Shown: piece after piece, positions 1 to 64,000 of the stretch
How the letters are laid out: each line of letters starts with the position of its first letter
Numbering within the stretch: position 1 is the first letter of the stretch
Source: an uncultured Eubacteriaceae bacterium
Lineage (GTDB): Bacteria; Bacillota; Clostridia; Lachnospirales; CAG-274
Direction of reading: 5' to 3'
Assembly (NCBI GenBank): GCA_946497035.1
Contig: CAMMIW010000007.1
Coordinates: forward strand, 1 to 64,000
DNA length: 64,000 nucleotides
Translations under genes and position numbers: made by a program
The notes under the pieces: generated by a model
Seen by the model: only the letters and a program-made list of their open reading frames with translations
Databases searched by the model: none
What the model was told of the DNA's origin: nothing

Positions 1-80
1 GTTGTGCAGATTCTGTAACAGGTATAGCCTTTACAACAGTAGATGAACTTATTAAACATATGGAAAATAATCCATTATAA
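1..80 (+). CDS. 3' end of an unidentified protein (partial)
   Basis: Open frame from base 3 to a TAA at 78-80, giving 25 residues that end in DELIKHMENNPL. The codon use is like that of the real genes, and a strong hairpin terminator follows within ten bases, so this is very probably the end of a plus-strand gene that begins before the window. The piece is too short to assign a family. Confidence 0.6.
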   Translation, partial: CADSVTGIAFTTVDELIKHMENNPL

Positions 81-85
81 TAGTA

Positions 86-124
86 AAATGAAGGTTAATA
101 AATAATATTAACCTTCATTTTTTA
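86..124. terminator. intrinsic terminator, probably bidirectional
   Basis: A 14-bp perfect stem (86-99 with 107-120, AATGAAGGTTAAT on the left) has a 7-nt loop. It is followed by T on the plus strand and preceded by A, so it can end both the upstream plus-strand gene and the minus-strand gene whose stop is at 128. Confidence 0.85.
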
Positions 125-127
125 TAT

Positions 128-712
128 TTAATTATCTTTGTCGTCTGAATCATTTTTGTCGTTTTTGTCGTCTGAATCGTTTTTGTCGTCTGAATCATTT
201 TTGTCGTCTAAATCATTTTTGTCATTTACATCATCATCTATTAATATAGCTGTTTTTGTATTGGAATCCCAATCTACATCTAAATCAAAAGCTTCGCCTA
301 GAACTCTAAAAGGAACAAAAGTTCTACCATCTTTTATTTCTGTTTTAGATTTATTATTTTTTACCCAAGTACCATTTTTTTTGTATCCGTTAGAGCCTAC
401 TTGAAACTCTACAACATCAGAATCTTTAGTAATTGTAATAATTTTTGTATTAGAATCAAATTTAATATTATTTTCATCTATGCCTAAAGCGGTAGATACA
501 AATCTTAAAGGAATCATTGTACTATTAGTTCCTTGTTGTATATATGGTGCTACGTCCATTTTAGTATTTGTATTATTAACTGTTGCATTTATATTATTTA
601 TACTAATTTTTACAGTTTTTTTATTATTGTTATCTGCAAATACACTTAAAGAATTTAATAAAATATTTGCAGTTACCAATCCTAAAATAATTATTTTACC
701 ATTTTTTTTCAT
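128..712 (-). CDS. secreted protein with copper-amine-oxidase N-terminal-like domain and acidic repeat tail
   Basis: 194 residues. Residues 1-27 are a Sec signal peptide (MKKN, hydrophobic core, VFA cleavage site). Residues about 50-160 form two stalk-like units with the hallmarks of the 'copper amine oxidase N-terminal' domain (MIPLRFVSTALG, then FVPFRVLGEAFDLDVDWDSNTKTAIL), a beta-rich module common in secreted clostridial proteins and unrelated to amine oxidase activity. The tail from about 165 is a low-complexity Asp/Lys/Asn/Ser repeat ending DDKDN, which could bind cations or serve as a linker. AGGAGG lies 8 bases before the ATG. A second member of this domain family lies at 46900. Exact role unknown. 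Confidence 0.8.
   Translation of the reverse strand: MKKNGKIIILGLVTANILLNSLSVFADNNNKKTVKISINNINATVNNTNTKMDVAPYIQQGTNSTMIPLRFVSTALGIDENNIKFDSNTKIITITKDSDVVEFQVGSNGYKKNGTWVKNNKSKTEIKDGRTFVPFRVLGEAFDLDVDWDSNTKTAILIDDDVNDKNDLDDKNDSDDKNDSDDKNDKNDSDDKDN
137..224 (-). repeat. 18-bp tandem coding repeats
   Basis: The C-terminal tail of the secreted protein is encoded by imperfect tandem copies of an 18-bp unit (plus strand TTTGTCGTCTGAATCATT) that reads D-S-D-D-K-N. The copies differ by a few bases and one shortened unit. The tail length is likely to vary between strains by slippage. Confidence 0.8.
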
Positions 713-890
713 AAATTATACCTCCTAAAATATATGGTAAACATATACTATCATATATTAAATATAATTTAAATATAATTACAATAGCAGATATATTTGA
801 AAATTGGTGTATAGCCCATAAAATACCATAAATTTTAAGATTATATAAGTTTATAATAAGTATTATTAAAATTTTTTATATTGTATAAAT

Positions 891-1763
891 TTAATCTAAA
901 ATATTTTTGAAAAATTCTTCTGAGCTCATACCATTAGGACGGTTAAATCTACCTAAATTATAAAGAAAATCAGGGTTATTTTTATCTATAACATTTATTA
1001 TTTGTGCACAATTAAATATAACAGAAAAGCCTAAATCTTTTATTATTTCTTTTGTTTCTTTTGTATATCTACCAAAAGGATATGTAAATATTTTAGAATT
1101 TGCACCTGTATAATTTAATATTTCATCTTCCAATTTCATTACATCTTTTGTTAATATATTTTTATATTGTTCTATATCTTCACCGTTATTTTTGCTACAA
1201 CCTTTACGGCCTTTATCCATACTATGTAAATCGTATGTATGGTTACCTATTTCAACATAGCCACTGTCTGATAGCTCATTTACCTGTTGCCAAGTTAAAT
1301 AAGAATAATTTATATTATGATCTTCATTTTTTGTATATGTATCTGTAAAAGATCCAACAATAGATAAAACTGCTTTTAAATCATATTGTTTTAACATAGG
1401 GTATATATATTCATAAAAACTTTCGTGGCCATCATCAAAAGTTATCATAATAGGGTTGTTTGGTAAAGGTGTATTATTATATACATAATCTAACAGTTGT
1501 TTAACACTTATTGTATTGTAGCCTTTTTCTTTTAAATATAACATATCTTTTTCAAATTGTTCTGGGCTAATGGTAAAATCATTTAGCCTAGCGTTACTTT
1601 TTGATATGTGGTGATACATAATAATAGGTAATTTTACATTATTAGAGGTTTCATTATAGCAAGGCTTAGCATTATTATAAAGATAGTTAAAAGAAAATAT
1701 AAGGCTAAATAATAATATTATAAATATGATAATATTAATTATTAATTTTTTATATTTAAACAT
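891..1763 (-). CDS. membrane-anchored polysaccharide deacetylase (NodB domain)
   Basis: 290 residues. An N-terminal transmembrane anchor (about 8-28) is followed by a carbohydrate-esterase-4 fold. Visible motifs are IMYHHISK, the metal and catalytic motif MITFDDGHES (Asp-Asp), the metal His pair in GNHTYDLHS, and the YPFGRY motif. Enzymes of this type remove N-acetyl groups from peptidoglycan or other surface polysaccharides outside the cell. The ATG overlaps the last codons of the upstream DtxR-type gene by 8 bases and its ribosome binding site (GGAGG) lies inside that gene, so the two are translationally coupled. Pairing a cell-wall enzyme with a metal regulator is unusual. Confidence 0.85.
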   Translation of the reverse strand: MFKYKKLIINIIIFIILLFSLIFSFNYLYNNAKPCYNETSNNVKLPIIMYHHISKSNARLNDFTISPEQFEKDMLYLKEKGYNTISVKQLLDYVYNNTPLPNNPIMITFDDGHESFYEYIYPMLKQYDLKAVLSIVGSFTDTYTKNEDHNINYSYLTWQQVNELSDSGYVEIGNHTYDLHSMDKGRKGCSKNNGEDIEQYKNILTKDVMKLEDEILNYTGANSKIFTYPFGRYTKETKEIIKDLGFSVIFNCAQIINVIDKNNPDFLYNLGRFNRPNGMSSEEFFKNILD

Positions 1764-2106
1764 TTTTTACCTCCAAATCTTTTAAAAACTTTTCTATACT
1801 TTCTATTGTTTGTTTATCAAAAAAATGTTCTATTTGTTCTACCAAATGTAAGTTATCTTTATTATTTATTCTATTGAAAAATTTATATAATAAATTGTGT
1901 CTTTTTAAAAGATATTGGCCTAAACTTTTACCTTCTTCTGTTAATTTTATTTGTCTATATTTTTCTTTTTCTACTAAATTTAAGTCTTTTAATTTTTCTA
2001 CCATTTTAGATACAGATGATGCATTAATATTCAACAAAGTTGCTAATTGTGTTATTTTAATATTTTCTTTGTTTGTTCTATAAATCATTTCTATGTAATC
2101 TTCCAT
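1756..2106 (-). CDS. DtxR/MntR-family metal-dependent transcriptional regulator
   Basis: 116 residues from the first ATG. Winged helix at about 15-60 (ITQLATLLNINASSVSKMVEKL, then LVEKEKYRQIKLTEEGK), then the metal-binding and dimerisation region with the typical RHNLLYKFF and HLVEQIEHFFD segments. It stands divergently from feoAB, so an Fe(II)- or Mn(II)-responsive repressor of feoAB is the natural reading. Start problem: the ATG at 2106 has no ribosome binding site, while the frame stays open upstream to 2178 with family-like sequence (FKTQKAYDLERKNVITFA) and an AAGGGG correctly placed before ATT (2166) or ATA (2163). The true protein may be about 135 residues. Confidence 0.85.
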   Translation of the reverse strand: MEDYIEMIYRTNKENIKITQLATLLNINASSVSKMVEKLKDLNLVEKEKYRQIKLTEEGKSLGQYLLKRHNLLYKFFNRINNKDNLHLVEQIEHFFDKQTIESIEKFLKDLEVKNV

Positions 2107-2204
2107 AGCAAAAGTTATAACATTTTTTCGTTCTAAATCATAGGCTTTTTGTGTTTTAAATATAATATCAACCCCTTTTTAGTTAAATATATTAAAATAT
2201 ATGT

Positions 2205-2220
2205 TTATTATGTATAATAA
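2205..2220. promoter_or_regulatory. candidate operator between dtxR-like gene and feoAB
   Basis: Perfect 7-bp inverted repeat TTATTAT-GT-ATAATAA centred in the divergent intergenic region. A related half (TATTATGTATAA) recurs at 2257-2268, over the probable feoA -10 region. Its position fits autoregulation and feo control by the DtxR-type protein, but AT-richness makes chance palindromes likely. Confidence 0.4.
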
Positions 2221-2308
2221 AATATTTATTTTTGTAACACTTTAAAAAATTTTTCATATTATGTATAAAAGTTTCCTTAAACTAAATATATTTAAAGGGG
2301 GAGTTATT

Positions 2309-2542
2309 ATGAACAAAACAACGTTAAATAATTTAAAAATTGGAGAAAATTGCTATATAATTAAAATATTTTTAGAAGAAAAGGCTAAACGAAGAATACA
2401 GGAGCTAGGCTTTGTAAAAGGTAGCCTTGTAAAATGTATATTAAAAAGCCCTTTTGATGATCCTACCGCTTATTTTGTAAAAGGGACTACAATAGCTCTT
2501 AGGGAAGAAATAGCACAAAATATATTAGTAGAAAGGGTATAA
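2309..2542 (+). CDS. feoA: ferrous iron transport protein A
   Basis: 77 residues, a small SH3-like FeoA domain (LKIGENCYIIKIFLEEKAKRRIQELGF, then GSLVKCI, and a C-terminal FVKGTTIALREEIAQNILV strand pair). It is a cytosolic accessory of the FeoB Fe(II) transporter. I chose the ATG at 2309 because AAAGGGGG lies 9 bases before it; an in-frame ATG at 2261 would add 16 residues unlike the family and has no ribosome binding site. The feoB ATG follows one base after the stop, so the two form an operon. Confidence 0.92.
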   Translation: MNKTTLNNLKIGENCYIIKIFLEEKAKRRIQELGFVKGSLVKCILKSPFDDPTAYFVKGTTIALREEIAQNILVERV

Positions 2543-2543
2543 T

Positions 2544-4598
2544 ATGAAAGAAAATAAAATATTAACTCTTGCAGGTAATCCTAATGTTGGTAAAAGCACC
2601 GTTTTTAACGCTTTAACAGGTATGAAACAACATACAGGAAACTGGGCAGGTAAAACTGTTACTAATGCAAAAGGATATTTTAAATACGATAATCAAAATT
2701 ATACTTTAATAGATATACCAGGAACTTATTCTTTAATAAGCCAATCTAAAGACGAAGAGGTAGCAAGAGATTTTATTTGTTTTAACGATACTTATAAAAT
2801 AATAATAGTTTGTGATGCTACAACTTTAGAGAGAAACTTACCCCTTGTTTTACAAACTATAGAAGCCAGAAAAAATGTAGTTTTATGTGTTAATTTTCTA
2901 GATGAAGCAAAAAATAAAAATATAACAGTAAATATAGATAAATTAAGCAAAATATTAGGTATAGATGTGGTAGGTATAACTGCTATAAAAAAACAAGGTA
3001 TAGAAAACCTTTTACAAACATTAAAAAATGAAAATAGTGCCACTTATAACATTAAATATAATGAGCATATAGAAAATTGTATTTTAAATTTACAAAAAAT
3101 ATTAAAAAATGTTAATACAAAAAATTTAGATAAAAGATTTATTTGCTTAAAATTATTAGAAAATGATGAAAAACTAATAAAAAATATAAGCCAATATATA
3201 AATATAAATTTATTAAAAGATGAAAATATAACAAATGCATTAAATGAATCTAAAGTATATTTAGATAAAAACAATATAAATATTATAGATAGTATAACAA
3301 AAGAAATATATAACAGTTGTGAAAAAATTGTAAAAGATGTAGTAAATTATAAAGATAAAAACTATTATAACAAAAATATTAAAATAGATAAATATTTAAC
3401 CAGTAAATATATAGGCATACCTATTATGTTAGCTTTATTATGTTTAGTTTTTTGGATAACTATTGTAGGGGCTAATTATCCTTCAAGTATGTTGTCTAAT
3501 TTGTTTTTTAGTGTAGAAAATAACTTGAGATATGGCTTACAATATATAAATTTGCCTAATTTTATAGTCAATATACTTGTAGATGGTATTTATAAAGTTG
3601 TAGCTTGGGTTATTTCTGTTATGTTACCGCCTATGGCTATATTTTTCCCTTTATTTACTATATTAGAAGATTTAGGATATTTACCACGAATAGCTTTTAA
3701 TATGGATAAAATGTTTAAAAAATGTAATACTTGTGGTAAGCAAGCTTTAACTATGTGTATGGGATTTGGTTGTAACGCTTGTGCTATAACAGGTTGTAGA
3801 ATAATAGATAGCCCTCGAGAAAGAATTATAGCTATTTTAACTAACAATTTTGTACCTTGTAACGGCCGTTTTCCCACATTAATATCTATTATATCAATGT
3901 TTTTTATAGGTGGTGCAATAGGATTTTATAATTCTTTTTTATCAGCAATATTTTTAATATTTATAATATTATTAGGGGTATGTATGACTTTAATAATATC
4001 TAACATTTTATCTAAAACTATATTAAAAGGTATACCTAGCAACTTTACGTTAGAGCTACCTCCCTATAGAAAACCACAAATTTTAAAAACTATAATAAGA
4101 TCTATTTTTGATAGAACTTTGTTTGTTTTAGGTAGAGCTATTGTTGTATCTATACCAGCAGGTATAATAATATGGCTTATGGCCAACATAACAGTAGCAG
4201 ATAAAACAATATTATTATATGTAACAGATTTTTTAAACCCTATTGGTAATATTATGGGTTTAGATGGGGTAATATTAATGGCTTTTATATTAGGTTTTCC
4301 TGCTAATGAAATAGTTTTTCCTATAATAATAATGAGTTATTTAGGTGGCAACACTCTTATGGAGATAGATAATATAAACCAATTAAAAGAGCTTTTACTA
4401 TTAAATGGTTGGAGCTTAAATACAGCTATATGTATGGTTATATTTTGTATTTTTCATTGGCCTTGCTCTACAACTTGTCTTACTATTTATAAAGAAACAA
4501 AAAGCAAAAAATGGACTTTTTTATCATTTATAATACCAACATTAGTAGGAGCTACAATGTGTATTATTATAAATTTATTTTTTAAATTTTTTAGCTAG
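2544..4598 (+). CDS. feoB: ferrous iron transport protein B (Fe(II) permease with G domain)
   Basis: 684 residues. N-terminal G domain: G1 GNPNVGKST (about 11-19), G2 in the GKTVT loop, G3 DIPGTYSL, G4-like NFLDE. A helical spacer follows (about 165-270), then the membrane domain with two Gate regions (GYLPRIAFNMDKMFKKCNTCG, GFGCNACAITGCR) and about eight to ten helices ending near residue 683. It takes up Fe(II) across the cytoplasmic membrane using GTP. Cysteines in CNTCGKQALTMCMGFGCNACAITGC are typical of the Gate 1 segment. Length is normal. Divergent from the DtxR-type regulator, hence probably induced by iron limitation. Confidence 0.95.
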   Translation: MKENKILTLAGNPNVGKSTVFNALTGMKQHTGNWAGKTVTNAKGYFKYDNQNYTLIDIPGTYSLISQSKDEEVARDFICFNDTYKIIIVCDATTLERNLPLVLQTIEARKNVVLCVNFLDEAKNKNITVNIDKLSKILGIDVVGITAIKKQGIENLLQTLKNENSATYNIKYNEHIENCILNLQKILKNVNTKNLDKRFICLKLLENDEKLIKNISQYININLLKDENITNALNESKVYLDKNNINIIDSITKEIYNSCEKIVKDVVNYKDKNYYNKNIKIDKYLTSKYIGIPIMLALLCLVFWITIVGANYPSSMLSNLFFSVENNLRYGLQYINLPNFIVNILVDGIYKVVAWVISVMLPPMAIFFPLFTILEDLGYLPRIAFNMDKMFKKCNTCGKQALTMCMGFGCNACAITGCRIIDSPRERIIAILTNNFVPCNGRFPTLISIISMFFIGGAIGFYNSFLSAIFLIFIILLGVCMTLIISNILSKTILKGIPSNFTLELPPYRKPQILKTIIRSIFDRTLFVLGRAIVVSIPAGIIIWLMANITVADKTILLYVTDFLNPIGNIMGLDGVILMAFILGFPANEIVFPIIIMSYLGGNTLMEIDNINQLKELLLLNGWSLNTAICMVIFCIFHWPCSTTCLTIYKETKSKKWTFLSFIIPTLVGATMCIIINLFFKFFS

Positions 4599-4712
4599 TT
4601 TTTAAACAATGTGTATAACTTTTAAAATTATTTATATATAGTTTTAATTAATGTTGAAAAGGATAGTAATTTAAGGTATAATTTATATAGGGATAAAAAG
4701 CGAGGTGTTATT

Positions 4713-5192
4713 ATGAATATTAGAATAGGTAACGGCTATGATGTGCATAAACTTGTTGAAAATAGAGAGCTCATAATAGGTGGTGTTTTAATACCTTATG
4801 AGAAAGGATTATTAGGTCATTCTGATGCAGATGTACTTGTTCACGCTATTATGGATAGTTTGCTTGGAGCTACTAAAAAAGGAGATATAGGAAAGCTATT
4901 TCCAGATAATGATAACAATTTTAAAAATATTTGTAGCTTAGAGCTATTAAAAAAAGTATATAACATTTTAAAAGCAGACGGATACCAAATTATAAATATA
5001 GATTCTACAATTATTGCACAAGCACCTAAAATGCGTCCTTATATAGATAAAATGGAAGAAAATATTGCTATGTGTCTTAATATAGATAAAAGCCAGATAA
5101 ACATAAAAGCTACAACAGAAGAGGGGCTTGGTTTTACTGGTGCATTAGAAGGTATAAGTGCTAATGCGGTTTGTCTTGTTATAAAAAAATAA
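4713..5192 (+). CDS. ispF: 2-C-methyl-D-erythritol 2,4-cyclodiphosphate synthase
   Basis: 159 residues, full length. It cyclises CDP-methylerythritol 2-phosphate to MEcPP in the MEP isoprenoid pathway. Metal ligands Asp10 and His12 (GYDVHKL) and His44 are present, as are [20 protein letters not shown] and the C-terminal [12 protein letters not shown] motif. First gene of a cluster with cysS, mrnC, rlmB and rae1, the same order as in Bacillus apart from missing ispD, gltX and cysE. GAGGTG precedes the ATG. Confidence 0.97.
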
Positions 5193-5219
5193 AAGGCATA
5201 AATAAAATAGGAGGAAGAT

Positions 5220-6632
5220 ATGAAGCTATATAATACTTTAACTAGACAAAAAGAAGATTTTTTGCCACTTGAAGAAAAGAAAGTTAAAATGTATGTTTGT
5301 GGGCCAACTGTTTATGATTTTATACATATAGGCAACGCTAGGCCTTATGTTGTTTTTGACACAATAAGAAGATATTTTGAATATAAAGGTTATGATGTAA
5401 ACTATGTTCAAAATTTTACAGATGTAGATGATAAAATTATAAATAGAGCAAATAGTGAAGGTGTAGATGCTATAGCTATAGCAGACAGATATGTAGAAGA
5501 AGCTCTGAAAGATGCTAAAGCTTTAAACGTTAAAGAGCCTACTTATGCACCAAGAGTTACTCAAGAAATAAAAGAAATAATAGAAATGATACAAACTTTA
5601 ATTGAGCAAAAAAATGCTTATGAGGTAGATGGCACAGTATTTTTTGATACAAAATCTTTTAAAGAATATGGTAAACTATCTGGTAAAAAACTAGATGAAC
5701 TAGAAATAGGCTCTAGAATAAAGCTAGATGAAGCTAAAAAAAATGAAACAGATTTTGTACTATGGAAACCTAAAAAAGAAGGGGAAATAGCTTGGCAATC
5801 TCCTTGGGGAGAGGGACGTCCTGGTTGGCATATAGAATGTTCTGTTATGGCTAAAAAATATTTAGGCGAAGAAATAGATATACACGCAGGTGGAGAAGAT
5901 TTAATTTTTCCACACCACGAAAATGAAATAGCCCAAAGTGAATGTTGTAATCATAAAACATTTGCTAAATATTGGCTACACAATGGTTTTATAAATATTG
6001 ATAATGAAAAAATGAGTAAATCTAAAGGTAACTTTTTTACTGTTAGAGATATAGCAAAAGAAGTTCCTTATGATGTTATAAGATTTTTTATTTTATGTGG
6101 TCATTATAGAGCACCTATCAATTTTAGCAGAGAGGCTATGGAGGCTAGTAAAAAAAGTTTAGATAGGATAAAAAATTGTGTTAATAATCTTAACCATCTT
6201 ATTAACAATACAACTATACAAAATATTACAGAAGAAGAAGCCTCTTTAGATGTAGTTAAAAATATAGAAAGTTACAAAAATGCTTTTGAAGATGAAATGG
6301 ATAACGATTTTAACACATCTAATGCTATAACTTGTATTTTTGAAATAGTAAGGCTTATAAATAGTGTAGCTAATGATAAATCTTCTAAACAATTTTTACA
6401 AAAATTATTAGATGAAATAACTAGCCTTTGTGATGTATTAGGTATATTATATGAAACAGAGCAACAAAGCCTAGATATAGATGAAAGCCAAATAGAAGAA
6501 CTTATAGCTAAAAGACAAGAGGCTAAAAAAAATAAAGATTATAAGCTAGCAGATGAAATAAGAGATAGCTTAAAAGAAAAAGGTATTATTTTAAGAGATA
6601 CATCAGCAGGTGTTGTATGGAGCAGAGAATAA
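5220..6632 (+). CDS. cysS: cysteinyl-tRNA synthetase
   Basis: 470 residues, class I synthetase charging tRNA-Cys. The HIGH motif appears as FIHIGNARP (about 35-43), the catalytic Zn(II) is bound through YVCGPTVYDF and HIECS plus the FPHHENEIAQSE region, and KMSKSKGN is intact near residue 263. The C-terminal DALR-like helical domain ends LKEKGIILRDTSAGVVWSRE. AGGAGG sits 6 bases before the ATG. Its TAA overlaps the next gene's ATG by one base. Confidence 0.97.
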   Translation: MKLYNTLTRQKEDFLPLEEKKVKMYVCGPTVYDFIHIGNARPYVVFDTIRRYFEYKGYDVNYVQNFTDVDDKIINRANSEGVDAIAIADRYVEEALKDAKALNVKEPTYAPRVTQEIKEIIEMIQTLIEQKNAYEVDGTVFFDTKSFKEYGKLSGKKLDELEIGSRIKLDEAKKNETDFVLWKPKKEGEIAWQSPWGEGRPGWHIECSVMAKKYLGEEIDIHAGGEDLIFPHHENEIAQSECCNHKTFAKYWLHNGFINIDNEKMSKSKGNFFTVRDIAKEVPYDVIRFFILCGHYRAPINFSREAMEASKKSLDRIKNCVNNLNHLINNTTIQNITEEEASLDVVKNIESYKNAFEDEMDNDFNTSNAITCIFEIVRLINSVANDKSSKQFLQKLLDEITSLCDVLGILYETEQQSLDIDESQIEELIAKRQEAKKNKDYKLADEIRDSLKEKGIILRDTSAGVVWSRE

Positions 6633-7021
6633 TGGAAGATAAAATAGATATAAGACAATATTCTCCTCTTGCTCTCGCTTATATGGGCGATTGTATATTT
6701 GATCTTTGCGTAAGGACTTACCTTTTAAAGCAAGCAAATATGCCAGCTAATAAATTGCATCAAAAAGCTAAAGCTGTAGTAAATGCTACTAGCCAATCTA
6801 AAATGTATAAAGAGCTTATAGATATAGTAACAGAAGAAGAAAGAGCTATACTTAAAAGAGGTAGAAACGCAAGCTCTAACACAAGAGCAAAAAATGCTAC
6901 AATGATAGACTATAAAAATGCAACAGGTTTGGAAGCACTTTTTGGCTATTTATATTTAAAAGGCGATCAAGAAAGAATAAACCAACTTTTTAAAATTTGC
7001 TTAAATATAATAAACAGTTAG
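6632..7021 (+). CDS. mrnC: mini-ribonuclease III (23S rRNA maturation)
   Basis: 129 residues from the ATG at 6632, which overlaps the cysS stop (TAATG) and has GGAG 9 bases upstream; an in-frame ATG at 6617 inside cysS is less likely. It is a lone RNase III catalytic domain without a dsRNA-binding domain: SPLALAYMGDCIFDLCVRTYLL carries the catalytic acidic residue and EALFGYLYLKGDQERI the second signature. It trims the ends of pre-23S rRNA in Firmicutes. The place right after cysS is the conserved one. Confidence 0.93.
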   Translation: MEDKIDIRQYSPLALAYMGDCIFDLCVRTYLLKQANMPANKLHQKAKAVVNATSQSKMYKELIDIVTEEERAILKRGRNASSNTRAKNATMIDYKNATGLEALFGYLYLKGDQERINQLFKICLNIINS

Positions 7022-7031
7022 GAGTGAAAAT

Positions 7032-7865
7032 ATGAAAAAACAAAAGAAAAATAGCAAACGCAAAACGGTAGGTAAAAATAATAAACCTAATACTAAAAAA
7101 ATATCTAGAAAAGATGATTTTGAAGAAGATGGCTTTCAACTAGAAGGTAGAAATAGCGTTTTAGAAGCCTTAAATCATAACAAAACAATTGATAAAATAT
7201 TTGTTAAAAAAGGTGAGGTTGAAGGAACTTTAAAAGTAATAGTTGCTAAAGCTTTAGAGCGAGGTATTATTGTTCAAGAAGTAGATAAAATGAGAATGGA
7301 ACAAATGAAGAGAACAAATAATCCACAAGGTATAATAGCCTTTTGCCCCGCTCATGAATATTGTGAGGTTGAAGATATATTAGAAAATGCTAAAAAAAGA
7401 GGAGAAGATCCTTTTGTTATAATATTAGATGAAATAACAGATCCTCATAATCTAGGTGCTATAATAAGAACGGCAGATGCAGCTGGAGCTCACGGGGTGA
7501 TTATACCTAAAAGAAGAGCTGTATCTTTAACGGCTATAGTTAGCAAGACATCTGCTGGTGCTTTAGAATATGTTCCTGTAGCAAGGGTTAATAATATATC
7601 TAAAGAAATTGAAAAGCTAAAAAAACAAGGCCTTTGGATAGCTTGTGCTGATATGAAAGGTACAGATTGTTTTAAGGCAGATTTAAAAGGCGCAATAGGT
7701 ATAGTGATAGGTAATGAAGGAGATGGCGTTTCTCGTCTTGTTAAAGAAAGCTGTGATTACTCTGTTAAAATACCTATGTATGGCAACATAGAGTCTTTAA
7801 ATGCATCTGTTGCGGCAGGGCTTTTAATGTATGAGGTTGTAAGACAAAGAAAGTTTGTGTTATGA
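7032..7865 (+). CDS. rlmB: 23S rRNA (guanosine-2'-O)-methyltransferase, SpoU/TrmH family
   Basis: 277 residues. A Lys-rich N-terminal extension (about 1-28) is followed by an L30e-like substrate-binding domain (LEGRNSVLEALNHNKTIDKIFV) and the SPOUT knot domain with motif 1 (ITDPHNLGAIIRTADAAGAHGVI), motif 2 (IGIVIGNEGDGVSRL) and motif 3 (SLNASVAAGLLMYEVVRQR). It methylates the ribose of a conserved guanosine in 23S rRNA (G2251 in E. coli numbering). Overlaps rae1 by 4 bases (ATGA). Confidence 0.92.
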   Translation: MKKQKKNSKRKTVGKNNKPNTKKISRKDDFEEDGFQLEGRNSVLEALNHNKTIDKIFVKKGEVEGTLKVIVAKALERGIIVQEVDKMRMEQMKRTNNPQGIIAFCPAHEYCEVEDILENAKKRGEDPFVIILDEITDPHNLGAIIRTADAAGAHGVIIPKRRAVSLTAIVSKTSAGALEYVPVARVNNISKEIEKLKKQGLWIACADMKGTDCFKADLKGAIGIVIGNEGDGVSRLVKESCDYSVKIPMYGNIESLNASVAAGLLMYEVVRQRKFVL

Positions 7866-8386
7866 AAAGAGAATATTTGCTTGTAGATGGCTATAATATT
7901 ATACACGCTTGGGAAGATTTAAAAAAAATAATGGATGAGCAATCTCTAGAAGATGCTAGAGATAAACTAGTTGCTATATTATCAAATTATCAAGGGGCAA
8001 AAGGTATAGAGCTTATAATAGTTTTTGATGCTCATTTAGTAAAAGGAAATAGAGGTAGCATAGATAAAATAGGTAAAACATACATAGTTTATACAAAAGA
8101 AAAAGAAACAGCAGATAACTATATAGAGCGTATAACGAAAGATTTGGTAAAAGATTATAACGTTAAAGTGGCCACATCAGATAGGCTAGAGCAAGTTATT
8201 ATAATGGGATCTGGTGCTATAAGAGTTTCTGCTACGGATCTTAGAGCAGATGTAAGATTTACCGCTAAAAAAATTGCTAAAAAAATAGAAGAAATAAAGC
8301 CTATAAAAAATAATATGCTTTTTGACAATTTAGATCCCGCAACTGCTAAATGGTTTGAAGAAATGCGACAAAATAAAAATATGTAA
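7862..8386 (+). CDS. rae1: NYN-domain ribosome-associated endoribonuclease (YacP/Rae1)
   Basis: 174 residues with a PIN-like NYN fold: LLVDGYNIIHAW with the first catalytic Asp, LIIVFDAH and VATSDRLEQVIIMGSGA with later acidic residues. The Bacillus orthologue cleaves mRNAs in the ribosomal A site. Its ATG overlaps the rlmB stop, and the order mrnC-rlmB-rae1 is conserved across Firmicutes, which supports the assignment. Last gene of the ispF cluster. Confidence 0.9.
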   Translation: MKREYLLVDGYNIIHAWEDLKKIMDEQSLEDARDKLVAILSNYQGAKGIELIIVFDAHLVKGNRGSIDKIGKTYIVYTKEKETADNYIERITKDLVKDYNVKVATSDRLEQVIIMGSGAIRVSATDLRADVRFTAKKIAKKIEEIKPIKNNMLFDNLDPATAKWFEEMRQNKNM

Positions 8387-8394
8387 CTAATAGC

Positions 8395-8422
8395 TAATGT
8401 AAATAGGCGTATATACCGATAA
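8395..8422 (+). promoter_or_regulatory. sigma-28 (SigD)-type promoter of the fliD operon
   Basis: TAAT at 8395-8398, 16 bases, then ACCGATAA at 8415-8422. This is close to the SigD consensus TAAA-N15-GCCGATAA. The same ACCGATA core occurs before the first flagellin gene. It lies 37 bases before the fliD ATG, just after the rae1 stop. Confidence 0.65.
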
Positions 8423-8458
8423 ATAAATAAAGAATATTTTTTTAAAGGAGGAAATAAT

Positions 8459-10732
8459 ATGGCTATTTATACAGGCGATATGAATCGTGTAACAGGCTTA
8501 TCAGGTATGGATACTGAAAGTATGATAGACAAAATGATGAAAGCAGAAAGTGCTAAATATGAAAGAATGCAAAAAGAGGAGATTACCTTAACTTGGCGTC
8601 AAGAGGCATACAGACAAATGATTAAAAGTATGCAGGCTTTTCAAGATAAATGGTTTAGCACAAACCCTGCAAATAACATAGGGCTTACTTCTTCTTGGAA
8701 CAATTTTGTTACATCTGTAAAAGATTCTGCTGGTAAAGATAGTAGTGCTATTACTATAAAAAATGCTACTGCTGAAGGTAAATATGAAATGGAAGTTATT
8801 CAAGTTGCTCAAACTGAAAGTATGACTGGTAAAGATGTTCTTCAAAATGAACTTGCGACAGGTGCTACAGCAGACCAAATTTACCAAAATGTACAAGATT
8901 TAGAAGAACTTAACTTTAAGTTTGAGGTAGATGGTGTAGCAAAAGATATACAAATTACTAAAAAAGACTTGGATGCTGCTCAAGGATCAAGTAAGGAAGA
9001 AAAACTTAAAGAAGTATTAAATAAAAAGTTTGATGATGCTTTTGGTAAAGGTAAGGTAACTGTAGAAACAAATAAAGACAAGAAACTAGTGTTTAAAGGT
9101 AAAGCAGGTAGTGAAGTAACTATTAAAGAAGGTAAACCTATAACAAAAAATACTAGTACAACACATAATGATATTTTAAAAAGTGATGCAGAAGGTAAAT
9201 ATACACTTAAACTAGAATTTGGTGGAGAAGAATATACAATAGAAGCAAATTTTGCAAATGGTGATGATGCTGATAAAAGAATATCCAAACTAACAGAAGC
9301 ATTTAAAACTGCTAAAAAGGCTGACGGTTCGACCGTAGATATAAGTAAAAAAGTATCTTTAAAGCTTGAAAAAGAGGGAGAAAATTTAAAAATAACAAAT
9401 TTATCTGGTTTAGATGATTATAAAATATCTGGTAGTTTTACTGCTACTAATGGTAGTGTTTCTAGTACCACATTTAATACTGAAACAATAAGAAACAGTA
9501 GTAACTTAGATAAATTAGGATTTACTCAAAGTCAAGTTTCTACTAAAATAACGGAAAATACAACACTTTCTCAAGCAATAGGTGATGAATTTACTAAATT
9601 ATTTGATAAAAATCAAACACCACCTAATGGTATGCTTAATCAAGAGGGTTTATTAGAATTTAAACTTGGAGAAAAAACTATCACTATATCTCAACATGAC
9701 ACTATAGGTGGACTTATAAGAAAAGTAAATGATGCAGCAGCAGGCTTTGAATTAAGCTTTAATGGACTTACAGGACGCTTTAAAGTAGAGTCTACTCAAA
9801 GTGGTGAAAATGGTGCTGTAAATATATCAGACGCAAATGCTAAAAAGTTTTTAAACGTTTTAGGTATTGATGTAGATAATAAACAACAAAATGATCACTA
9901 TGTTCAAGGGCAAGATTCTAAATTTATAATAGACGGTATAGAAGTAAAGAAACCTACTAATGACATTAATATGGATGGTTTACAATTTACAATAAATGGT
10001 GTTACTAGTGGTAAAATTACTATAGAATCTAAACAAGATGTAGATGCTACATTTAAAAAAATAAAAGAATTTGTAGACGACTATAATAAATTAATAACAG
10101 ATTTAGAAAAAACTGTTAATGAAAAAAGAGAAAAATCTGGTAAATATGGATATTATGAACCACTTTTAGATGAACAGAAAAAAGCTATGAGCGAAGATGA
10201 AGTTAAAAAGTGGGAAGAACACGCAAAAAAAGGCTTACTGCATAATGATGAAATATTAGGTGGTATTTTATCAGATTTTCGTGGAATGATTTATGATAAT
10301 ATAGATATTGGTGGTGGTAAAACAATATCTTTATATGAAATAGGTATAACTACAGGATCTGACTATAACTCTGGAAAATTAACTATAGATGAAGAGAAAC
10401 TTAAAAAAGCAATAGCTGAAAGAGGCGAAGATATAACAAAAATGTTTACAACGCCTAAAACAGGTATTGCCGACAAAATGAAAAAAGTTGTAGATGATGC
10501 TATAGGTACAAAGGGTAGCCTTAGAAAAAAAGCAGGTATAGAAAATACATCATCTGTACATAGTAATGATATAAGCAAAGAGATGAAAGAGCTTGCTAAA
10601 AGAATGAAAGCTGAGCAAGAAAGACTATATACTAAGGAAATGAAATATTTTGATATGTTTGCTAGAATGGAAATGGCTATGAATAAACAAAACTCTCAAA
10701 TGAGTATGTTATTAGGTATGACGGGACAATAA
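8459..10732 (+). CDS. fliD: flagellar hook-associated protein 2 (filament cap)
   Basis: 757 residues, long for FliD (commonly 450-670). The N-terminal FliD domain is clear (GLSGMDTESMIDKMMKAESAKYERMQKEE), the C-terminal domain starts near 510 (KIKEFVDDYNKLITDLEKTVNEKREK) and the protein ends in the usual coiled coil (LAKRMKAEQERLYTKEMKYFDMFARME). The extra length is in the surface-exposed middle (about 130-400), which has Lys/Asp/Thr-rich beta segments. It caps the growing filament and folds exported flagellin. First gene of fliD - chaperone-like - flaG - fliS. Confidence 0.95.
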   Translation: MAIYTGDMNRVTGLSGMDTESMIDKMMKAESAKYERMQKEEITLTWRQEAYRQMIKSMQAFQDKWFSTNPANNIGLTSSWNNFVTSVKDSAGKDSSAITIKNATAEGKYEMEVIQVAQTESMTGKDVLQNELATGATADQIYQNVQDLEELNFKFEVDGVAKDIQITKKDLDAAQGSSKEEKLKEVLNKKFDDAFGKGKVTVETNKDKKLVFKGKAGSEVTIKEGKPITKNTSTTHNDILKSDAEGKYTLKLEFGGEEYTIEANFANGDDADKRISKLTEAFKTAKKADGSTVDISKKVSLKLEKEGENLKITNLSGLDDYKISGSFTATNGSVSSTTFNTETIRNSSNLDKLGFTQSQVSTKITENTTLSQAIGDEFTKLFDKNQTPPNGMLNQEGLLEFKLGEKTITISQHDTIGGLIRKVNDAAAGFELSFNGLTGRFKVESTQSGENGAVNISDANAKKFLNVLGIDVDNKQQNDHYVQGQDSKFIIDGIEVKKPTNDINMDGLQFTINGVTSGKITIESKQDVDATFKKIKEFVDDYNKLITDLEKTVNEKREKSGKYGYYEPLLDEQKKAMSEDEVKKWEEHAKKGLLHNDEILGGILSDFRGMIYDNIDIGGGKTISLYEIGITTGSDYNSGKLTIDEEKLKKAIAERGEDITKMFTTPKTGIADKMKKVVDDAIGTKGSLRKKAGIENTSSVHSNDISKEMKELAKRMKAEQERLYTKEMKYFDMFARMEMAMNKQNSQMSMLLGMTGQ

Positions 10733-10749
10733 TAGACTGGGAGATTTTT

Positions 10750-11181
10750 ATGGGTAATAAATTGAGCCTTTATATAGAAAAATTAAATATAAAAAAAAAT
10801 AATCTTAAAGAATTTTTAGACTATGTTTCTAGCAAAGACTTTAAAATATCTGAAGAAGAATTACAACATATAGAAAATTATCTTCAAAAGAGAGATAGCC
10901 TTTTAAAAGATTTAAAAGCTATAGAAAATGATATTAAAAATATAAATGTAACAAATGAAGAAAAAAATAATGAAATTGTTTTGACTATATGTAAAGAAAA
11001 TGATAATATTATATCAGAAATATTGGAACTAGACAAAAAAAATGAAGAAAAGTTTAGCAAAATATCAGATATGTTAAAAGGAAATGTAAAGGCTGTAAAA
11101 AATACGAGTAAGGTAAATAAAAGTTATTATGGAGCTTATACAAACCATATGATGGGAAGTTATTTTGATAGTAAAAGCTAA
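10750..11181 (+). CDS. coiled-coil protein in the position of a flagellar export chaperone (FliT/FlgN-like)
   Basis: 143 residues, almost entirely helical and charged with no cysteine-rich or membrane segments. It sits 17 bases after fliD and 19 before flaG, where Bacillus-type operons place small export chaperones such as FliT. I see no decisive motif, so the chaperone role rests on size, helicity and position. The C-terminus (YYGAYTNHMMGSYFDSKS) is not coiled coil and may be a binding tail. Confidence 0.6.
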   Translation: MGNKLSLYIEKLNIKKNNLKEFLDYVSSKDFKISEEELQHIENYLQKRDSLLKDLKAIENDIKNINVTNEEKNNEIVLTICKENDNIISEILELDKKNEEKFSKISDMLKGNVKAVKNTSKVNKSYYGAYTNHMMGSYFDSKS

Positions 11182-11200
11182 ACTAAGGAGGATTATTAAA

Positions 11201-11602
11201 ATGGAAGTTAATAAATTACAACTTAATTTTAGTGGAGCAGAAAATAATGCTGCAAAAAATATGGCAAGAAATAATATGACAAAAAATGTTACTAACACAC
11301 AAAATGTTAAAGCCGTAAGTGGTGTAAGCAAGGAAGCGAAACTAGATAACGATAACAAAGGTAACAAAGGTACAGGGTATGATGAAAAAGTAGATAAGCT
11401 TTTAAACGAGGTAAACGAAAAGTTTAAAATAGCTAACAGAGAGTTTCAATACAAAGTACATGAAAAAACAAATAGATTTATTGTATCAGTTAAAGATACA
11501 GAATCTGGCAAAGTAATAAGAGAGATACCTTCAGAGGAAAGCTTAGATTTTTTTGCTAAAATGTTAGAAATGGCAGGCTTATTAGTAGACGAAAAAAGCT
11601 AA
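11201..11602 (+). CDS. flaG: FlaG family flagellar protein
   Basis: 133 residues from the ATG at 11201, which has AAGGAGG 8 bases upstream; an in-frame ATG at 11165 lies inside the preceding gene. The N-terminal 60 residues are polar and low complexity, the C-terminal 75 are the FlaG domain (VNEKFKIANREFQYKVHEKT, then RFIVSVKDTESGKVIREIPSEESLDFFAKMLEMAGLLVDE). FlaG proteins affect filament length and are regularly adjacent to fliD and fliS, as here. Confidence 0.9.
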   Translation: MEVNKLQLNFSGAENNAAKNMARNNMTKNVTNTQNVKAVSGVSKEAKLDNDNKGNKGTGYDEKVDKLLNEVNEKFKIANREFQYKVHEKTNRFIVSVKDTESGKVIREIPSEESLDFFAKMLEMAGLLVDEKS

Positions 11603-11622
11603 TGTCATTTTAGGAGGTAAAA

Positions 11623-12003
11623 ATGTATAGACAAAATCCATACACTAAGATAAAGGAAAATGCTATAAATACAGCTACACCAGAAGATTTAACATTAATG
11701 TTATATGATGGTGCTTTAAAATTTGCCAATAGAGCTGCTATAGCTATAGAAAAGAAAAATTATACAGATGCTAACATGTATATCCAAAAAACAAAGGATA
11801 TAATAAGAGAGTTTCAGATTACTTTAAATATGGACTATGAAATATCAACACAGCTATATGAGGCATATGAATATATGCACTATAGATTAACACAGGCTAA
11901 TATTAAAAAAGACTTGGAAATATTAAACGAAGTGATAGATCATATAAGATTATTTAGAGATACTTGGAAAGAGGCTATGAAAATAGCAAGAGCTTCTAGA
12001 TAA
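11623..12003 (+). CDS. fliS: flagellin export chaperone
   Basis: 126 residues, the normal FliS length. The N-terminal NPYTKIKENAINTATPEDLTLMLYDGALKFANRA segment and the all-helical remainder (ISTQLYEAYEYMHYRLTQANIKKDLEIL) are typical. FliS binds the C-terminus of flagellin in the cytosol and keeps it from polymerising before export. It directly precedes the two flagellin genes; a terminator follows. Confidence 0.95.
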   Translation: MYRQNPYTKIKENAINTATPEDLTLMLYDGALKFANRAAIAIEKKNYTDANMYIQKTKDIIREFQITLNMDYEISTQLYEAYEYMHYRLTQANIKKDLEILNEVIDHIRLFRDTWKEAMKIARASR

Positions 12004-12015
12004 TATAAAAAATTT

Positions 12016-12047
12016 AAAGGGCTAAAGATTTTATTTAGCCCTTTTTT
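12016..12047 (+). terminator. intrinsic terminator after fliS
   Basis: Perfect 11-bp stem AAAGGGCTAAA / TTTAGCCCTTT (12016-12026 with 12034-12044), 7-nt loop, T tract to 12047. It separates the fliD operon from the flagellin genes. Confidence 0.92.
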
Positions 12048-12145
12048 AATGTCCTTTTTATAAGGCTATTAGCTCATAAATTATTATATAACATTAAATA
12101 TTTTAATATATTTAAAAAAATTTTAAAAAATTTTAAAAAAGGTGT

Positions 12146-12171
12146 TAAGTATATAAAAAAAACACCGATAT
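12146..12171 (+). promoter_or_regulatory. sigma-28 (SigD)-type promoter of flagellin gene 1
   Basis: TAAG at 12146-12149, 14 bases, then ACCGATAT at 12164-12171, close to TAAA-N15-GCCGATAA. An inverted repeat GGTGTT / AACACC (12141-12146, 12161-12166) brackets the spacer. The implied untranslated leader is about 170 nt. Confidence 0.7.
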
Positions 12172-12234
12172 ATAAATTGTAGATGATAATAAAATAGTCA
12201 AATTAAAATTTATCATTTCAATTGCGAATATATA

Positions 12235-12274
12235 CCTCCCGTATTTTCCCTCGAACAAATTTTCGGGGGGGGGG
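12235..12274 (+). other. poly-G tract and pairing C-rich segments in the flagellin 1 leader
   Basis: Ten consecutive G (12265-12274) in an otherwise AT-rich leader. CCCTCGAA (12248-12255) can pair with TTCGGGGG at the start of the G run. CCTCC at 12235-12239 is complementary to the flagellin Shine-Dalgarno GGAGG at 12333-12337. The bases are seen directly; any switching role is inferred. Confidence 0.5.
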
Positions 12275-12300
12275 TATGACTTTTAATAACATTTAATAAC

Positions 12301-12338
12301 AAGTAACAAAGGAATGTTACTTTTTAAATCAAGGAGGA
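12301..12338 (+). promoter_or_regulatory. CsrA-type GGA-loop hairpin plus Shine-Dalgarno, flagellin 1 leader
   Basis: Stem AAGTAAC / GTTACTT (12301-12307 with 12316-12322) closes the 8-nt loop AAAGGAAT with a GGA. The Shine-Dalgarno AAGGAGG (12331-12337) supplies a second GGA. This matches the two-site CsrA arrangement known from Bacillus hag mRNA. The same hairpin, with a compensatory base-pair change, precedes flagellin 2. Confidence 0.65.
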
Positions 12339-12346
12339 AAAATATT

Positions 12347-13909
12347 ATGGCAATGAATACAGTTATTAATACAAATATGAGAGCTCTTACAGCTCACAGA
12401 AACCTATCAACAGTAGGTGCTAGACAAAATAAAGCTAACCAAAGATTATCTTCTGGTAAAAAAATTAACTCAGCAGCAGATGATGCAGCAGGTTTAGCAA
12501 TCTCTGAAAAAATGAAAGCTCAAATCAAAGGTTTAGATATGGCTTCTAAAAACTCTGAAGATGCTATTAGCTTAATCCAAACAGCTGAAGGTTCTTTAAC
12601 AGAAGTAAACAATATGTTAACAAGAGTTAGAGAGCTTACTGTTCAAGCAGCTAACGATACTAACCAACAAGAAGATAGAGTTAAAATAGCTGAAGAGGTA
12701 GCAAGCCTTTTAACAGAAATTGATTCTATTTCAAGCAGAACAGAGTTTAATGAGAAAAAGCTTAATGATGGTTCTTTCCAAGATGGTTTCTTCCAAATTG
12801 GTGCTAATGCAGGCCAAAAATTAGATTTAGGTATCGGTAATATGTCTGTATTTGGTATAGGAATGGATGAAATTATGGATACTTTTGGACTTGAAAAAAA
12901 AGTTGATTTAGATCCTAAATCTGATGTTAAGGGTGTTGTTGTTCCAGATAGTGTAGCTAAAACTACTTCAAGTTTTACGGTAGCTGCATTAACAGGTCAA
13001 GGTACTAGCGATTTAACAACAGCTACAATTACCATGAAAATTGAGGTAAAAGGTCAAAATCAAGAATTAAAGTTAAATCTTGATTTAAGTGCAGTTAAAG
13101 CTAACGCAAGTGAAACAACATTGGCAGCAGAAATAGCTAATCAATTAAATAAGAATGAAGATTTCAGCAAGTATTTTAAAGCAACTTCTGCAGCTGGTAA
13201 AGTTAGTTTTGAAGCATTAGATGTTGGTGGAGAAGTGACGGTTGGTCAAGGTACTGGGGCAGCTGGTGATATTGCAATTACATATGGTAAAGATAGTGCT
13301 GCTAATAATGTTGCCGGTGGTAATTTAACTTATGCAGCTGCTAATTCTACAAAAGGAAGTTATGGTACAATTGATATTGATAAACTACAAGTTGGGGAAA
13401 AATTTACTATAGCAGGAAAGACATTCACTAAAGTAGAGGCAGGAAATCCAGATAAAGTTCCTGGAGGATTTAATACTAGAGATGAACTGACAGCAATTTT
13501 AAAGGCAGATGGTGTTTCTGCATCTAATGGAGCGGGTGCTGGTGAAATTATATTAAACTATGCAGAAGATAGAAGTTCATTATCAGGTACATACTCTGTA
13601 AGCTCTAAAGATGTAAGTGATAAAGGTAAAGAATTTTCAAATTTATTAGATAGTATTGATGAATCTTTAAAAACAGTAACTACACAAAGATCTAAGCTTG
13701 GTGCTAACCAAAACAGATTAGAATACACTATAAACAACTTAAACATCACTAGTGAAAACTTATCAGCAGCTAAATCTCGTATAGAAGATACAGATATGGC
13801 TAAAGAGATGATGAACTTAACATCAGCTAACGTATTACAACAAGCAGCTACATCTATGCTTGCTCAAGCTAACCAAGCTCCACAAAGTATAACTCAATTA
13901 TTAGGTTAA
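12347..13909 (+). CDS. fliC: flagellin 1
   Basis: 520 residues from the ATG at 12347 (AAGGAGG 9 bases upstream); an in-frame ATG at 12314 lies in the leader hairpin and is not a real start. The N-terminal D0/D1 helices (MAMNTVINTNMRALTAHRNL, LSSGKKINSAADDAAGLAIS) and C-terminal D1/D0 helices (NITSENLSAAKSRIEDTDMA, ending APQSITQLLG) are canonical. The middle (about 185-425) is a large surface domain rich in Ala, Gly, Thr. It is exported through the flagellar channel and polymerises into the filament. Nearly identical to flagellin 2 at both ends, divergent in the middle. Confidence 0.96.
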   Translation: MAMNTVINTNMRALTAHRNLSTVGARQNKANQRLSSGKKINSAADDAAGLAISEKMKAQIKGLDMASKNSEDAISLIQTAEGSLTEVNNMLTRVRELTVQAANDTNQQEDRVKIAEEVASLLTEIDSISSRTEFNEKKLNDGSFQDGFFQIGANAGQKLDLGIGNMSVFGIGMDEIMDTFGLEKKVDLDPKSDVKGVVVPDSVAKTTSSFTVAALTGQGTSDLTTATITMKIEVKGQNQELKLNLDLSAVKANASETTLAAEIANQLNKNEDFSKYFKATSAAGKVSFEALDVGGEVTVGQGTGAAGDIAITYGKDSAANNVAGGNLTYAAANSTKGSYGTIDIDKLQVGEKFTIAGKTFTKVEAGNPDKVPGGFNTRDELTAILKADGVSASNGAGAGEIILNYAEDRSSLSGTYSVSSKDVSDKGKEFSNLLDSIDESLKTVTTQRSKLGANQNRLEYTINNLNITSENLSAAKSRIEDTDMAKEMMNLTSANVLQQAATSMLAQANQAPQSITQLLG

Positions 13910-14024
13910 TAAATAGTTCTTTAGTTTTATAATTGAGTTAATGTAGCTTAGAAGATAATAGAGGTTTGCTTTGTTGGTTTATTTGTTTTGTATTGTATGT
14001 ATAATAACCTTTTGATTAAATAAT

Positions 14025-14054
14025 TTGACTATTATTATATATTATCATTTTAAT
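14025..14054 (+). promoter_or_regulatory. candidate sigma-A-type promoter of flagellin gene 2
   Basis: TTGACT at 14025-14030, 18 bases, TTTAAT at 14049-14054. I see no CCGATA-type -10 here, unlike the first flagellin gene. The -10 is overlapped by an inverted repeat, ATCATTTTAATT / AATTAAATGAT (14044-14055, 14060-14070), which could be an operator or part of the leader fold. A weaker alternative -10 (TATAAT) is at 14000-14005. Confidence 0.4.
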
Positions 14055-14070
14055 TAAGCAATTAAATGAT

Positions 14071-14107
14071 AGCAACAAAGGAATGTTGCTTTTTAAATCA
14101 AGGAGGA
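14071..14107 (+). promoter_or_regulatory. CsrA-type GGA-loop hairpin plus Shine-Dalgarno, flagellin 2 leader
   Basis: Stem AGCAAC / GTTGCT (14071-14076 with 14085-14090) around the identical loop AAAGGAAT, then TTTTTAAATCAAGGAGG. Relative to flagellin 1 one stem pair changed from T-A to C-G on both sides, so the structure is conserved, not just the sequence. Confidence 0.65.
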
Positions 14108-14115
14108 AAATTATT

Positions 14116-15714
14116 ATGGCAATGAATACAGTTATTAATACTAATATGAGAGCTCTTACAGCTCATAGAAACCTATCAACAGTAGGTGCTAGACAAAACA
14201 AAGCAAACCAAAGATTATCTTCTGGTAAAAAAATCAACTCTGCAGCAGATGATGCAGCAGGTTTAGCAATCTCTGAAAAAATGAAAGCTCAAATCAAAGG
14301 TTTAGATATGGCTTCTAAAAACTCTGAAGATGCTATTAGCTTAATCCAAACAGCTGAAGGTTCTTTAACAGAAGTAAACAATATGTTAACAAGAGTTAGA
14401 GAGCTTACTGTTCAAGCAGCTAACGATACTAACCAACAAGAAGATAGAGTTAAAATAGCAGAAGAGGTAGCTAGCCTTTTAACAGAAATTGACTCTATTT
14501 CAAGCAGAACAGAATTTAATGAGAAAAAACTTAATGATGGCTCTTTCCAAAATGGTTTCTTCCAAATTGGTGCTAATGCAGGGCAAAAATTAGATTTAGG
14601 TATCGGTAATATGTCTGTATTTGGTATTGGTATGGATGAAATTATGGAGACTTTTGGTGTTGAGAAGAAAGTTGAATTAAACACTACTTCATCTCAAGTT
14701 GGAGTTGTTGCAGATGGTGTTCAATCTAGCTCAAAAATAACTATTGCAAATGCCACACTAACAGGTAATAATAATGATGCTAAACTATCTACAGCAACAG
14801 TAACATTTAAATATACTGAAAATGGAGAAGCGAAAGAATTAAATTTAAAAGTTGATTTAAGTTCTGTTAAAGTTGATGGGGCTAATAAGAATCAATTTAA
14901 TGCTGCTGATATAGCAAATGCGTTAGCAGATCAGTTAAATAAAAATACAGATGTAAATGGAAAATTTGAATTTAGTAGTAATGGTGGCGATTTGACTATA
15001 AAAACAATTGATAATGGTGGAGAGATTGTTTTTGGTACTACTGTTAATGATTTTAAAATAACATATGATAATGCTACAGGTACGACAGCTGCAGGTACAG
15101 TAGGTGCAGGTCAAGCTGGTGCAGGTACAACGGCTACAGGTTATCATAATAGAATAGATTTTAAAAATTTAGCTGAAGGTGAAACCATAACTATAGCAGG
15201 AAAAACATTTACTAAAGTTGCAGCTGATAAAGTTGGAGAAAAGGCTAATTCTTTTAGTACTATTGATGAGTTACAAAATCTTCTTGCAAATGAAGGAATA
15301 ACAAGTTCTCAGAAGAATGCTGCTGGTGCTGCTGCTGGTACTGATATTTTACAATTAGATACAGTAGATCATCAAAATAGTGGTTTATCAGGTACATACA
15401 GTGTAAGTTCAAAAGATGTATCAGATCAAGGTAAAGATTTTTCTAAATTATTAGATAATATTGATGAATCTTTAAAAGCCGTAACTACACAAAGATCTAA
15501 GCTTGGTGCTAATCAAAACAGATTAGAATACACTATAAACAACTTAAATATTACTAGTGAAAACTTATCAGCAGCTAAATCTCGTATAGAAGATACAGAT
15601 ATGGCTAAAGAGATGATGAACTTAACATCAGCTAACGTATTACAACAAGCAGCTACATCTATGCTTGCTCAAGCTAACCAAGCTCCACAAAGCATAACTC
15701 AATTATTAGGTTAA
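14116..15714 (+). CDS. fliC: flagellin 2
   Basis: 532 residues from the ATG at 14116 (AAGGAGG 8 bases upstream). Residues 1-about 185 and the last 100 are almost the same as in flagellin 1, also at the DNA level, while the central domain (about 190-430) differs in sequence and carries Ala/Gly/Thr-rich linkers such as AAGTVGAGQAGAG. A recent duplication with later change of the exposed region, or gene conversion of the ends, would explain this. No terminator is evident between the two genes; one follows this gene. Confidence 0.96.
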   Translation: MAMNTVINTNMRALTAHRNLSTVGARQNKANQRLSSGKKINSAADDAAGLAISEKMKAQIKGLDMASKNSEDAISLIQTAEGSLTEVNNMLTRVRELTVQAANDTNQQEDRVKIAEEVASLLTEIDSISSRTEFNEKKLNDGSFQNGFFQIGANAGQKLDLGIGNMSVFGIGMDEIMETFGVEKKVELNTTSSQVGVVADGVQSSSKITIANATLTGNNNDAKLSTATVTFKYTENGEAKELNLKVDLSSVKVDGANKNQFNAADIANALADQLNKNTDVNGKFEFSSNGGDLTIKTIDNGGEIVFGTTVNDFKITYDNATGTTAAGTVGAGQAGAGTTATGYHNRIDFKNLAEGETITIAGKTFTKVAADKVGEKANSFSTIDELQNLLANEGITSSQKNAAGAAAGTDILQLDTVDHQNSGLSGTYSVSSKDVSDQGKDFSKLLDNIDESLKAVTTQRSKLGANQNRLEYTINNLNITSENLSAAKSRIEDTDMAKEMMNLTSANVLQQAATSMLAQANQAPQSITQLLG

Positions 15715-15730
15715 TAAATATTAACAAACT

Positions 15731-15758
15731 AAAAGAACTGGATAACCAGTTCTTTTTT
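15731..15758 (+). terminator. intrinsic terminator after flagellin 2
   Basis: Perfect stem AAAAGAACTGG / CCAGTTCTTTT with loop ATAA, followed by a T run. Confidence 0.95.
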
Positions 15759-15855
15759 TATTTATACAATTAAGATGTGACTTAATATTTTAGATGAAAA
15801 ATTATAACCGGTTTTTTGTTTTAATTTTTATGAATAAAATATTTAGGAACATCTG

Positions 15856-15880
15856 TTTTTGAATACAAAGTATTCAAAAA
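15856..15880. promoter_or_regulatory. palindrome upstream of the phosphoesterase promoter
   Basis: Perfect 11-bp inverted repeat TTTTTGAATAC-AAA-GTATTCAAAAA. It ends 15 bases before the -35 of the promoter at 15896. An operator is plausible; no T tract that would make it a terminator follows. Confidence 0.4.
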
Positions 15881-15895
15881 ATTGATACAAATATA

Positions 15896-15924
15896 TTGAA
15901 GATAATTTATTTTTGTTATATAAT
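15896..15924 (+). promoter_or_regulatory. sigma-A-type promoter for the phosphoesterase and HAD genes
   Basis: TTGAAG at 15896-15901, 17-bp spacer, TATAAT at 15919-15924; the ATG is 40 bases further on. Confidence 0.6.
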
Positions 15925-15964
15925 ATATTATCATTAATAAAGAAAAATGAAAGAAGGTTTTTAA

Positions 15965-16510
15965 ATGAAAATTTTATTTGCATCTGATCTTCACGGCTCA
16001 ATGTTTTATTGTAATTGTTTATTAGATATTATAAAAAATGAAAATCCAGATAAAATTGTTTTATTAGGAGATATTCTTTATCACGGACCTAGAAATCCTT
16101 TGCCTAAAGATTATAACCCACAAGATGTTTTTAAAGCTTTAAATAGCATTAAAGATAAAATTATTTGTGTGCGTGGTAATTGTGATTCTGAGGTTGATCA
16201 AATGGTTTTAGATTTTCCTATTATGGCCGATTATACTATTTTAAATGTAGATAATATAAATTTATTTTTAACTCATGGACATCTTTATAATAAGGATAAT
16301 ATGCCTAATATAAATGATGGAGACTTTTTAATACACGGGCACACACATATCCATACTATAGAAAAATTAGAAAAAGCTACTTATATAAACCCAGGCTCAA
16401 TATGTATGCCTAAAGAAAATCAAGAAAATAGCTATATGATATATGAAAATAAAAATTTCATTATAAAAAATTTACAAGGAAAAGAGCTAAAATCTTTAAA
16501 ATTAGCTTAG
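15965..16510 (+). CDS. YfcE/MJ0936-type calcineurin-like phosphodiesterase
   Basis: 181 residues, full length for the family. All metallophosphoesterase blocks are visible: ASDLHG, LLGDILYHGP, VRGNCDSEVD, LFLTHGH and LIHGHTHIH, giving a dinuclear metal centre. E. coli YfcE hydrolyses phosphodiesters in vitro; the natural substrate is not known. It is cotranscribed with the HAD gene 8 bases downstream. Confidence 0.9.
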   Translation: MKILFASDLHGSMFYCNCLLDIIKNENPDKIVLLGDILYHGPRNPLPKDYNPQDVFKALNSIKDKIICVRGNCDSEVDQMVLDFPIMADYTILNVDNINLFLTHGHLYNKDNMPNINDGDFLIHGHTHIHTIEKLEKATYINPGSICMPKENQENSYMIYENKNFIIKNLQGKELKSLKLA

Positions 16511-16518
16511 GTTAAATT

Positions 16519-17109
16519 ATGGAAGTTAATGTTTACGATTTTGATAAAACTATATTTGATGGAGATAGCACACAAAAATTTTACTTATATCTTTTAAAAA
16601 GACAACCTAAAATTGCCTTATATTTACCTAAGCAGCTTTTTTATTTTATACCTTTTGGTTTAGGACGTTTAGAAAAAACAAAGTTTAAGGAAAGATTTTA
16701 TAGCTGTTTTAACATTGTTAAAAATATTGATGAAGAGGTAGAAAACTTTTGGAGTTTAAATATAAAAGGTATAAAACAATGGTATTATGACAAACAACAA
16801 GATACAGATATTATTATATCTGCCTCGCCAGAATTTTTACTTATGCCTATATGTAAAAGATTAGGCATAAATCACCTTATAGCATCTAAGGTAGATAAAT
16901 ATACAGGAAAATATATAGGGCTTAATTGTTATGGTAAAGAAAAGGTAATAAGGCTTAATAAAGAAAGACCAAACACTATTATTAAAGAATTTTATTCTGA
17001 TTCTTTTTCTGATGAACCTTTAGCAGAACTTGCAAAAAAAAGTTTTATTGTAGATAAAGACAATTTATATCCTTGGTGGGAATATAAAAGAAAGATTAAA
17101 AATAAATAA
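16519..17109 (+). CDS. HAD-IB family phosphatase (phosphoserine-phosphatase-like)
   Basis: 196 residues. HAD motif I is VYDFDKTIFDGDST (nucleophile Asp8), motif II IIISASPEFLL, and motif IV is the SDSFSDEPLAELA variant typical of subfamily IB (SerB-like and YfhB-like enzymes), with a helical C1 cap (about 20-85) rich in aromatic residues (YLPKQLFYFIPFGLGRL). The substrate may be a lipid phosphate or phosphoserine; the hydrophobic cap favours the former, but this is inference. No terminator follows clearly; the next 378 bases hold only the ptsH promoter. Confidence 0.85.
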   Translation: MEVNVYDFDKTIFDGDSTQKFYLYLLKRQPKIALYLPKQLFYFIPFGLGRLEKTKFKERFYSCFNIVKNIDEEVENFWSLNIKGIKQWYYDKQQDTDIIISASPEFLLMPICKRLGINHLIASKVDKYTGKYIGLNCYGKEKVIRLNKERPNTIIKEFYSDSFSDEPLAELAKKSFIVDKDNLYPWWEYKRKIKNK

Positions 17110-17329
17110 TATAGCATTAAAATAATGTATATAAAAAATATAGTTTATAATCAAATTATATATAAAAAAATTTAATTATAAAGTAAAAAATTTAATTTCA
17201 AATATTTTTATTAAAAATATACAAAATTATTTTATCATATATTAGTATATTTTTATGTGCGAAATAAACAAAAATATACTAATAAAATTGTATAAAACAA
17301 CCATTTTATCGCTGATAATACCAAAATAG
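17110..17329. other. AT-rich intergenic region before the ptsH promoter
   Basis: I see no gene here. TATCGCT (17307-17313) and AGCGATA (17348-17354) form a 7-bp inverted repeat on either side of the ptsH -35 region and might be an operator; the wide spacing keeps this weak. Confidence 0.4.
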
Positions 17330-17358
17330 TTGACATTTTTCTAAAATAGCGATATACT
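17330..17358 (+). promoter_or_regulatory. sigma-A promoter of the ptsH-ptsI-crr operon
   Basis: TTGACA (17330-17335), 17-bp spacer, TATACT (17353-17358): almost perfect consensus, followed by a leader of about 125 nt that is very AT-rich. Confidence 0.85.
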
Positions 17359-17487
17359 TTTTTTATTGATATATAAATATTTATGTTTATTTATACTAAA
17401 AATTATTTGTTTTAAATTTTGCAGTATATTTTTTTTAAAATTAAAAAAAATAAAATATTATATTACATTTAAAAGGAGATTGTTATT

Positions 17488-17751
17488 ATGGTAGAAAAAA
17501 CTATAACTATAAAAAATGAAGCAGGCTTACATATGCGTCCAGCAGGAGAATTTGCTAAAGTTGCTACAAAATGTGCATCTGATGTTAAAATTATCCACAA
17601 AGAAAAAACTATCAATGCTAAAAGCGTTTTAAACATTATGGCAGCAGCTATTAAATGTGGCGACGAAATTACTATCCAATGTGATGGTGCTAGCGAAACA
17701 GAAGACTTACAAGTTTTAGTTGAAGCTGTTGAAAGCGGTTTAGGCGAATAA
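17488..17751 (+). CDS. ptsH: phosphocarrier protein HPr
   Basis: 87 residues. His15 in AGLHMRPAGEF accepts phosphate from enzyme I; Ser46 in NAKSVLNIM is the regulatory site of HPr kinase, which in Firmicutes links HPr to carbon catabolite repression. AAGGAG precedes the ATG. Start of the operon ptsH-ptsI-crr. Confidence 0.97.
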   Translation: MVEKTITIKNEAGLHMRPAGEFAKVATKCASDVKIIHKEKTINAKSVLNIMAAAIKCGDEITIQCDGASETEDLQVLVEAVESGLGE

Positions 17752-17762
17752 GAGGTGCTATT

Positions 17763-19442
17763 ATGTCAAAAAAACTTTTTGTTGAAAAAACTTCTTCTAA
17801 GGGCATTGTTATAGGTAAAGCCTATGTTATAGAAAAGGCAGATTTAACACCTGAAAATTATTCTATTTCTAACAAAGAAGATGAAACTAGCAAATTTGAA
17901 GTTGCTTTAAATCAAGCTAAAGAAGAAATAGCACAATTGGCTAAAGGTTCTGAAATATTTGGCGGCCATCAAATGATTGTAGAAGATATTACTTTATATG
18001 ATAACGTTATAGGCAAAATTAATGACGGACAAAATGTTCAAATAGCCCTTTCTAACGCTATAGAAGAAATATCTGCTATATTTGCAATGATGGAAGACGA
18101 ATATATGAAAGAAAGAGCAGCTGATGTTAAAGATGTTGGCGCTAGAATTATGTCTAAGCTTAAAGGTGTTAGCATTAATCCTTTTGAAAATATTAAAGAA
18201 GAGGTAGTTTTAATAGCAGAAGATTTAACACCTTCTGATACTGCTTTAATAGATCTTAACCTTGTTAAAGGTTTTATAACTGAGCTAGGCGGTGTTACTA
18301 GCCACGTTTCTATTATTGCTAGAAACTTAGGGTTACCTGCTTTAGTAGGCGTTAATGGTATTATGTCGACTGTTAAAAATAATGATATTATCGCTATGGA
18401 CGCTTCTAAAGGTAACATTATTGTTAATCCAGAGGCTAATGAGCTTGAAGAATATAAAGCTCTTGAAGAGCAATTTAAAAAAGATGAAGAAATGCTCAAA
18501 AAACTTGAAGATTTAAAAGCGGTTACTACTGATGGTAGAGAAGTTCAATTATGTGCTAACGTTGGTAACATATTAGATATAGAAATGGCTGTTAAACATA
18601 ATATAGATGGTATAGGTCTTTTTAGAAGCGAATGTGTTTATATGGAAAATACTCATTTTCCTACTGAAGATGAGCAATTTGAAATTTATAAAAAAGCAGC
18701 TGTTTTATGTGATGGCAAAGAGGTTACTATTCGTACATTAGATATTGGTGGAGATAAATCTTTACCTTATTATAAATTTGATTTTGAAGAAAATCCATTT
18801 TTAGGTTGGAGAGCTATTCGTATATCTCTTGAGCTTAAAGATGTTTTTAAAGCCCAATTAAAAGCTATTTTAAGAGCTAGTGCTTTTGGTTATATTAGAA
18901 TAATGTATCCTATGATTATTTCTATTGAAGAAATAGTAGAGGCGAATAAAGTTTTAGAAGAATGTAAACAAGAGCTTAGAGATGCTAATATTAAGTTTGA
19001 TGAAGATATAGAAGTTGGTATGATGATAGAAACTCCTGCATCTGTTATTTTAGCAGAAGAATTTGCTAAATATGTAGATTTCTTTAGCATTGGTACTAAC
19101 GATTTAACTCAATATATGCTTGTTGTAGACAGAGGTAACAAAAGAATTTCTAATATGTATAATTCTTTCCACCCTGTTGTTTTACAAAGTATCAAAAAGG
19201 TTATTGAGGCAGGCCATAAAGAAAATATCAAAGTTGGTATGTGCGGCGAATTTGCAAGTGATGCTAGAGCAGCTAAAATATTATTAGGATTAGGCTTAGA
19301 CGAATTTTCTATGTCTGCATCTGAAATAAATAACGTTAAAAAACAAATTTTAGAAACTTCTTTTGAAGATGCTAAAAATTATGCTAACCAAGTTTTAGCT
19401 AAAACAACTGTTGAGAGCGTTATGGACTTTTTACAAAAATAA
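17763..19442 (+). CDS. ptsI: PTS enzyme I (phosphoenolpyruvate-protein phosphotransferase)
   Basis: 559 residues. The N-terminal HPr-binding helical domain (about 30-140), the phosphohistidine domain with GGVTSHVSIIARNLGLPALVG (active His near 188), and the C-terminal PEP-binding TIM barrel (GLFRSECVYM, TLDIGGDKSLPY, NPFLGWRAIR, FSIGTNDLTQYML, GMCGEFASD) are all present. It transfers phosphate from PEP to HPr. It starts 12 bases after ptsH. Confidence 0.97.
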   Translation: MSKKLFVEKTSSKGIVIGKAYVIEKADLTPENYSISNKEDETSKFEVALNQAKEEIAQLAKGSEIFGGHQMIVEDITLYDNVIGKINDGQNVQIALSNAIEEISAIFAMMEDEYMKERAADVKDVGARIMSKLKGVSINPFENIKEEVVLIAEDLTPSDTALIDLNLVKGFITELGGVTSHVSIIARNLGLPALVGVNGIMSTVKNNDIIAMDASKGNIIVNPEANELEEYKALEEQFKKDEEMLKKLEDLKAVTTDGREVQLCANVGNILDIEMAVKHNIDGIGLFRSECVYMENTHFPTEDEQFEIYKKAAVLCDGKEVTIRTLDIGGDKSLPYYKFDFEENPFLGWRAIRISLELKDVFKAQLKAILRASAFGYIRIMYPMIISIEEIVEANKVLEECKQELRDANIKFDEDIEVGMMIETPASVILAEEFAKYVDFFSIGTNDLTQYMLVVDRGNKRISNMYNSFHPVVLQSIKKVIEAGHKENIKVGMCGEFASDARAAKILLGLGLDEFSMSASEINNVKKQILETSFEDAKNYANQVLAKTTVESVMDFLQK

Positions 19443-19468
19443 CATAATTTTATGGGAGGTATGAGCTT

Positions 19469-19951
19469 ATGTTTTCATTTTTAAAGAAAAATAAAAATAA
19501 AGATTTAAAAGCTTTTTTAAGTGGTAAAGTTATTCCTATTACCCAAGTGGAAGACGAAGCTTTTGCTAGCAAAAGTATGGGTGATGGTATTGGTATTATA
19601 CCTACTGATAACAAGGTTGTTGCTCCTGCTGATGGAGAAATAGCTTTAGTTATGAAAGATTCTAAACACGCTTGTGCTTTAAAACTAGACAATGGTATGG
19701 AAATGATTCTCCATATTGGTATTGATACTGTTAATATGAAAGGCGATGGCTTTGAATGTCTTGTAGATATGGGAGATAAGGTTAAAGCTGGTCAAACTCT
19801 TATTACTTTTGATCCTGAAAAAATTAAAGAAGCAGGTTATAGCACTACAAGTATGTTAGTTGTAACAGGCGAAGGTTCTGCTAAAAATATTAGTTTTAAA
19901 ACTGGTTTTGATGCTAAAGCAGGCGAAGATATTGTTGCAACTTTTGAATAA
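19469..19951 (+). CDS. crr: PTS glucose-family EIIA component
   Basis: 160 residues of the EIIA-Glc fold: VVAPADGEIALV, SKHACALKLDNGMEMILHIGIDTVNMKG with phosphorylated His82 and partner His67, and VKAGQTLITFD. It passes phosphate from HPr to an EIIB domain. No EIIBC gene is in the window, so this soluble EIIA must serve permeases encoded elsewhere. A terminator follows, closing the three-gene operon. Confidence 0.93.
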   Translation: MFSFLKKNKNKDLKAFLSGKVIPITQVEDEAFASKSMGDGIGIIPTDNKVVAPADGEIALVMKDSKHACALKLDNGMEMILHIGIDTVNMKGDGFECLVDMGDKVKAGQTLITFDPEKIKEAGYSTTSMLVVTGEGSAKNISFKTGFDAKAGEDIVATFE

Positions 19952-19965
19952 ATAAAATAAATTTT

Positions 19966-19998
19966 AAAAGGTATGGTATATAAATATCATACCTTTTT
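19966..19998 (+). terminator. intrinsic terminator after crr
   Basis: AAAAGGTATG (19966-19975) pairs with CATACCTTTT (19988-19997), with an interrupted inner stem GTATA/TAT, then T. Confidence 0.88.
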
Positions 19999-20029
19999 AT
20001 GTTGTTTTCTTTATTAATATTGTACTTAT

Positions 20030-20058
20030 TTGACAATATATATTTTTTATAATAAAAT
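20030..20058 (+). promoter_or_regulatory. sigma-A promoter of rimM-trmD
   Basis: TTGACA (20030-20035), 17-bp spacer, TAAAAT (20053-20058), 43 bases before the rimM ATG. Confidence 0.65.
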
Positions 20059-20101
20059 TAAACAATAGTATAAAAAGATAATATTTAAGGAGATAAAATA
20101 T

Positions 20102-20605
20102 ATGTTAGATTATTTTGTTATAGGTAAAATAGTTAATACACAAGGTATAAAAGGCGAAGTTAGAGTAGTTCCTACAACTGATGATATAAATAGATTTAAA
20201 AATTTAAAAGAAGTATATATAGCTAACCGTAAAAATATGGATTTATATGAGATACAGTCTGTTAGATTTCATAAACAATTTGTACTTTTAAAATTTAAAG
20301 GTGTAAATAATATGAATGAGGCAGAGCTTCTTAAAAATAGTGAAATAAAAATACCTAAAGATTTAGCTATACCTTGTGAGAAAGATGAATATTATATTAG
20401 CGACTTATATGGTATGCAAGTTATTACAGATACAGATGAAAATATTGGAACAATAGAAGATATAATATTTACAGGTGCTAATGATGTTTATGTTGTAAAA
20501 AAAGATGAGAGCCAAATTTTAATACCTGCTATAAAACAATGTATTTTAAATGTAAATGTTGAAGAAAAAATTATGAAAGTACATCTTTTAGAAGGGCTAA
20601 GATAA
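20102..20605 (+). CDS. rimM: ribosome maturation factor RimM
   Basis: 167 residues. The N-terminal beta-barrel (VIGKIVNTQGIKGEVRVVPTTD) and the C-terminal PRC-barrel (YYISDLYGMQVITDTDENIGTIEDIIFTGANDVYVVKK, ILIPAIKQCIL) are clear. It assists assembly of the 30S subunit head. The TAA overlaps the trmD ATG by one base, the usual rimM-trmD pair; rpsP and rplS, which often flank this pair, are absent here. Confidence 0.95.
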   Translation: MLDYFVIGKIVNTQGIKGEVRVVPTTDDINRFKNLKEVYIANRKNMDLYEIQSVRFHKQFVLLKFKGVNNMNEAELLKNSEIKIPKDLAIPCEKDEYYISDLYGMQVITDTDENIGTIEDIIFTGANDVYVVKKDESQILIPAIKQCILNVNVEEKIMKVHLLEGLR

Positions 20606-21339
20606 TGAATTATTATATTTTAACTTTATTTCCAGACATGATACAAAGTGGGTTAAACCATAGTATTATAAAAAAGGCTATAGAAAAGAAAATAATAAAT
20701 ATAAATTGTATTAATATAAGAGATTTTTCTAATAATAAACATAACCAAGTAGACGATTATGCATACGGCGGTGGAGCAGGTATGGTTATTAAGCCTGAGC
20801 CTGTTTATAATAGCTATTTAAGCATAAAAGAAAAGGTAAAAAAAGGCACAAAAGTTTTATATATGACACCACAAGGTAAACCTTTTAATCAAAAAATGGC
20901 GGAAGATTTATCAAAAGAAAAAGATTTAATTATTTTATGTGGCCATTATGAAGGTATAGATGAGAGAGTTATAGAAGAGATAGTTACAGATGAAATATCT
21001 ATAGGAGATTTTATATTAACAGGTGGAGAGCTACCTGCTATGGTGCTTATAGATAGTATATCAAGATTAGTTCCAAATGTTTTAGGCAAAGAAGAGAGCT
21101 TTTTAAATGAAAGTTTTAGCAATAATTTGTTAGAGCACCCAAATTATACAAGGCCTTTTGTTTTTAATGGAAAAAAAGTTCCAGAAATATTATTATCGGG
21201 CAACCATAAAAAAATTGAACAATGGAAAAATGAACAATCTTTAATTAGAACGTATAAAAAAAGGTCAGATTTATTAGAAAAATATAATTTGACAGAAAAA
21301 GAAAGAAAATTTTTAAATGATTATTTAAAAGATAGTTAA
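20605..21339 (+). CDS. trmD: tRNA (guanine37-N1)-methyltransferase
   Basis: 244 residues, SPOUT methyltransferase with the deep trefoil knot: LYMTPQGKPFNQ, LIILCGHYEGIDERVIE, SIGDFILTGGELPAMVLID and SRLVPNVLG. It makes m1G37 in tRNAs reading CUN, CCN and CGN codons, preventing frameshifting. Coupled to rimM by a TAATG overlap. Confidence 0.97.
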   Translation: MNYYILTLFPDMIQSGLNHSIIKKAIEKKIININCINIRDFSNNKHNQVDDYAYGGGAGMVIKPEPVYNSYLSIKEKVKKGTKVLYMTPQGKPFNQKMAEDLSKEKDLIILCGHYEGIDERVIEEIVTDEISIGDFILTGGELPAMVLIDSISRLVPNVLGKEESFLNESFSNNLLEHPNYTRPFVFNGKKVPEILLSGNHKKIEQWKNEQSLIRTYKKRSDLLEKYNLTEKERKFLNDYLKDS

Positions 21340-21393
21340 ATTTTGTTATAATATAGTAAAATAGTAAATTTTAAATAGATTTTAGGTGATATT

Positions 21394-22317
21394 ATGTTAG
21401 ATGTTTGTTTGTTGGGCACAGGTGGTATGATGCCTTTGCCAGATAGATTTTTAACATCTATGTTATTTAGATTAAACGGTAAAATGTTGCTTATAGATTG
21501 TGGAGAAGGAACTCAAGTTACAGCTAAAATGTTAGGCTGGGGCTTTAAAAATATAGATGTAATTTGCTTTACCCATCTTCACGCAGATCATATTTCTGGT
21601 TTACCAGGCCTTTTGCTTACGATAGGCAACTCGGGACGAGAAGATACTCTTAAAATAATAGGCCCTAAAGGGTTAAAAAAAGCATACGGGGGTTTATCTA
21701 CTATATTTCCTGAACTACCTTTTAATGTGGATATAAAAGAGCTTAACATAGATGATGAAAACAATATAAGTGAAGAAATAAATATTAGCGGTTTTAACAT
21801 ACAAGCTATGTTTATGGATCACAAAATACCTTGTTTTTCTTATAGTATAAAAGTTAAAAGAAGTGGTAAATTTTTACCAGAGAAAGCTATTAGTTTAAAT
21901 ATACCTCGCCAATTTTGGAGTATTTTACAAAAAGGAAATAACGTAGAATATAACGGGCAAATTTTAAAACCTGATATGGTTTTAGGCCAAGAAAGAGATG
22001 GTATAAAAGTATGTTATTGTACAGATAGTAGGCCTTTAGATAGAATGCATAGTTTTATAAATAAAGCAGATTTATTTGTATGTGAAGGTATGTATGGTGA
22101 AGAAGATAAAAAAGAAGGGGCTATAGCTAAAAAGCATATGATTTTTAGCGAAGCGGCAACTATGGCAAAATATGGTAATGTAGAAGAGCTATGGCTTACA
22201 CATTTTAGCCCAGCTTTAACAGAGCCACAACAATTTTTATACAACGCAAAAAATATATTTGAAAATACCTTTGTTGGGTATGATAGAATTTCAAAAACTA
22301 TTTATTTTAAAAATTAA
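21394..22317 (+). CDS. rnz: ribonuclease Z (tRNA 3' processing endonuclease)
   Basis: 307 residues, metallo-beta-lactamase fold. HxHxDH is CFTHLHADHISGLPG (about 60-66), with further ligands in MDHKIPCFSY, YCTDSRPLD and LTHFSPA; the exosite region is RQFWSILQKGNNVEYNGQ. It removes 3' trailers from pre-tRNAs. It starts 54 bases after trmD with no terminator between, so may be transcribed with it. Confidence 0.93.
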   Translation: MLDVCLLGTGGMMPLPDRFLTSMLFRLNGKMLLIDCGEGTQVTAKMLGWGFKNIDVICFTHLHADHISGLPGLLLTIGNSGREDTLKIIGPKGLKKAYGGLSTIFPELPFNVDIKELNIDDENNISEEINISGFNIQAMFMDHKIPCFSYSIKVKRSGKFLPEKAISLNIPRQFWSILQKGNNVEYNGQILKPDMVLGQERDGIKVCYCTDSRPLDRMHSFINKADLFVCEGMYGEEDKKEGAIAKKHMIFSEAATMAKYGNVEELWLTHFSPALTEPQQFLYNAKNIFENTFVGYDRISKTIYFKN

Positions 22318-22443
22318 TAAACTTTTTAAAAATTTTATCGTATATATTATATATTATATATGATGTTAATTGTAAATATTTTATTTTTAGTTTTAACAAT
22401 TGATAGTTAGAGAAAGAATTTTATATAGATGGAGTGATAACAA

Positions 22444-23022
22444 ATGAATGTGAAAGACTTGACAGATTATGAGCTTGTGCAAAAATGCTTAAACGGAGAA
22501 AAAGAGTATTTTTCAGAAATAATAACTAGACATAAAAATTTAGTTTATTCGGTTGTTTTAAGAATGGTAAATAACCAAGATGATGCTAACGATTTAGCTC
22601 AAGAGGTTTTTATTAAAGTATATAAAAATTTAGATAAATATTTTCCAGATTTTAAATTTTCTACTTGGATTGTAAAAATAACAACTAACCACGTTATAGA
22701 CTATAGAAGAAAGAAAAAATATGAAACAGTGCCTATGGAAGAGGTAGAATATAAACTTATAGAAGAAAACACACCAGAGCAAGATTGCTTAGAAAAAGAA
22801 GAAAGACAGGTATTAAATCAATTATTAAACAATTTGCCATATATTTATAAAGTTCCTATTATTTTATACCATCAACAAGGACTTAGCTATCAAGAAATAG
22901 CAGAAGCTATAAACGAGCCTTTATCTAAAGTAAAAAATCGTATTTTTAGAGGTAGAAAAATATTAAAAGAGGAGCTTTTAAAAATGAAAGAGGGTGAAGA
23001 TATTGGATTGCAACAAAGCTAA
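22444..23022 (+). CDS. ECF-type RNA polymerase sigma factor
   Basis: 192 residues. Region 2: LAQEVFIKVYKNLDKYFPDFKFSTWIVKITTNHVIDYRRKKK; region 4 with HTH: LSYQEIAEAINEPLSKVKNRIFRGRKILKEEL. The stop lies 28 bases inside the next gene, a zinc-finger membrane anti-sigma protein, so this is a sigma/anti-sigma pair responding to an envelope or extracellular signal. It resembles SigW-like members but I cannot assign a regulon. Confidence 0.92.
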   Translation: MNVKDLTDYELVQKCLNGEKEYFSEIITRHKNLVYSVVLRMVNNQDDANDLAQEVFIKVYKNLDKYFPDFKFSTWIVKITTNHVIDYRRKKKYETVPMEEVEYKLIEENTPEQDCLEKEERQVLNQLLNNLPYIYKVPIILYHQQGLSYQEIAEAINEPLSKVKNRIFRGRKILKEELLKMKEGEDIGLQQS

Positions 23023-23569
23023 TAAGCTTATGATGGCTTATATGGATTTTAACATATCAGAAGAAGATAATTTTTTATTAGAGAAGCATTTAGAAGATTG
23101 TGAGGAATGTAAAGAAAGCTTTCAATTATATACAGAAATATTAGAAGAGTTTTCATTAGATGCAGACAATATTATAGAAGCACCAGAAGATTTTGAAATA
23201 AAGATTATGGAAAAAATAGAGTATATAGAGCCAACATATATTAGAGAAAAATCTAAAAAAAATATGGTAGCATATGTATTTTTAGGTATGACATCTTTAG
23301 TATTTTCCTTATTTTTAATAATATCTTTAAATAAAGATGTATTTTTATCTAATCCAGAAAAATTACCAGTTTTAAACACTTATTATAACTTTTTTAACAA
23401 TATATTTAACGTATCTTTTGAAAGTATAAACTTACAAAATATTTTAAATTCTATATCTACCATTTTACCATATATTTTAGAAGGTTTAAAATATACATCT
23501 ATAGTAGTAGTATTTTGTATGATATTAGCACAATATTTACTTTATAGAAGAGAAAGTTTAAAAATATAG
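22994..23569 (+). CDS. membrane-bound zf-HC2-type anti-sigma factor
   Basis: 191 residues from a GTG start at 22994, overlapping the sigma gene by 29 bases. The N-terminal anti-sigma domain has the zinc motif HLEDCEECKE (His-x3-Cys-x2-Cys). Two transmembrane helices follow, at about 90-113 (NMVAYVFLGMTSLVFSLFLI) and about 160-183, with an exposed loop of about 45 residues between them. It would hold the sigma factor at the membrane until a signal triggers release. Confidence 0.87.
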   Translation: MKILDCNKANKLMMAYMDFNISEEDNFLLEKHLEDCEECKESFQLYTEILEEFSLDADNIIEAPEDFEIKIMEKIEYIEPTYIREKSKKNMVAYVFLGMTSLVFSLFLIISLNKDVFLSNPEKLPVLNTYYNFFNNIFNVSFESINLQNILNSISTILPYILEGLKYTSIVVVFCMILAQYLLYRRESLKI

Positions 23570-23700
23570 GTTGTATAATAAATATTAGGGTAACGTTATA
23601 TAGATTTATAAGAGAATAATTTTATCAAAAGATATGATTGGCGTGATTAGATATACTTTAAAGATTACTTTTTAATTTAAACTCCAATAATTTAAAAAAA
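23570..23700 (-). repeat. dispersed intergenic element, copy A
   Basis: In minus orientation it runs from AAATTATTGGAGTTTAAA through a middle TATATCTAATCACGCCAAT to TTATAAATCTATATAACG and ends AATATTTATTATACAACC against the anti-sigma stop. It aligns with copies B, C and D. It lies just beyond the terminator of the small minus-strand gene and is not in front of any minus-strand gene. Confidence 0.55.
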
Positions 23701-23720
23701 TAAAATATAAATTTATTATA

Positions 23721-23766
23721 AAAACCAAAAAGGTTATGTTAAAATAACGTAAGCTTTTTGGTTTTT
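23721..23766. terminator. bidirectional terminator
   Basis: AAAACCAAAAAG / CTTTTTGGTTTT outer stem with a short inner TTA..TAA stem, T tract on the plus strand and A tract upstream. It ends both the sigma operon and the convergent small gene. Confidence 0.85.
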
Positions 23767-23787
23767 ATTTTGCCCCTTTAAAAAATG

Positions 23788-24090
23788 TTAAATAGCGTTA
23801 TGAGTAAATGCAGCGATAGAATTTGTAGGTATAACAGCGATAGCACCTAATGGGTTGCCAGAATAACCATAGTTATAATTGTTATAGCCATAGCCAGAGC
23901 AACTAGAGCCTATAGGGCAAGCAGGAGCTTCTCCAGCGCTAACAAGTAGCCTTACAACACAATCACTAACAGATACTAAAACACCAGTAAAGCCACTACC
24001 AGAGCAACCACCACTTGTAGTGAAAATAGTAACAGTTTGGCCTATATATCTACAAAGATCTTCTCTTAAAGAGCCCATCCAATTTTCCAT
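23788..24090 (-). CDS. small Gly/Ser/Tyr/Cys-rich protein, paralogue of the 24224 gene, putative spore component
   Basis: 100 residues without signal peptide. The core RYIGQTVTIFTTSGGCSGSG FTGVLVSV, a Cys-Pro-x-Gly-Ser-Ser-Cys motif (PACPIGSSCSGYGY), an Asn/Tyr/Gly run and the end FTHNAI are shared with its divergent neighbour. The first 45 residues have the look of an Sm-like barrel, as in several small spore proteins. A sigma-K-type promoter precedes it. AGGAGG lies 9 bases before the ATG. I do not recognise an experimentally named family. Confidence 0.85.
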   Translation of the reverse strand: MENWMGSLREDLCRYIGQTVTIFTTSGGCSGSGFTGVLVSVSDCVVRLLVSAGEAPACPIGSSCSGYGYNNYNYGYSGNPLGAIAVIPTNSIAAFTHNAI

Positions 24091-24119
24091 ATTTATAACC
24101 TCCTTTTTTCTTTATATAA

Positions 24120-24146
24120 CATATTATGTAAATATAAATTAAAGGT
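24120..24146 (-). promoter_or_regulatory. sigma-K-type promoter of the 23788-24090 gene
   Basis: On the minus strand, AC (24146-24145), 16 bases, CATAATATG (24128-24120). The Bacillus sigma-K consensus is AC-N16/17-CATANNNTA; only the last base differs. An inverted repeat GTTACA-AC-TGTAAC at 24145-24158 overlaps the -35 end. Confidence 0.5.
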
Positions 24147-24184
24147 TACAACTGTAACAAATATATTTATTTTAAATATTTGTA

Positions 24185-24212
24185 ACAAAAAATAATAAAA
24201 AACCATATTATA
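24185..24212 (+). promoter_or_regulatory. sigma-K-type promoter of the 24224-24544 gene
   Basis: AC (24185-24186), 17 bases, CATATTATA (24204-24212): full match to AC-N16/17-CATANNNTA. The leader would be short, with the ribosome binding site GAAAGGAGG directly following. Confidence 0.5.
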
Positions 24213-24241
24213 CATTAAGACGTTTGAAAGGAGGATTTTTT

Positions 24242-24544
24242 ATGAATGATAGCTATTTAATAGATAGTTTAACGCGTTATATAGGCCAAACAGTAACAAT
24301 ATTTACAACAAGCGGTGGTTGTTCTGGTAGCGGTTTTACTGGCGTTTTAGCTAGTGTAAATGAAAACTATGTAAAATTAATAACAAATATAGGAGCAGCA
24401 CCTAGCTGTCCTTTAGGATCTAGCTGCTCAGGATATGGTTATAACTATAATTATAATCAAGGTTGTGGTTGTGGTAATTGGCTTGGCTCTGTTACAGAAA
24501 TTCCTATTTGTAGAATAGCAAGCTTTACACATAATGCAATTTAA
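24242..24544 (+). CDS. small Gly/Ser/Tyr/Cys-rich protein, paralogue of the 23788 gene, putative spore component
   Basis: 100 residues from the ATG at 24242, which has AAAGGAGG 7 bases upstream; an in-frame ATG at 24224 would place the ribosome binding site inside the gene. It shares RYIGQTVTIFTTSGGCSGSG, a CPLGSSCSGYGYN motif and FTHNAI with the divergent neighbour, but has an added CGCG pair. The cysteines could cross-link a coat layer. Function unknown; late sporulation expression is inferred from the promoter. Confidence 0.8.
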   Translation: MNDSYLIDSLTRYIGQTVTIFTTSGGCSGSGFTGVLASVNENYVKLITNIGAAPSCPLGSSCSGYGYNYNYNQGCGCGNWLGSVTEIPICRIASFTHNAI

Positions 24545-24583
24545 TATAAAATAAGAAAAAAGCTCCTTGTTTCTATTTAGTAA

Positions 24584-24629
24584 GCTGTATATTTTGTTTA
24601 TATTTTTAAATAAAGTATGCAGCCTTTTT
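24584..24629 (+). terminator. intrinsic terminator after the 24242 gene
   Basis: GCTGTATA / TATGCAGC stem (one wobble pair) plus an inner TTTAT/ATAAA, then CTTTTT. Confidence 0.7.
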
Positions 24630-24687
24630 AAAATATAAGTTTAAAGTATATTAATTAGGTTGTAAAAAATTGTTATAAAAATGATTA

Positions 24688-24716
24688 TTGACTTTTTTTT
24701 TGTATTATGTTATACT
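24688..24716 (+). promoter_or_regulatory. sigma-A promoter of the SAM riboswitch-metK unit
   Basis: TTGACT (24688-24693), 17-bp spacer, TATACT (24711-24716). Transcription would begin about 15 bases before the riboswitch. Confidence 0.85.
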
Positions 24717-24737
24717 TTTATAGTAATAAATATGTGT

Positions 24738-24830
24738 CTTATCAAGAGAGGTGGAGGGATAAGGGCCCTGTGATACCCAGCAACCAGCTTTAGCATTGGT
24801 GCTAAATCCCCCGTTTTTACGGAAGATGAG
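24738..24830 (+). ncRNA. SAM-I (S-box) riboswitch
   Basis: P1 arms CTTATC (24738-24743) and GATGAG (24825-24830) enclose all the conserved S-box blocks: AAGAGAGGTGGAGGGA, the core CCCTGTGATACCCAGCAACC, a P3 hairpin with GGTGCTAAATCC, and the P4 element ending CGGAAGATGAG. SAM binding stabilises P1 and lets the downstream terminator form, so it switches metK off when SAM is plentiful. Confidence 0.95.
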
Positions 24831-24842
24831 GATTTTTTGTAT

Positions 24843-24863
24843 AAGCCATAACGGCTTTTTTTT
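24843..24863 (+). terminator. riboswitch expression-platform terminator
   Basis: AAGCC / GGCTT short stem with ATAAC loop, then a run of eight T, 13 bases after the riboswitch P1. From here to the metK ribosome binding site (about 140 bases) I see only AT-rich leader. Confidence 0.75.
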
Positions 24864-25012
24864 ATTAATAAAAATAGTAAGCTCTTAAATTATTAGATTT
24901 AATATTATATAATCTATTAATTATAGAGCTAAAGAACAATAAATTTTAATAAATATTATATATTAATAAAATATAGCCTTTTATAATAGTATATTTTTTA
25001 GGAGGAATACAA

Positions 25013-26176
25013 ATGAGAAGATTATTTACTTCTGAGTCAGTTACAGAAGGACACCCAGATAAAATTTGTGATCAAATATCAGATGCTATTTTAGATGCTA
25101 TTTTAGCAAAAGACCCTAACGCTAGGGTAGCTTGTGAAACTCTTGCAACAACAGGTTTAATTATGGTTGCAGGTGAGATAACTACAAATTGTTATGTAGA
25201 TATAGATAGTATTGCTAGAGAAACTGTTCGTGGAATAGGTTATGACAGAGCAAAATATGGCTTTGACTGTGATACTTGTGCTGTTATGACATCTTTAAAA
25301 GGCCAATCTCCAGATATAGCTCAAGGTGTAGATAGTGCTTTTGAAACTAGAGAAGATGATAAGCAAGATACAGGAGCAGGCGATCAAGGTATGATGTTTG
25401 GTTTTGCCTGTGATGAGACAGAAGATTATATGCCTATGCCTATATATCTTGCACATAAATTAACAAGACGCCTTTCAGAGGTTAGAAAAAATGGTACATT
25501 AGGTTATTTAAGACCAGATGGTAAAAGCCAAGTATCTGTAGAATATGATGATGATAAAGTTGTAAGAATAGACTCTATCGTTATATCTACACAACATAAT
25601 GAAAATATAAGCCACCAACAAATATGTGAAGATATTAAAAAACACGTTATAGAGGCTGTTATACCTGCTGAGCTTTTAGATAGCCAAACTAAATATTACA
25701 TAAATCCAACAGGTAGATTTGTTATAGGTGGCCCACAAGGAGATTGTGGTCTTACAGGTAGAAAAATAATAGTAGATACTTACGGTGGATATGCTAGCCA
25801 CGGTGGTGGTGCTTTTTCTGGTAAAGATCCTACAAAAGTAGACCGTTCTGGTGCTTATGCTGCTAGATATGTTGCTAAAAATATTGTTGCTAGCAAAATA
25901 GCTAAAAAATGTGAAATAGAGATAGCTTATGCTATAGGCGTTGCTAAACCTTTATCTATTTTAGTTAATACTTATGGTACAGGTAAAATATCTGATGATA
26001 AAATAGCAGAGCTTGTAAAAGAAAACTTTGATTTACGTCCAGCGGCTATTATTGAAAAATTTGATTTAAAAAGACCTATATATAAACAAACAGCTGCTTA
26101 TGGCCACTTTGGTAGAAACGACTTAGATTTACCTTGGGAAAAATTAGATATGGTTCATGTTTTTGAAAACTTATAA
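25013..26176 (+). CDS. metK: S-adenosylmethionine synthetase
   Basis: 387 residues, full length. Signature motifs are [34 protein letters not shown], and the P-loop-like [22 protein letters not shown]. It makes SAM from methionine and ATP. Its transcription is controlled by the S-box riboswitch in its long leader, which closes a feedback loop on the product. AGGAGG sits 7 bases before the ATG. Confidence 0.98.
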
Positions 26177-26190
26177 TATTAAAAATAAAA

Positions 26191-26224
26191 AGGTTGTAGT
26201 TAAAGATTTACTACAACTTTTTTA
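26191..26224. terminator. terminator between metK and dpaA (convergent)
   Basis: GTTGTAGT (26193-26200) pairs with ACTACAAC (26210-26217), then a run of T. It belongs to a set of look-alike hairpins with a GTAG..CTAC core. Confidence 0.85.
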
Positions 26225-26237
26225 TTTAAGCTATAAT

Positions 26238-27092
26238 CTAGTTTTTATTAAAACAAAAATCTATTATTTTATCTTTTAATATTTCACCTGCTGTATATGG
26301 TGCAACTCTTCCAGGTAAGCTAGGGCAATATATAGCTTGTAAATTTAATTCTCTAGCGTAGTTATAATCTAGACCACCAGGAGCACTAGCTAAATCTATT
26401 ATTATAGATTTTTTATCTACATTTAAAAGTATATCTTTATCTAATATTTCATAAGGAATAGTGTTAAAAATAAAATCATATTTATTTATATTTGATTTTA
26501 TTTTATATAAATTTATAGGATTTAAACCATAGGCTTTTATATAGGCTAAATCTTCATCTTTTCTATAAGTTACATCTACATTAGCACCTATACCTTTTAA
26601 CATATTTGCTAAAATTTTTCCGCATCTTCCATAACCTAAAACGAGGCTATTGCTATTAAATATAGTTTTATAGCTTTTTTCCATAGCTGTTTGGATAGCT
26701 CCTTCGGCAGTAGGTATAGCATTTAATATAGCTATAGAATTATCTTCAAAAAAATCAAATGTTTTTATATTATTTTTTAAAAGGGTATCTTTTATTTGGC
26801 TATTTATTACCCCACCTAAAAACATTTTTATATTATATTTTATAGATTTTTCTATAAGTAAGTTTATATTTATATTTTCATTATCAATATTAAAAACATT
26901 ATTATTATCTTTTGTAAATGGTATAGGAACTATTAAAATATCTATTTTTTCTAAAAATTTATCTAAATTTTTAATATTATTTTCATCATCTATAAATTTA
27001 TTATTATGTGTATATACTATATAATTTTCATTAGTTAACATTTCATATAAAAATTTATATCTAAAGTCGCCACCTAATATGCCAAAAATCAT
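26238..27092 (-). CDS. dpaA: dipicolinate synthase subunit A
   Basis: 284 residues (SpoVFA). An N-terminal lobe with the family opening FGILGGDFRYKFLYEML is followed by a Rossmann nucleotide-binding domain SLVLGYGRCGKILANMLKGIGA (about 150-172) and the end PSLPGRVAPYTAGEILKDKI. With DpaB it oxidises dihydrodipicolinate to dipicolinic acid in the mother cell; DPA then fills the spore core. Unusually dpaB does not follow: the next thing downstream is the metK terminator. Confidence 0.9.
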   Translation of the reverse strand: MIFGILGGDFRYKFLYEMLTNENYIVYTHNNKFIDDENNIKNLDKFLEKIDILIVPIPFTKDNNNVFNIDNENININLLIEKSIKYNIKMFLGGVINSQIKDTLLKNNIKTFDFFEDNSIAILNAIPTAEGAIQTAMEKSYKTIFNSNSLVLGYGRCGKILANMLKGIGANVDVTYRKDEDLAYIKAYGLNPINLYKIKSNINKYDFIFNTIPYEILDKDILLNVDKKSIIIDLASAPGGLDYNYARELNLQAIYCPSLPGRVAPYTAGEILKDKIIDFCFNKN

Positions 27093-27722
27093 TTTAACAA
27101 CTCCTTTCTTATTTATATTATGCAGCTAACTAAACTTTAGATTATGTCCTAAAAATATTTTTAACCTTAAAAGGCTATAGATTTTTATCTATAGCCTTTT
27201 AAGGTTGTTATATCTTATTATTAGTTTTTATTATATTAAAACTTTCCCCAAAAAATAATATAATTATAAATTTTAAAATAATAAGATGGAGTTTGGATTA
27301 TAATAGTATAATTTATAGCAAATAAATTTTAATTATACCTAAAATATATACAAAAATTATAATAGATAATTATTAAAATTTATAGAGCTAACGCAAATAA
27401 TAGAAAAAGATATAAATTATAAAGTTTCAAAAAGTAAAAATAAAATAAAATCTATTTATATAAAATTTTTATAATCAATAAAAAATTGTAAATACTAGTC
27501 AATAAATATATAATAACATAAAATATTATAAAAAAATAAAAATAAGAGTGAAATGCTATAAAAGTAGTGTGAAATAACCAAATAATACTAATAATAAATA
27601 AAGTATATTATATAAAATAAAACTATATTTTACTTTATATTAATTAATAATATGTAATATTTTAAAACTTTTTTGATATTAAAATATAACATATTATAAA
27701 CTTTAATTTTATTTGTAAAAAA
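27093..27722. other. 630-bp gene-free AT-rich region
   Basis: No coding frame I can support on either strand. It contains the 20-bp perfect hairpin at 27163-27206 and short AT repeats. The dpaA leader at its left end has AAAGGAG 8 bases before the ATG. It may hold decayed sequence, but I recognise none. Confidence 0.5.
27163..27206. repeat. 20-bp perfect inverted repeat with TTTT loop
   Basis: Left arm 27163-27182 (AACCTTAAAAGGCTATAGAT) is the exact reverse complement of 27187-27206. It is not followed by a T tract on the plus strand and is about 70 bases upstream of dpaA. Core GGCTATAGAT / ATCTATAGCC resembles the terminator family of this window. Confidence 0.8.
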
Positions 27723-28433
27723 TTATTTTTCAAATATATTATTTAAGTTTTTTAAATATTTACGTCTTGATTTACTTATAGGTATAATATGATTATTTGG
27801 CATAATTAGTTTATCTGTAGAAAACTTTGAAATAGCATTATAATTTACAATATATGATCTATGAGCATAAAAAAACTTATGTTTATCTAATTTTATATAT
27901 ATATCTTTTAATTTGTTATTTATAATTATTTCTTCATTATTTGTTATCAATTTTGTATTTTTATTATAACCTTCAAAATATAAAATATCTTTAATATAAA
28001 CTTTGCTTATTAATTTATCTTTTTTATAATAAAAAATACCAAAATCTACATTTAAACATTTAATCATTTTATCTAAATTTTTTAAAATTTTATTTTTAGA
28101 TACAGGTTTTATAAAAAAATTAAAAGGTCTTACCTCAAATAATTTTAAATTATAATATTCGTTAGATGATATATATAATATTTTGGTTGTTTCATCTTTA
28201 AGTTGTTCTCTTATATATAGGCCAATATCTAAGCCGTTAATTTCCCCTATATATATATCTAGAAATATAATATCATATTTATTACCATTTTTTAAATATT
28301 TATAGAGCTGTTCACCAGAATAAAAAATATCAATATTAAAAGGTAAAACATTTTTTTTAGAATATTGAATAAAAATTTTTTCTAGCTCAGAGCAAAAATT
28401 ATTATTATTATCGCAAATTGCTATATTAATCAT
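27723..28433 (-). CDS. LytTR-family response regulator (AgrA/VirR-like)
   Basis: 236 residues from the ATG at 28433, which has AGGAGG 7 bases upstream; a longer frame to 28454 has no ribosome binding site. Receiver domain 1-120: acidic pocket AICDNNN, phospho-acceptor Asp in IIFLDIYIGEINGLD, conserved Lys in FFIKPVSK. LytTR DNA-binding domain about 135-234 (FYYKKDKLISKVYIKDILYFEGYNK, HRSYIVNYNAI). No histidine kinase or peptide gene lies beside it, so it is an orphan here. Confidence 0.9.
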   Translation of the reverse strand: MINIAICDNNNNFCSELEKIFIQYSKKNVLPFNIDIFYSGEQLYKYLKNGNKYDIIFLDIYIGEINGLDIGLYIREQLKDETTKILYISSNEYYNLKLFEVRPFNFFIKPVSKNKILKNLDKMIKCLNVDFGIFYYKKDKLISKVYIKDILYFEGYNKNTKLITNNEEIIINNKLKDIYIKLDKHKFFYAHRSYIVNYNAISKFSTDKLIMPNNHIIPISKSRRKYLKNLNNIFEK

Positions 28434-28582
28434 ATAAGCCCTCCTGCTTATCATTAGTCAATATAATTGGATTATACTTTAAAATTGTCATTTTTTCAAC
28501 TTATATGTAGAAAAGACTATCAATTTCAAAAAAAATATGATATAATGTAATAAAATTTATATTTTAAGGAGGATATTATATA

Positions 28583-29047
28583 ATGAAGTGTCCTTTTTGC
28601 TACAATGAAGATACAAAAGTTATAGATACTAGAAGTATAGAAGATAATACTATTATTAAAAGAAGAAGACTTTGTGAAAAATGTAATGAAAGATTTAACA
28701 CTTATGAAAAATTAGATATTATACCTATATCGGTTGTAAAAAGAGATATGACAAGAGAACCTTTTGAAACAGATAAACTTTTAAAAGGTATTTTATTAGC
28801 TTGTAACAAAAGGCCTATATCTATGAATGATATTGAACAATTAGTAAAAGAAATAGAAAATAAAGTATATACTAGTGGTAAAAAAGAAATTAATAGCCGA
28901 GATATAGGTGAGATGGTTATAGAAAAATTAAAAATAATAGATCCTATAGCATATGTTAGGTTTGCATCTGTTTATAAAGAGTTTAAAGATATAGATTCTT
29001 TTATAGAAGAAGTTGGAAAAGTTTTTAAAAATACAAAAAATATGTAA
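28583..29047 (+). CDS. nrdR: transcriptional repressor NrdR
   Basis: 154 residues. A zinc ribbon (MKCPFCYN, then LCEKCNERFNTYE; Cys3, Cys6, Cys31, Cys34) and an ATP-cone domain (VVKRDMTREPFETDKLLKGILLACNKRPI). It senses dATP/ATP and represses ribonucleotide reductase genes. AAGGAGG lies before the ATG and an extended -10 (TGATATAAT, 28538-28546) upstream. Confidence 0.96.
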   Translation: MKCPFCYNEDTKVIDTRSIEDNTIIKRRRLCEKCNERFNTYEKLDIIPISVVKRDMTREPFETDKLLKGILLACNKRPISMNDIEQLVKEIENKVYTSGKKEINSRDIGEMVIEKLKIIDPIAYVRFASVYKEFKDIDSFIEEVGKVFKNTKNM

Positions 29048-29073
29048 AGCTGTAGGTTTTAATCTACAGCTTT
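29046..29073 (+). terminator. hairpin after nrdR
   Basis: AAAGCTGTAG / CTACAGCTTT overlapping the nrdR stop codon. The T tract is short, so termination may be weak. Member of the GTAG..CTAC hairpin set. Confidence 0.7.
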
Positions 29074-29269
29074 AATGTTAAACATAATTATATAAAAATT
29101 TTTAGCTTTATTGGTTTTTTATTATTATAGTATATTTTTTTCTTTTTAATAATATTTAACTAACATTTATTATAGAGCTAATTTATTATATATTTTTAAT
29201 AATTAAAAATTTTAAAAATTTAAATTAAAATTATTAATATAAGACATAATAAATGAAAGGGGTTTTTAT

Positions 29270-30361
29270 ATGAAAAAAATAGGTTTTTTCATTTTTTCTT
29301 ATTTTATATTATTAATTTTAACTGGTTGTACTAAATCTGAAAATAATCAAAAGGAGGTTAAAAAAATGGATATGCCACAATCTTATGTTAACGTTGAAAA
29401 TGCTAAAGAAATTTATTTTGCTGGTGGTTGTTTTTGGGGTATTGAAAAATTATTTGAAAGTATAGATGGTGTTTTAACAGCAGAAAGCGGCTATGCAAAT
29501 GGAAAAGAAGAAATTGTTCCAGACTATGAAATAGTTTTAAGAGGTGATACAGGTTATAGAGAAACTGTTAAAGTTGTATATGATCCATCTAAAGTTACTT
29601 TAGAGCAGCTTCTTACAGCATTTTTCTATGTTATAGACCCTACAGTAGAAAAAAGACAAGGTAATGATATAGGAGATCAATATCAAACAGGTGTTTATTT
29701 TGTAGATGACGAATCTAAAAGTATAGTTGAAAAATTTGTTAACGAAGAAAAGAAAAAATATAAAAAATTTGTAGTAGAGATAGAACCTTTAAGCAGATTT
29801 TTCTTAGCAGAAGAATATCACCAAGATTATTTATATAAAAATCCTAATGGATATTGCCATATTGTGCCAAAAACATTTGATGAAATAAATGATATTATTA
29901 AAGATGTGCCTAAATCAAATAACTATGTTAAACCTAGTGATAAAGAATTAAAAAATAACCTTACAGATATACAATATAATGTAACTCAAAATGCGGGAAC
30001 AGAAAGAGCATTTACAGGTGAATATTGGGATTTTTTTGAAAAAGGTATTTATGTAGATATAACAACAGGTGAACCTTTATTTTCTTCTTTAGATAAATAT
30101 GAAAGTAGCTGCGGTTGGCCTAGCTTTACAGCTCCTATAAGTGAAGAAAATGTAACATTTAAAGAAGATAAATCTTTTGGAATGGATAGAACAGAGGTTA
30201 AGAGTAACTCGGGAGATGCTCATTTAGGCCACGTTTTTTATAATGATCCAGAAAGCCCTAATGGTGTAAGATATTGTATTAATAGTGCATCTTTAAAATT
30301 TATCCCATATGATGAAATGGAAGAAAAAGGCTATGGACATTTATTATATATTTTTGAATAA
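29270..30361 (+). CDS. msrAB: methionine sulfoxide reductase MsrA-MsrB fusion, lipoprotein
   Basis: 363 residues. Residues 1-20 form a lipoprotein signal with lipobox LTGC (Cys20). MsrA domain about 47-205 with catalytic [11 protein letters not shown], MsrB domain about 225-360 with [17 protein letters not shown] and the catalytic [11 protein letters not shown]. It reduces both S- and R-methionine sulfoxides, here probably on the outer face of the membrane. MsrB lacks the CxxC zinc pairs. A second ribosome binding site AAGGAGG (29351-29357) and in-frame ATG (29366) right after the signal could give a cytosolic form. Confidence 0.93.
29351..29368 (+). promoter_or_regulatory. internal ribosome binding site and alternative start in msrAB
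   Basis: AAGGAGG at 29351-29357, 8-base spacer, in-frame ATG at 29366. The upstream ATG at 29270 also has a good site (GAAAGGGG). Translation from 29366 gives 331 residues without the lipoprotein signal but with both catalytic domains. Confidence 0.6.
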
Positions 30362-30374
30362 ATGTAAATTTATA

Positions 30375-30403
30375 AAAGGCTGTAGATAAAATCTACAGCC
30401 TAA
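30375..30403. terminator. hairpin between msrAB and clpX (convergent)
   Basis: AGGCTGTAGAT-AAA-ATCTACAGCCT, perfect 11-bp stem. T tract is better on the minus strand (CCTTTTATAAATTT), so it mainly suits clpX. Confidence 0.75.
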
Positions 30404-30499
30404 ATTAATAATTAAGTAATATTATATAAAAGGTAAGAGTTATATTTATTTTAACTATTACGTTATTATTTTAATATTAACAATTTAAAAATAATTTAT

Positions 30500-31756
30500 T
30501 TATGCAAGTTCTTGGTTATTTTTATATATAAAAACTGGTTGTTCTTCTTTATTAACAACTTTTTCATTTATTAAACATTTTTCAATAGTATCATTTGAAG
30601 GTATTTCATACATAATGTCTGTCATAAAGCTTTCAACAATAGCACGAAGACCACGAGCACCTGTTTCTTGAGATATAGCCTTTTTAGCTATAGCTCTTAT
30701 AGCAGGTTCATCAAATTCTAATGTTACACCATCTAATTGGAAAAGATATTGATATTGTCTAATAAGTGCATTTTTAGGCTCTGTTAATATAGATATTAAA
30801 GAGTCTTCATCTAAGTTATTTAAAGTAACAACAACATGCATACGGCCTATAAGCTCTGGTATAAGGCCAAATTTATGCAAATCTTGTGGTAAAACATCTT
30901 TTAATATTTCTCCAGATATAAGCTCTTGTTTAGACTGTACCTCAGCACCAAAACCTATAACTTTATTTTTAGTTCTTTTTTGAATAACTTTTTCAAGGCC
31001 GCTAAATGCACCACCACATATAAACAATATGTTAGATGTATCTATTTGAATAAACTCTTGATGAGGGTGTTTTCTACCACCTTGTGGTGGAACAGAAGCA
31101 ATAGTACCCTCTAATATTTTTAAAAGAGCTTGCTGAACACCCTCTCCGCTAACATCTCTTGTTATAGATGGGTTATCTGCTTTTCTAGCTATTTTATCAA
31201 TTTCATCTATATAAATAATACCTCTTTGAGCTCTTTCAATATCAAAATCGGCAGCTTGTATTATTTTTAAAAGTATATTTTCAACATCTTCGCCAACATA
31301 TCCTGCCTCTGTAAGGCTTGTAGCATCTGCAATAGCAAAAGGAACATCTATAAGCCTAGCCAATGTTTGAGCAAGTAAGGTTTTACCTGTACCAGTAGGG
31401 CCTATTAATAAAACATTACTTTTTTGTAGCTCTACATTGCTTTCTATAGGATTAGAAGTTATTCTTTTATAATGGTTATAAACAGCAACTGATAAAGCTT
31501 TTTTAGCGTCATCTTGGCCTATAACATATTGATCTAAGTATTCTCTTATTTCTTTTGGTTTTGGTAAATTAAAGTCAGAAGAATATTCAGAATGTATAGG
31601 CTCGGCAGGAAACTCTTCATATATTATTTGACAACAAAGATCTACACATTCATCACATATATATATATTTTTAGGGCCTGCAACTAATTTTTTAGCCTCA
31701 TCTTGAGATTTTCCACAAAATGAACAGCTTATTTTATGATCATCTTTTGAAGGCAT
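30500..31756 (-). CDS. clpX: ATP-dependent Clp protease ATP-binding subunit ClpX
   Basis: 418 residues. The N-terminal zinc-binding domain ([17 protein letters not shown]), Walker [12 protein letters not shown], pore loop [12 protein letters not shown], Walker [12 protein letters not shown], sensor and arginine-finger region [18 protein letters not shown] are intact. The hexamer unfolds substrates and feeds them to ClpP. It starts 17 bases after clpP on the same strand: operon clpP-clpX. Confidence 0.98.
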
Positions 31757-31773
31757 CTATTTCAACTCCTTAA

Positions 31774-32358
31774 TTATTGTGGTTTTGTAATAACATTGTC
31801 TATAAGGCCATAAGCTTTAGCCTCTTCACTAGACATATAGTTATCTCTTTCTGTATCATTTTTAATAGTTTCTAAAGATTGTCCAGTATTTTCAGAAAGC
31901 ATTTGGTTTAATTTATTTTTAATTTTTAATATTTGTTCTACCTGAATTTGCATATCTGTAGCTTGGCCTCTAGCACCACCTAAAGGCTGATGTATCATAA
32001 TTTCTGCATTAGGTAGAGCATATCTTTTACCTTTAGCACCGCCAGCTAAAAGAAAAGCACCCATACTAGCCGCAAGACCAATACAAATAGTAGAAACATC
32101 AGGCTTAATATATTGCATAGTATCATATATAGCAAGGCCTGCTGTAACAGAGCCACCAGGGCTATTTATATAAAGGCTAATATCTTTATCAGGATCTTCT
32201 GCCGCTAAAAACAAAAGTTGGGCAACAACTAAACTAGCAGTAGTATCGTTTACTTCTTCACCTAAAAATATAATTCTATCTTTTAAAAGTCTTGAATAAA
32301 TATCATAAGAACGTTCACCAGCGTTAGTTTGATCAACAACCATAGGTACTAAACTCAT
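31774..32358 (-). CDS. clpP: ATP-dependent Clp protease proteolytic subunit
   Basis: 194 residues. Catalytic triad: Ser in [14 protein letters not shown], His in [13 protein letters not shown], Asp in the [14 protein letters not shown] segment. Processing region [25 protein letters not shown] is normal. It forms the tetradecameric chamber with ClpX. AAGGAGG lies 8 bases before the ATG. Confidence 0.98.
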
Positions 32359-32469
32359 AAAAATCCTCCTTAAAGTGTAATATATAAAATTTTCTAAAAA
32401 TATTATATCCCAATTTATGTAAATTATGCTTTTAATTAATAATTTTAATCCAAAATTTTAAGTTTTATA

Positions 32470-32590
32470 TAAATATCGTAGTATATAGATTGATAACATG
32501 ATAGTATTATTAAAATTGGCTGTGGTTAGGATTATATATCTTAAACCTTACCTTTTTATTTAAACTTCAATAATTGAAAAAACATTTTTT
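32470..32590 (-). repeat. dispersed intergenic element, copy B
   Basis: In minus orientation: CAATTATTGAAGTTTAAA, then AAGGTAAGGTTTAAGATATA, AATCCTAACCACAGCCAATT and TTATCAATCTATATACTACG. It lies between the tig terminator and clpP, in the same direction as both. It shares ATAGATTGATAA (32485-32496) with copy D. Confidence 0.6.
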
Positions 32591-32592
32591 AT

Positions 32593-32628
32593 AAAACAAA
32601 AAGAGGTAAAAAAACCTCTTTTTGTTTT
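32593..32628 (-). terminator. intrinsic terminator after tig
   Basis: Perfect 14-bp stem AAAACAAAAAGAGG / CCTCTTTTTGTTTT with an 8-nt A-rich loop; on the minus strand it ends in T. Confidence 0.93.
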
Positions 32629-32637
32629 AAGTTAATA

Positions 32638-33930
32638 TTATTCAGCTTCTGGTTGAACAGAATTTTTTACTAAAAAGTCAAGAGCTTTTTGAGTTTTTAA
32701 GTCTTTAATAATATTTTCTTTTTCTTCTTCACCAAAGATACTTTCAATTTTTTCTTTATCTATGCGATAAGCTTCTGCAATGCGAGTTAATTCTGCATCG
32801 ATGTCTTTTTCAGAAACTTTAACCTTTTCTGCTTCTGCAACAGCTTCTAAAGCTAATCTACCTTTAACTTGTTTTTCACAAATTATACGATAAGCTTCTC
32901 TCATATTTTCTAGGCTTTGTCCCATATAATTTAAGTAAGCATCTAAAGTTAAACCTTGAGCACCAATACCGTTTCTAAATTCGTTAATTTTATTATCAAT
33001 TTCAAGCTCAATCATAGCTTCAGGTATGTCTACTTCAACTTTTTCTATTAAAGCTTCTAAAACAGTTTCTTTCATTTTTTTGTCTGCTTCTTCTTTTTTC
33101 ATAGCAGTAAGCTTAGATTTAATGTCTTTTTTATAATCTTTTAAAGTTTCAAATTCTGTAGTATCTTGAACAAATTCATCATTTAATTCTGGAAGAATTT
33201 TTTCGTTAATTTCATTAATTTTCACTTTAAATGTAGCTGGTTTAGAAGCTAATTCTTCTTTACCATAGTTTTCTGGGAAAGTAACGTTAACGTCAAATTC
33301 ATCACCAATATTTTTACCAATAATTTGATCTTCAAAAGTGTCTATAAAAGTTTTAGAGCCTATTTCAAGGTCATATTTTTCACCTTTGCCACCTTCAAAA
33401 GCAACACCATCAATAAATCCTTCAAAATCGATATTTACTAAATCGCCTTTTTTAACTGCTCTATCTGTAACAGGGTTAATTCTTGAATGTTTTTCTCTTT
33501 CTCTATTAAGGTAAGCTTCTACGTCATCTTTGTTAACAGTAGTGCTAGGTTTTTCACATATAAGGCCTTTATATTCAGAGATTTTAACTTCAGGTTTAGT
33601 ATAAACAATAGCAGTAAATACAACGCCTTCTTCTTTAGAAACGCTTTCTACGTCTATTTCTGGTCTTGAAACAATTTCTAATTTGCTTTCTTTGGCAGCT
33701 TTAGGGTAAGCATCTTTTAAAACAAAGTTAAAGGCATCATCATAAAATACTTCAACACCGTAAGTTTTTTCTATAATTTGTCTAGGAACTTTGCCTTTTC
33801 TAAAACCTTTAATATTAAAATGTTTTTGGTTTTTATTGAAAGAATAGTCTAAACCTTCTTTAAATTTTTCAGCACTAACAGAAAATGTTAATTTGTATTT
33901 ATTAATGTCTATATTTTCAACATTATTCAT
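32638..33930 (-). CDS. tig: trigger factor
   Basis: 430 residues. The ribosome-binding domain has the GFRKGKVPRQIIEK signature (about 40-53), followed by the FKBP-type prolyl isomerase domain (VKKGDLVNIDFEGFIDGVAFEGGKGEKYDLEIGSKTF) and a helical C-terminal chaperone cage. It binds nascent chains at the ribosomal exit. Upstream of clpP-clpX on the same strand, the usual grouping, but separated here by a terminator and a repeat element. Confidence 0.97.
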   Translation of the reverse strand: MNNVENIDINKYKLTFSVSAEKFKEGLDYSFNKNQKHFNIKGFRKGKVPRQIIEKTYGVEVFYDDAFNFVLKDAYPKAAKESKLEIVSRPEIDVESVSKEEGVVFTAIVYTKPEVKISEYKGLICEKPSTTVNKDDVEAYLNREREKHSRINPVTDRAVKKGDLVNIDFEGFIDGVAFEGGKGEKYDLEIGSKTFIDTFEDQIIGKNIGDEFDVNVTFPENYGKEELASKPATFKVKINEINEKILPELNDEFVQDTTEFETLKDYKKDIKSKLTAMKKEEADKKMKETVLEALIEKVEVDIPEAMIELEIDNKINEFRNGIGAQGLTLDAYLNYMGQSLENMREAYRIICEKQVKGRLALEAVAEAEKVKVSEKDIDAELTRIAEAYRIDKEKIESIFGEEEKENIIKDLKTQKALDFLVKNSVQPEAE

Positions 33931-33989
33931 TTATTTTTCCTCCTTAAAATCTTGGTAAAAATTACATATAGTAAATTACATATGGCTTA

Positions 33990-34018
33990 ATTATAACATA
34001 GGGTAAAATAAAAATCAA
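33990..34018 (-). promoter_or_regulatory. sigma-A promoter of tig
   Basis: On the minus strand TTGATT (34018-34013), 17-bp spacer, TATAAT (33995-33990). The -35 overlaps the stop codon of the upstream PAP2 gene. Confidence 0.7.
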
Positions 34019-34563
34019 TTATTTTTATTATTAAAGTTTAAAACTTTATGTTTAAATATAGCTATAACAAATAATGCTACTATTATGCCTAATAAAGCCC
34101 CTGTTAAAACATCTGTAGGATAATGAACCAATAATATAACCCTTGAAAGAGCTATTAATAAAGCTAATATATATGCTATTATACCCCATTTTTTGTTTGT
34201 ATAGTATATACAGGTTGCACCAATAAAAGATGACATGCTATGGCCAGATGGAAAAGAAAAACCACCTGGTGGAGCTATAAAAGGTATTAGTGAAAGCTCT
34301 ATAAAAGGGCGAGGCCTTTCAAAGATATGTTTTAATATGCCATTGCCTATTATTGAGCCTAAAATTAAGGAAAAAAGCATTATAATACCATTTTTTCTAG
34401 TAGATTTTTTTATTATTAAAAATATACCAAAAGCTATCCATATAAGGCCTGCATCTCCAAGATGAGTTATAAAAGAAAACATATCTTTTATGATGGGATA
34501 GTTTGATATTGTATCATTCATATAAAGTATAACGCTTTTATCAAAATTAAAAATTGTATCCAT
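34015..34563 (-). CDS. PAP2-family membrane phosphatase (undecaprenyl-diphosphatase-like)
   Basis: 182 residues with five to six transmembrane segments. The three-part phosphatase signature is complete: KHIFERPRP (KX6RP), FPSGHSMSS (PSGH) and SRVILLVHYPTDVLTG (SRX5HX3D). Likely dephosphorylates a lipid pyrophosphate such as undecaprenyl diphosphate (BcrC-like) on the outer membrane face. It is divergent from rplU. Confidence 0.88.
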   Translation of the reverse strand: MDTIFNFDKSVILYMNDTISNYPIIKDMFSFITHLGDAGLIWIAFGIFLIIKKSTRKNGIIMLFSLILGSIIGNGILKHIFERPRPFIELSLIPFIAPPGGFSFPSGHSMSSFIGATCIYYTNKKWGIIAYILALLIALSRVILLVHYPTDVLTGALLGIIVALFVIAIFKHKVLNFNNKNN

Positions 34564-34701
34564 ACTTACCTCACAAAATTTTATAGTTTATTTATTATAT
34601 CACAAAAATAAAATAAATAAATATAATTTGTGAAAAAACAATTTATTTATGTGAAAATTTATACAAAAGTTAGATTTTAGCCAAATTAAGCATTTTTTAT
34701 G

Positions 34702-34730
34702 TTGACAAAAATAGGGGATAATGTTATAAT
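34702..34730 (+). promoter_or_regulatory. sigma-A promoter of rplU-prp-rpmA
   Basis: TTGACA (34702-34707), 17-bp spacer, TATAAT (34725-34730), perfect consensus. Confidence 0.92.
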
Positions 34731-34737
34731 ATTTATT

Positions 34738-34790
34738 GTTTGCCGCACAGAGAGGTTTAAGCTTAGCACCGTATCTGGCGAGTTATTTTT
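34738..34790 (+). ncRNA. L21 ribosomal-protein leader
   Basis: GC-richer segment with TTTGCCGCACAGAGAGG, TTTAAGCTTAGCACCG and TCTGGCGAGTTA between the promoter and the rplU ribosome binding site. It agrees with the Firmicute L21 leader motif used for autogenous control of this operon; I matched it from memory of the motif. Confidence 0.7.
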
Positions 34791-34804
34791 AAGGAGGTGT
34801 ACTA

Positions 34805-35116
34805 ATGTACGCAATTATCGAAACTGGTGGAAAACAATATAAAGTTTCTGAAGGAGACGTTATCAAAGTTGAAAAATTAGAGGTAGAAGCTGGCTCTTCT
34901 TACACTTTTGACAAAGTTTTAACTGTTGCTAATGGTGATGACGTTAAATTTGGTGCTCCTGTTGTTTCTGGTGCAACTGTTACTGCATCTGTTATAGGCG
35001 ATGGCAAAGCTAAAAAAGTTATCGTTTATAAATATAAACCTAAAAAAGGTTTCCACAAGAAAAAAGGTCATAGACAACCTTTCACTATGCTTAAGATTGA
35101 AAAAATTAATGGTTAA
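34805..35116 (+). CDS. rplU: 50S ribosomal protein L21
   Basis: 103 residues, full length: [20 protein letters not shown] at the start, [20 protein letters not shown] near the end, which contacts 23S rRNA. AAGGAGG upstream. First gene of rplU-prp-rpmA. Confidence 0.98.
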
Positions 35117-35129
35117 TTAGGTTTTTAAA

Positions 35130-35444
35130 ATGATACAAGCTATATTTTTTAAACATAATAAAAATATAACAGGTTTTCAAATTAAAAACCACGGTAGAGA
35201 TATTGTTTGTTCTGCCGTCTCTATATTATCTTTAAATACCGTTAATAGCCTTGAGGCTTTTACAGATGCTAAATATAATATAGATTATGATACTAATGGT
35301 GGTTATTTAAAATGTATTATAAATGAAGACAGCCTTTGTGATAAAGCTGTCTTGCTATTATCTAGTTTGGAGCTTGGTCTTAAAGGTATAGAGATAGAGT
35401 ATCCAAAAGATATTTCTTTAAAATATAAGGAGGTGCAACAATGA
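35130..35444 (+). CDS. prp: ribosomal-processing cysteine protease Prp
   Basis: 104 residues between L21 and L27, the fixed Firmicute position. Catalytic His21 and Cys27 are in [14 protein letters not shown]. The loop between them has only 5 residues, shorter than in Staphylococcus (about 11). Prp removes the N-terminal extension of L27, which is present in the next gene. Stop overlaps the rpmA ATG by 4 bases. Confidence 0.9.
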
Positions 35445-35725
35445 TTAGAATTAATCTTCAATTTTTCGCTCATAAAAAAGGGGTAGGTTCTACAAAAAAT
35501 GGTCGTGATTCTGAGTCTAAAAGATTAGGGCCTAAACGTGCTGACGGACAGTTTGTTAAAGCTGGTAATATTCTTTATACACAAAGAGGTACAAAAATTC
35601 ACCCTGGCGTAAACGTTGGTAAAGGCGGTAATGATACACTTTTCGCTTTAGTTGACGGTATCGTTAGATATGAAAGAAAAGGTAGAGATAAAAAACAACT
35701 TTCTGTTCATCCTATCGCTGAATAA
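35441..35725 (+). CDS. rpmA: 50S ribosomal protein L27
   Basis: 94 residues. It carries the Firmicute N-terminal extension MIRINLQFF that Prp cuts before [15 protein letters not shown], so the mature tail reaches the peptidyl-transferase centre. The rest ([20 protein letters not shown]) is canonical. Confidence 0.98.
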
Positions 35726-35769
35726 TAAAATAAAAAGTATGGCTTTGCCATACTTTTTATTTTATTATT
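35721..35769 (+). terminator. long terminator after rpmA
   Basis: 23-bp perfect stem (35721-35743 with 35747-35769), loop TTT, core AAAAAGTATGGC. It includes the rpmA stop codon. Confidence 0.93.
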
Positions 35770-35924
35770 CTTTAATATGTAATTATATTGTATAATAAAG
35801 AATAATAAAAGAAATGATATAAGTAAAAAAGAAGTTTTATCTAAAGCTAAAAAATTTATATAAATATTACACAATTTTACATATTATATCATTTTATATT
35901 GGTATATAAATTTAAGATATAATA

Positions 35925-36169
35925 ATGGATTTGAATATTATAGCTTTAAATGTACAAAATGGTAAAATATATATAAAGAAGAAAATAGACTATATTTAAA
36001 AAATACTTACAGAGTATTATTAACTAAGGCTATACAAGGTATAGTTATTTTTGTTCTATATAGTGATAAAGATGATGTAATAAGAAGTTGCAAAGAATAT
36101 GATAATATTTATAGTTATTTTTTTAATATTGGCTTGAAAGTTTTAAAGAAATCATATTATAACTTTTAA
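35925..36169 (+). pseudogene. C-terminal remnant of a DUF2075-type DNA/RNA helicase
   Basis: The frame from 35966 to the TAA at 36167 reads NIYKEENRLYLKNTYRVLLTK then AIQGIVIFVLYSDKDD and EYDNIYSYFFNIGLKVL. NTYRVLLT-[RK]-A with the following GIVIFV is the conserved end (motif VI region) of DUF2075/Schlafen-like helicases. Upstream sequence (MDLNIIALNVQNGKI, from 35925) continues in another frame, so there is a frameshift near 35963. Everything N-terminal, including the P-loop, is missing. A dead gene fragment, not expressed as a working protein. Confidence 0.75.
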
Positions 36170-36253
36170 AATAATATATTAAAGATATTAGAAAAATATG
36201 CATAATATAATGGATGTAAAAATTTTAAAGTTAGATATAATATAAATTAAATG

Positions 36254-36281
36254 TAATAAAATAATAGCTTCCTCATATAAT
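36254..36281 (+). promoter_or_regulatory. candidate sigma-E-type promoter of spoIIID
   Basis: TAATAAA (36254-36260), 13 bases, CATATAAT (36274-36281), compared with the Bacillus sigma-E pattern of an ATA-containing -35 and CATACAAT-like -10. Spacing is one base short. The known dependence of spoIIID on sigma-E makes it plausible. Confidence 0.4.
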
Positions 36282-36311
36282 TAAACAGGTTAGTTTTTAG
36301 GAGGAGCTCTT

Positions 36312-36581
36312 TTGAAACCTTATATTGAGCAAAGAGCAGTAGATGTAGCTAACTTTATTATTAATAAAAATGCTACTGTTAGAGAAACTGCTAAAAAATT
36401 TGGAATTAGTAAAAGTACTGTACATAAAGATGTTACAGAACGATTATTAAGTATAAATCCTAATCTTGCAAATAAGGCTAAAAAAGTTTTAGATCTTAAT
36501 AAGTCTGAAAGGCATATAAGAGGTGGATTAGCTACAAAAGAAAAATATTTGTCAAAAGGCATAGGCATATATATAAAATAA
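36312..36581 (+). CDS. spoIIID: stage III sporulation protein D (mother-cell transcription factor)
   Basis: 89 residues from a TTG start with AGGAGG 7 bases upstream. The HTH is TVRETAKKFGISKSTVHKDVTERL, followed by the basic C-terminal helix LDLNKSERHIRGGLATKEKY, both diagnostic. SpoIIID activates and represses sigma-E-stage genes in the mother cell. TTG starts lower its translation. Convergent with the next gene over a shared terminator. Confidence 0.96.
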   Translation: MKPYIEQRAVDVANFIINKNATVRETAKKFGISKSTVHKDVTERLLSINPNLANKAKKVLDLNKSERHIRGGLATKEKYLSKGIGIYIK

Positions 36582-36604
36582 CTGGCTATTTAGCCAGTTA
36601 TTTT
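36575..36604. terminator. bidirectional terminator containing both stop codons
   Basis: Perfect stem AAAATAACTGGCTA / TAGCCAGTTATTTT, 2-nt loop. The stop codons of spoIIID (36579-36581) and of the convergent minus gene (36598-36600) lie in its two arms. Confidence 0.9.
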
Positions 36605-37374
36605 ATATATAAATTACAAACAACAGGGAAATGATCGGATATATATTTACCATTAAAGCTATCTCTTAAAATATTCACATTTTCAACGTTTATAAATTCA
36701 TTTATAAATATAAAATCTATTTCTAGCTCTTCACAATTAGATGATATATTAAAATCTGCATCGCAAGTAAAAGTGCCTTTAGGGTTAAGATTACAAATTG
36801 TTTTTACTTCTGAAAATATGTTTGACATATTTTTATAGATTTTATCAGTTGGTAAAGAGTTAAAATCACCCATTAAAACAAAAGGATAATTTTTATAATG
36901 ATTATTTAATTTTTCTAATATAAGGTTGCCACCATAAATGCGAGCATCTTCAGAAGAGTTATCAAGATGAGTTACAGAAAATATAATTTTTTTATTAGTT
37001 ATTTTATCTAAAACAAGTATCCAAACGCATATTCTTTTACAACCGGCATCTTGATAAAAAGATGGTACATCAGGAGTTTTAGAAAGCCAAAAATAGCCTC
37101 CATCTAATTTATCAAATCTATCTTTTTTATATAATATACCGTTATATTCATCTTTTTTGCTATCTCCATCTCTAGATATTCCAAAAAAATTATAAGTATT
37201 TATAGTTTTTAGGTTTTGTAATTGGTGGGGCAAAGCTTCTTGTATTCCTAAAATATCAAAATTTTCTCTTTTTATCATATTTAAAATATGTGGACATCTT
37301 TCATTCCAACTCCAGTCGCCATCTCCTATGTTATCATATCTAATGTTATATGTACAAGTTTTAATATTATTCAT
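36598..37374 (-). CDS. endonuclease/exonuclease/phosphatase-family hydrolase
   Basis: 258 residues with the DNase-I-like fold: TYNIRYDN at the start, GIQEALPHQL (metal Glu), FSVTHLDNSS, VLMGDFNSLPTDKIY, IDFIFINE and the catalytic SDHFPV end. No signal peptide. Members act on DNA, phosphoinositides or sphingomyelin; bacterial cytosolic ones of this size are mostly uncharacterised, so I give no substrate. Confidence 0.85.
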   Translation of the reverse strand: MNNIKTCTYNIRYDNIGDGDWSWNERCPHILNMIKRENFDILGIQEALPHQLQNLKTINTYNFFGISRDGDSKKDEYNGILYKKDRFDKLDGGYFWLSKTPDVPSFYQDAGCKRICVWILVLDKITNKKIIFSVTHLDNSSEDARIYGGNLILEKLNNHYKNYPFVLMGDFNSLPTDKIYKNMSNIFSEVKTICNLNPKGTFTCDADFNISSNCEELEIDFIFINEFINVENVNILRDSFNGKYISDHFPVVCNLYIK

Positions 37375-37444
37375 AAAAAATCCTCCATATAGTTATATAA
37401 TTTGATTTTATATATTTTTATTAAAAGGTTATTTTTATTTTGAA

Positions 37445-37470
37445 AAAGCGTAGACTTAGTCTACGCTCTT
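37445..37470 (-). terminator. intrinsic terminator after cheC
   Basis: AGCGTAGAC-TTA-GTCTACGCT, 9-bp perfect stem, T tract on the minus strand. Confidence 0.88.
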
Positions 37471-37483
37471 AATTTGTAAAATT

Positions 37484-38071
37484 TTACTCTTTTTCTTTAA
37501 CCTCTGGAATAAACATAAAGTATCCTGTTAAATCTCCTTGATCTTCAGAGGTCTGGTTAAATGTAGATTCTATAAATAAAACTCTATCTGCAACACGGCC
37601 AAACTCTATAGCAGGTACGCTTAATATAGCTCCTGCCATATCAACAGATAAAGATGGGACAGATTGGTTTATTTTATAGTTCATAAGCTGAGATAGGGCA
37701 GTAAGATAAGAACTAGTAAGTATATTACCAATTTCTGTAAGCATAGAATAGTCTACCTCATCAAACTCAGATAAACTATTTTTATCTCTGCCCATAATTT
37801 CTTTAGCTAAAGTGCAGGCAGATTTTTCTGCCATAAGATACATCATCATACCATCAACATCACCACTAACACCAACTAATAAACCTACGATTAAAGCATC
37901 GGCACCTCCTATAATATCAGGAAGATTTTTAAACTCAGGCATTTTAACAGTAGGAACACTCATAGATATGCGTTGATTAACAAGACTTGATAAACTAGTA
38001 GCAGCATTACCAGTACCAATATTGGCAACTTCTTTTAACATATCTATATCCATTAAATTTAAGTTACTCAT
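37484..38071 (-). CDS. cheC: CheY-P phosphatase CheC
   Basis: 195 residues with both active-site helices of the CheC/FliY/CheX family: LKEVANIGTGNAATSLS (Glu14, Asn17 type) and LTEIGNILTSSYLTALS. Having both sites means the phosphatase should be active. It dephosphorylates CheY-P in chemotaxis and usually pairs with the deamidase CheD, which is not beside it. The gene is alone, flanked by its own terminator. Confidence 0.93.
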   Translation of the reverse strand: MSNLNLMDIDMLKEVANIGTGNAATSLSSLVNQRISMSVPTVKMPEFKNLPDIIGGADALIVGLLVGVSGDVDGMMMYLMAEKSACTLAKEIMGRDKNSLSEFDEVDYSMLTEIGNILTSSYLTALSQLMNYKINQSVPSLSVDMAGAILSVPAIEFGRVADRVLFIESTFNQTSEDQGDLTGYFMFIPEVKEKE

Positions 38072-38229
38072 AAAAAACTCCTTAAGTATTTAATCAATTT
38101 ACATTATTAACAAATTATAGTATAATAATTTTAACATAAAAAACTAAATTTGCAAACTATTTTCTAAAAAATAATAATATTTTTTTTATATTATAATAAA
38201 TATATACTATAAAATATTAAGGAGATTTT

Positions 38230-38886
38230 ATGAAAAAATTTATTTTAATAGTTTCTTCTAATGATGATGAAAAGTTTTTTGTAAATAAAAATTATATAAA
38301 CAATATAAAAAATTTTAACATACCGTATTATATTACCGATTATAATATAAAAAATATTAATTATAATTATATAGGAGGTATTTTATTAACAGGTGGTGGA
38401 GATATAGATCCTACATTATATAAAAGTGAAAAAAGAGAAGAAACAAAAGATATATGTACAGATAGGGATATTTTTGAGATAAACTTATTAAAAGAGGCTT
38501 TAAATAGAAAAATACCAACTTTAGCTATATGTAGAGGTATGCAAATAATGAATGTAGCCTTTGGTGGAACAATAAACCAACATATACATAACCATATGCA
38601 AAAAGAAGATAAAAATATAGCCACACATTATGTAAATATAAAAGAAAATACAAATTTATATAAAATAATAGGTAAAGATAATATAAAGGTAAATTCTGTT
38701 CATCATCAGGTGGTTGATAAGGTGGCTAAAAATTTTAAAATAAGTGGCACTTGCGATAATGTTATTGAGGCTATAGAATATAATAATAAAGATTTATTTT
38801 TTGTAGGATTACAATGGCATCCAGAAGCTTTATATGATGAATGTAGTAAAAAAATATTTACATATTTTATAAAAAGTATAAAATAA
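38230..38886 (+). CDS. class I glutamine-amidotransferase-like peptidase C26 (gamma-glutamyl hydrolase type)
   Basis: 218 residues. GGILLTGGGDIDPTLY, the nucleophile Cys in LAICRGMQIMNVAFGGTINQ and the His-Glu pair in LQWHPEALYD define the PuuD/gamma-glutamyl-GABA hydrolase group. It cleaves gamma-glutamyl amides; the true substrate is uncertain because no polyamine genes are near. AAGGAG before the ATG. Confidence 0.85.
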   Translation: MKKFILIVSSNDDEKFFVNKNYINNIKNFNIPYYITDYNIKNINYNYIGGILLTGGGDIDPTLYKSEKREETKDICTDRDIFEINLLKEALNRKIPTLAICRGMQIMNVAFGGTINQHIHNHMQKEDKNIATHYVNIKENTNLYKIIGKDNIKVNSVHHQVVDKVAKNFKISGTCDNVIEAIEYNNKDLFFVGLQWHPEALYDECSKKIFTYFIKSIK

Positions 38887-38917
38887 TAATATAAAACAAG
38901 AGAAAAGGAGCAAGAAT

Positions 38918-39775
38918 ATGGAGAAATTTAATGCTAAAATAGAAGCTATAAAAAGCCTAGATTGGCTTATAGAAATAATAGGTAACATAGGTATAAGTAT
39001 TATACAAATAATAATAGCAGGTATTATTATAAAAATTTTAATAAGCTTTATAAAAAAGTCTTTCAAAATTAATAATAAGCTTAGCGATAGAAAAAAACAA
39101 ACTTTATCTGAGGTTTTATCTAGTGTTGTAAAATATACAGTTTGGTTCATTGCTATTTGTAGTGTGCTTACTAATTTTGGGGTAAATGTTGCATCTTTAA
39201 TAGCTGTTGCAGGTGTTGGTAGTGTTGCTATAGGTTTTGGTGCTCAAAGTTTAGTTCAAGATATTATAACTGGTATGTTTATATTATTTGAAGATCAATT
39301 TGGTGTAGGCGATATTATAACGGTAGATACATTAACAGGAACTGTAGAAAGTATAGGTCTTAGAAGTACAAGAATAAGAGGTGCTGATGGAGACTTACAC
39401 ATTATACCTAACGGTATGATAAAAATTATAACAAATATGTCTAAAGAATTTAATAGAGCTACTATAGATATAGGGGTGGCATATGAAGAAAATATAGACA
39501 ATGTTATAGCGGTTATGAAAGATGAAACAAGCAAAATATTTAAAAATAAAATGATAGAAGGGCTTAGAGCAGAGCCAAATGTTTTAGGTATAATAGATTT
39601 GGCCGATAGTGCTGTTGTTATAAGAATACTTGCAGATACAGACATAGGTGAAAATTGGCATGTCGAAAGAGAAATAAGAAGGCTTATGAAAAAACGTTTT
39701 GATAAAGAAAATATTAACATACCTTATCCAAAAAGAGTTATAGAAATAGTAGAAAACAAAAGAAAGGAAGCTTAA
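38918..39775 (+). CDS. mscS: small-conductance mechanosensitive channel (MscS family)
   Basis: 285 residues. Three membrane helices (about 25-50, 70-90, 95-125); the third, pore-lining one is GVGSVAIGFGAQSLVQDIITG with the Gly/Ala packing pattern, followed by FEDQFGVGDIITVD and the beta-domain. It releases solutes on hypo-osmotic shock. The following DUF951 gene starts 2 bases after its stop. Confidence 0.93.
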   Translation: MEKFNAKIEAIKSLDWLIEIIGNIGISIIQIIIAGIIIKILISFIKKSFKINNKLSDRKKQTLSEVLSSVVKYTVWFIAICSVLTNFGVNVASLIAVAGVGSVAIGFGAQSLVQDIITGMFILFEDQFGVGDIITVDTLTGTVESIGLRSTRIRGADGDLHIIPNGMIKIITNMSKEFNRATIDIGVAYEENIDNVIAVMKDETSKIFKNKMIEGLRAEPNVLGIIDLADSAVVIRILADTDIGENWHVEREIRRLMKKRFDKENINIPYPKRVIEIVENKRKEA

Positions 39776-39776
39776 A

Positions 39777-39950
39777 ATGGAATATTTAGTAGGCGATATT
39801 GTATACACTAAAAAACCTCACCCTTGCAAAAGCCACCAATGGGAAGTTATAAGAATTGGAGCAGATTTTAAAATAAAATGTTTAGGTTGTGGTCATATAG
39901 TTATGGTACCTAGAACAAAATTTGAAAAAATGGTTAAAAAGAAATTATAA
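39777..39950 (+). CDS. DUF951 family protein
   Basis: 57 residues, too short for most automatic calls: MEYLVGDIVYTKKPHPCKS, CLGCGHIVMVPRTKFEKMVK. The spaced Cys (PCKS and CLGCGH) could bind zinc. Conserved in Firmicutes, often next to an MscS gene as here; function unknown. GGAAG lies inside the mscS end, so translation is coupled. Confidence 0.9.
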   Translation: MEYLVGDIVYTKKPHPCKSHQWEVIRIGADFKIKCLGCGHIVMVPRTKFEKMVKKKL

Positions 39951-40031
39951 AAATAATAAAATAATAAATGTATAAATTCTCCTTTTAAAATAAATACTAA
40001 TTTTAGTATATATTTTGAAAGGGGTTTTTTT

Positions 40032-41087
40032 ATGAGTTTAAAAAGAGATTATTTTGAAATAAGATTAGAAAGTATAGGAGGGCTTGGTGCAAATTTATCT
40101 GGCAAAATATTAGGAGAATATGGAGCGTTATATTTAGGGCTTAATGCTTCTAGTTTTTCGAGCTATGGTTCAGAAAAAAGAGGTTCTCCCGTTAAAGCAT
40201 ATATAAGATATGCCAAAGAAAATACACCTATAAGAGCAAATAGTCCTGTTAAAGTACCAGATATATTAGCTATTTTTCATTTAGCTTTAGCAGATAAAGA
40301 GAATATTATGGCAGGTGTATCAGAAAATACGTCTGTTGTTGTAAATACAGATAAGCAGCCAGATGAGGTAAGAGATATTTTAAAAATGTATGCAGGTAAG
40401 CTCTATTGTATAGATGCTTTAAAAATAGCTTTAGAAACAAAAAGCCGTATAAATATGGTTATGTTAGGTGCAATAGCTAAAACTAATGATTTTATGGATA
40501 TAGAAAAGCTAAAACAATGTATAGAAAATACAATAGGTAAAAAATATCCTAAAGCTTTAGAGCAAAATATAAATGCTATACAATGTGGATATGAAAATGT
40601 AATATTTAAAGATATATCTCCAGACAATAAATATGATTATATTGTAGCTAAAGATATAGAAAGTAGATGGGGATATAAAAATGCTCCTATAGGCGGTATA
40701 AATACTTTATTTGGAAATAGCGTATGTAACGATATATCTGCTAGTAGAGAAGGTTATGTTCCTATTTTTAAAAAGGAAAAATGTATAAATTGTGGGTTAT
40801 GTGATACAACTTGTCCTGACTTTGCCTTTCAATTTGTAAGGGGAAAATATAAAGATAAAGAAAGTATGATAAATTTAGGTATAGATTATCACCATTGTAA
40901 AGGTTGTATGAGATGTGTTGAAATATGCCCAACAAAAGCTTTAGAGAAAGCTTTAGAAAAAGATGTAGACATATTTAAAAGCCATAAAAGAAATAAAGAT
41001 TTGATTGTAGATAAATTAGATTTTGAAAAAACAGGGGCTAGCTCATTTGTAACAAGTGAAAGCTACACAGAAAATATTAATATTTAA
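40032..41087 (+). CDS. 2-oxoacid:acceptor oxidoreductase, fused gamma and ferredoxin (delta) subunits
   Basis: 351 residues. About 1-190 is the gamma (CoA-binding) domain: GGLGANLSGKILGEYGALYLGLNASSF and SEKRGSPVKAYIR. About 240-320 holds two 4Fe-4S clusters, CINCGLCDTTCPDF and CKGCMRCVEICPTKAL. With the next gene it forms a complete PFOR/VOR-type enzyme that oxidatively decarboxylates a 2-oxoacid to an acyl-CoA and reduces ferredoxin. The substrate (pyruvate, 2-oxoisovalerate or other) cannot be read from the sequence. Confidence 0.9.
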   Translation: MSLKRDYFEIRLESIGGLGANLSGKILGEYGALYLGLNASSFSSYGSEKRGSPVKAYIRYAKENTPIRANSPVKVPDILAIFHLALADKENIMAGVSENTSVVVNTDKQPDEVRDILKMYAGKLYCIDALKIALETKSRINMVMLGAIAKTNDFMDIEKLKQCIENTIGKKYPKALEQNINAIQCGYENVIFKDISPDNKYDYIVAKDIESRWGYKNAPIGGINTLFGNSVCNDISASREGYVPIFKKEKCINCGLCDTTCPDFAFQFVRGKYKDKESMINLGIDYHHCKGCMRCVEICPTKALEKALEKDVDIFKSHKRNKDLIVDKLDFEKTGASSFVTSESYTENINI

Positions 41088-41098
41088 GGAGAAATTTT

Positions 41099-43336
41099 AT
41101 GTTAAAACAAAAGGTTGTATTTGAAAGTGGAAATGAACTTGCAACAATAGCTTGTAAACAAATAGATTACCATATAATGGGTTATTATCCTATAACACCT
41201 TCTACACAAATAGCCGAAAATTTAGATTTTATGTTTTCTCAAGGAGAGAGTAAAACAAAGCTAATAGCTGCAGAAGGAGAGCATAGTGCGGCGGGCATTT
41301 GCTATGGAGCATCTGTTGGTGGTGGTAGAGTTTTTAGTGCTACTAGTGCTAATGGGCTTTTATATAGCTTAGAGCAGCTACCAGTACAATCGGGAACGAG
41401 ATTTCCTATGGTTTTAAACGTTGCTTGTAGAACTATTTCTGCACCATTATCTATAAAAGGTGATCATAGCGATATAATGTATACTTTAAATACAGGTTGG
41501 ATAATACTTTTTGCTAAAGATAACCAAGAAGTATATGATTTTAATATTATAGGCTTAAAATTGGCAGAAAAGGTTAATTTGCCTGTTATAATAGCTTTTG
41601 ATGGTTTTTTTACAAGCCACCAAAAGAAAAAAGCACATATTTTTGAAAATGATAAAGACATACAAAATTTTATAGGAGAATGTAAAAGAGAATATTCTGC
41701 TCTTAATATGGATAGTCCTATAACAATTGGATCTTATATGAATGAGCCTGATTTAATAAATAATAAATTTCAATTAAATTTAGCTATGAAAGAAGCTAAA
41801 GATTATTTGATAGAGATTTTTGATGAATATAAAAATATATCAGGTAGAGAATATAAAACAACAGAAAGCTATTTAACAAAAGATGCTGATATTTTAATAT
41901 TTGCTTTAGGCTCTACCTTTGAAACAGTTAAAGATTCTGTAGATAAAATGAGAAAAGAAGGTAAAAAGGTAGGAGCTTTTACAATTAAAGTTTTAAGACC
42001 CTGGTTTACAGATGATATATATAATATTTGTAAAGATAGCAAAATTTTAATATGCTTAGATAGACAAGATAGCTATGGGGCTAACGGTGGTAATATGAGT
42101 ATAGAGATAAAAGCTAGCTTACAAGAAAAAGAGCTAAATACCAAAGTTATAACTCGTATATATGGGTTAAGTGGGAAAGATTTTTATGCAGAAGATGGGG
42201 TTAAACTTTTTCAAGATGCCTTCGACTGTTTGGATGGTAAAGAAATAAAAAGATTTGACTATTTAGGTAACTATGAAGGAAACTTAAGTATAGAAAATGT
42301 TAAGCCTTTTGAAAATATAAAGGAAGAAGATACAAAGCTTAATATAACAAAAGTAGAATATAATGAAAATACAAAAACATTTAATGTTACAGGAGGTTCC
42401 ATAAAAGATATATCTGCTATGCCTAAAAGAATAGCACCAGGACACGGTGCTTGCCCAGGTTGTGGAATACCTGTTAATTTAAATCTTTTGTTAAGCGGTA
42501 TAGAAGGAAATGTAGTGTTACTTTTTCAAACTGGTTGTGGAATGGTTGTTACCACATCATATCCTAAAACATCATTTAAAGTAAACTATGTTCATAATCT
42601 TTTTCAAAATGGTAGTGCCACTTTATCTGGCCTTTTAGAAATGTATAAAGAAAGGCAGAAAAGAGGAGAAATAGATGAGGATATTACATTTATAATGGTA
42701 TCTGGTGATGGTGGTCTTGATATAGGCCTTGGTTCTGCTTTAGGTACGGCTATAAGAAACCATAATATGATAATATTTGAATATGATAATGGAGGTTATA
42801 TGAACACAGGTTATCAGCTTTCATATTCTACGCCTAAAGGTGCTAAAAGTTCTACAAGTAATATAGGCCAATATGAATATGGTAAAGAGCTATTTCATAA
42901 AGATAACCCTCAAATATTTGCGGCCACTAATATACCTTATATTGCTACCGTAGCAGAAAGTCATATAACAGATTTTGTAAAAAAGGCGAGAAAAGCTCAA
43001 GAGTATAGCAAAAAATTTGGACTTTCTTATATAAAATGTTTATCTGCTTGCCCTTTAAACTGGGGAGATGAACCACGCTATGAAAGAGGTGTAATAGAAA
43101 GTGCTGTTAAAAGTTGTTATCACCCTTTATATGAAATAGAACACGGCATAACAACTATAAGCTATAATCCAGAAGAAAAAGGAGAAAAATTGCCTATTAC
43201 AGATTATTTATTTAAAATGGGACGTACAAAACATTTAAAAAATGAAAAATATAATGATATAGTACAATCTATACAAAAGGAGATAGATAGAAGATGGCAA
43301 AGATTAAAAGCTAGAGCAGAAAGTCCTTATCTATAA
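41099..43336 (+). CDS. 2-oxoacid:acceptor oxidoreductase, fused alpha and beta subunits
   Basis: 745 residues. About 1-390 is the alpha subunit (GYYPITPSTQIAENL, ASVGGGRVFSATSANGL, LDRQDSYGANGGN). About 440-745 is the beta subunit with the cluster Cys pair GACPGCGIPVN and the thiamine diphosphate motif VSGDGGLDIGLGSALGTA with YDNGGYMNTGYQ. The partner gamma-delta gene is 12 bases upstream. The two-polypeptide layout (gamma-delta plus alpha-beta) differs from both the four-subunit archaeal type and the single-chain clostridial PFOR. Confidence 0.9.
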   Translation: MLKQKVVFESGNELATIACKQIDYHIMGYYPITPSTQIAENLDFMFSQGESKTKLIAAEGEHSAAGICYGASVGGGRVFSATSANGLLYSLEQLPVQSGTRFPMVLNVACRTISAPLSIKGDHSDIMYTLNTGWIILFAKDNQEVYDFNIIGLKLAEKVNLPVIIAFDGFFTSHQKKKAHIFENDKDIQNFIGECKREYSALNMDSPITIGSYMNEPDLINNKFQLNLAMKEAKDYLIEIFDEYKNISGREYKTTESYLTKDADILIFALGSTFETVKDSVDKMRKEGKKVGAFTIKVLRPWFTDDIYNICKDSKILICLDRQDSYGANGGNMSIEIKASLQEKELNTKVITRIYGLSGKDFYAEDGVKLFQDAFDCLDGKEIKRFDYLGNYEGNLSIENVKPFENIKEEDTKLNITKVEYNENTKTFNVTGGSIKDISAMPKRIAPGHGACPGCGIPVNLNLLLSGIEGNVVLLFQTGCGMVVTTSYPKTSFKVNYVHNLFQNGSATLSGLLEMYKERQKRGEIDEDITFIMVSGDGGLDIGLGSALGTAIRNHNMIIFEYDNGGYMNTGYQLSYSTPKGAKSSTSNIGQYEYGKELFHKDNPQIFAATNIPYIATVAESHITDFVKKARKAQEYSKKFGLSYIKCLSACPLNWGDEPRYERGVIESAVKSCYHPLYEIEHGITTISYNPEEKGEKLPITDYLFKMGRTKHLKNEKYNDIVQSIQKEIDRRWQRLKARAESPYL

Positions 43337-43364
43337 TAATTTATTTAGCTATTGGTATAGAAAT

Positions 43365-43404
43365 AAAAAGGGTAGGTTTTATTATATAAAAACTTACCCT
43401 TTTT
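43365..43404 (+). terminator. intrinsic terminator after the oxidoreductase operon
   Basis: AAAAAGGGTAGGTTTT pairs with AAAACTTACCCTTTTT (one mismatch), loop ATTATATA. Confidence 0.88.
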
Positions 43405-43518
43405 AAAGTAGCTTAATATAATATATAGTATTAAATTTAAAATGTTAATAAATTAAATTTTTATAAGAAAGCTGGAATTTAAATTTTTACATAAAATATG
43501 AAAGAGCTACTTAAAATA

Positions 43519-44253
43519 TTAGCTAAATTTTTCATAATTTATTTTATCTTGTGAAACACCAAGCTCTAAAAGATTTTTCTCTAAAGATTCCATAAATATA
43601 GGTGGTCCACAAAAATAAAAAGCACCATTTAAAGGTAAATTTTCTTTAATCCATTCTTTTGTAACAAAACCTTTAACATCATAATTTTTACCAACTTCAT
43701 CTGTATCTAAAGGATTAGAATAAAAAACAGTATTTTTAAGGTTATTTTCTTTACAAATATTTTCTATATCCTCTTTAAAAGGGTGCATATTAGAATTTTG
43801 AACAGCTTGTACAAAAGTTATATTTCTATCTTTAGCATTAGCAAGTAACATAGATAATAAAGGCGTTACACCAATTCCACCAGATAATAAAACGATAGGC
43901 GTATCTTTTGGTAAATTTTCATCTAAAACGAAAATACCACAAGGGGCTTTAGCTTCTATAATATCCCCAACTTGTAAATTATCGTGAAGATAAGAGCTCA
44001 TAACACCACCATCAATTTTTTTAACACTAATTCTATATGTATCTTCATTAGGTAAATCAGATAAACTATATACTCTAAAAATATCTCTCATTTTAGGATC
44101 ATCTGTTTTTATTCTGAAAGGTAAAAATTGGCCTGGTGTATGCTTAGGTAATTTTTCACCGTTTTTTGCTTTAAAATAAAATGATTTTATAGTATCACAA
44201 ACATCTTTTTTATCAATCAAAATTAATTCTTTAAAATTATCCCAGTTATTCAT
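43519..44253 (-). CDS. ferredoxin/flavohaemoprotein-type FAD-NAD(P)H reductase
   Basis: 244 residues, only the reductase module: FAD site FRVYSLSD (RxYS), VKKIDGGVMSSYLHDNL, NAD(P) site IVLLSGGIGVTPLLSMLLA and the C-terminal FCGPPIFMESLEKNLLELG. It resembles the reductase part of Hmp-type flavohaemoproteins without the globin. It would pass electrons from NAD(P)H to a separate acceptor protein that is not identified here. No [2Fe-2S] domain is fused. Confidence 0.85.
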   Translation of the reverse strand: MNNWDNFKELILIDKKDVCDTIKSFYFKAKNGEKLPKHTPGQFLPFRIKTDDPKMRDIFRVYSLSDLPNEDTYRISVKKIDGGVMSSYLHDNLQVGDIIEAKAPCGIFVLDENLPKDTPIVLLSGGIGVTPLLSMLLANAKDRNITFVQAVQNSNMHPFKEDIENICKENNLKNTVFYSNPLDTDEVGKNYDVKGFVTKEWIKENLPLNGAFYFCGPPIFMESLEKNLLELGVSQDKINYEKFS

Positions 44254-44378
44254 AATAATACCTCCTAGTTAATAATAATTGTTATATAATAATTATAAGC
44301 TAATAATATACAAAAGTCAATAAATATTTAAAAAAATATAATTTTTTATTATTTATCTAAATTATTTATTATAATAAA

Positions 44379-44405
44379 AAGGTTGTAGATTTTGTCTACA
44401 ACCTT
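44379..44405 (-). terminator. intrinsic terminator after the CotF-like genes
   Basis: AAGGTTGTAGA-TTTTG-TCTACAACCTT, T tract on the minus strand. Member of the GTAG..CTAC hairpin set. Confidence 0.88.
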
Positions 44406-44467
44406 AGATTTAGATAAATTCTACAGCAAAATTTAAAATAAAATTTTGTTTTTTTATGTTATTAAAA

Positions 44468-44758
44468 TTATTTTATAACAGGCATAGGCCCAGCACCATT
44501 TTTAGCCGTTAAAGCTTGTGTTAATTTTGTTTTTAATGTTTGTATTTCATAATCTGTGTCTTTAGGGGAAGGTATATAATATCCTTTTTTTTCTGCAAAT
44601 TTATATAAATTATATTGGGCTTCTTCTGCCTCATTTCTCATTTGTTGAAAAATTTGTCTTAAATTTAGATCATTACATTCAGTTATTATTTTAGCATAAT
44701 TAACTATATTAGCCTTTAAACCTGTTAAAATATCTAAAACCATATCTTTTTCGTTCAT
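44468..44758 (-). CDS. CotF-family spore coat protein
   Basis: 96 residues, helical. MNEKDMVLDILTGLKANIVNYAKIITEC, LRQIFQQMRNEAEEAQYNLYKFAEKKGYY and YIPSP are typical of the short clostridial coat F (ferritin-like helical pair) proteins. It follows a related 60-residue gene by 9 bases on the same strand. Likely made in the mother cell during sporulation. Confidence 0.85.
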   Translation of the reverse strand: MNEKDMVLDILTGLKANIVNYAKIITECNDLNLRQIFQQMRNEAEEAQYNLYKFAEKKGYYIPSPKDTDYEIQTLKTKLTQALTAKNGAGPMPVIK

Positions 44759-44767
44759 AAGTACCTC

Positions 44768-44950
44768 CTATAATAATTGTATTAGCTTTTGGGCTAATTG
44801 TTCTGCCTTTATACTAGAAGATTTAAACATTTCTTTAAGCTCTGTGTCGCAAGCTTTTGTTGCATAACAAGATAGCTTAGAAGATATAGTTATATTATTA
44901 GAAACACATTCTCTTATTGCATTTATTTCCATTTGATTTAAATTTGACAT
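44768..44950 (-). CDS. small CotF-like spore protein
   Basis: 60 residues: MSNLNQMEINAIRECVSNN, ITISSKLSCYATKACDTELKEM. The pattern Ile-Arg-Glu-x-Val followed by a Lys-Leu-x-x-Tyr-Ala helix is that of the N-terminal half of coat F proteins. Operon with the 44468-44758 gene. AAGGTG before the ATG. Confidence 0.75.
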   Translation of the reverse strand: MSNLNQMEINAIRECVSNNITISSKLSCYATKACDTELKEMFKSSSIKAEQLAQKLIQLL

Positions 44951-45108
44951 ATATTCACCTTCTATTTAAAATATTTATATAAATATTTTAACCATAAAAG
45001 TAAATATATATACAAAAATAAAGATAAAATACTTTAAAGTAAATTTTTATTATTTTTATTTTTTTGAAAGGTTATAAACTTTATCTAAAGCCTTATATAC
45101 TTTATATG

Positions 45109-45999
45109 CTATTTATTTTTATTATTCATAAAAAACATAAATATGGCAACAGAGCAAATGATTATATAACCTATAAAACTATAAATATCAGGTTTTTGAT
45201 TAAATACTATATAACCTAAAATACCTGAAAAAATTATTTGAGAATAATCGAAAATAGATATTTCTTTAGCAGGAGCATTGGCATAAGCGGCGGTAACACT
45301 AAATTGGCCAAGGCTTGCAAATATACCTGCTAATAATAAATATATTAGTTGTTTAACAGATATAGGTGAAAAATTAAAAATAACAAAAGGTAAAATTGCT
45401 AAACAAGAAAAGCAAGAGAAAAAGAATACTATAAAAGGGCCTTTTTCTCCTCTAAGGCTTAAAAATCTTACCATTGTATAGGCCATACCAGCACACATAG
45501 CACCTAAAACACCTATTAAAGCAGGCAAGCTATTAAGGCTTGTTACAGGTATATTATTATTTAATAAACCTATTATAAGATTAGGATTTATAATAAATAA
45601 GCTACCTAAAAATGCTATTAATATAGACATAACTTGCCATAATTTAATTTTTTCTTTAAGTATAAAAAATGAAAAAATAATTACAAAAAATGGAGCAAGT
45701 TTATTAAGCATAGTAGCATCAGATAAAATTAAATTTTCTATTGCATAATAATTAAAAATTATACCCAGTGTGCCAAAAGTTGATCTAAGTATTAGGCCTA
45801 ATAAATTTTCTTTTTTTAGATTAAATCCTATTTTAGATTTTTTTATAATATAAAAAGCAAAACATAGAGAAACTAAATTTCTAAAAAAGCTTTTTTGCAT
45901 AGAAGGTATATCTCCAGATAGTTTTACAAAAAGGCTCATAAAAGCAAACCCTAAAGCAGATAATATAATAAGAAATATTCCTTTATTTTTATTTGTCAT
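45109..45999 (-). CDS. EamA/DMT-family membrane transporter
   Basis: 296 residues, ten transmembrane segments in two EamA repeats (about 5-135 and 155-290). Markers are SAFGFAFMSLFVKLSG, FRNLVSL and the repeat 2 segment LAGIFASLGQFSVTAAYANAPA. Members export metabolites or nucleotide sugars, or import S-adenosylmethionine; no specific substrate is indicated. AAGGAGC before the ATG. Confidence 0.87.
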   Translation of the reverse strand: MTNKNKGIFLIILSALGFAFMSLFVKLSGDIPSMQKSFFRNLVSLCFAFYIIKKSKIGFNLKKENLLGLILRSTFGTLGIIFNYYAIENLILSDATMLNKLAPFFVIIFSFFILKEKIKLWQVMSILIAFLGSLFIINPNLIIGLLNNNIPVTSLNSLPALIGVLGAMCAGMAYTMVRFLSLRGEKGPFIVFFFSCFSCLAILPFVIFNFSPISVKQLIYLLLAGIFASLGQFSVTAAYANAPAKEISIFDYSQIIFSGILGYIVFNQKPDIYSFIGYIIICSVAIFMFFMNNKNK

Positions 46000-46135
46000 A
46001 ATAAGCTCCTTTCTAAAAACACAATTAATATTTTATAATAAAAATAAAAAAATGTAAATTAAACATTGTAAAATTTTTAAAATGTATTATAATTATTCTA
46101 GACAGTTTAATATTTTATAAATTTGGAGGTAAAAA

Positions 46136-46789
46136 ATGAATTATAAAAATGAGTTTATCAAATTTATGTGTGATTCAGGAGTTTTAACTTTTGGTGATTT
46201 TGTAACTAAAAGTGGAAGAAACACACCTTATTTTATTAATACAGGCAATTATAATACAGGAGAACAAATAAATAAGCTTGGATATTTTTATGCAAAATGT
46301 ATGGAACAAAACGGTATAGATAGCAATGTTTTATTTGGCCCAGCTTATAAAGGCATACCTCTTTGTGTGACAGTTGCATCTGCTTTATATAAAGATTATA
46401 ATAAAAATGTAAATTATTGTTTTAATAGAAAAGAGGCTAAAGATCATGGCGAAGGGGGTGTTATGGTAGGGTATAATCTTAAAGATGGGGATAAAGTAAC
46501 TATTATAGAAGATGTTATAACAGCGGGCACAGCTATAAGAGAGAGCTTACCAATATTAAAAAATACAGCTAATGTAACAGTAGATAGCGTTATTATATCT
46601 GTTGATAGAATGGAAAAAGGTAACAATGAAAAATCTGCTATACAAGAAGTTTATGAAGAATTTGGCATAAAAGTATACCCTATAGTTACAATAATAGATA
46701 TTATAGAAGCTATAAAGTCTGGTGTTATAGAGGGGCAACAATATTTAGATAAAATGATAGTTTATAGAGAAACTTATGGTATAAAATAA
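46136..46789 (+). CDS. pyrE: orotate phosphoribosyltransferase
   Basis: 217 residues. PRPP-binding loop VTIIEDVITAGTAIRES, FGPAYKGIPL and FNRKEAKDHGEGG (catalytic flexible loop). It joins orotate and PRPP to OMP in pyrimidine synthesis. The gene is alone, with no pyrF or other pyr genes next to it. GGAGG sits 8 bases before the ATG. Confidence 0.95.
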   Translation: MNYKNEFIKFMCDSGVLTFGDFVTKSGRNTPYFINTGNYNTGEQINKLGYFYAKCMEQNGIDSNVLFGPAYKGIPLCVTVASALYKDYNKNVNYCFNRKEAKDHGEGGVMVGYNLKDGDKVTIIEDVITAGTAIRESLPILKNTANVTVDSVIISVDRMEKGNNEKSAIQEVYEEFGIKVYPIVTIIDIIEAIKSGVIEGQQYLDKMIVYRETYGIK

Positions 46790-46899
46790 TATTGTAATAT
46801 AAATGTAATAAATATGTTACTAATTGGAAATATTATAATTTATAATATATAGTATAATTTACTTAAGATTATATATTTTTTAGAAAGGAAATGATAAAT

Positions 46900-48846
46900 A
46901 TGTTTAATAAACTAAAAAGAGTTATTACATCTTTAATATTAGTTTTAACAATGGTTATGCCTAGCTTTACAATTTTTGCAGCAGAACCAGTTTATGTTAC
47001 TTTAAATGGACTGCCTATCGTTTATGATGATGCAAAACCACAAATTATGAACCAAAGAGCTATGGTACCTTTTAGAAAAACAGCAGAAACTCTTGGTGCT
47101 ACTATAGATTGGGATAAAAAAACAGAAACAGCTACTTTAATAAAAGGCGATAGAGTAGTAGTACATACTATGCGTACAAATATTATTACGGTAAATGGAA
47201 AAGCATCTACATTTGATACGCCTTCCGCAGTTTTAAATAATAGAACAATGATGCCTGTTAGAATGTTAAGTGAAGCTTTAGGTAATGTTGTAACTTGGGA
47301 TAACGCTACAAGAACTGTTAATATTGTTGCAGATAATACTACTGTTATCAATATTGTACCAGAAAAAACAACTGTTAATAGCGGAGAAAAAATTAATATT
47401 GCAGTAACTACTTCATCTACAACAGATAGAATAAAAATATTAGATGTAAACGAAAATAATAATGTTATTGCAGAAGCTAATACATATAGCACTAACCCAG
47501 ATGGTACAAGACTATTTTCTGTACCTTGGACACCTAATGTTACAAAAAGTACATTTAAAACTTTAAAAGTAGTTCCAGGAAATTTAACTTCATATAACGA
47601 AGATGCTACAGCTTATAAAGTTTGTGCTATTAGTGTAAATGCAGATATAAAACCCAAAATTATATCTTTTACATCTGATAAAAAAGAGGTTGGTAGAGGC
47701 GATAAAATTAAATTGACTATAGAGGCTAATGGTAATACAGATAGAGTTAGAATAGGTACAGAAAAAAATAACAAATTAATTGAGTTAACACATTATAAAC
47801 TTGTAGAAGCTAATAACCCTAACCGTAGACTTTTTGAAACAGAAATGATTATGGAAGATAGAGGAGATATAGAGCTTAGAGCATATGCAGGTAACTCGTC
47901 TAATGGTTATGAAACTACTTATGAAACATTAAAAATAACAGTTGGTGGAGCAGGTAGTAGCAGTTCAAATGAAAAACTTAAAATAAAAGATTCTTTTGTT
48001 ATTAATGATGATATATATGTAGATGAAAAAGTTAAAGTTATTGTTAAAACAACAACAGATATTGATAGAATAGAAATACTAGATGAAAATGATAAAGTTG
48101 TAGATGATACAAGATATGCAGCTATTAAAAATAATAGTGAATATGTTTGGGAAATGGATATACCAGTAAAAAATAGTGGCAGAAATAGATATTATATAGT
48201 GGCATATAATAAAGATAAAGATAAAACAAGAGAAAGTTTTAGTTTTAGTTCTTCCGCATATAGCAGTAGTGATTTATTAGTATTAAATACACAGCAAAGA
48301 GATATAGGTGCTATATCTGGAGATAAAGTTAAATTTATTATAAGAACAACAGGACAAGCAGAGTATATAAAAATATTTGATGGTAGCTCAGAATTAACAA
48401 AAGTTACAAGTTATTCTGGTAGTGGTTCTATTAGAGAATGGGAAGCTACAGTAAATATTACTACATCTAATAAAGATAGATTAAGAGTTGTAGCTTATGA
48501 TAAAAATGAAAATCAAAGCTCTACAAAATTAAATGTTTATTTAAACATACAAGCAGATGGTAAAATATATGATTTTGATTTAAAAACATCAGAAGTATAT
48601 AAAAATGAATATATAAGAGTAGATATATATACTAACAAAGCTATATCTAAAGTTTGGGTAGAAGATAACAATGGTGTTCGTGTAGCTTTAAGCACTTCTT
48701 ATGATAGTGTAAGTGGAGATGAATATACTTGGCAGCTTAAATTTGCAGCAGAAGAAGTAGGCACTAGCATAAGATACACTATATATGCAGAAGACCAAAA
48801 TGGTAAAAAATATGATCAAACATTTAGAGTGCGTGTAAACAAATAG
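46900..48846 (+). CDS. secreted copper-amine-oxidase-N-domain protein with tandem beta domains
   Basis: 648 residues from the ATG at 46900, correctly spaced from AAAGGA; the ATG at 46891 is too close to it. Signal peptide 1-28 (ends FTIFAAEP). About 30-145 are two copper-amine-oxidase-N units (MVPFRKTAETLGATIDWDKK, MMPVRMLSEALGNVVTWDN). About 150-648 are five repeats of a 95-residue Ig-like module, each with an I-x-x-F/E-I-L-D...W strand pattern (for example VSGDEYTWQLKF). A surface or matrix protein; no catalytic motif seen. Shares its N-terminal domain type with the gene at 128-712. Confidence 0.85.
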   Translation: MFNKLKRVITSLILVLTMVMPSFTIFAAEPVYVTLNGLPIVYDDAKPQIMNQRAMVPFRKTAETLGATIDWDKKTETATLIKGDRVVVHTMRTNIITVNGKASTFDTPSAVLNNRTMMPVRMLSEALGNVVTWDNATRTVNIVADNTTVINIVPEKTTVNSGEKINIAVTTSSTTDRIKILDVNENNNVIAEANTYSTNPDGTRLFSVPWTPNVTKSTFKTLKVVPGNLTSYNEDATAYKVCAISVNADIKPKIISFTSDKKEVGRGDKIKLTIEANGNTDRVRIGTEKNNKLIELTHYKLVEANNPNRRLFETEMIMEDRGDIELRAYAGNSSNGYETTYETLKITVGGAGSSSSNEKLKIKDSFVINDDIYVDEKVKVIVKTTTDIDRIEILDENDKVVDDTRYAAIKNNSEYVWEMDIPVKNSGRNRYYIVAYNKDKDKTRESFSFSSSAYSSSDLLVLNTQQRDIGAISGDKVKFIIRTTGQAEYIKIFDGSSELTKVTSYSGSGSIREWEATVNITTSNKDRLRVVAYDKNENQSSTKLNVYLNIQADGKIYDFDLKTSEVYKNEYIRVDIYTNKAISKVWVEDNNGVRVALSTSYDSVSGDEYTWQLKFAAEEVGTSIRYTIYAEDQNGKKYDQTFRVRVNK

Positions 48847-48862
48847 ATAATTTTTAAATTAT

Positions 48863-48911
48863 AGGGGCATAAATAAAAGGGAAAGGTTTAAATCTAGCCC
48901 TGCCCCTTTTT
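48863..48911 (+). terminator. intrinsic terminator after the secreted protein gene
   Basis: AGGGGCA (48863-48869) pairs with TGCCCCT (48901-48907); inner AGGG/CCCT; T follows. Confidence 0.8.
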
Positions 48912-48947
48912 AATAATTACTAATATTTATTATATAGCAAATAAGTT

Positions 48948-48965
48948 CCCACCTTTTTAGGTGGG
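48948..48965 (+). promoter_or_regulatory. hairpin just before the pncB ribosome binding site
   Basis: CCCACCT-TTTT-AGGTGGG, perfect 7-bp stem, 13 bases before GGAGG. The only GC-rich structure in this leader; could be a small terminator or a translation control element. Confidence 0.5.
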
Positions 48966-48988
48966 TTTAATTATATATGGAGGATAAT

Positions 48989-50440
48989 ATGAATAACAAT
49001 TTAACACTTATGACAGATCTTTATCAATTAACAATGATGCAAGGTTATTTTGAGGCTAATATGCATAATAAAAAAGCTGTTTTTGATATGTTTTATAGAA
49101 AAAATCCAAGTAATAATGGTTATGCTATAGCTTGTGGCCTAGATCAAGTAGTAGATTATATAAAAAATATAAAATTTGATGAAGATACTATATTATATTT
49201 AAAGAGTCTTAATATATTTAAAGAAAATTTTTTACAATATTTAAAAGATTTTAAATTTACAGGAGATATTTATGCTATGCCAGAGGGTACAGTAGTTTTT
49301 CCTAGTGAACCTTTAATAAGAGTAAAATCTACTATAATAGAAGCTCAATTTATAGAAACTACTATTCTAAATATTATAAACCATCAAAGCCTTATAGCTA
49401 CAAAAGCGGCTAGGGTTAAATGGGCAGCAGAAGACGATATTGTTATGGAATTTGGGCTAAGAAGGGCACAAGGGCCAGATGCAGGCATATATGGTGCTAG
49501 AGCGGCGGTAATAGGAGGGTGTAATTCTACTAGTAACGTTCTTGCAGGTAAAATGTTTAATATACCTATATCGGGAACACACGCTCATAGCTGGATAATG
49601 AGCTTTAAAGATGAAATAACCGCCTTTAGAACTTATGCAAATATTTTTCCTGATAGATGTTTTCTTTTAGTGGATACTTATGACACTTTAAAAAGTGGTG
49701 TTCCTAATGCTATAAAAGTTTTTAACGAGATGAAAGAAAAGGGGATAGAGCTTAAAAACTATGGCATACGTTTAGATAGTGGAGATTTAGCTTATATATC
49801 AGATAAAGCTAGAGCTATGCTTGATAATGCAGGTTTTAAAGATGCTAGCATAGCCGCATCAAGCGATTTAGATGAAAATATTATATCATCTTTAAAACAA
49901 CAAGGAACTAAGATAAATGTTTGGGGGGTAGGAACAAATCTTATAACATCTAGTGATTGTCCTGCCTTTGGTGGAGTTTATAAACTTTGTGCAGAAGAAG
50001 TTAACGGTGAAATGATACCTAAAATTAAACTTTCAGAAAATCCAGATAAAGTTACAAATCCAGGTATTAAAAAAATATTTAGGCTTTATGATAAAGCTAC
50101 TAATAAAATTAAAGCAGATTTAATTTGCCTTGAAGATGAAATATTAAATGAAAATGAAGATTTAACAATTTTTCACCCGATAAATACTTGGAAAACAATG
50201 ACTTTAAAAGCTAATGAATATTATATAAAAGAGCTTTTACAACCTGTTTTTATAAATGGTAAATGTGTTTTTGAAAAGAGAGAAACTATGGATATAAAAG
50301 AATATTGTGAAAAGGAAAAAGATAGCCTTTGGAATGAATATAAAAGGCTTATAAATCCACATATTTTACCAGTAGATTTATCTTTAAAGCTTTATAATCT
50401 AAAAAAAGATATGATTGATAATATAAGGAAAAATAAATAA
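48989..50440 (+). CDS. pncB: nicotinate phosphoribosyltransferase
   Basis: 483 residues from the ATG at 48989 (GGAGG 6 bases upstream); the ATG at 48977 contains that ribosome binding site. LMTDLYQLTMMQGYF, EFGLRRAQGPDAGIYGARAA, SGTHAHSWIMSF (catalytic His) and LDSGDLAYIS are all present. It makes nicotinate mononucleotide in NAD salvage. A very long terminator follows. Confidence 0.95.
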   Translation: MNNNLTLMTDLYQLTMMQGYFEANMHNKKAVFDMFYRKNPSNNGYAIACGLDQVVDYIKNIKFDEDTILYLKSLNIFKENFLQYLKDFKFTGDIYAMPEGTVVFPSEPLIRVKSTIIEAQFIETTILNIINHQSLIATKAARVKWAAEDDIVMEFGLRRAQGPDAGIYGARAAVIGGCNSTSNVLAGKMFNIPISGTHAHSWIMSFKDEITAFRTYANIFPDRCFLLVDTYDTLKSGVPNAIKVFNEMKEKGIELKNYGIRLDSGDLAYISDKARAMLDNAGFKDASIAASSDLDENIISSLKQQGTKINVWGVGTNLITSSDCPAFGGVYKLCAEEVNGEMIPKIKLSENPDKVTNPGIKKIFRLYDKATNKIKADLICLEDEILNENEDLTIFHPINTWKTMTLKANEYYIKELLQPVFINGKCVFEKRETMDIKEYCEKEKDSLWNEYKRLINPHILPVDLSLKLYNLKKDMIDNIRKNK

Positions 50441-50492
50441 CATATACATAAAAAACATCCTTTTTTAAAAAAGGGTGTTTTTTATGTATATG
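50441..50492 (+). terminator. long terminator after pncB
   Basis: A 20-bp outer stem (50441-50460 with 50473-50492, one wobble pair) continues into TTTTTT/AAAAAA. Its right arm overlaps the -35 of the spoIIR promoter. Confidence 0.88.
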
Positions 50493-50514
50493 TTAGAAAA
50501 ATATGGTAATAATA
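50486..50514 (+). promoter_or_regulatory. sigma-F-type promoter of spoIIR
   Basis: GTATA (50486-50490), 14 bases, GGTAATAATA (50505-50514). The latter fits every fixed position of the Bacillus sigma-F -10 pattern GgnrAnAnTw; the spacer is one base shorter than usual. spoIIR is a sigma-F gene in Bacillus. Confidence 0.55.
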
Positions 50515-50546
50515 AATATAAAATTATTTGTTAAGGAGAAAATATT

Positions 50547-51191
50547 ATGAACATATTAAAAAAAGAAAAAAATATATTATTATTATCGATATTTATAGGT
50601 ACATTTATTACTATAATTTTTATGTTATCTACAAAAAGTTATTCTTATAACATACAAAAAGGTATTGCTAATGAAGTTATTAGATTACATGTTTTAGCTA
50701 ATAGTGATGAAATTTATGATCAACAGCTTAAAATTAAAGTAAAAGATGGTATAATCAAAATGTTAGAAAATGAATTACATAACAGTATGTCTAAAGATGA
50801 AACAAGAATTATATTGTTAAAAAATTTAGATAGAATAGAAGAAAAGGCTAAAGAGATAATAGAAGAAAATGGATATAATTATAATGTTACTGCTAAAATA
50901 TCTTTTGCAGATTTTCCTACAAAACAATATGGAGATGTTGTTTTACCAGCAGGAGAATATGAGGCTTTAAAAGTAGAAATAGGAGAGGCAAAAGGTAAAA
51001 ATTGGTGGTGTGTAATGTTTCCTCCATTATGTTTTGTAGATGCTAGCGTTAAAGAAGTACCACAAGAAGATAAAAATAAATTAAAAAATGTTTTAACAGA
51101 CACAGAATATGATATAGTAACAAAAGCTAAAAGTGAAAAGGATATACCTGTAAAAATAAAGTTTAAAATTGTAGAAATGTGGCAAAAATAA
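50547..51191 (+). CDS. spoIIR: stage II sporulation protein R
   Basis: 214 residues. N-terminal membrane signal (about 8-28), then the family blocks VIRLHVLANSDEIYDQQLKIKVKDGII, FADFPTKQYGDVVLPAGEYEAL and GKNWWCVMFPPLCFVD. Secreted from the forespore, it triggers SpoIIGA to process pro-sigma-E in the mother cell. Preceded by a sigma-F-like promoter. AAGGAG before the ATG. Confidence 0.96.
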   Translation: MNILKKEKNILLLSIFIGTFITIIFMLSTKSYSYNIQKGIANEVIRLHVLANSDEIYDQQLKIKVKDGIIKMLENELHNSMSKDETRIILLKNLDRIEEKAKEIIEENGYNYNVTAKISFADFPTKQYGDVVLPAGEYEALKVEIGEAKGKNWWCVMFPPLCFVDASVKEVPQEDKNKLKNVLTDTEYDIVTKAKSEKDIPVKIKFKIVEMWQK

Positions 51192-51237
51192 ATTATCTGA
51201 AAATTGAATTAAGATTATATTAAAATTTCAAAAAAAT

Positions 51238-51337
51238 ATTGATTTTTATTTTAAAATATATTAAAATGAATTAAATTATAAATTAAAAATCATAATTATA
51301 TAAAATAATTGATTTTTTTATAAAAGTATATTAAAAT
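51238..51337 (+). repeat. 30-bp direct repeats upstream of gltB
   Basis: 51238-51267 and 51308-51337 match at 26 of 30 positions (ATTGATTTTT at the start, TATATTAAAAT at the end) and are exactly 70 bp apart. A shorter related copy is at 51203-51226. Possible activator binding sites. Confidence 0.55.
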
Positions 51338-51402
51338 AGTTTTTACAATATTGCTTATAAAATAATTTTGAATATATATTAATTTCAGAAAGGGTGAAGT
51401 TT

Positions 51403-54400
51403 ATGCATTATAGCTTACCAAAAAAACAAGGGCTTTATGATCCTAAATTTGAACACGATAATTGTGGTATTGGCTTTATAGCTAATATTAAAGGTAAAAA
51501 AACCCATAATATAATAACAGATGCTATACAAATTCTTAAAAACCTTACACATAGAGGTGGGGTTGGTAGCGAAGAAGATACAGGTGATGGTGCTGGTATT
51601 TTAACTCAAATACCTCACAAATTTATGGAGAAAGTTTGTAAAAATGAAGGTATAAATTTACCAAAAGAAAAAGAATATGGCGTTGGTATGTTTTTTTGTT
51701 CTTATGATGAAAATATAAGAAATAATACTATAAAAAAGCTTAAAAATATAATAGAAGAAGAACAACAACAACTTTTAGGCTTTAGAAAAGTACCTACATA
51801 TAGTGATTGTATTGGTAAATCTGCAAAAGAATCTATGCCTTATATTATGCAAGTTTTTATTAAAAAAGATGAAAGCTTAAAAACTGAAGAAGACTTTGAA
51901 AGAAAACTTTTTATAATATGTAAAAGAGCAGAAAAAGAAATAAGATACTGTATAGATAGCGACCCTTATTTTTATTTCACTTCTTTATCTTGCAAGACGA
52001 TTGTCTATAAAGGTATGCTTACACCAGAGCAGGTAGATAAATTTTATATAGATTTATTAGATTTAGATTTTGAAAGTGCTTTAGCTTTAGTGCATTCTCG
52101 TTTTAGTACCAACACTTTTCCTAGCTGGGAAAGAGCACACCCTAATAGATACCTTATACATAATGGAGAGATAAATACAATAAGAGGTAATGTTAATTGG
52201 ATAAAAGCTCGTGAAAAAATGTTTGAAACAGAGGTTTTTTCTAAAGAAGATTTAGAAAAAATATTACCTGTTATAAATGAAGACGGTAGCGACTCGGCTA
52301 TGCTTGATAATTATATCCAGATGCTTACCCTTTGTGGATATAGTTTGCCTAAAGCTATTATGATGGCTATACCAGAGCCTTGGGAAAATGATGAAAATAT
52401 GGATAAAGCTAAAAGAGATTTTTATGCTTATAATAGTTTAATGGGAGAGGCTTGGGACGGCCCTGCGGCAGTTGGCTTTACAGATGGTGATGTAATAGGG
52501 GCTACTTTAGACAGAAATGGCTTAAGACCTGCTAGATATTATGTAACAAATGATGATTATATAATTTTATCATCAGAGGTAGGTGTTTTACCTATAAAAG
52601 AAGAAAATATTATTAAAAAAGATAGGTTAACACCAGGCAAAATGTTACTTATAGATACAAAAAAAGGTGAAATCATTGAAGATAGCCAAATAAAAGAAAA
52701 TATAGCAAATGAAAACCCTTATGGTGATTGGCTTAATGAAAATTTAATATGTTTATATAGCTTAAATAGTGAAAATTTAGAAGAAGATGAAACTTTAGAT
52801 TTACTTACAAGACAAAAGGCTTTTGGTTATGTAAAAGAAGATATTGAGCTTACTATAAAAGAGATTGTAGAAAAAGGAGAAGACCCTATAGGTGCAATGG
52901 GAAATGATGCTCCACTTGCCGTATTTTCTGAAAAAACACAACTTTTATATAATTATTTTAAACAACTTTTTGCACAAGTAACAAATCCTCCTATAGATGC
53001 TATAAGAGAGCAAATAGTAACAAGCACAATAACATATTTAGGTGGAGAAGGTAATTTATTAAAGGCTAATAGTAAAAATTGTAAAAGAATAAAATTAGAT
53101 ACACCTATACTTACAAATGAAGATTTTGCTAAAATAAAAAATATTAATAATGAAGATTTTAAAGTAGCTAACATATCAATAGTTTATAATAGAAATGAAA
53201 AAACTATGGAAGAAGCTATTAATAGTGTATTTAAACAAGTAGATGAACAAGTAGAAAATGGTGCTAATATATTAATTTTATCTGATAAAGGTGTAGATAA
53301 AGACAATATGCCAATACCTTTACTTTTAATATCAGCAGGGGTTCATCATCATTTAATAGCTACAGGTAATAGAACAAAAACAAGCATTGTTTTACAATCG
53401 GCAGAACCTAGAGAGGTGCATCATTTTGCTCTTTTAACAGGTTATGGTGCTAATGCTATAAACCCTTATTTAGCTTTTGAAACTATAAAAGAGATTTTTG
53501 AAGACGGACAACAGGCTATTAAAACTTATGTTAAAGCGGTTACAAAAGGTATTATAAAAGTAATGTCTAAAATGGGTATATCTACATTACAAAGCTATCA
53601 GGGGGCACAAATTTTTGAGGCACTTGGTATATGTGAAAATGTTGTGGATAAATTTTTTACAAATACTACTACTAGAATAGGTGGTATAGATTTAGAGCAT
53701 ATTGAAAAAGAGGCACAAATAAGACATAATGAAGCCTTTTTGAATAATGAAGATTTAACATATGGCGGCGATTATAAATGGCGTAAAGGTGGAGAGTATC
53801 ATATGTTTAACCCTCAAACTGTTACCCTTTTACAAAAGGCAGTTAGAGAAGGGGATTATAGCATATATAAACAATATGCGGAGCTTATGGATAATCACAA
53901 CGAAGGATTATGCACTATTAGAAGTATGTTAGATATACGTTTTAACGATAAGCCTATTAATATAGATGAGGTAGAAAGTGTAGAGAGTATCGTTAAAAGA
54001 TTTAAAACAGGTGCTATGAGCTATGGTTCATTAAGCCAAGAGGCTCACGAATGTTTAGCAATAGCTATGAATAGATTAGGGGGTAAATCTAATAGTGGTG
54101 AAGGTGGAGAAATACCTGAAAGATTTATACCTATGGAAAATGGAGATTCTAAATGTTCTGCTATTAAACAGGTAGCATCAGGACGTTTTGGTGTATCTAT
54201 AAATTATTTACAAAATGCAGTCGAAATACAAATAAAAATGGCTCAAGGGGCAAAACCAGGAGAAGGTGGACATTTACCAGGTAAAAAAGTTTACCCTTGG
54301 ATAGCTAAAGCAAGAAATTCTACGCCGGGTGTTTCTTTAATATCTCCACCACCACATCACGATATTTATTCTATAGAAGATTTAGCTCAGCTTATACACG

Positions 54401-55929
54401 ATTTAAAAAATGCTAATAGAAATGCTAGAATAAGCGTAAAATTGGTTAGTGAGGCAGGTGTTGGTACAATTGCAGTAGGTGTTGCAAAAAGCTCTGCAGA
54501 TGTTATATTAATAAGTGGATATGATGGTGGAACAGGGGCAGCACCTAGAACTAGTATAAGACACGCAGGTCTTCCTTGGGAGCTTGGACTTAGTGAAACA
54601 CATCAAGCTTTATTATTAAATAATCTTAGAAATAGGGTAGTTTTAGAGGCAGATGGAAAGATGCTTACAGGTAGAGATGTTTTAGTATCTTGCTTGCTTG
54701 GTGCAGAAGAATTTGGATTTTCTACCGCACCGTTAATTGCAATAGGTTGTGCTATGCTTAGAGTTTGTCATATGGATACTTGCTCGGTAGGTGTTGCTAC
54801 ACAAAATCCTGAGCTTAGAAAAAGATTTAAAGGTAAGCCAGAACATGTAGAAAACTTTATGAAATTTGTAGCTATGGACTTAAGAGAACAAATGGCTAGG
54901 TTAGGCTTTAGAACTATTGAAGAAATGGTAGGCCGTGTAGAAAAATTAGTTCCTAAAAAGGTAGATAATTATAAAGCTAAAACAGTAGATTTATCTAGCA
55001 TTTTATATCAACCTAAAGGTAATGTTTCTAATGAAGAAAGATTTTTCAATACACCACAAAACCATAATATAGAAAAATCTTTTGATTATAATACATTATT
55101 AAAATTATGTGAACCTGCTATATATGAAGATAAAGTAGTTAACGGCAAATTTAATATAACTAATATTAACCGTGTTTGTGGTACTATTTTATCTAGTGAT
55201 ATAGCAAAAATAAAAGGAGATAAAGGTTTAAAAGAAGATACTATTAATCTTACTTTTGAAGGCTCGGCAGGACAAAGCTTTGGAGCGTTTTTATCAAGTG
55301 GTGTTACAATGAAAGTTTTAGGTGATTGTAATGACTATGTAGGTAAAGGTCTTAGTGGTGGTAAAATTATAGTTACCCCTAGTGATAAAAGTAACATTAT
55401 ACCAGAAGAAAATGTTATTATAGGTAACGTTGCATTGTTTGGAGCTATAAAAGGAGAGGCTTATATTAACGGTATAGCAGGAGAGCGTTTTTGTGTGAGA
55501 AATAGCGGTGCTACTGCTGTTGTTGAAGGTATAGGTGAGCACGGTCTTGAATATATGACAGGTGGTAAAGTTTTAATTATTGGTAAAACAGGTAGAAACT
55601 TTGGTGCAGGTATGAGCGGTGGTATAGCTTATGTTTATAATGAAGATGGTAGCTTTGAAAATAAATGTAATATGGAGCTTATCATTTTAGAAAAATTAAA
55701 TGATGAAGATAAAGAAGATTTAAAACAAATGTTACAAAATCATTATAAATATACAAATAGCCAAAAAGCTAAAAATATGTTAAACAATTTTGATATAGAA
55801 ATTAATAAATTTATAAAAGTTATACCTAAAGCATATAAACAGGTTATAGAGCAAATAAAACTTGCTAAAGAAGAAGGTTTATCTGATGATGATGCTATGA
55901 TGAAAGCCTTTCAAAGTGCTATAAAATAA
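51403..55929 (+). CDS. gltB: glutamate synthase, large subunit
   Basis: 1508 residues from the ATG at 51403 (AAAGGGTG upstream); a GTG at 51394 is inside that site. Nucleophile Cys near residue 21 after a short propeptide (HDNCGIGFI), glutaminase domain to about 420, central domain to about 760, FMN/TIM-barrel domain with GYDGGTGAAPRTSIRHAG and the 3Fe-4S cysteines CAMLRVCHMDTC, then the GXGXG beta-helix (GKGLSGGKIIV, GAGMSGGIAYVYN). It turns glutamine and 2-oxoglutarate into two glutamates. No gltD follows, so the electron donor is unclear. Confidence 0.96.
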   Translation: MHYSLPKKQGLYDPKFEHDNCGIGFIANIKGKKTHNIITDAIQILKNLTHRGGVGSEEDTGDGAGILTQIPHKFMEKVCKNEGINLPKEKEYGVGMFFCSYDENIRNNTIKKLKNIIEEEQQQLLGFRKVPTYSDCIGKSAKESMPYIMQVFIKKDESLKTEEDFERKLFIICKRAEKEIRYCIDSDPYFYFTSLSCKTIVYKGMLTPEQVDKFYIDLLDLDFESALALVHSRFSTNTFPSWERAHPNRYLIHNGEINTIRGNVNWIKAREKMFETEVFSKEDLEKILPVINEDGSDSAMLDNYIQMLTLCGYSLPKAIMMAIPEPWENDENMDKAKRDFYAYNSLMGEAWDGPAAVGFTDGDVIGATLDRNGLRPARYYVTNDDYIILSSEVGVLPIKEENIIKKDRLTPGKMLLIDTKKGEIIEDSQIKENIANENPYGDWLNENLICLYSLNSENLEEDETLDLLTRQKAFGYVKEDIELTIKEIVEKGEDPIGAMGNDAPLAVFSEKTQLLYNYFKQLFAQVTNPPIDAIREQIVTSTITYLGGEGNLLKANSKNCKRIKLDTPILTNEDFAKIKNINNEDFKVANISIVYNRNEKTMEEAINSVFKQVDEQVENGANILILSDKGVDKDNMPIPLLLISAGVHHHLIATGNRTKTSIVLQSAEPREVHHFALLTGYGANAINPYLAFETIKEIFEDGQQAIKTYVKAVTKGIIKVMSKMGISTLQSYQGAQIFEALGICENVVDKFFTNTTTRIGGIDLEHIEKEAQIRHNEAFLNNEDLTYGGDYKWRKGGEYHMFNPQTVTLLQKAVREGDYSIYKQYAELMDNHNEGLCTIRSMLDIRFNDKPINIDEVESVESIVKRFKTGAMSYGSLSQEAHECLAIAMNRLGGKSNSGEGGEIPERFIPMENGDSKCSAIKQVASGRFGVSINYLQNAVEIQIKMAQGAKPGEGGHLPGKKVYPWIAKARNSTPGVSLISPPPHHDIYSIEDLAQLIHDLKNANRNARISVKLVSEAGVGTIAVGVAKSSADVILISGYDGGTGAAPRTSIRHAGLPWELGLSETHQALLLNNLRNRVVLEADGKMLTGRDVLVSCLLGAEEFGFSTAPLIAIGCAMLRVCHMDTCSVGVATQNPELRKRFKGKPEHVENFMKFVAMDLREQMARLGFRTIEEMVGRVEKLVPKKVDNYKAKTVDLSSILYQPKGNVSNEERFFNTPQNHNIEKSFDYNTLLKLCEPAIYEDKVVNGKFNITNINRVCGTILSSDIAKIKGDKGLKEDTINLTFEGSAGQSFGAFLSSGVTMKVLGDCNDYVGKGLSGGKIIVTPSDKSNIIPEENVIIGNVALFGAIKGEAYINGIAGERFCVRNSGATAVVEGIGEHGLEYMTGGKVLIIGKTGRNFGAGMSGGIAYVYNEDGSFENKCNMELIILEKLNDEDKEDLKQMLQNHYKYTNSQKAKNMLNNFDIEINKFIKVIPKAYKQVIEQIKLAKEEGLSDDDAMMKAFQSAIK

Positions 55930-55935
55930 TTTTGT

Positions 55936-55982
55936 AAAAAACAACAAAAATAAGTTATAAAATGCTATTTTTGTTGTTTTTT
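55936..55982 (+). terminator. intrinsic terminator after gltB
   Basis: 17-bp stem AAAAAACAACAAAAATA / TATTTTTGTTGTTTTTT, 13-nt loop, long T run. Confidence 0.93.
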
Positions 55983-56033
55983 TTATTAATTTATGATAAT
56001 ATTAAAAAAATAATAATTGATGAAGGGGAAAAA

Positions 56034-56720
56034 ATGGAATTATCATATAGATTAAATAAAATAGCAGAAAAAGTTATAAAAAATAGCATTGTAGCAGATA
56101 TAGGTACAGATCACGCATATATACCTATTTTTTTATATAAAAATAATAAAATAAAAGGTGCTATAGCTTGTGATATATCTAAAGGTTCTTTACAAAAAGC
56201 TATAGATAACATTAATAAATATAATTTACAAAACAATATACAAACAAGGTTAGGCAATGGATTAGAAAAAATAACGTTAGAAGACAATGTAGATACTATT
56301 ATTATTGCTGGTATGGGCGGTATGCTTATGATAGATATATTAGAAAAAGGTATAAATATAGCTAATAATAGTAAACAACTAATATTGCAACCACAAAAAG
56401 ATGTTGACAAAGTAAGACAATATTTACACAAAAATGATTTTAAAATAATAGATGACGAAATATTAAAAGATGATGGAAAATATTATACTATAATAACTGC
56501 TATAAAAGGTAAAGAAGATACTTTATATAAAAAAGAACAATATATTTTTGGTAAATTTGAAATAGAAAATAAAAGCCCAATTTTAAAGGAATATATAGAG
56601 GAACAATTGTATAAAATGGAAATAGTTTTAAAAAATATAAAAGAAACTAACATACAAAATCGTATTTTAGAAATAGAAAATAATATAAAAACATATAAGG
56701 AGGTATTAAAATGTTTGTAA
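56034..56720 (+). CDS. trmK: tRNA (adenine22-N1)-methyltransferase
   Basis: 228 residues from the ATG at 56034 (GAAGGGG upstream). An in-frame ATG at 55962 would lie within the gltB terminator and is rejected. SAM-binding motif IVADIGTDHAYIPIFL and the TIIIAGMGGMLMIDIL segment are diagnostic; the C-terminal part is coiled. It methylates A22 in tRNAs. It overlaps the Nif3-like gene by 10 bases, as in many Firmicutes. Confidence 0.92.
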   Translation: MELSYRLNKIAEKVIKNSIVADIGTDHAYIPIFLYKNNKIKGAIACDISKGSLQKAIDNINKYNLQNNIQTRLGNGLEKITLEDNVDTIIIAGMGGMLMIDILEKGINIANNSKQLILQPQKDVDKVRQYLHKNDFKIIDDEILKDDGKYYTIITAIKGKEDTLYKKEQYIFGKFEIENKSPILKEYIEEQLYKMEIVLKNIKETNIQNRILEIENNIKTYKEVLKCL

Positions 56721-57517
56721 AATGTAGTGATATTATAAATATTATGGAAGAATATGCAAATCCCAATTTAGCAGAAGATTGGGATAATGTGGGGCTTATG
56801 GTAGGTGATGAAAACAGAAATATAAATAAAATATTAGTAGCCTTAGATATAGATGATAAAATTATAGAAGAAGCGATAGAGAAAAAATGTGATATGATTA
56901 TAACTCATCACCCGTTTATTTTTAAAGGAATAAAATCTATAAAAGCTTCAGATACACTAGGGGCTAGAATTATAAAGCTTATAAAGAATAATATATGTGT
57001 TTTTTCGGCACATACAAATTTAGATATAGCTAGAAATGGCACTAACGATACGTTAGCTAAACTTTTAAACCTTGAAAAAATATCTAATTTGTTTGAAAAA
57101 GATAATAGTAGCGTAGGGCTTGGTAGAGTTGGCGAACTATCAGAAACAATGACTTTTAGCCATTTAATAGACAATGTTAAAAAAGTTTTAAATTTAAGTA
57201 ACTTAGTAGTATCTGGCGATTTAGATACACCTGTTAAAAAGGTTGGCATATGCACAGGAGCAGGTGGGGAAGTAGATTTTATGTTACAAGCTATATCAAA
57301 AGGTTGTGATGTTTATATAACAGGCGATATAAAATATCACAATTCTCAGGTGGCAAATGATTTAGGCTTATGCCTTATAGATGCAACCCATTATGCTAGC
57401 GAAGCCATAATTTTACCTGTTATATGTGATTATATAAATAGTTGTGCAAGAAGGCTTAATATGGATATAGAATGTATTGTTTCTAATGTAAATGGACAAA
57501 CGTTAAACATTGTTTAG
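56711..57517 (+). CDS. Nif3-like dinuclear metal centre protein (YqfO family)
   Basis: 268 residues. Metal ligands in MIITHHPFIFKGIKSI, SAHTNLDIARNGTND and TGDIKYHNSQVANDLGLCLIDATHYASE. It forms a hexameric toroid; suggested roles include GTP cyclohydrolase-like hydrolysis, but the biological function is unresolved. Coupled to trmK, a fixed gene pair in Firmicutes. AGGAGG lies in the trmK end. Confidence 0.9.
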   Translation: MFVKCSDIINIMEEYANPNLAEDWDNVGLMVGDENRNINKILVALDIDDKIIEEAIEKKCDMIITHHPFIFKGIKSIKASDTLGARIIKLIKNNICVFSAHTNLDIARNGTNDTLAKLLNLEKISNLFEKDNSSVGLGRVGELSETMTFSHLIDNVKKVLNLSNLVVSGDLDTPVKKVGICTGAGGEVDFMLQAISKGCDVYITGDIKYHNSQVANDLGLCLIDATHYASEAIILPVICDYINSCARRLNMDIECIVSNVNGQTLNIV

Positions 57518-57529
57518 GAGGAAATTTTT

Positions 57530-59197
57530 ATGGAAAATATAAATATAAAAGTAAAATACAATAAAAATGAAATTTTAGAAAAAACTTTTGAAAAAGGCAT
57601 AACTTTATATAATATAAAAGAACAACTTAAAGATAAATTTGATTATCCTATTTTTTTAGCAAAAATAAATAACGAAAATATAGAGCTTTTTAAAGAAGTA
57701 AATGAAGATTGTGAAATAGAGTTTTTAGATATAACTAATAAGCACGGCTATTTAACATATAAAAGAAGTGTTGCACTATTAATGATTAATGCTATAAGAA
57801 AAATTTTAGGAGAAGATATAAGAATATTTATAAAATATTCCATTAATCAAAATTGGTTTTGTGAAATAGAAAATGTAGAAATAACAGAAGATTTACTTAG
57901 CAAAATATCAAACTATATGCTTAATACAACTGTAGAAAATAAAAAAATTGAAAAAATAAATATGCCTACTAACGAATGTATTAAGCTTTTAAACAAATAT
58001 AAAATGTATGATAGAGCTAATGGCCTTAGCTTTGTGAGAAAATCTTCTATAAATTTATATAAACTAGAAGATACATACGATTATTTATATGGTCCTATGG
58101 CTGTAGATACAAAAGATTTATCTGGTTTTAAGCTTATAAAAAATGATGGTAATATGTTTACATTAAATTTTTTAGATAGGAGTAACCCTAAAGAGCTTAA
58201 AGAATATAAAAATATTAAAAAAATAATAGATGTTTTTGAAGAATCTGCTAAATGGTCTAAAATTATAGGGGTAGACTATGCAGAATCTTTAAATAGGGCT
58301 ATATGTGAGGAGCGTATAGAAGATATAATTTTAATATCTGAGGCTTTACAGGAAAAGAAAATAGCTAATATTGCTGATATGATAACTAAAAATAATAAAA
58401 AAGTAGTATTAATAGCAGGACCTTCATCTTCTGGTAAAACAACCTTTGCTAATAGAATATGTATACAGCTAAAGGTAAACGGTATTAAGCCATATGTTAT
58501 ATCTTTAGACAACTATTATTTAAATAGAGAAAATGTTCCTTTAGATGAAGATGGAAAACCAGATTTTGAATGTTTAGAATCTTTAGACGTTGAAAAAATT
58601 AATAAAGATATGGAAAGTCTTATAAAAGGCCAACCTACAGAAATACCTAAATTTAACTTTATAACAGGTAAAAGAGAAGAGGGAAAAACAATAACATTAA
58701 AGGAAAATGAAGTTATAATAATAGAGGGTATACATGGGCTTAACGAAAAAATAAGCCAAAATATAGATAAAAAAGATAAATTTAAAATATTTATAAGCGC
58801 TTTAACACAGCTTAATATAGATAGCCATAATAGAATATCTACAACAGATGCTAGAATTTTTAGAAGGCTTGTAAGAGACCATTATTTTAGAGGTTTTGGG
58901 GTTAATAAAACTATACAAATATGGGCTGATGTAATGAAAGGAGAAGTTAAAAATATATTTCCTTTTCAAGAAGAAGCAGACGTTATTTTTAATTCTGCTT
59001 TAATATATGAGCTTGCGGTTTTAAAACCTTTTGCAGAGCCATTATTATATAAAGTTACAAAAGAGGAAGAAGAATATAGTGAAGCTACAAGGCTTATAAA
59101 ATTTTTAGATAGCTTTTTACCTATTAACTGTTTAGATGCCATACCACCAAATTCTATTATTAGAGAGTTTATAGGTGGAAGTTGCTTTGAACATTAA
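57530..59197 (+). CDS. nucleoside kinase with N-terminal TGS and threonyl-tRNA-synthetase-like domains
   Basis: 555 residues. About 1-65 TGS domain, about 65-230 a ThrRS/AlaRS second-additional-domain-like part (HGYLTYKRSVALLMINAI, TYDYLYGPMA), and about 300-500 a uridine-kinase P-loop domain with IAGPSSSGKTTFANRI, SLDNYYLNRENVPLDEDG and STTDARIFRRLVRDHYFRG. A clostridial fusion of unknown exact substrate; probably phosphorylates uridine or cytidine. A terminator follows. Confidence 0.9.
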   Translation: MENINIKVKYNKNEILEKTFEKGITLYNIKEQLKDKFDYPIFLAKINNENIELFKEVNEDCEIEFLDITNKHGYLTYKRSVALLMINAIRKILGEDIRIFIKYSINQNWFCEIENVEITEDLLSKISNYMLNTTVENKKIEKINMPTNECIKLLNKYKMYDRANGLSFVRKSSINLYKLEDTYDYLYGPMAVDTKDLSGFKLIKNDGNMFTLNFLDRSNPKELKEYKNIKKIIDVFEESAKWSKIIGVDYAESLNRAICEERIEDIILISEALQEKKIANIADMITKNNKKVVLIAGPSSSGKTTFANRICIQLKVNGIKPYVISLDNYYLNRENVPLDEDGKPDFECLESLDVEKINKDMESLIKGQPTEIPKFNFITGKREEGKTITLKENEVIIIEGIHGLNEKISQNIDKKDKFKIFISALTQLNIDSHNRISTTDARIFRRLVRDHYFRGFGVNKTIQIWADVMKGEVKNIFPFQEEADVIFNSALIYELAVLKPFAEPLLYKVTKEEEEYSEATRLIKFLDSFLPINCLDAIPPNSIIREFIGGSCFEH

Positions 59198-59257
59198 TAA
59201 TTAAGCTTATTTTTAACTATTAATTAGCCTATTGCCACTTTATACTAACAATATTAT

Positions 59258-59294
59258 AGAGCCTAATTATTTAATAATATTAGGTTCTTTTTTA
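59258..59294 (+). terminator. intrinsic terminator after the nucleoside kinase
   Basis: AGAGCCTAAT pairs with ATTAGGTTCT (59258-59267, 59279-59288, one wobble), T run after. Element copy C begins at once behind it. Confidence 0.85.
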
Positions 59295-59410
59295 ATTATT
59301 GAGGCTTAGTGGTAAGGGTAAGGTTTAACATATATTTAATGTGGCCTACCTACACCTTTTAATAATATAAATGTTATAATATTATTAAAGTATTTATTAT
59401 ACAGCATAAT
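59289..59410 (+). repeat. dispersed intergenic element, copy C
   Basis: Begins TTTTTTAATTATTGAGGCTT, then TAAGGGTAAGGTTTAACATA, TATTTAATGTGGCCTACC and ends near TATTTATTATACAGC. Lies before the GntR gene. Aligns with A, B and D, with the GTTTAA-type repeats 14 bases apart reduced to one. Confidence 0.55.
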
Positions 59411-59521
59411 TATAAAATATAGTTATTATATTGAAGTTAATATTATTTTGATATATAATGTATAAATAGTAAAAAATTTAACAAATAAATAAAGGGAGCT
59501 TTGATAATAGGAGGTAAAATT

Positions 59522-60211
59522 TTGATACTTTACAATAAAGAAAAAAACGAAAGCGTAAAAGACTACATATATAGAAATATAAAAAATAATATTATGTTTT
59601 TAGAATTAAAACCAGGTGATTTAATAAGTGAAAGCGATTTAGCAAATATATTAGATGTTTCTCGCACTCCTGTTAGGGAAGTTTTAATAAGGCTAAAAGG
59701 GGAAAATTTAATAGAGGTTAAGCCACAAACAGGTACTTATGTATCTTTAATAGACTGGAGATTAATAGAAGATGGTATCTTTATAAGAGATAATTTAGAA
59801 AAACAGGCTTTAAAAGAAGCTTGTAAAAATTTTTCTAAAGAGGCTTTATTAAAAATGGAAAAATATATATTAGAGCAACAAGTTATATGTAAAAAAGAAG
59901 ATAACCTTTTAGTTTTTCACGAATTAGATAATAAATTTCACAAATTAATTTTTAGTGAGATAGGCAGACAAAATGTATGGCAAATAATTTCTAATGCTAG
60001 TAATCATTATAATAGAATGAGATTGTTAAATGAAATGAACAACAATAAAGAAGATTTAATACAACAACATATTAAATATTTTGAAATTATAAAAGATAAA
60101 AAAATAGATGAGGTGGATTGTGTAATATATACACATATAGAAGAGCCTATTAATAATTGGAAAAATTTAATAAAAAACAATATAGATATATCTAAATATG
60201 TTAGATTGTAA
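59522..60211 (+). CDS. GntR-family (FadR subfamily, FCD domain) transcriptional regulator
   Basis: 229 residues from a TTG at 59522 that has TAGGAGG 8 bases upstream. Winged helix about 10-75 (ESDLANILDVSRTPVREVLIRLKGENLIEVKPQTGTYV). FCD ligand domain with metal-binding residues in FHELDNKFHKLIF, NASNHYNRMR and QQHIKYFEII. Next to a TRAP transporter and a mannonate-oxidoreductase-like gene, both preceded by the same palindrome, so it is probably the local regulator that senses a sugar acid. Confidence 0.9.
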   Translation: MILYNKEKNESVKDYIYRNIKNNIMFLELKPGDLISESDLANILDVSRTPVREVLIRLKGENLIEVKPQTGTYVSLIDWRLIEDGIFIRDNLEKQALKEACKNFSKEALLKMEKYILEQQVICKKEDNLLVFHELDNKFHKLIFSEIGRQNVWQIISNASNHYNRMRLLNEMNNNKEDLIQQHIKYFEIIKDKKIDEVDCVIYTHIEEPINNWKNLIKNNIDISKYVRL

Positions 60212-60326
60212 AAATATACCAATATATATAATGTGAAAAATTACTATAATTTTATGTTGAAAAATATAAAATTATATCAAAATATATAGAAAAAAATAAA
60301 ATATTAACAAAACTATTGTAATAATT

Positions 60327-60360
60327 AAACTTGTATGCTAGTATACTAGTATACAAGTTT
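60327..60360. promoter_or_regulatory. candidate GntR operator before dctPQM
   Basis: A 34-bp palindrome with one mismatched pair, AAACTTGTATGCTAGT left half and ACTAGTATACAAGTTT right half. The middle is three 8-bp units GTATGCTA-GTATACTA-GTATACAA. The first 33 bases recur exactly at 63484-63516. ATTGTAA 11-17 bases upstream is also shared. Confidence 0.75.
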
Positions 60361-60383
60361 TTTGTTGCTTTGTATGAAATAAG

Positions 60384-60466
60384 GTTCTTTTAACATTAGG
60401 TATTTTTAAAATTATTTCTTAAAAATTTATCTAATTTTACCTCAATATTTGTTATAGGGCTAAAAA
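60384..60466 (+). repeat. partial relative of the dispersed element in the dctP leader
   Basis: Shares the outer segments of copy D only: AAGGTTCTTTTAACATTAGG at the left and AATTTTACCTCAATATTTGT TATAGGGC at the right; the middle is different and shorter. The dctP and uxuB-like leaders are therefore related beyond the operator. Confidence 0.4.
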
Positions 60467-60557
60467 TATTTTAAAGGAGTGTTTTTATTAGGTTATATTT
60501 ATTAAATTAGATTTGTTAGGTTATATTAAAAAATTATTATGGAAGGGAGAAAAAATT

Positions 60558-61580
60558 ATGTCAATTAATCTTAAAAAAATAACTTTATGTTTTACATTAA
60601 TTTTTGCAATGTTAAGTTTTGTAGGTTGTGAAAATATAAATGATGGTAAAAGAATAGTTAGAATATCACATGGCCAATCTACAACACACCCACAACATAT
60701 AGGCTTAGAAGCTTTTGAACAATATATAGAAGAAAGATTGCCACAATATGATATACAAATATTTCCTAATGAGCTTTTAGGACCTAGTGTTAAAGCTATA
60801 GAGCTTGTTCAAACAGGAGCTATAGATTTTGTTGTTAGTAGTACAAGCAATTTAGAAACATTTAACGATATATATCAAATATTTAGTATGCCGTATCTAT
60901 TTGATAGTGTAGAAGCTTATCATAAAGTTATGGAAGATGAAGAAATTTTAGCACCTATTTATGATTCTACAGAAGAATCTGGCTTTAAGGCGGTAACTTG
61001 GTTTGATGCAGGTACTAGAAATTTTTATGCAACAACACCAATAAACACACCAGATGATTTAAAAGGTAAAAAAATAAGAGTTATAGCTAGCCCAACAAAT
61101 ATAAAAATGATGGAAGCTTTTGGTGCAGCAGCTACACCTATGAGCTTTGGTGAAGTTTATACAGCTATTCAACAAGGTGTTATACAAGGGGCAGAAAATA
61201 ATGAGCTAGCTCTTACAAATAATAAACATGGTGAAATAGTAAAATATTATACATATAATCAACACCAAATGGTTCCAGATATGTTAGTAGGTAATTTAAA
61301 ATTTTTAGAAAGCCTTTCAGATGAAGAATACAAAGTTTTTGAAGATGCAGCTAAATTATGCACAGAGGTTGAGATAGAAGCTTGGCAAGAAGGTATAGAG
61401 CAAGCTAAAAAAGAAGCTTCAGAAGAAATGGGTGTAGAATTTATATACCCTGATGTAAATTTATTTAAAGAAAAAGTTTTACCTTTACATAAAGAGATTT
61501 TAACAGAAAATCCAAAATTAGAGCCTATATATAACAACATACAAAATGTTAATAAAGAAGTAAAGGAGAATGAAAAATGA
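60558..61580 (+). CDS. dctP: TRAP transporter solute-binding lipoprotein (DctP)
   Basis: 340 residues from the ATG at 60558 (GGGAG upstream). Lipoprotein signal with FVGC lipobox (Cys near 24). Mature part has the DctP fold with VRISHGQSTTHPQHIGLEAF, the TRNFYATTPINTPDDLKGKKIRV signature and FGAAATPMSFGEVYTAIQQGVIQGAENN. It binds a carboxylic or uronic acid outside the membrane and delivers it to DctQM. Overlaps dctQ by 4 bases. Confidence 0.93.
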   Translation: MSINLKKITLCFTLIFAMLSFVGCENINDGKRIVRISHGQSTTHPQHIGLEAFEQYIEERLPQYDIQIFPNELLGPSVKAIELVQTGAIDFVVSSTSNLETFNDIYQIFSMPYLFDSVEAYHKVMEDEEILAPIYDSTEESGFKAVTWFDAGTRNFYATTPINTPDDLKGKKIRVIASPTNIKMMEAFGAAATPMSFGEVYTAIQQGVIQGAENNELALTNNKHGEIVKYYTYNQHQMVPDMLVGNLKFLESLSDEEYKVFEDAAKLCTEVEIEAWQEGIEQAKKEASEEMGVEFIYPDVNLFKEKVLPLHKEILTENPKLEPIYNNIQNVNKEVKENEK

Positions 61581-62059
61581 TAAAAGTTAGAAAAATTTTA
61601 GATAAAATTTTAGAGATAGTTTGTGTTTTATTATTTGTTTTTATAACTCTTGTAGGTTCTTATCAAATTATTACAAGATATGTATTTAACTCTCCTAGCA
61701 CAATATCAGAAGAACTATTGATATTTTCTTTTACTTGGTTATCTTTATTAGCATCTGCTTTAGTTTTTGGTAAAAAAGAGCATATGAGAATGTCTTTTTT
61801 AGCAGACAAACTTACAGGGGCTAAGGCCACATATTTAGCTATAATAACAGAGATAATAATATTTATATTTGCGGCGATAGTTTTAGTATATGGTGGTATA
61901 AAAATAACAAGCCTTACTATGACACAAATAACAGCTTCATTAGGCATAGTTATGGGATATGTTTATGTTATTATACCTATAACAGGGGTTTTAATTTTAA
62001 TATATAATATTTTAAATATAGCGGACTTAGTTTCTGCCTTAAAGTTAGGAGGAAATTAA
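61577..62059 (+). CDS. dctQ: TRAP transporter small permease (DctQ)
   Basis: 160 residues, four transmembrane helices (about 10-32, 45-64, 85-108, 125-148) with the DctQ pattern QIITRYVFNSPSTISEELLIFSFTWLSLLASA. It links binding protein and large permease. ATGA overlap with dctP; dctM follows one base after the stop. Confidence 0.93.
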   Translation: MIKVRKILDKILEIVCVLLFVFITLVGSYQIITRYVFNSPSTISEELLIFSFTWLSLLASALVFGKKEHMRMSFLADKLTGAKATYLAIITEIIIFIFAAIVLVYGGIKITSLTMTQITASLGIVMGYVYVIIPITGVLILIYNILNIADLVSALKLGGN

Positions 62060-62060
62060 A

Positions 62061-63365
62061 ATGGATATAGCGATTTTATCTGCTAGCATAATAGCAATTA
62101 GTTTAATAATATTATTGTTAATGGGTGTACCTATAGCAGTTTCTTTAGGTGTTTCTTCTATATTAGCTATATTACCTGTATTAAATGTGGAAGCAACTGT
62201 TATAACAGGTGCACAAAGAGTATTTTCTGGTATATCAGTATTTACATTAATAGCAATACCATTTTTTATATTGGCAGGTAACATTATGAATAGAGGTGGT
62301 ATAGCTATTAGGCTTATCAATTTTGCAAAGTTATTAACAGGTAGAATACCAGGTGGGTTAGCTCATACTAATTCAGTTGCAAATATGATGTTTGGTGCTA
62401 TATCTGGTTCTGGTGTTGCTGCAGCATCTGCTATGGGCTCAATTATAGGGCCAGTAGAAAAAGAAGAAGGTTATGATGAGGCTTATTCGGCGGCTGTTAA
62501 TATAGCAACAGCTCCAACAGGTTTATTAATACCACCTAGTAACGTTTTAATAACATATTCTTTAGTTAGTGGTGGTACATCTGTTGCAGCATTATTTATG
62601 GGCGGATATATACCTGGTATATTATGGGGACTTGCTTGTATGTTAGTTGCATTTTTTGTAGCTAAAAAGAGAGGTTATAGAAGCAGTGAAAAAATAACTT
62701 TTTCTCAAGGTTTAAAAATTTGTTTAGATGCTATACCAAGTTTATTTTTAATAGTTGTAGTTATTGGTGGTATAATAAAAGGTATCTTTACTGCTACAGA
62801 AGGCTCAGTTGTTGCGGTTGTATATAGCTTAATTTTAAGCTTATTTATATATAGAACGATAAATTTAAAAGAGCTTTATGAAATATTTAAAGAAAGTGCA
62901 AAAATGACAGGTATTATCGTTCTTTTAATAGGTGTTTCTAGTATAATGGCTTGGGTTATGGCTTTTACTAACATACCAGAAGCTATATCTTCTACTCTTT
63001 TAGGTATAACAAATAACCCTATAATAATACTTCTTATTATAAATATAACATTATTATTTGTAGGAACATTTATGGATATAACACCAGCTGTATTAATATT
63101 TACACCTATATTTTTACCTATATGTGAAAAGCTAGGTATGAGTAGCATTCAATTTGGTGTAATGTTAGTATTTAACCTTTGTATAGGTACAATTACGCCA
63201 CCTGTTGGTAATATATTATTTGTTGGTGCCAAAGTTGCCGATATAAAATTAGAAAGAGTATTTAAAGATTTATCTTTACATTATATAGCTATATTTATAG
63301 TGCTTTTATTAGTAACTTATGTACCTGCTATATCTATGTGGTTACCTAATTTAATGGGATATTAA
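62061..63365 (+). CDS. dctM: TRAP transporter large permease (DctM)
   Basis: 434 residues, about twelve transmembrane segments. Conserved stretches are GRIPGGLAHTNSVANMMFGA, ISGSGVAAASAMGSIIGP, NIATAPTGLLIPPSN and NLCIGTITPPVGNILFVGA. Sodium-coupled uptake of the DctP ligand. AGGAGG 8 bases before the ATG. Confidence 0.95.
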   Translation: MDIAILSASIIAISLIILLLMGVPIAVSLGVSSILAILPVLNVEATVITGAQRVFSGISVFTLIAIPFFILAGNIMNRGGIAIRLINFAKLLTGRIPGGLAHTNSVANMMFGAISGSGVAAASAMGSIIGPVEKEEGYDEAYSAAVNIATAPTGLLIPPSNVLITYSLVSGGTSVAALFMGGYIPGILWGLACMLVAFFVAKKRGYRSSEKITFSQGLKICLDAIPSLFLIVVVIGGIIKGIFTATEGSVVAVVYSLILSLFIYRTINLKELYEIFKESAKMTGIIVLLIGVSSIMAWVMAFTNIPEAISSTLLGITNNPIIILLIINITLLFVGTFMDITPAVLIFTPIFLPICEKLGMSSIQFGVMLVFNLCIGTITPPVGNILFVGAKVADIKLERVFKDLSLHYIAIFIVLLLVTYVPAISMWLPNLMGY

Positions 63366-63483
63366 AAAAATTTTTAGTTATTAGGGTTAGTATAAAAAAT
63401 ATACAAATAATTGGTATAAATTAATTATAAAAATGTTAAAATATATAAAAAATAAAAAGTTAAAAAAATATATTGTAAGTTTT

Positions 63484-63516
63484 AAACTTGTATGCTAGTA
63501 TACTAGTATACAAGTT
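63484..63516. promoter_or_regulatory. candidate GntR operator before the uxuB-like gene
   Basis: The same 33 bases as 60327-60359. The following leader of about 200 nt contains element copy D. Confidence 0.75.
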
Positions 63517-63533
63517 ATTAAATATAAATTTAA

Positions 63534-63676
63534 AAAAGGTTCTTTATTTAATTATTGGGGTTTAATGGTAAAGGAAAGGTTTAACGTATATTTAATCTTG
63601 CCCATCTCATAGATTGATAAAGCTATCCTATTATCAATCTATAATTTTACTTTAATATTTGTTATAGAACCAAATT
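63534..63676 (+). repeat. dispersed intergenic element, copy D
   Basis: Starts AAGGTTCTTTATTTAATTAT TGGGG, then TGGTAAAGGAAAGGTTTAAC and GTATATTTAATCTTGCCC, then a perfect 12-bp hairpin ATAGATTGATAA / TTATCAATCTAT (63609-63620, 63631-63642), ending AATATTTGTTATAGAACC. GGTTCT and AGAACC at the ends can pair. Lies in the leader of the uxuB-like gene. Confidence 0.6.
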
Positions 63677-63712
63677 AAATAAATTAAAGTTATTATATAA
63701 GGAGTGTTTATT

Positions 63713-64000
63713 ATGAAATTACCTTTTAATATTGATTTAAAAAATAAAGTTTGTGTTGTAACAGGTGGAACAGGCATTTTATGTGGTAAAATGGCAGATG
63801 CTCTTGCACAATGTGGTGCTAAAGTAGCTATTTTAGCTTTAGGACAAGAAGAATGCGATAAAAAAGCTAAAGAGATAAATGACAACGGTGGAATAGCAAT
63901 AGGTATACATACAGATGTTTTAGATAAAGAAAGCATAAAAAATGCACACGATATAATACTTGAAAAGCTTGGCACAGTAGATATTTTAATAAATGGTGCA
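63713..64000 (+). CDS. SDR-family D-mannonate oxidoreductase-like protein (partial, 5' part)
   Basis: First 96 residues; the frame runs off the window. MKLPFNIDLKNKVCVVTGGTGILCGKMADALAQCGAKVAIL carries the short-chain dehydrogenase nucleotide site TGGTGILCG, and LGTVDILINGA the later NNAG-like motif. The N-terminus is characteristic of the Firmicute SDR that acts as fructuronate/mannonate oxidoreductase (UxuB-like) in hexuronate breakdown. The TRAP transporter beside it fits. AAGGAGTG before the ATG. Confidence 0.8.
   Translation, partial: MKLPFNIDLKNKVCVVTGGTGILCGKMADALAQCGAKVAILALGQEECDKKAKEINDNGGIAIGIHTDVLDKESIKNAHDIILEKLGTVDILINGA

Follow-up and report, generated by a model that had tools for sequence, protein, structure and literature searches.

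We predict that two hairpins, one just upstream of the Shine-Dalgarno (SD) sequence of each of two tandem flagellin genes, serve CsrA as docking sites on the major flagellin leaders, and that both genes are under control of the Hag-FliW-CsrA type. Leader comparisons and analogy with Bacillus subtilis allow us to hold this reading with high confidence. The genes lie in a 64-kb stretch of DNA from an uncultured member of the Clostridia, which is referred to here as the window. The regulation is very probably flagellin-dosage control as known from B. subtilis, that is, real but not new in kind, and it would add a new member to an ordinary and well documented circuit. The result extends that circuit to a family of uncultured Clostridia, and it supplies covariation evidence as well as a model with which further leaders can be searched for.

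In the proposed mechanism, one face of a CsrA dimer would bind the A-N-GGA-N loop of the hairpin and the other face would reach the GGA of the SD sequence 22 nt downstream, so that the ribosome would be blocked. Export of flagellin would free FliW, which would then bind CsrA and lift the block; flagellin building up inside the cell would hold FliW, and translation would stop. The B. subtilis system is our basis for inferring that CsrA binds and represses and that FliW lifts the repression.

The two flagellin leaders

The features of the region are listed in Table 1.

Table 1. Flagellin region of the window, with positions counted from its first nucleotide
Feature	Position	Strand	Details
fliS, flagellin chaperone gene	11623-12003	+	Pfam FliS, 122.6 bits
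Terminator-like hairpin after fliS	12016-12044	+	Consensus scan
SigD-type promoter motif, flagellin 1	12146-12171	+	Pattern match; same motif ahead of flagellins of relatives
CCTCC, predicted partner of the flagellin 1 SD (12333-12337)	12235-12239	+	Leader fold, prediction
G10 homopolymer, leader 1	12265-12274	+	No other G/C run of 9 or more in the 2.0-Mb assembly
Hairpin 1, predicted CsrA site 1	12301-12322	+	AAGTAACA-AAGGAA-TGTTACTT; 8-bp stem; loop AAGGAA 12309-12314
SD AAGGAGG, flagellin 1, predicted CsrA site 2	12331-12337	+	
Flagellin 1, 520 aa	12347-13909	+	Pfam Flagellin_N and Flagellin_C; ATG 12347
Hairpin 2, predicted CsrA site 1	14071-14090	+	AGCAACA-AAGGAA-TGTTGCT; 7-bp stem; loop AAGGAA 14078-14083
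SD AAGGAGG, flagellin 2, predicted CsrA site 2	14100-14106	+	
Flagellin 2, 532 aa	14116-15714	+	Pfam Flagellin_N and Flagellin_C; ATG 14116
Terminator-like hairpin after flagellin 2	15731-15756	+	Consensus scan

Both hairpins carry an AAGGAA hexaloop of the form A-N-GGA-N, and the distance from the loop GGA to the SD GGA is 22 nt in both genes. An earlier reading made from the sequence alone (the sequence-only reading) had described an identical loop upstream of each SD sequence. The identity stands, but the 8-nt loop AAAGGAAT that it drew is better described as the AAGGAA hexaloop with an A-U closing pair. The same reading noted that the stems differ by one compensatory pair, and this is seen in the sequence as T12304-A12319 in hairpin 1 and C14073-G14088 in hairpin 2. 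The two-site CsrA mode that it proposed agrees with the two GGA motifs 22 nt apart, a spacing that fits the geometry of B. subtilis hag and Escherichia coli glgC (PMC7652899). Each hairpin also contains an in-frame ATG (12314 and 14083), which is unlikely to be a start codon; a proper SD sequence serves the ATGs at 12347 and 14116, as in the relatives.

The folding energies of the 55-nt leaders are -6.7 kcal/mol for leader 1 and -8.2 kcal/mol for leader 2 (z -1.8 and -1.2); these are only mildly unusual, and folding energy by itself is weak evidence for the hairpins. An Rfam scan of the window returned nothing at the flagellin leaders, its sole match being a SAM riboswitch at 24736-24832 (RF00162, 70.7 bits). 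When the 75-nt leaders 1 and 2 were shuffled with their dinucleotides preserved, an A-N-GGA-N hexaloop with a stem of the observed length arose in 10 and 24 of 20,000 shuffles, respectively (0.05-0.12%). Both strands of the window together hold three such hexaloop hairpins whose stem is 6 bp or longer, and two of the three are the flagellin hairpins.

The two hairpins are not independent because the flagellin paralogues hardly differ over a stretch that starts at the 5' foot of the hairpin and includes roughly the first 500 nt; among the first 522 coding nucleotides, 16 differ. The common loop thus owes something to a recent duplication or gene conversion. Over the 48 positions that run from the hairpin to the ATG, the leaders differ at three, two of which form the compensated pair; simple counting, in which complementarity is not yet required, gives a chance of about 2% (7 x 46 / 17296) that two of three random differences fall on partners, which is suggestive but not decisive. 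Because this near identity runs on past the leader into the coding sequence, duplication or gene conversion might also be the only cause of the likeness, the T-A/C-G difference having arisen by chance. This explanation is extremely improbable as the full one, being contradicted by stem covariation across 25 leaders from distant species (described below), which argues for selection independently of the paralogue pair. Duplication can hold alongside selection on the hairpin and, since the two leaders are not independent, the weight for selection comes from the relatives.

The sequence-only reading spoke of a separate mRNA for each flagellin gene. A SigD-type motif is indeed present ahead of gene 1, but a separate mRNA for gene 2 is uncertain. 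Between the two genes no SigD-type promoter was found for gene 2, and no terminator was flagged there except hairpin 2 itself; therefore, both genes may share a single mRNA, with a CsrA module ahead of each. The flag on hairpin 2, and the TTTTT that follows both hairpins, raise the question of whether the hairpins are intrinsic terminators or attenuators of transcription. We reject this reading as very unlikely: the stems are A-T rich instead of G+C rich, and the relatives do not keep the T run but do keep the A-N-GGA loop and its distance to the SD sequence. A fixed loop is not required for a terminator.

Conservation of the hairpin in relatives

Flagellin leaders from the Clostridia and Bacilli were found via the flagellin N-terminus and aligned on the loop, which gave 25 distinct sequences. 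The A, G, G and A of A-N-GGA are invariant in all 25, although the leaders were picked for an A-N-GGA-N hairpin, which makes the loop invariance and some of the pairing a consequence of that choice. Over the eight stem pairs, 86% of the cells hold standard pairs compared to 47.8% after shuffling, a level reached in none of 500 shuffles. Stem covariation is 0.95 versus 0.20 in the shuffled alignments (again 0 of 500), and partners slid out of register score 0.06-0.19. In the other Clostridia leaders the loop GGA lies 22-29 nt from the SD GGA, with the exception of the genus relative G005. The leader of this relative (L125, 1400-1501) has a weaker, displaced GGA hairpin, and an extra hairpin is inserted between it and the SD sequence.

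The caveat about chosen leaders is answered by the breadth of the set and by two controls. First, in a scan of the leaders of flagellin matches, in which some start codons were misplaced and the Bacilli were missed, nearly all Clostridia leaders carry the hairpin and it is absent from all of the gammaproteobacterial and Alicyclobacillus leaders scanned. Second, within the family the hairpin precedes flagellins of the MAxNTVINTN type, and none is present before the MILNTN and M(I/V)INxN classes of the same genomes. The loop GGA, on whose conservation in relatives the sequence-only reading had made its case depend, is thus kept as A-N-GGA in the 25 leaders along with strong stem covariation, and the selection on structure that it had proposed from a single pair is now backed by leaders of distant species. 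These comparisons indicate that the upstream hairpin is under selection in this family of uncultured Clostridia.

One might still suppose that the hairpins merely shield or expose the mRNA near the SD sequence, for stability or structural insulation, and that CsrA plays no part. A stem next to an SD sequence can influence mRNA decay, and the stem sequences do vary while the pairing is kept. This supposition leaves unexplained the invariant A-N-GGA loop, the steady spacing of 22-29 nt and the csrA genes that lie beside such leaders in relatives, and it is most unlikely to be correct. Control by CsrA is the reading that we prefer.

csrA, fliW and possible flagellin switching

The sequence-only reading, which saw neither csrA nor fliW in the window, proposed a search of the rest of the genome, and both are present there. 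The genome has a single csrA (G000:C5:107702-107857; PF02599, 80 bits), and fliW adjoins it on the same strand (PF02623, 137 bits), the pair being downstream of flgL. The CsrA protein keeps L4, R6 and R44, which we take to be RNA-binding residues, and R44 is also invariant among the csrA paralogues aligned (see below). The best solved relative of both CsrA and FliW is the same entry, 5dmb, in which chains of both proteins are present. The 73-aa CsrA aligns with the CsrA chain through residue 68; in its C-terminal tail, where the FliW-binding extension of CsrA would lie, the similarity is only weak.

Of 48 genomes of the family, 15 have csrA and exactly these also have flagellin, a co-occurrence that partly just mirrors motility. 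A leader model (R1) matches 13 of these 15 genomes at E<1e-5, although the training set of R1 included sequences from several of these genomes, so that its matches there are partly by construction. The two others are G005, where the match (E 0.0035) is hardly better than the best one in a genome lacking csrA (0.0077), and G008, which has csrA and flagellin but no clear hairpin and an R1 match at chance level. A search of the window's own genome with R1 found only the two flagellin leaders, the next best match having an E value of 1.3. A third exact copy of AAAGGAATGTT in this genome (C6:19149, minus strand) falls where a transporter permease-like gene begins, and R1 gave no match to it. No hairpin is present ahead of the other flagellin-like genes of the genome, on contigs C9 and C6; the one at C9:76323-76784 (L008) is a third flagellin-like gene of another class.

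Gene order provides an independent tie between CsrA and the hairpin leaders because, in relatives, csrA paralogues are located directly before hairpin-bearing flagellin genes. For example, in one relative (G014) a csrA paralogue of 80-88 aa, confirmed as CsrA by Pfam, stands ahead of each of four flagellin genes with the GGA hairpin. Each of these four cassettes (L202-L205) is adjoined by a tyrosine recombinase gene, two of these genes being confirmed by Pfam and the others identified by similarity, and has a SigD-type promoter motif flanked by inverted repeats 33-34 nt long. In L203 the promoter is directed at csrA and flagellin, and in L202, L204 and L205 it faces away from them; the orientation of the recombinase gene changes with that of the promoter. 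Similar loci are present in other families of the order: L244 has a recombinase gene and 23-bp repeats; L241, L243 and L249 have repeats and the promoter motif, and no recombinase was found nearby; and L248 has a recombinase gene, with no long repeat found.

A promoter between inverted repeats, ahead of a csrA paralogue and a flagellin gene, suggests flagellin switching in these relatives, and this is a testable idea. Inversion of the promoter in living cells and silencing of the other flagellins would be the steps involved. Such switching would resemble the Hin/FljBA system of Salmonella, with CsrA in the place of FljA. A search of one literature library for csrA-linked invertible flagellin cassettes found no paper, and no csrA paralogue was found in viral contigs. 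Two further arrangements were noticed. Open frames with two tandem CsrA-like domains are present beside flagellin genes in L229 (minus strand, frame from 1462 of the reverse complement) and L216 (1252-1804), and a csrA on a Bacillus halotolerans plasmid (L239, 262-492) overlaps the start of hag.

Leader 1 of the window has a feature of its own, the G10 tract. In the predicted fold of this leader (z -3.7, 0 of 200 shuffles), the CCTCC upstream of the tract pairs with the SD sequence. When the length of the tract was varied in silico, the predicted mean SD exposure was 0 for G5-G10, 0.31 for G11 and 0.65-0.71 for G12-G14, which suggests that the tract is a candidate slipped-strand switch of SD exposure. 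In a near genus relative (L011, 2848-2876), which also has two flagellins in tandem, a G12 tract (2858-2869) lies inside the SigD-type promoter spacer of the first gene; the spacer of the second gene is shorter and has no G tract.

Taken more broadly, the hairpin and CsrA could form an order-wide module for flagellin choice in addition to dosage. The relatives would use cassettes of an invertible SigD-type promoter and a csrA paralogue, the expressed one silencing the others, and the genome of the window, with one csrA and no cassette seen, would use the G10 tract as its switch. We regard this proposal as speculative and rather doubtful. The leader with the G10 tract and possible anti-SD sequence, and the apparently invertible csrA-flagellin cassettes, may be more novel than the CsrA hairpins.

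Comparison with known systems

In B. subtilis, Hag, FliW and CsrA form a partner switch in which FliW is the CsrA antagonist (PMC6529632, PMC7652899). As with B. subtilis hag, the flagellin leaders described here have two CsrA sites (here predicted), one of them over the SD sequence, fliW is beside csrA and fliS is close by. A SigD-type promoter motif was found for gene 1 and none for gene 2. The differences are that the signal is present on two tandem flagellin genes and that leader 1 adds a G10 tract and a possible anti-SD sequence.

Two CsrA sites are likewise predicted in the fliC leader of Clostridioides difficile: ACAAGGATGT belongs to the upstream site, the second site lies over the SD sequence, and FliW antagonises CsrA there as well (PMC8523840, PMC11898703). 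The stem sequences differ from those reported here, and in C. difficile only the site that overlaps the SD sequence is needed for repression, the upstream site being dispensable (PMC11898703). Since the SD-overlapping site alone sufficed in that species, the exact contribution of our hairpins can only be inferred. Selection acts on the upstream hairpin in these Clostridia, although the corresponding site is dispensable in C. difficile.

Finally, E. coli glgC has a GGA hairpin just upstream of the SD sequence, as do the two flagellin genes, and this hairpin holds a CsrA dimer in place while the dimer reaches across to the SD sequence; anchoring at a hairpin and bridging to the SD sequence is the mode described for both B. 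subtilis hag and glgC (PMC7652899). The target gene is a different one, and in the glgC system CsrA is antagonised by small RNAs and not by FliW.
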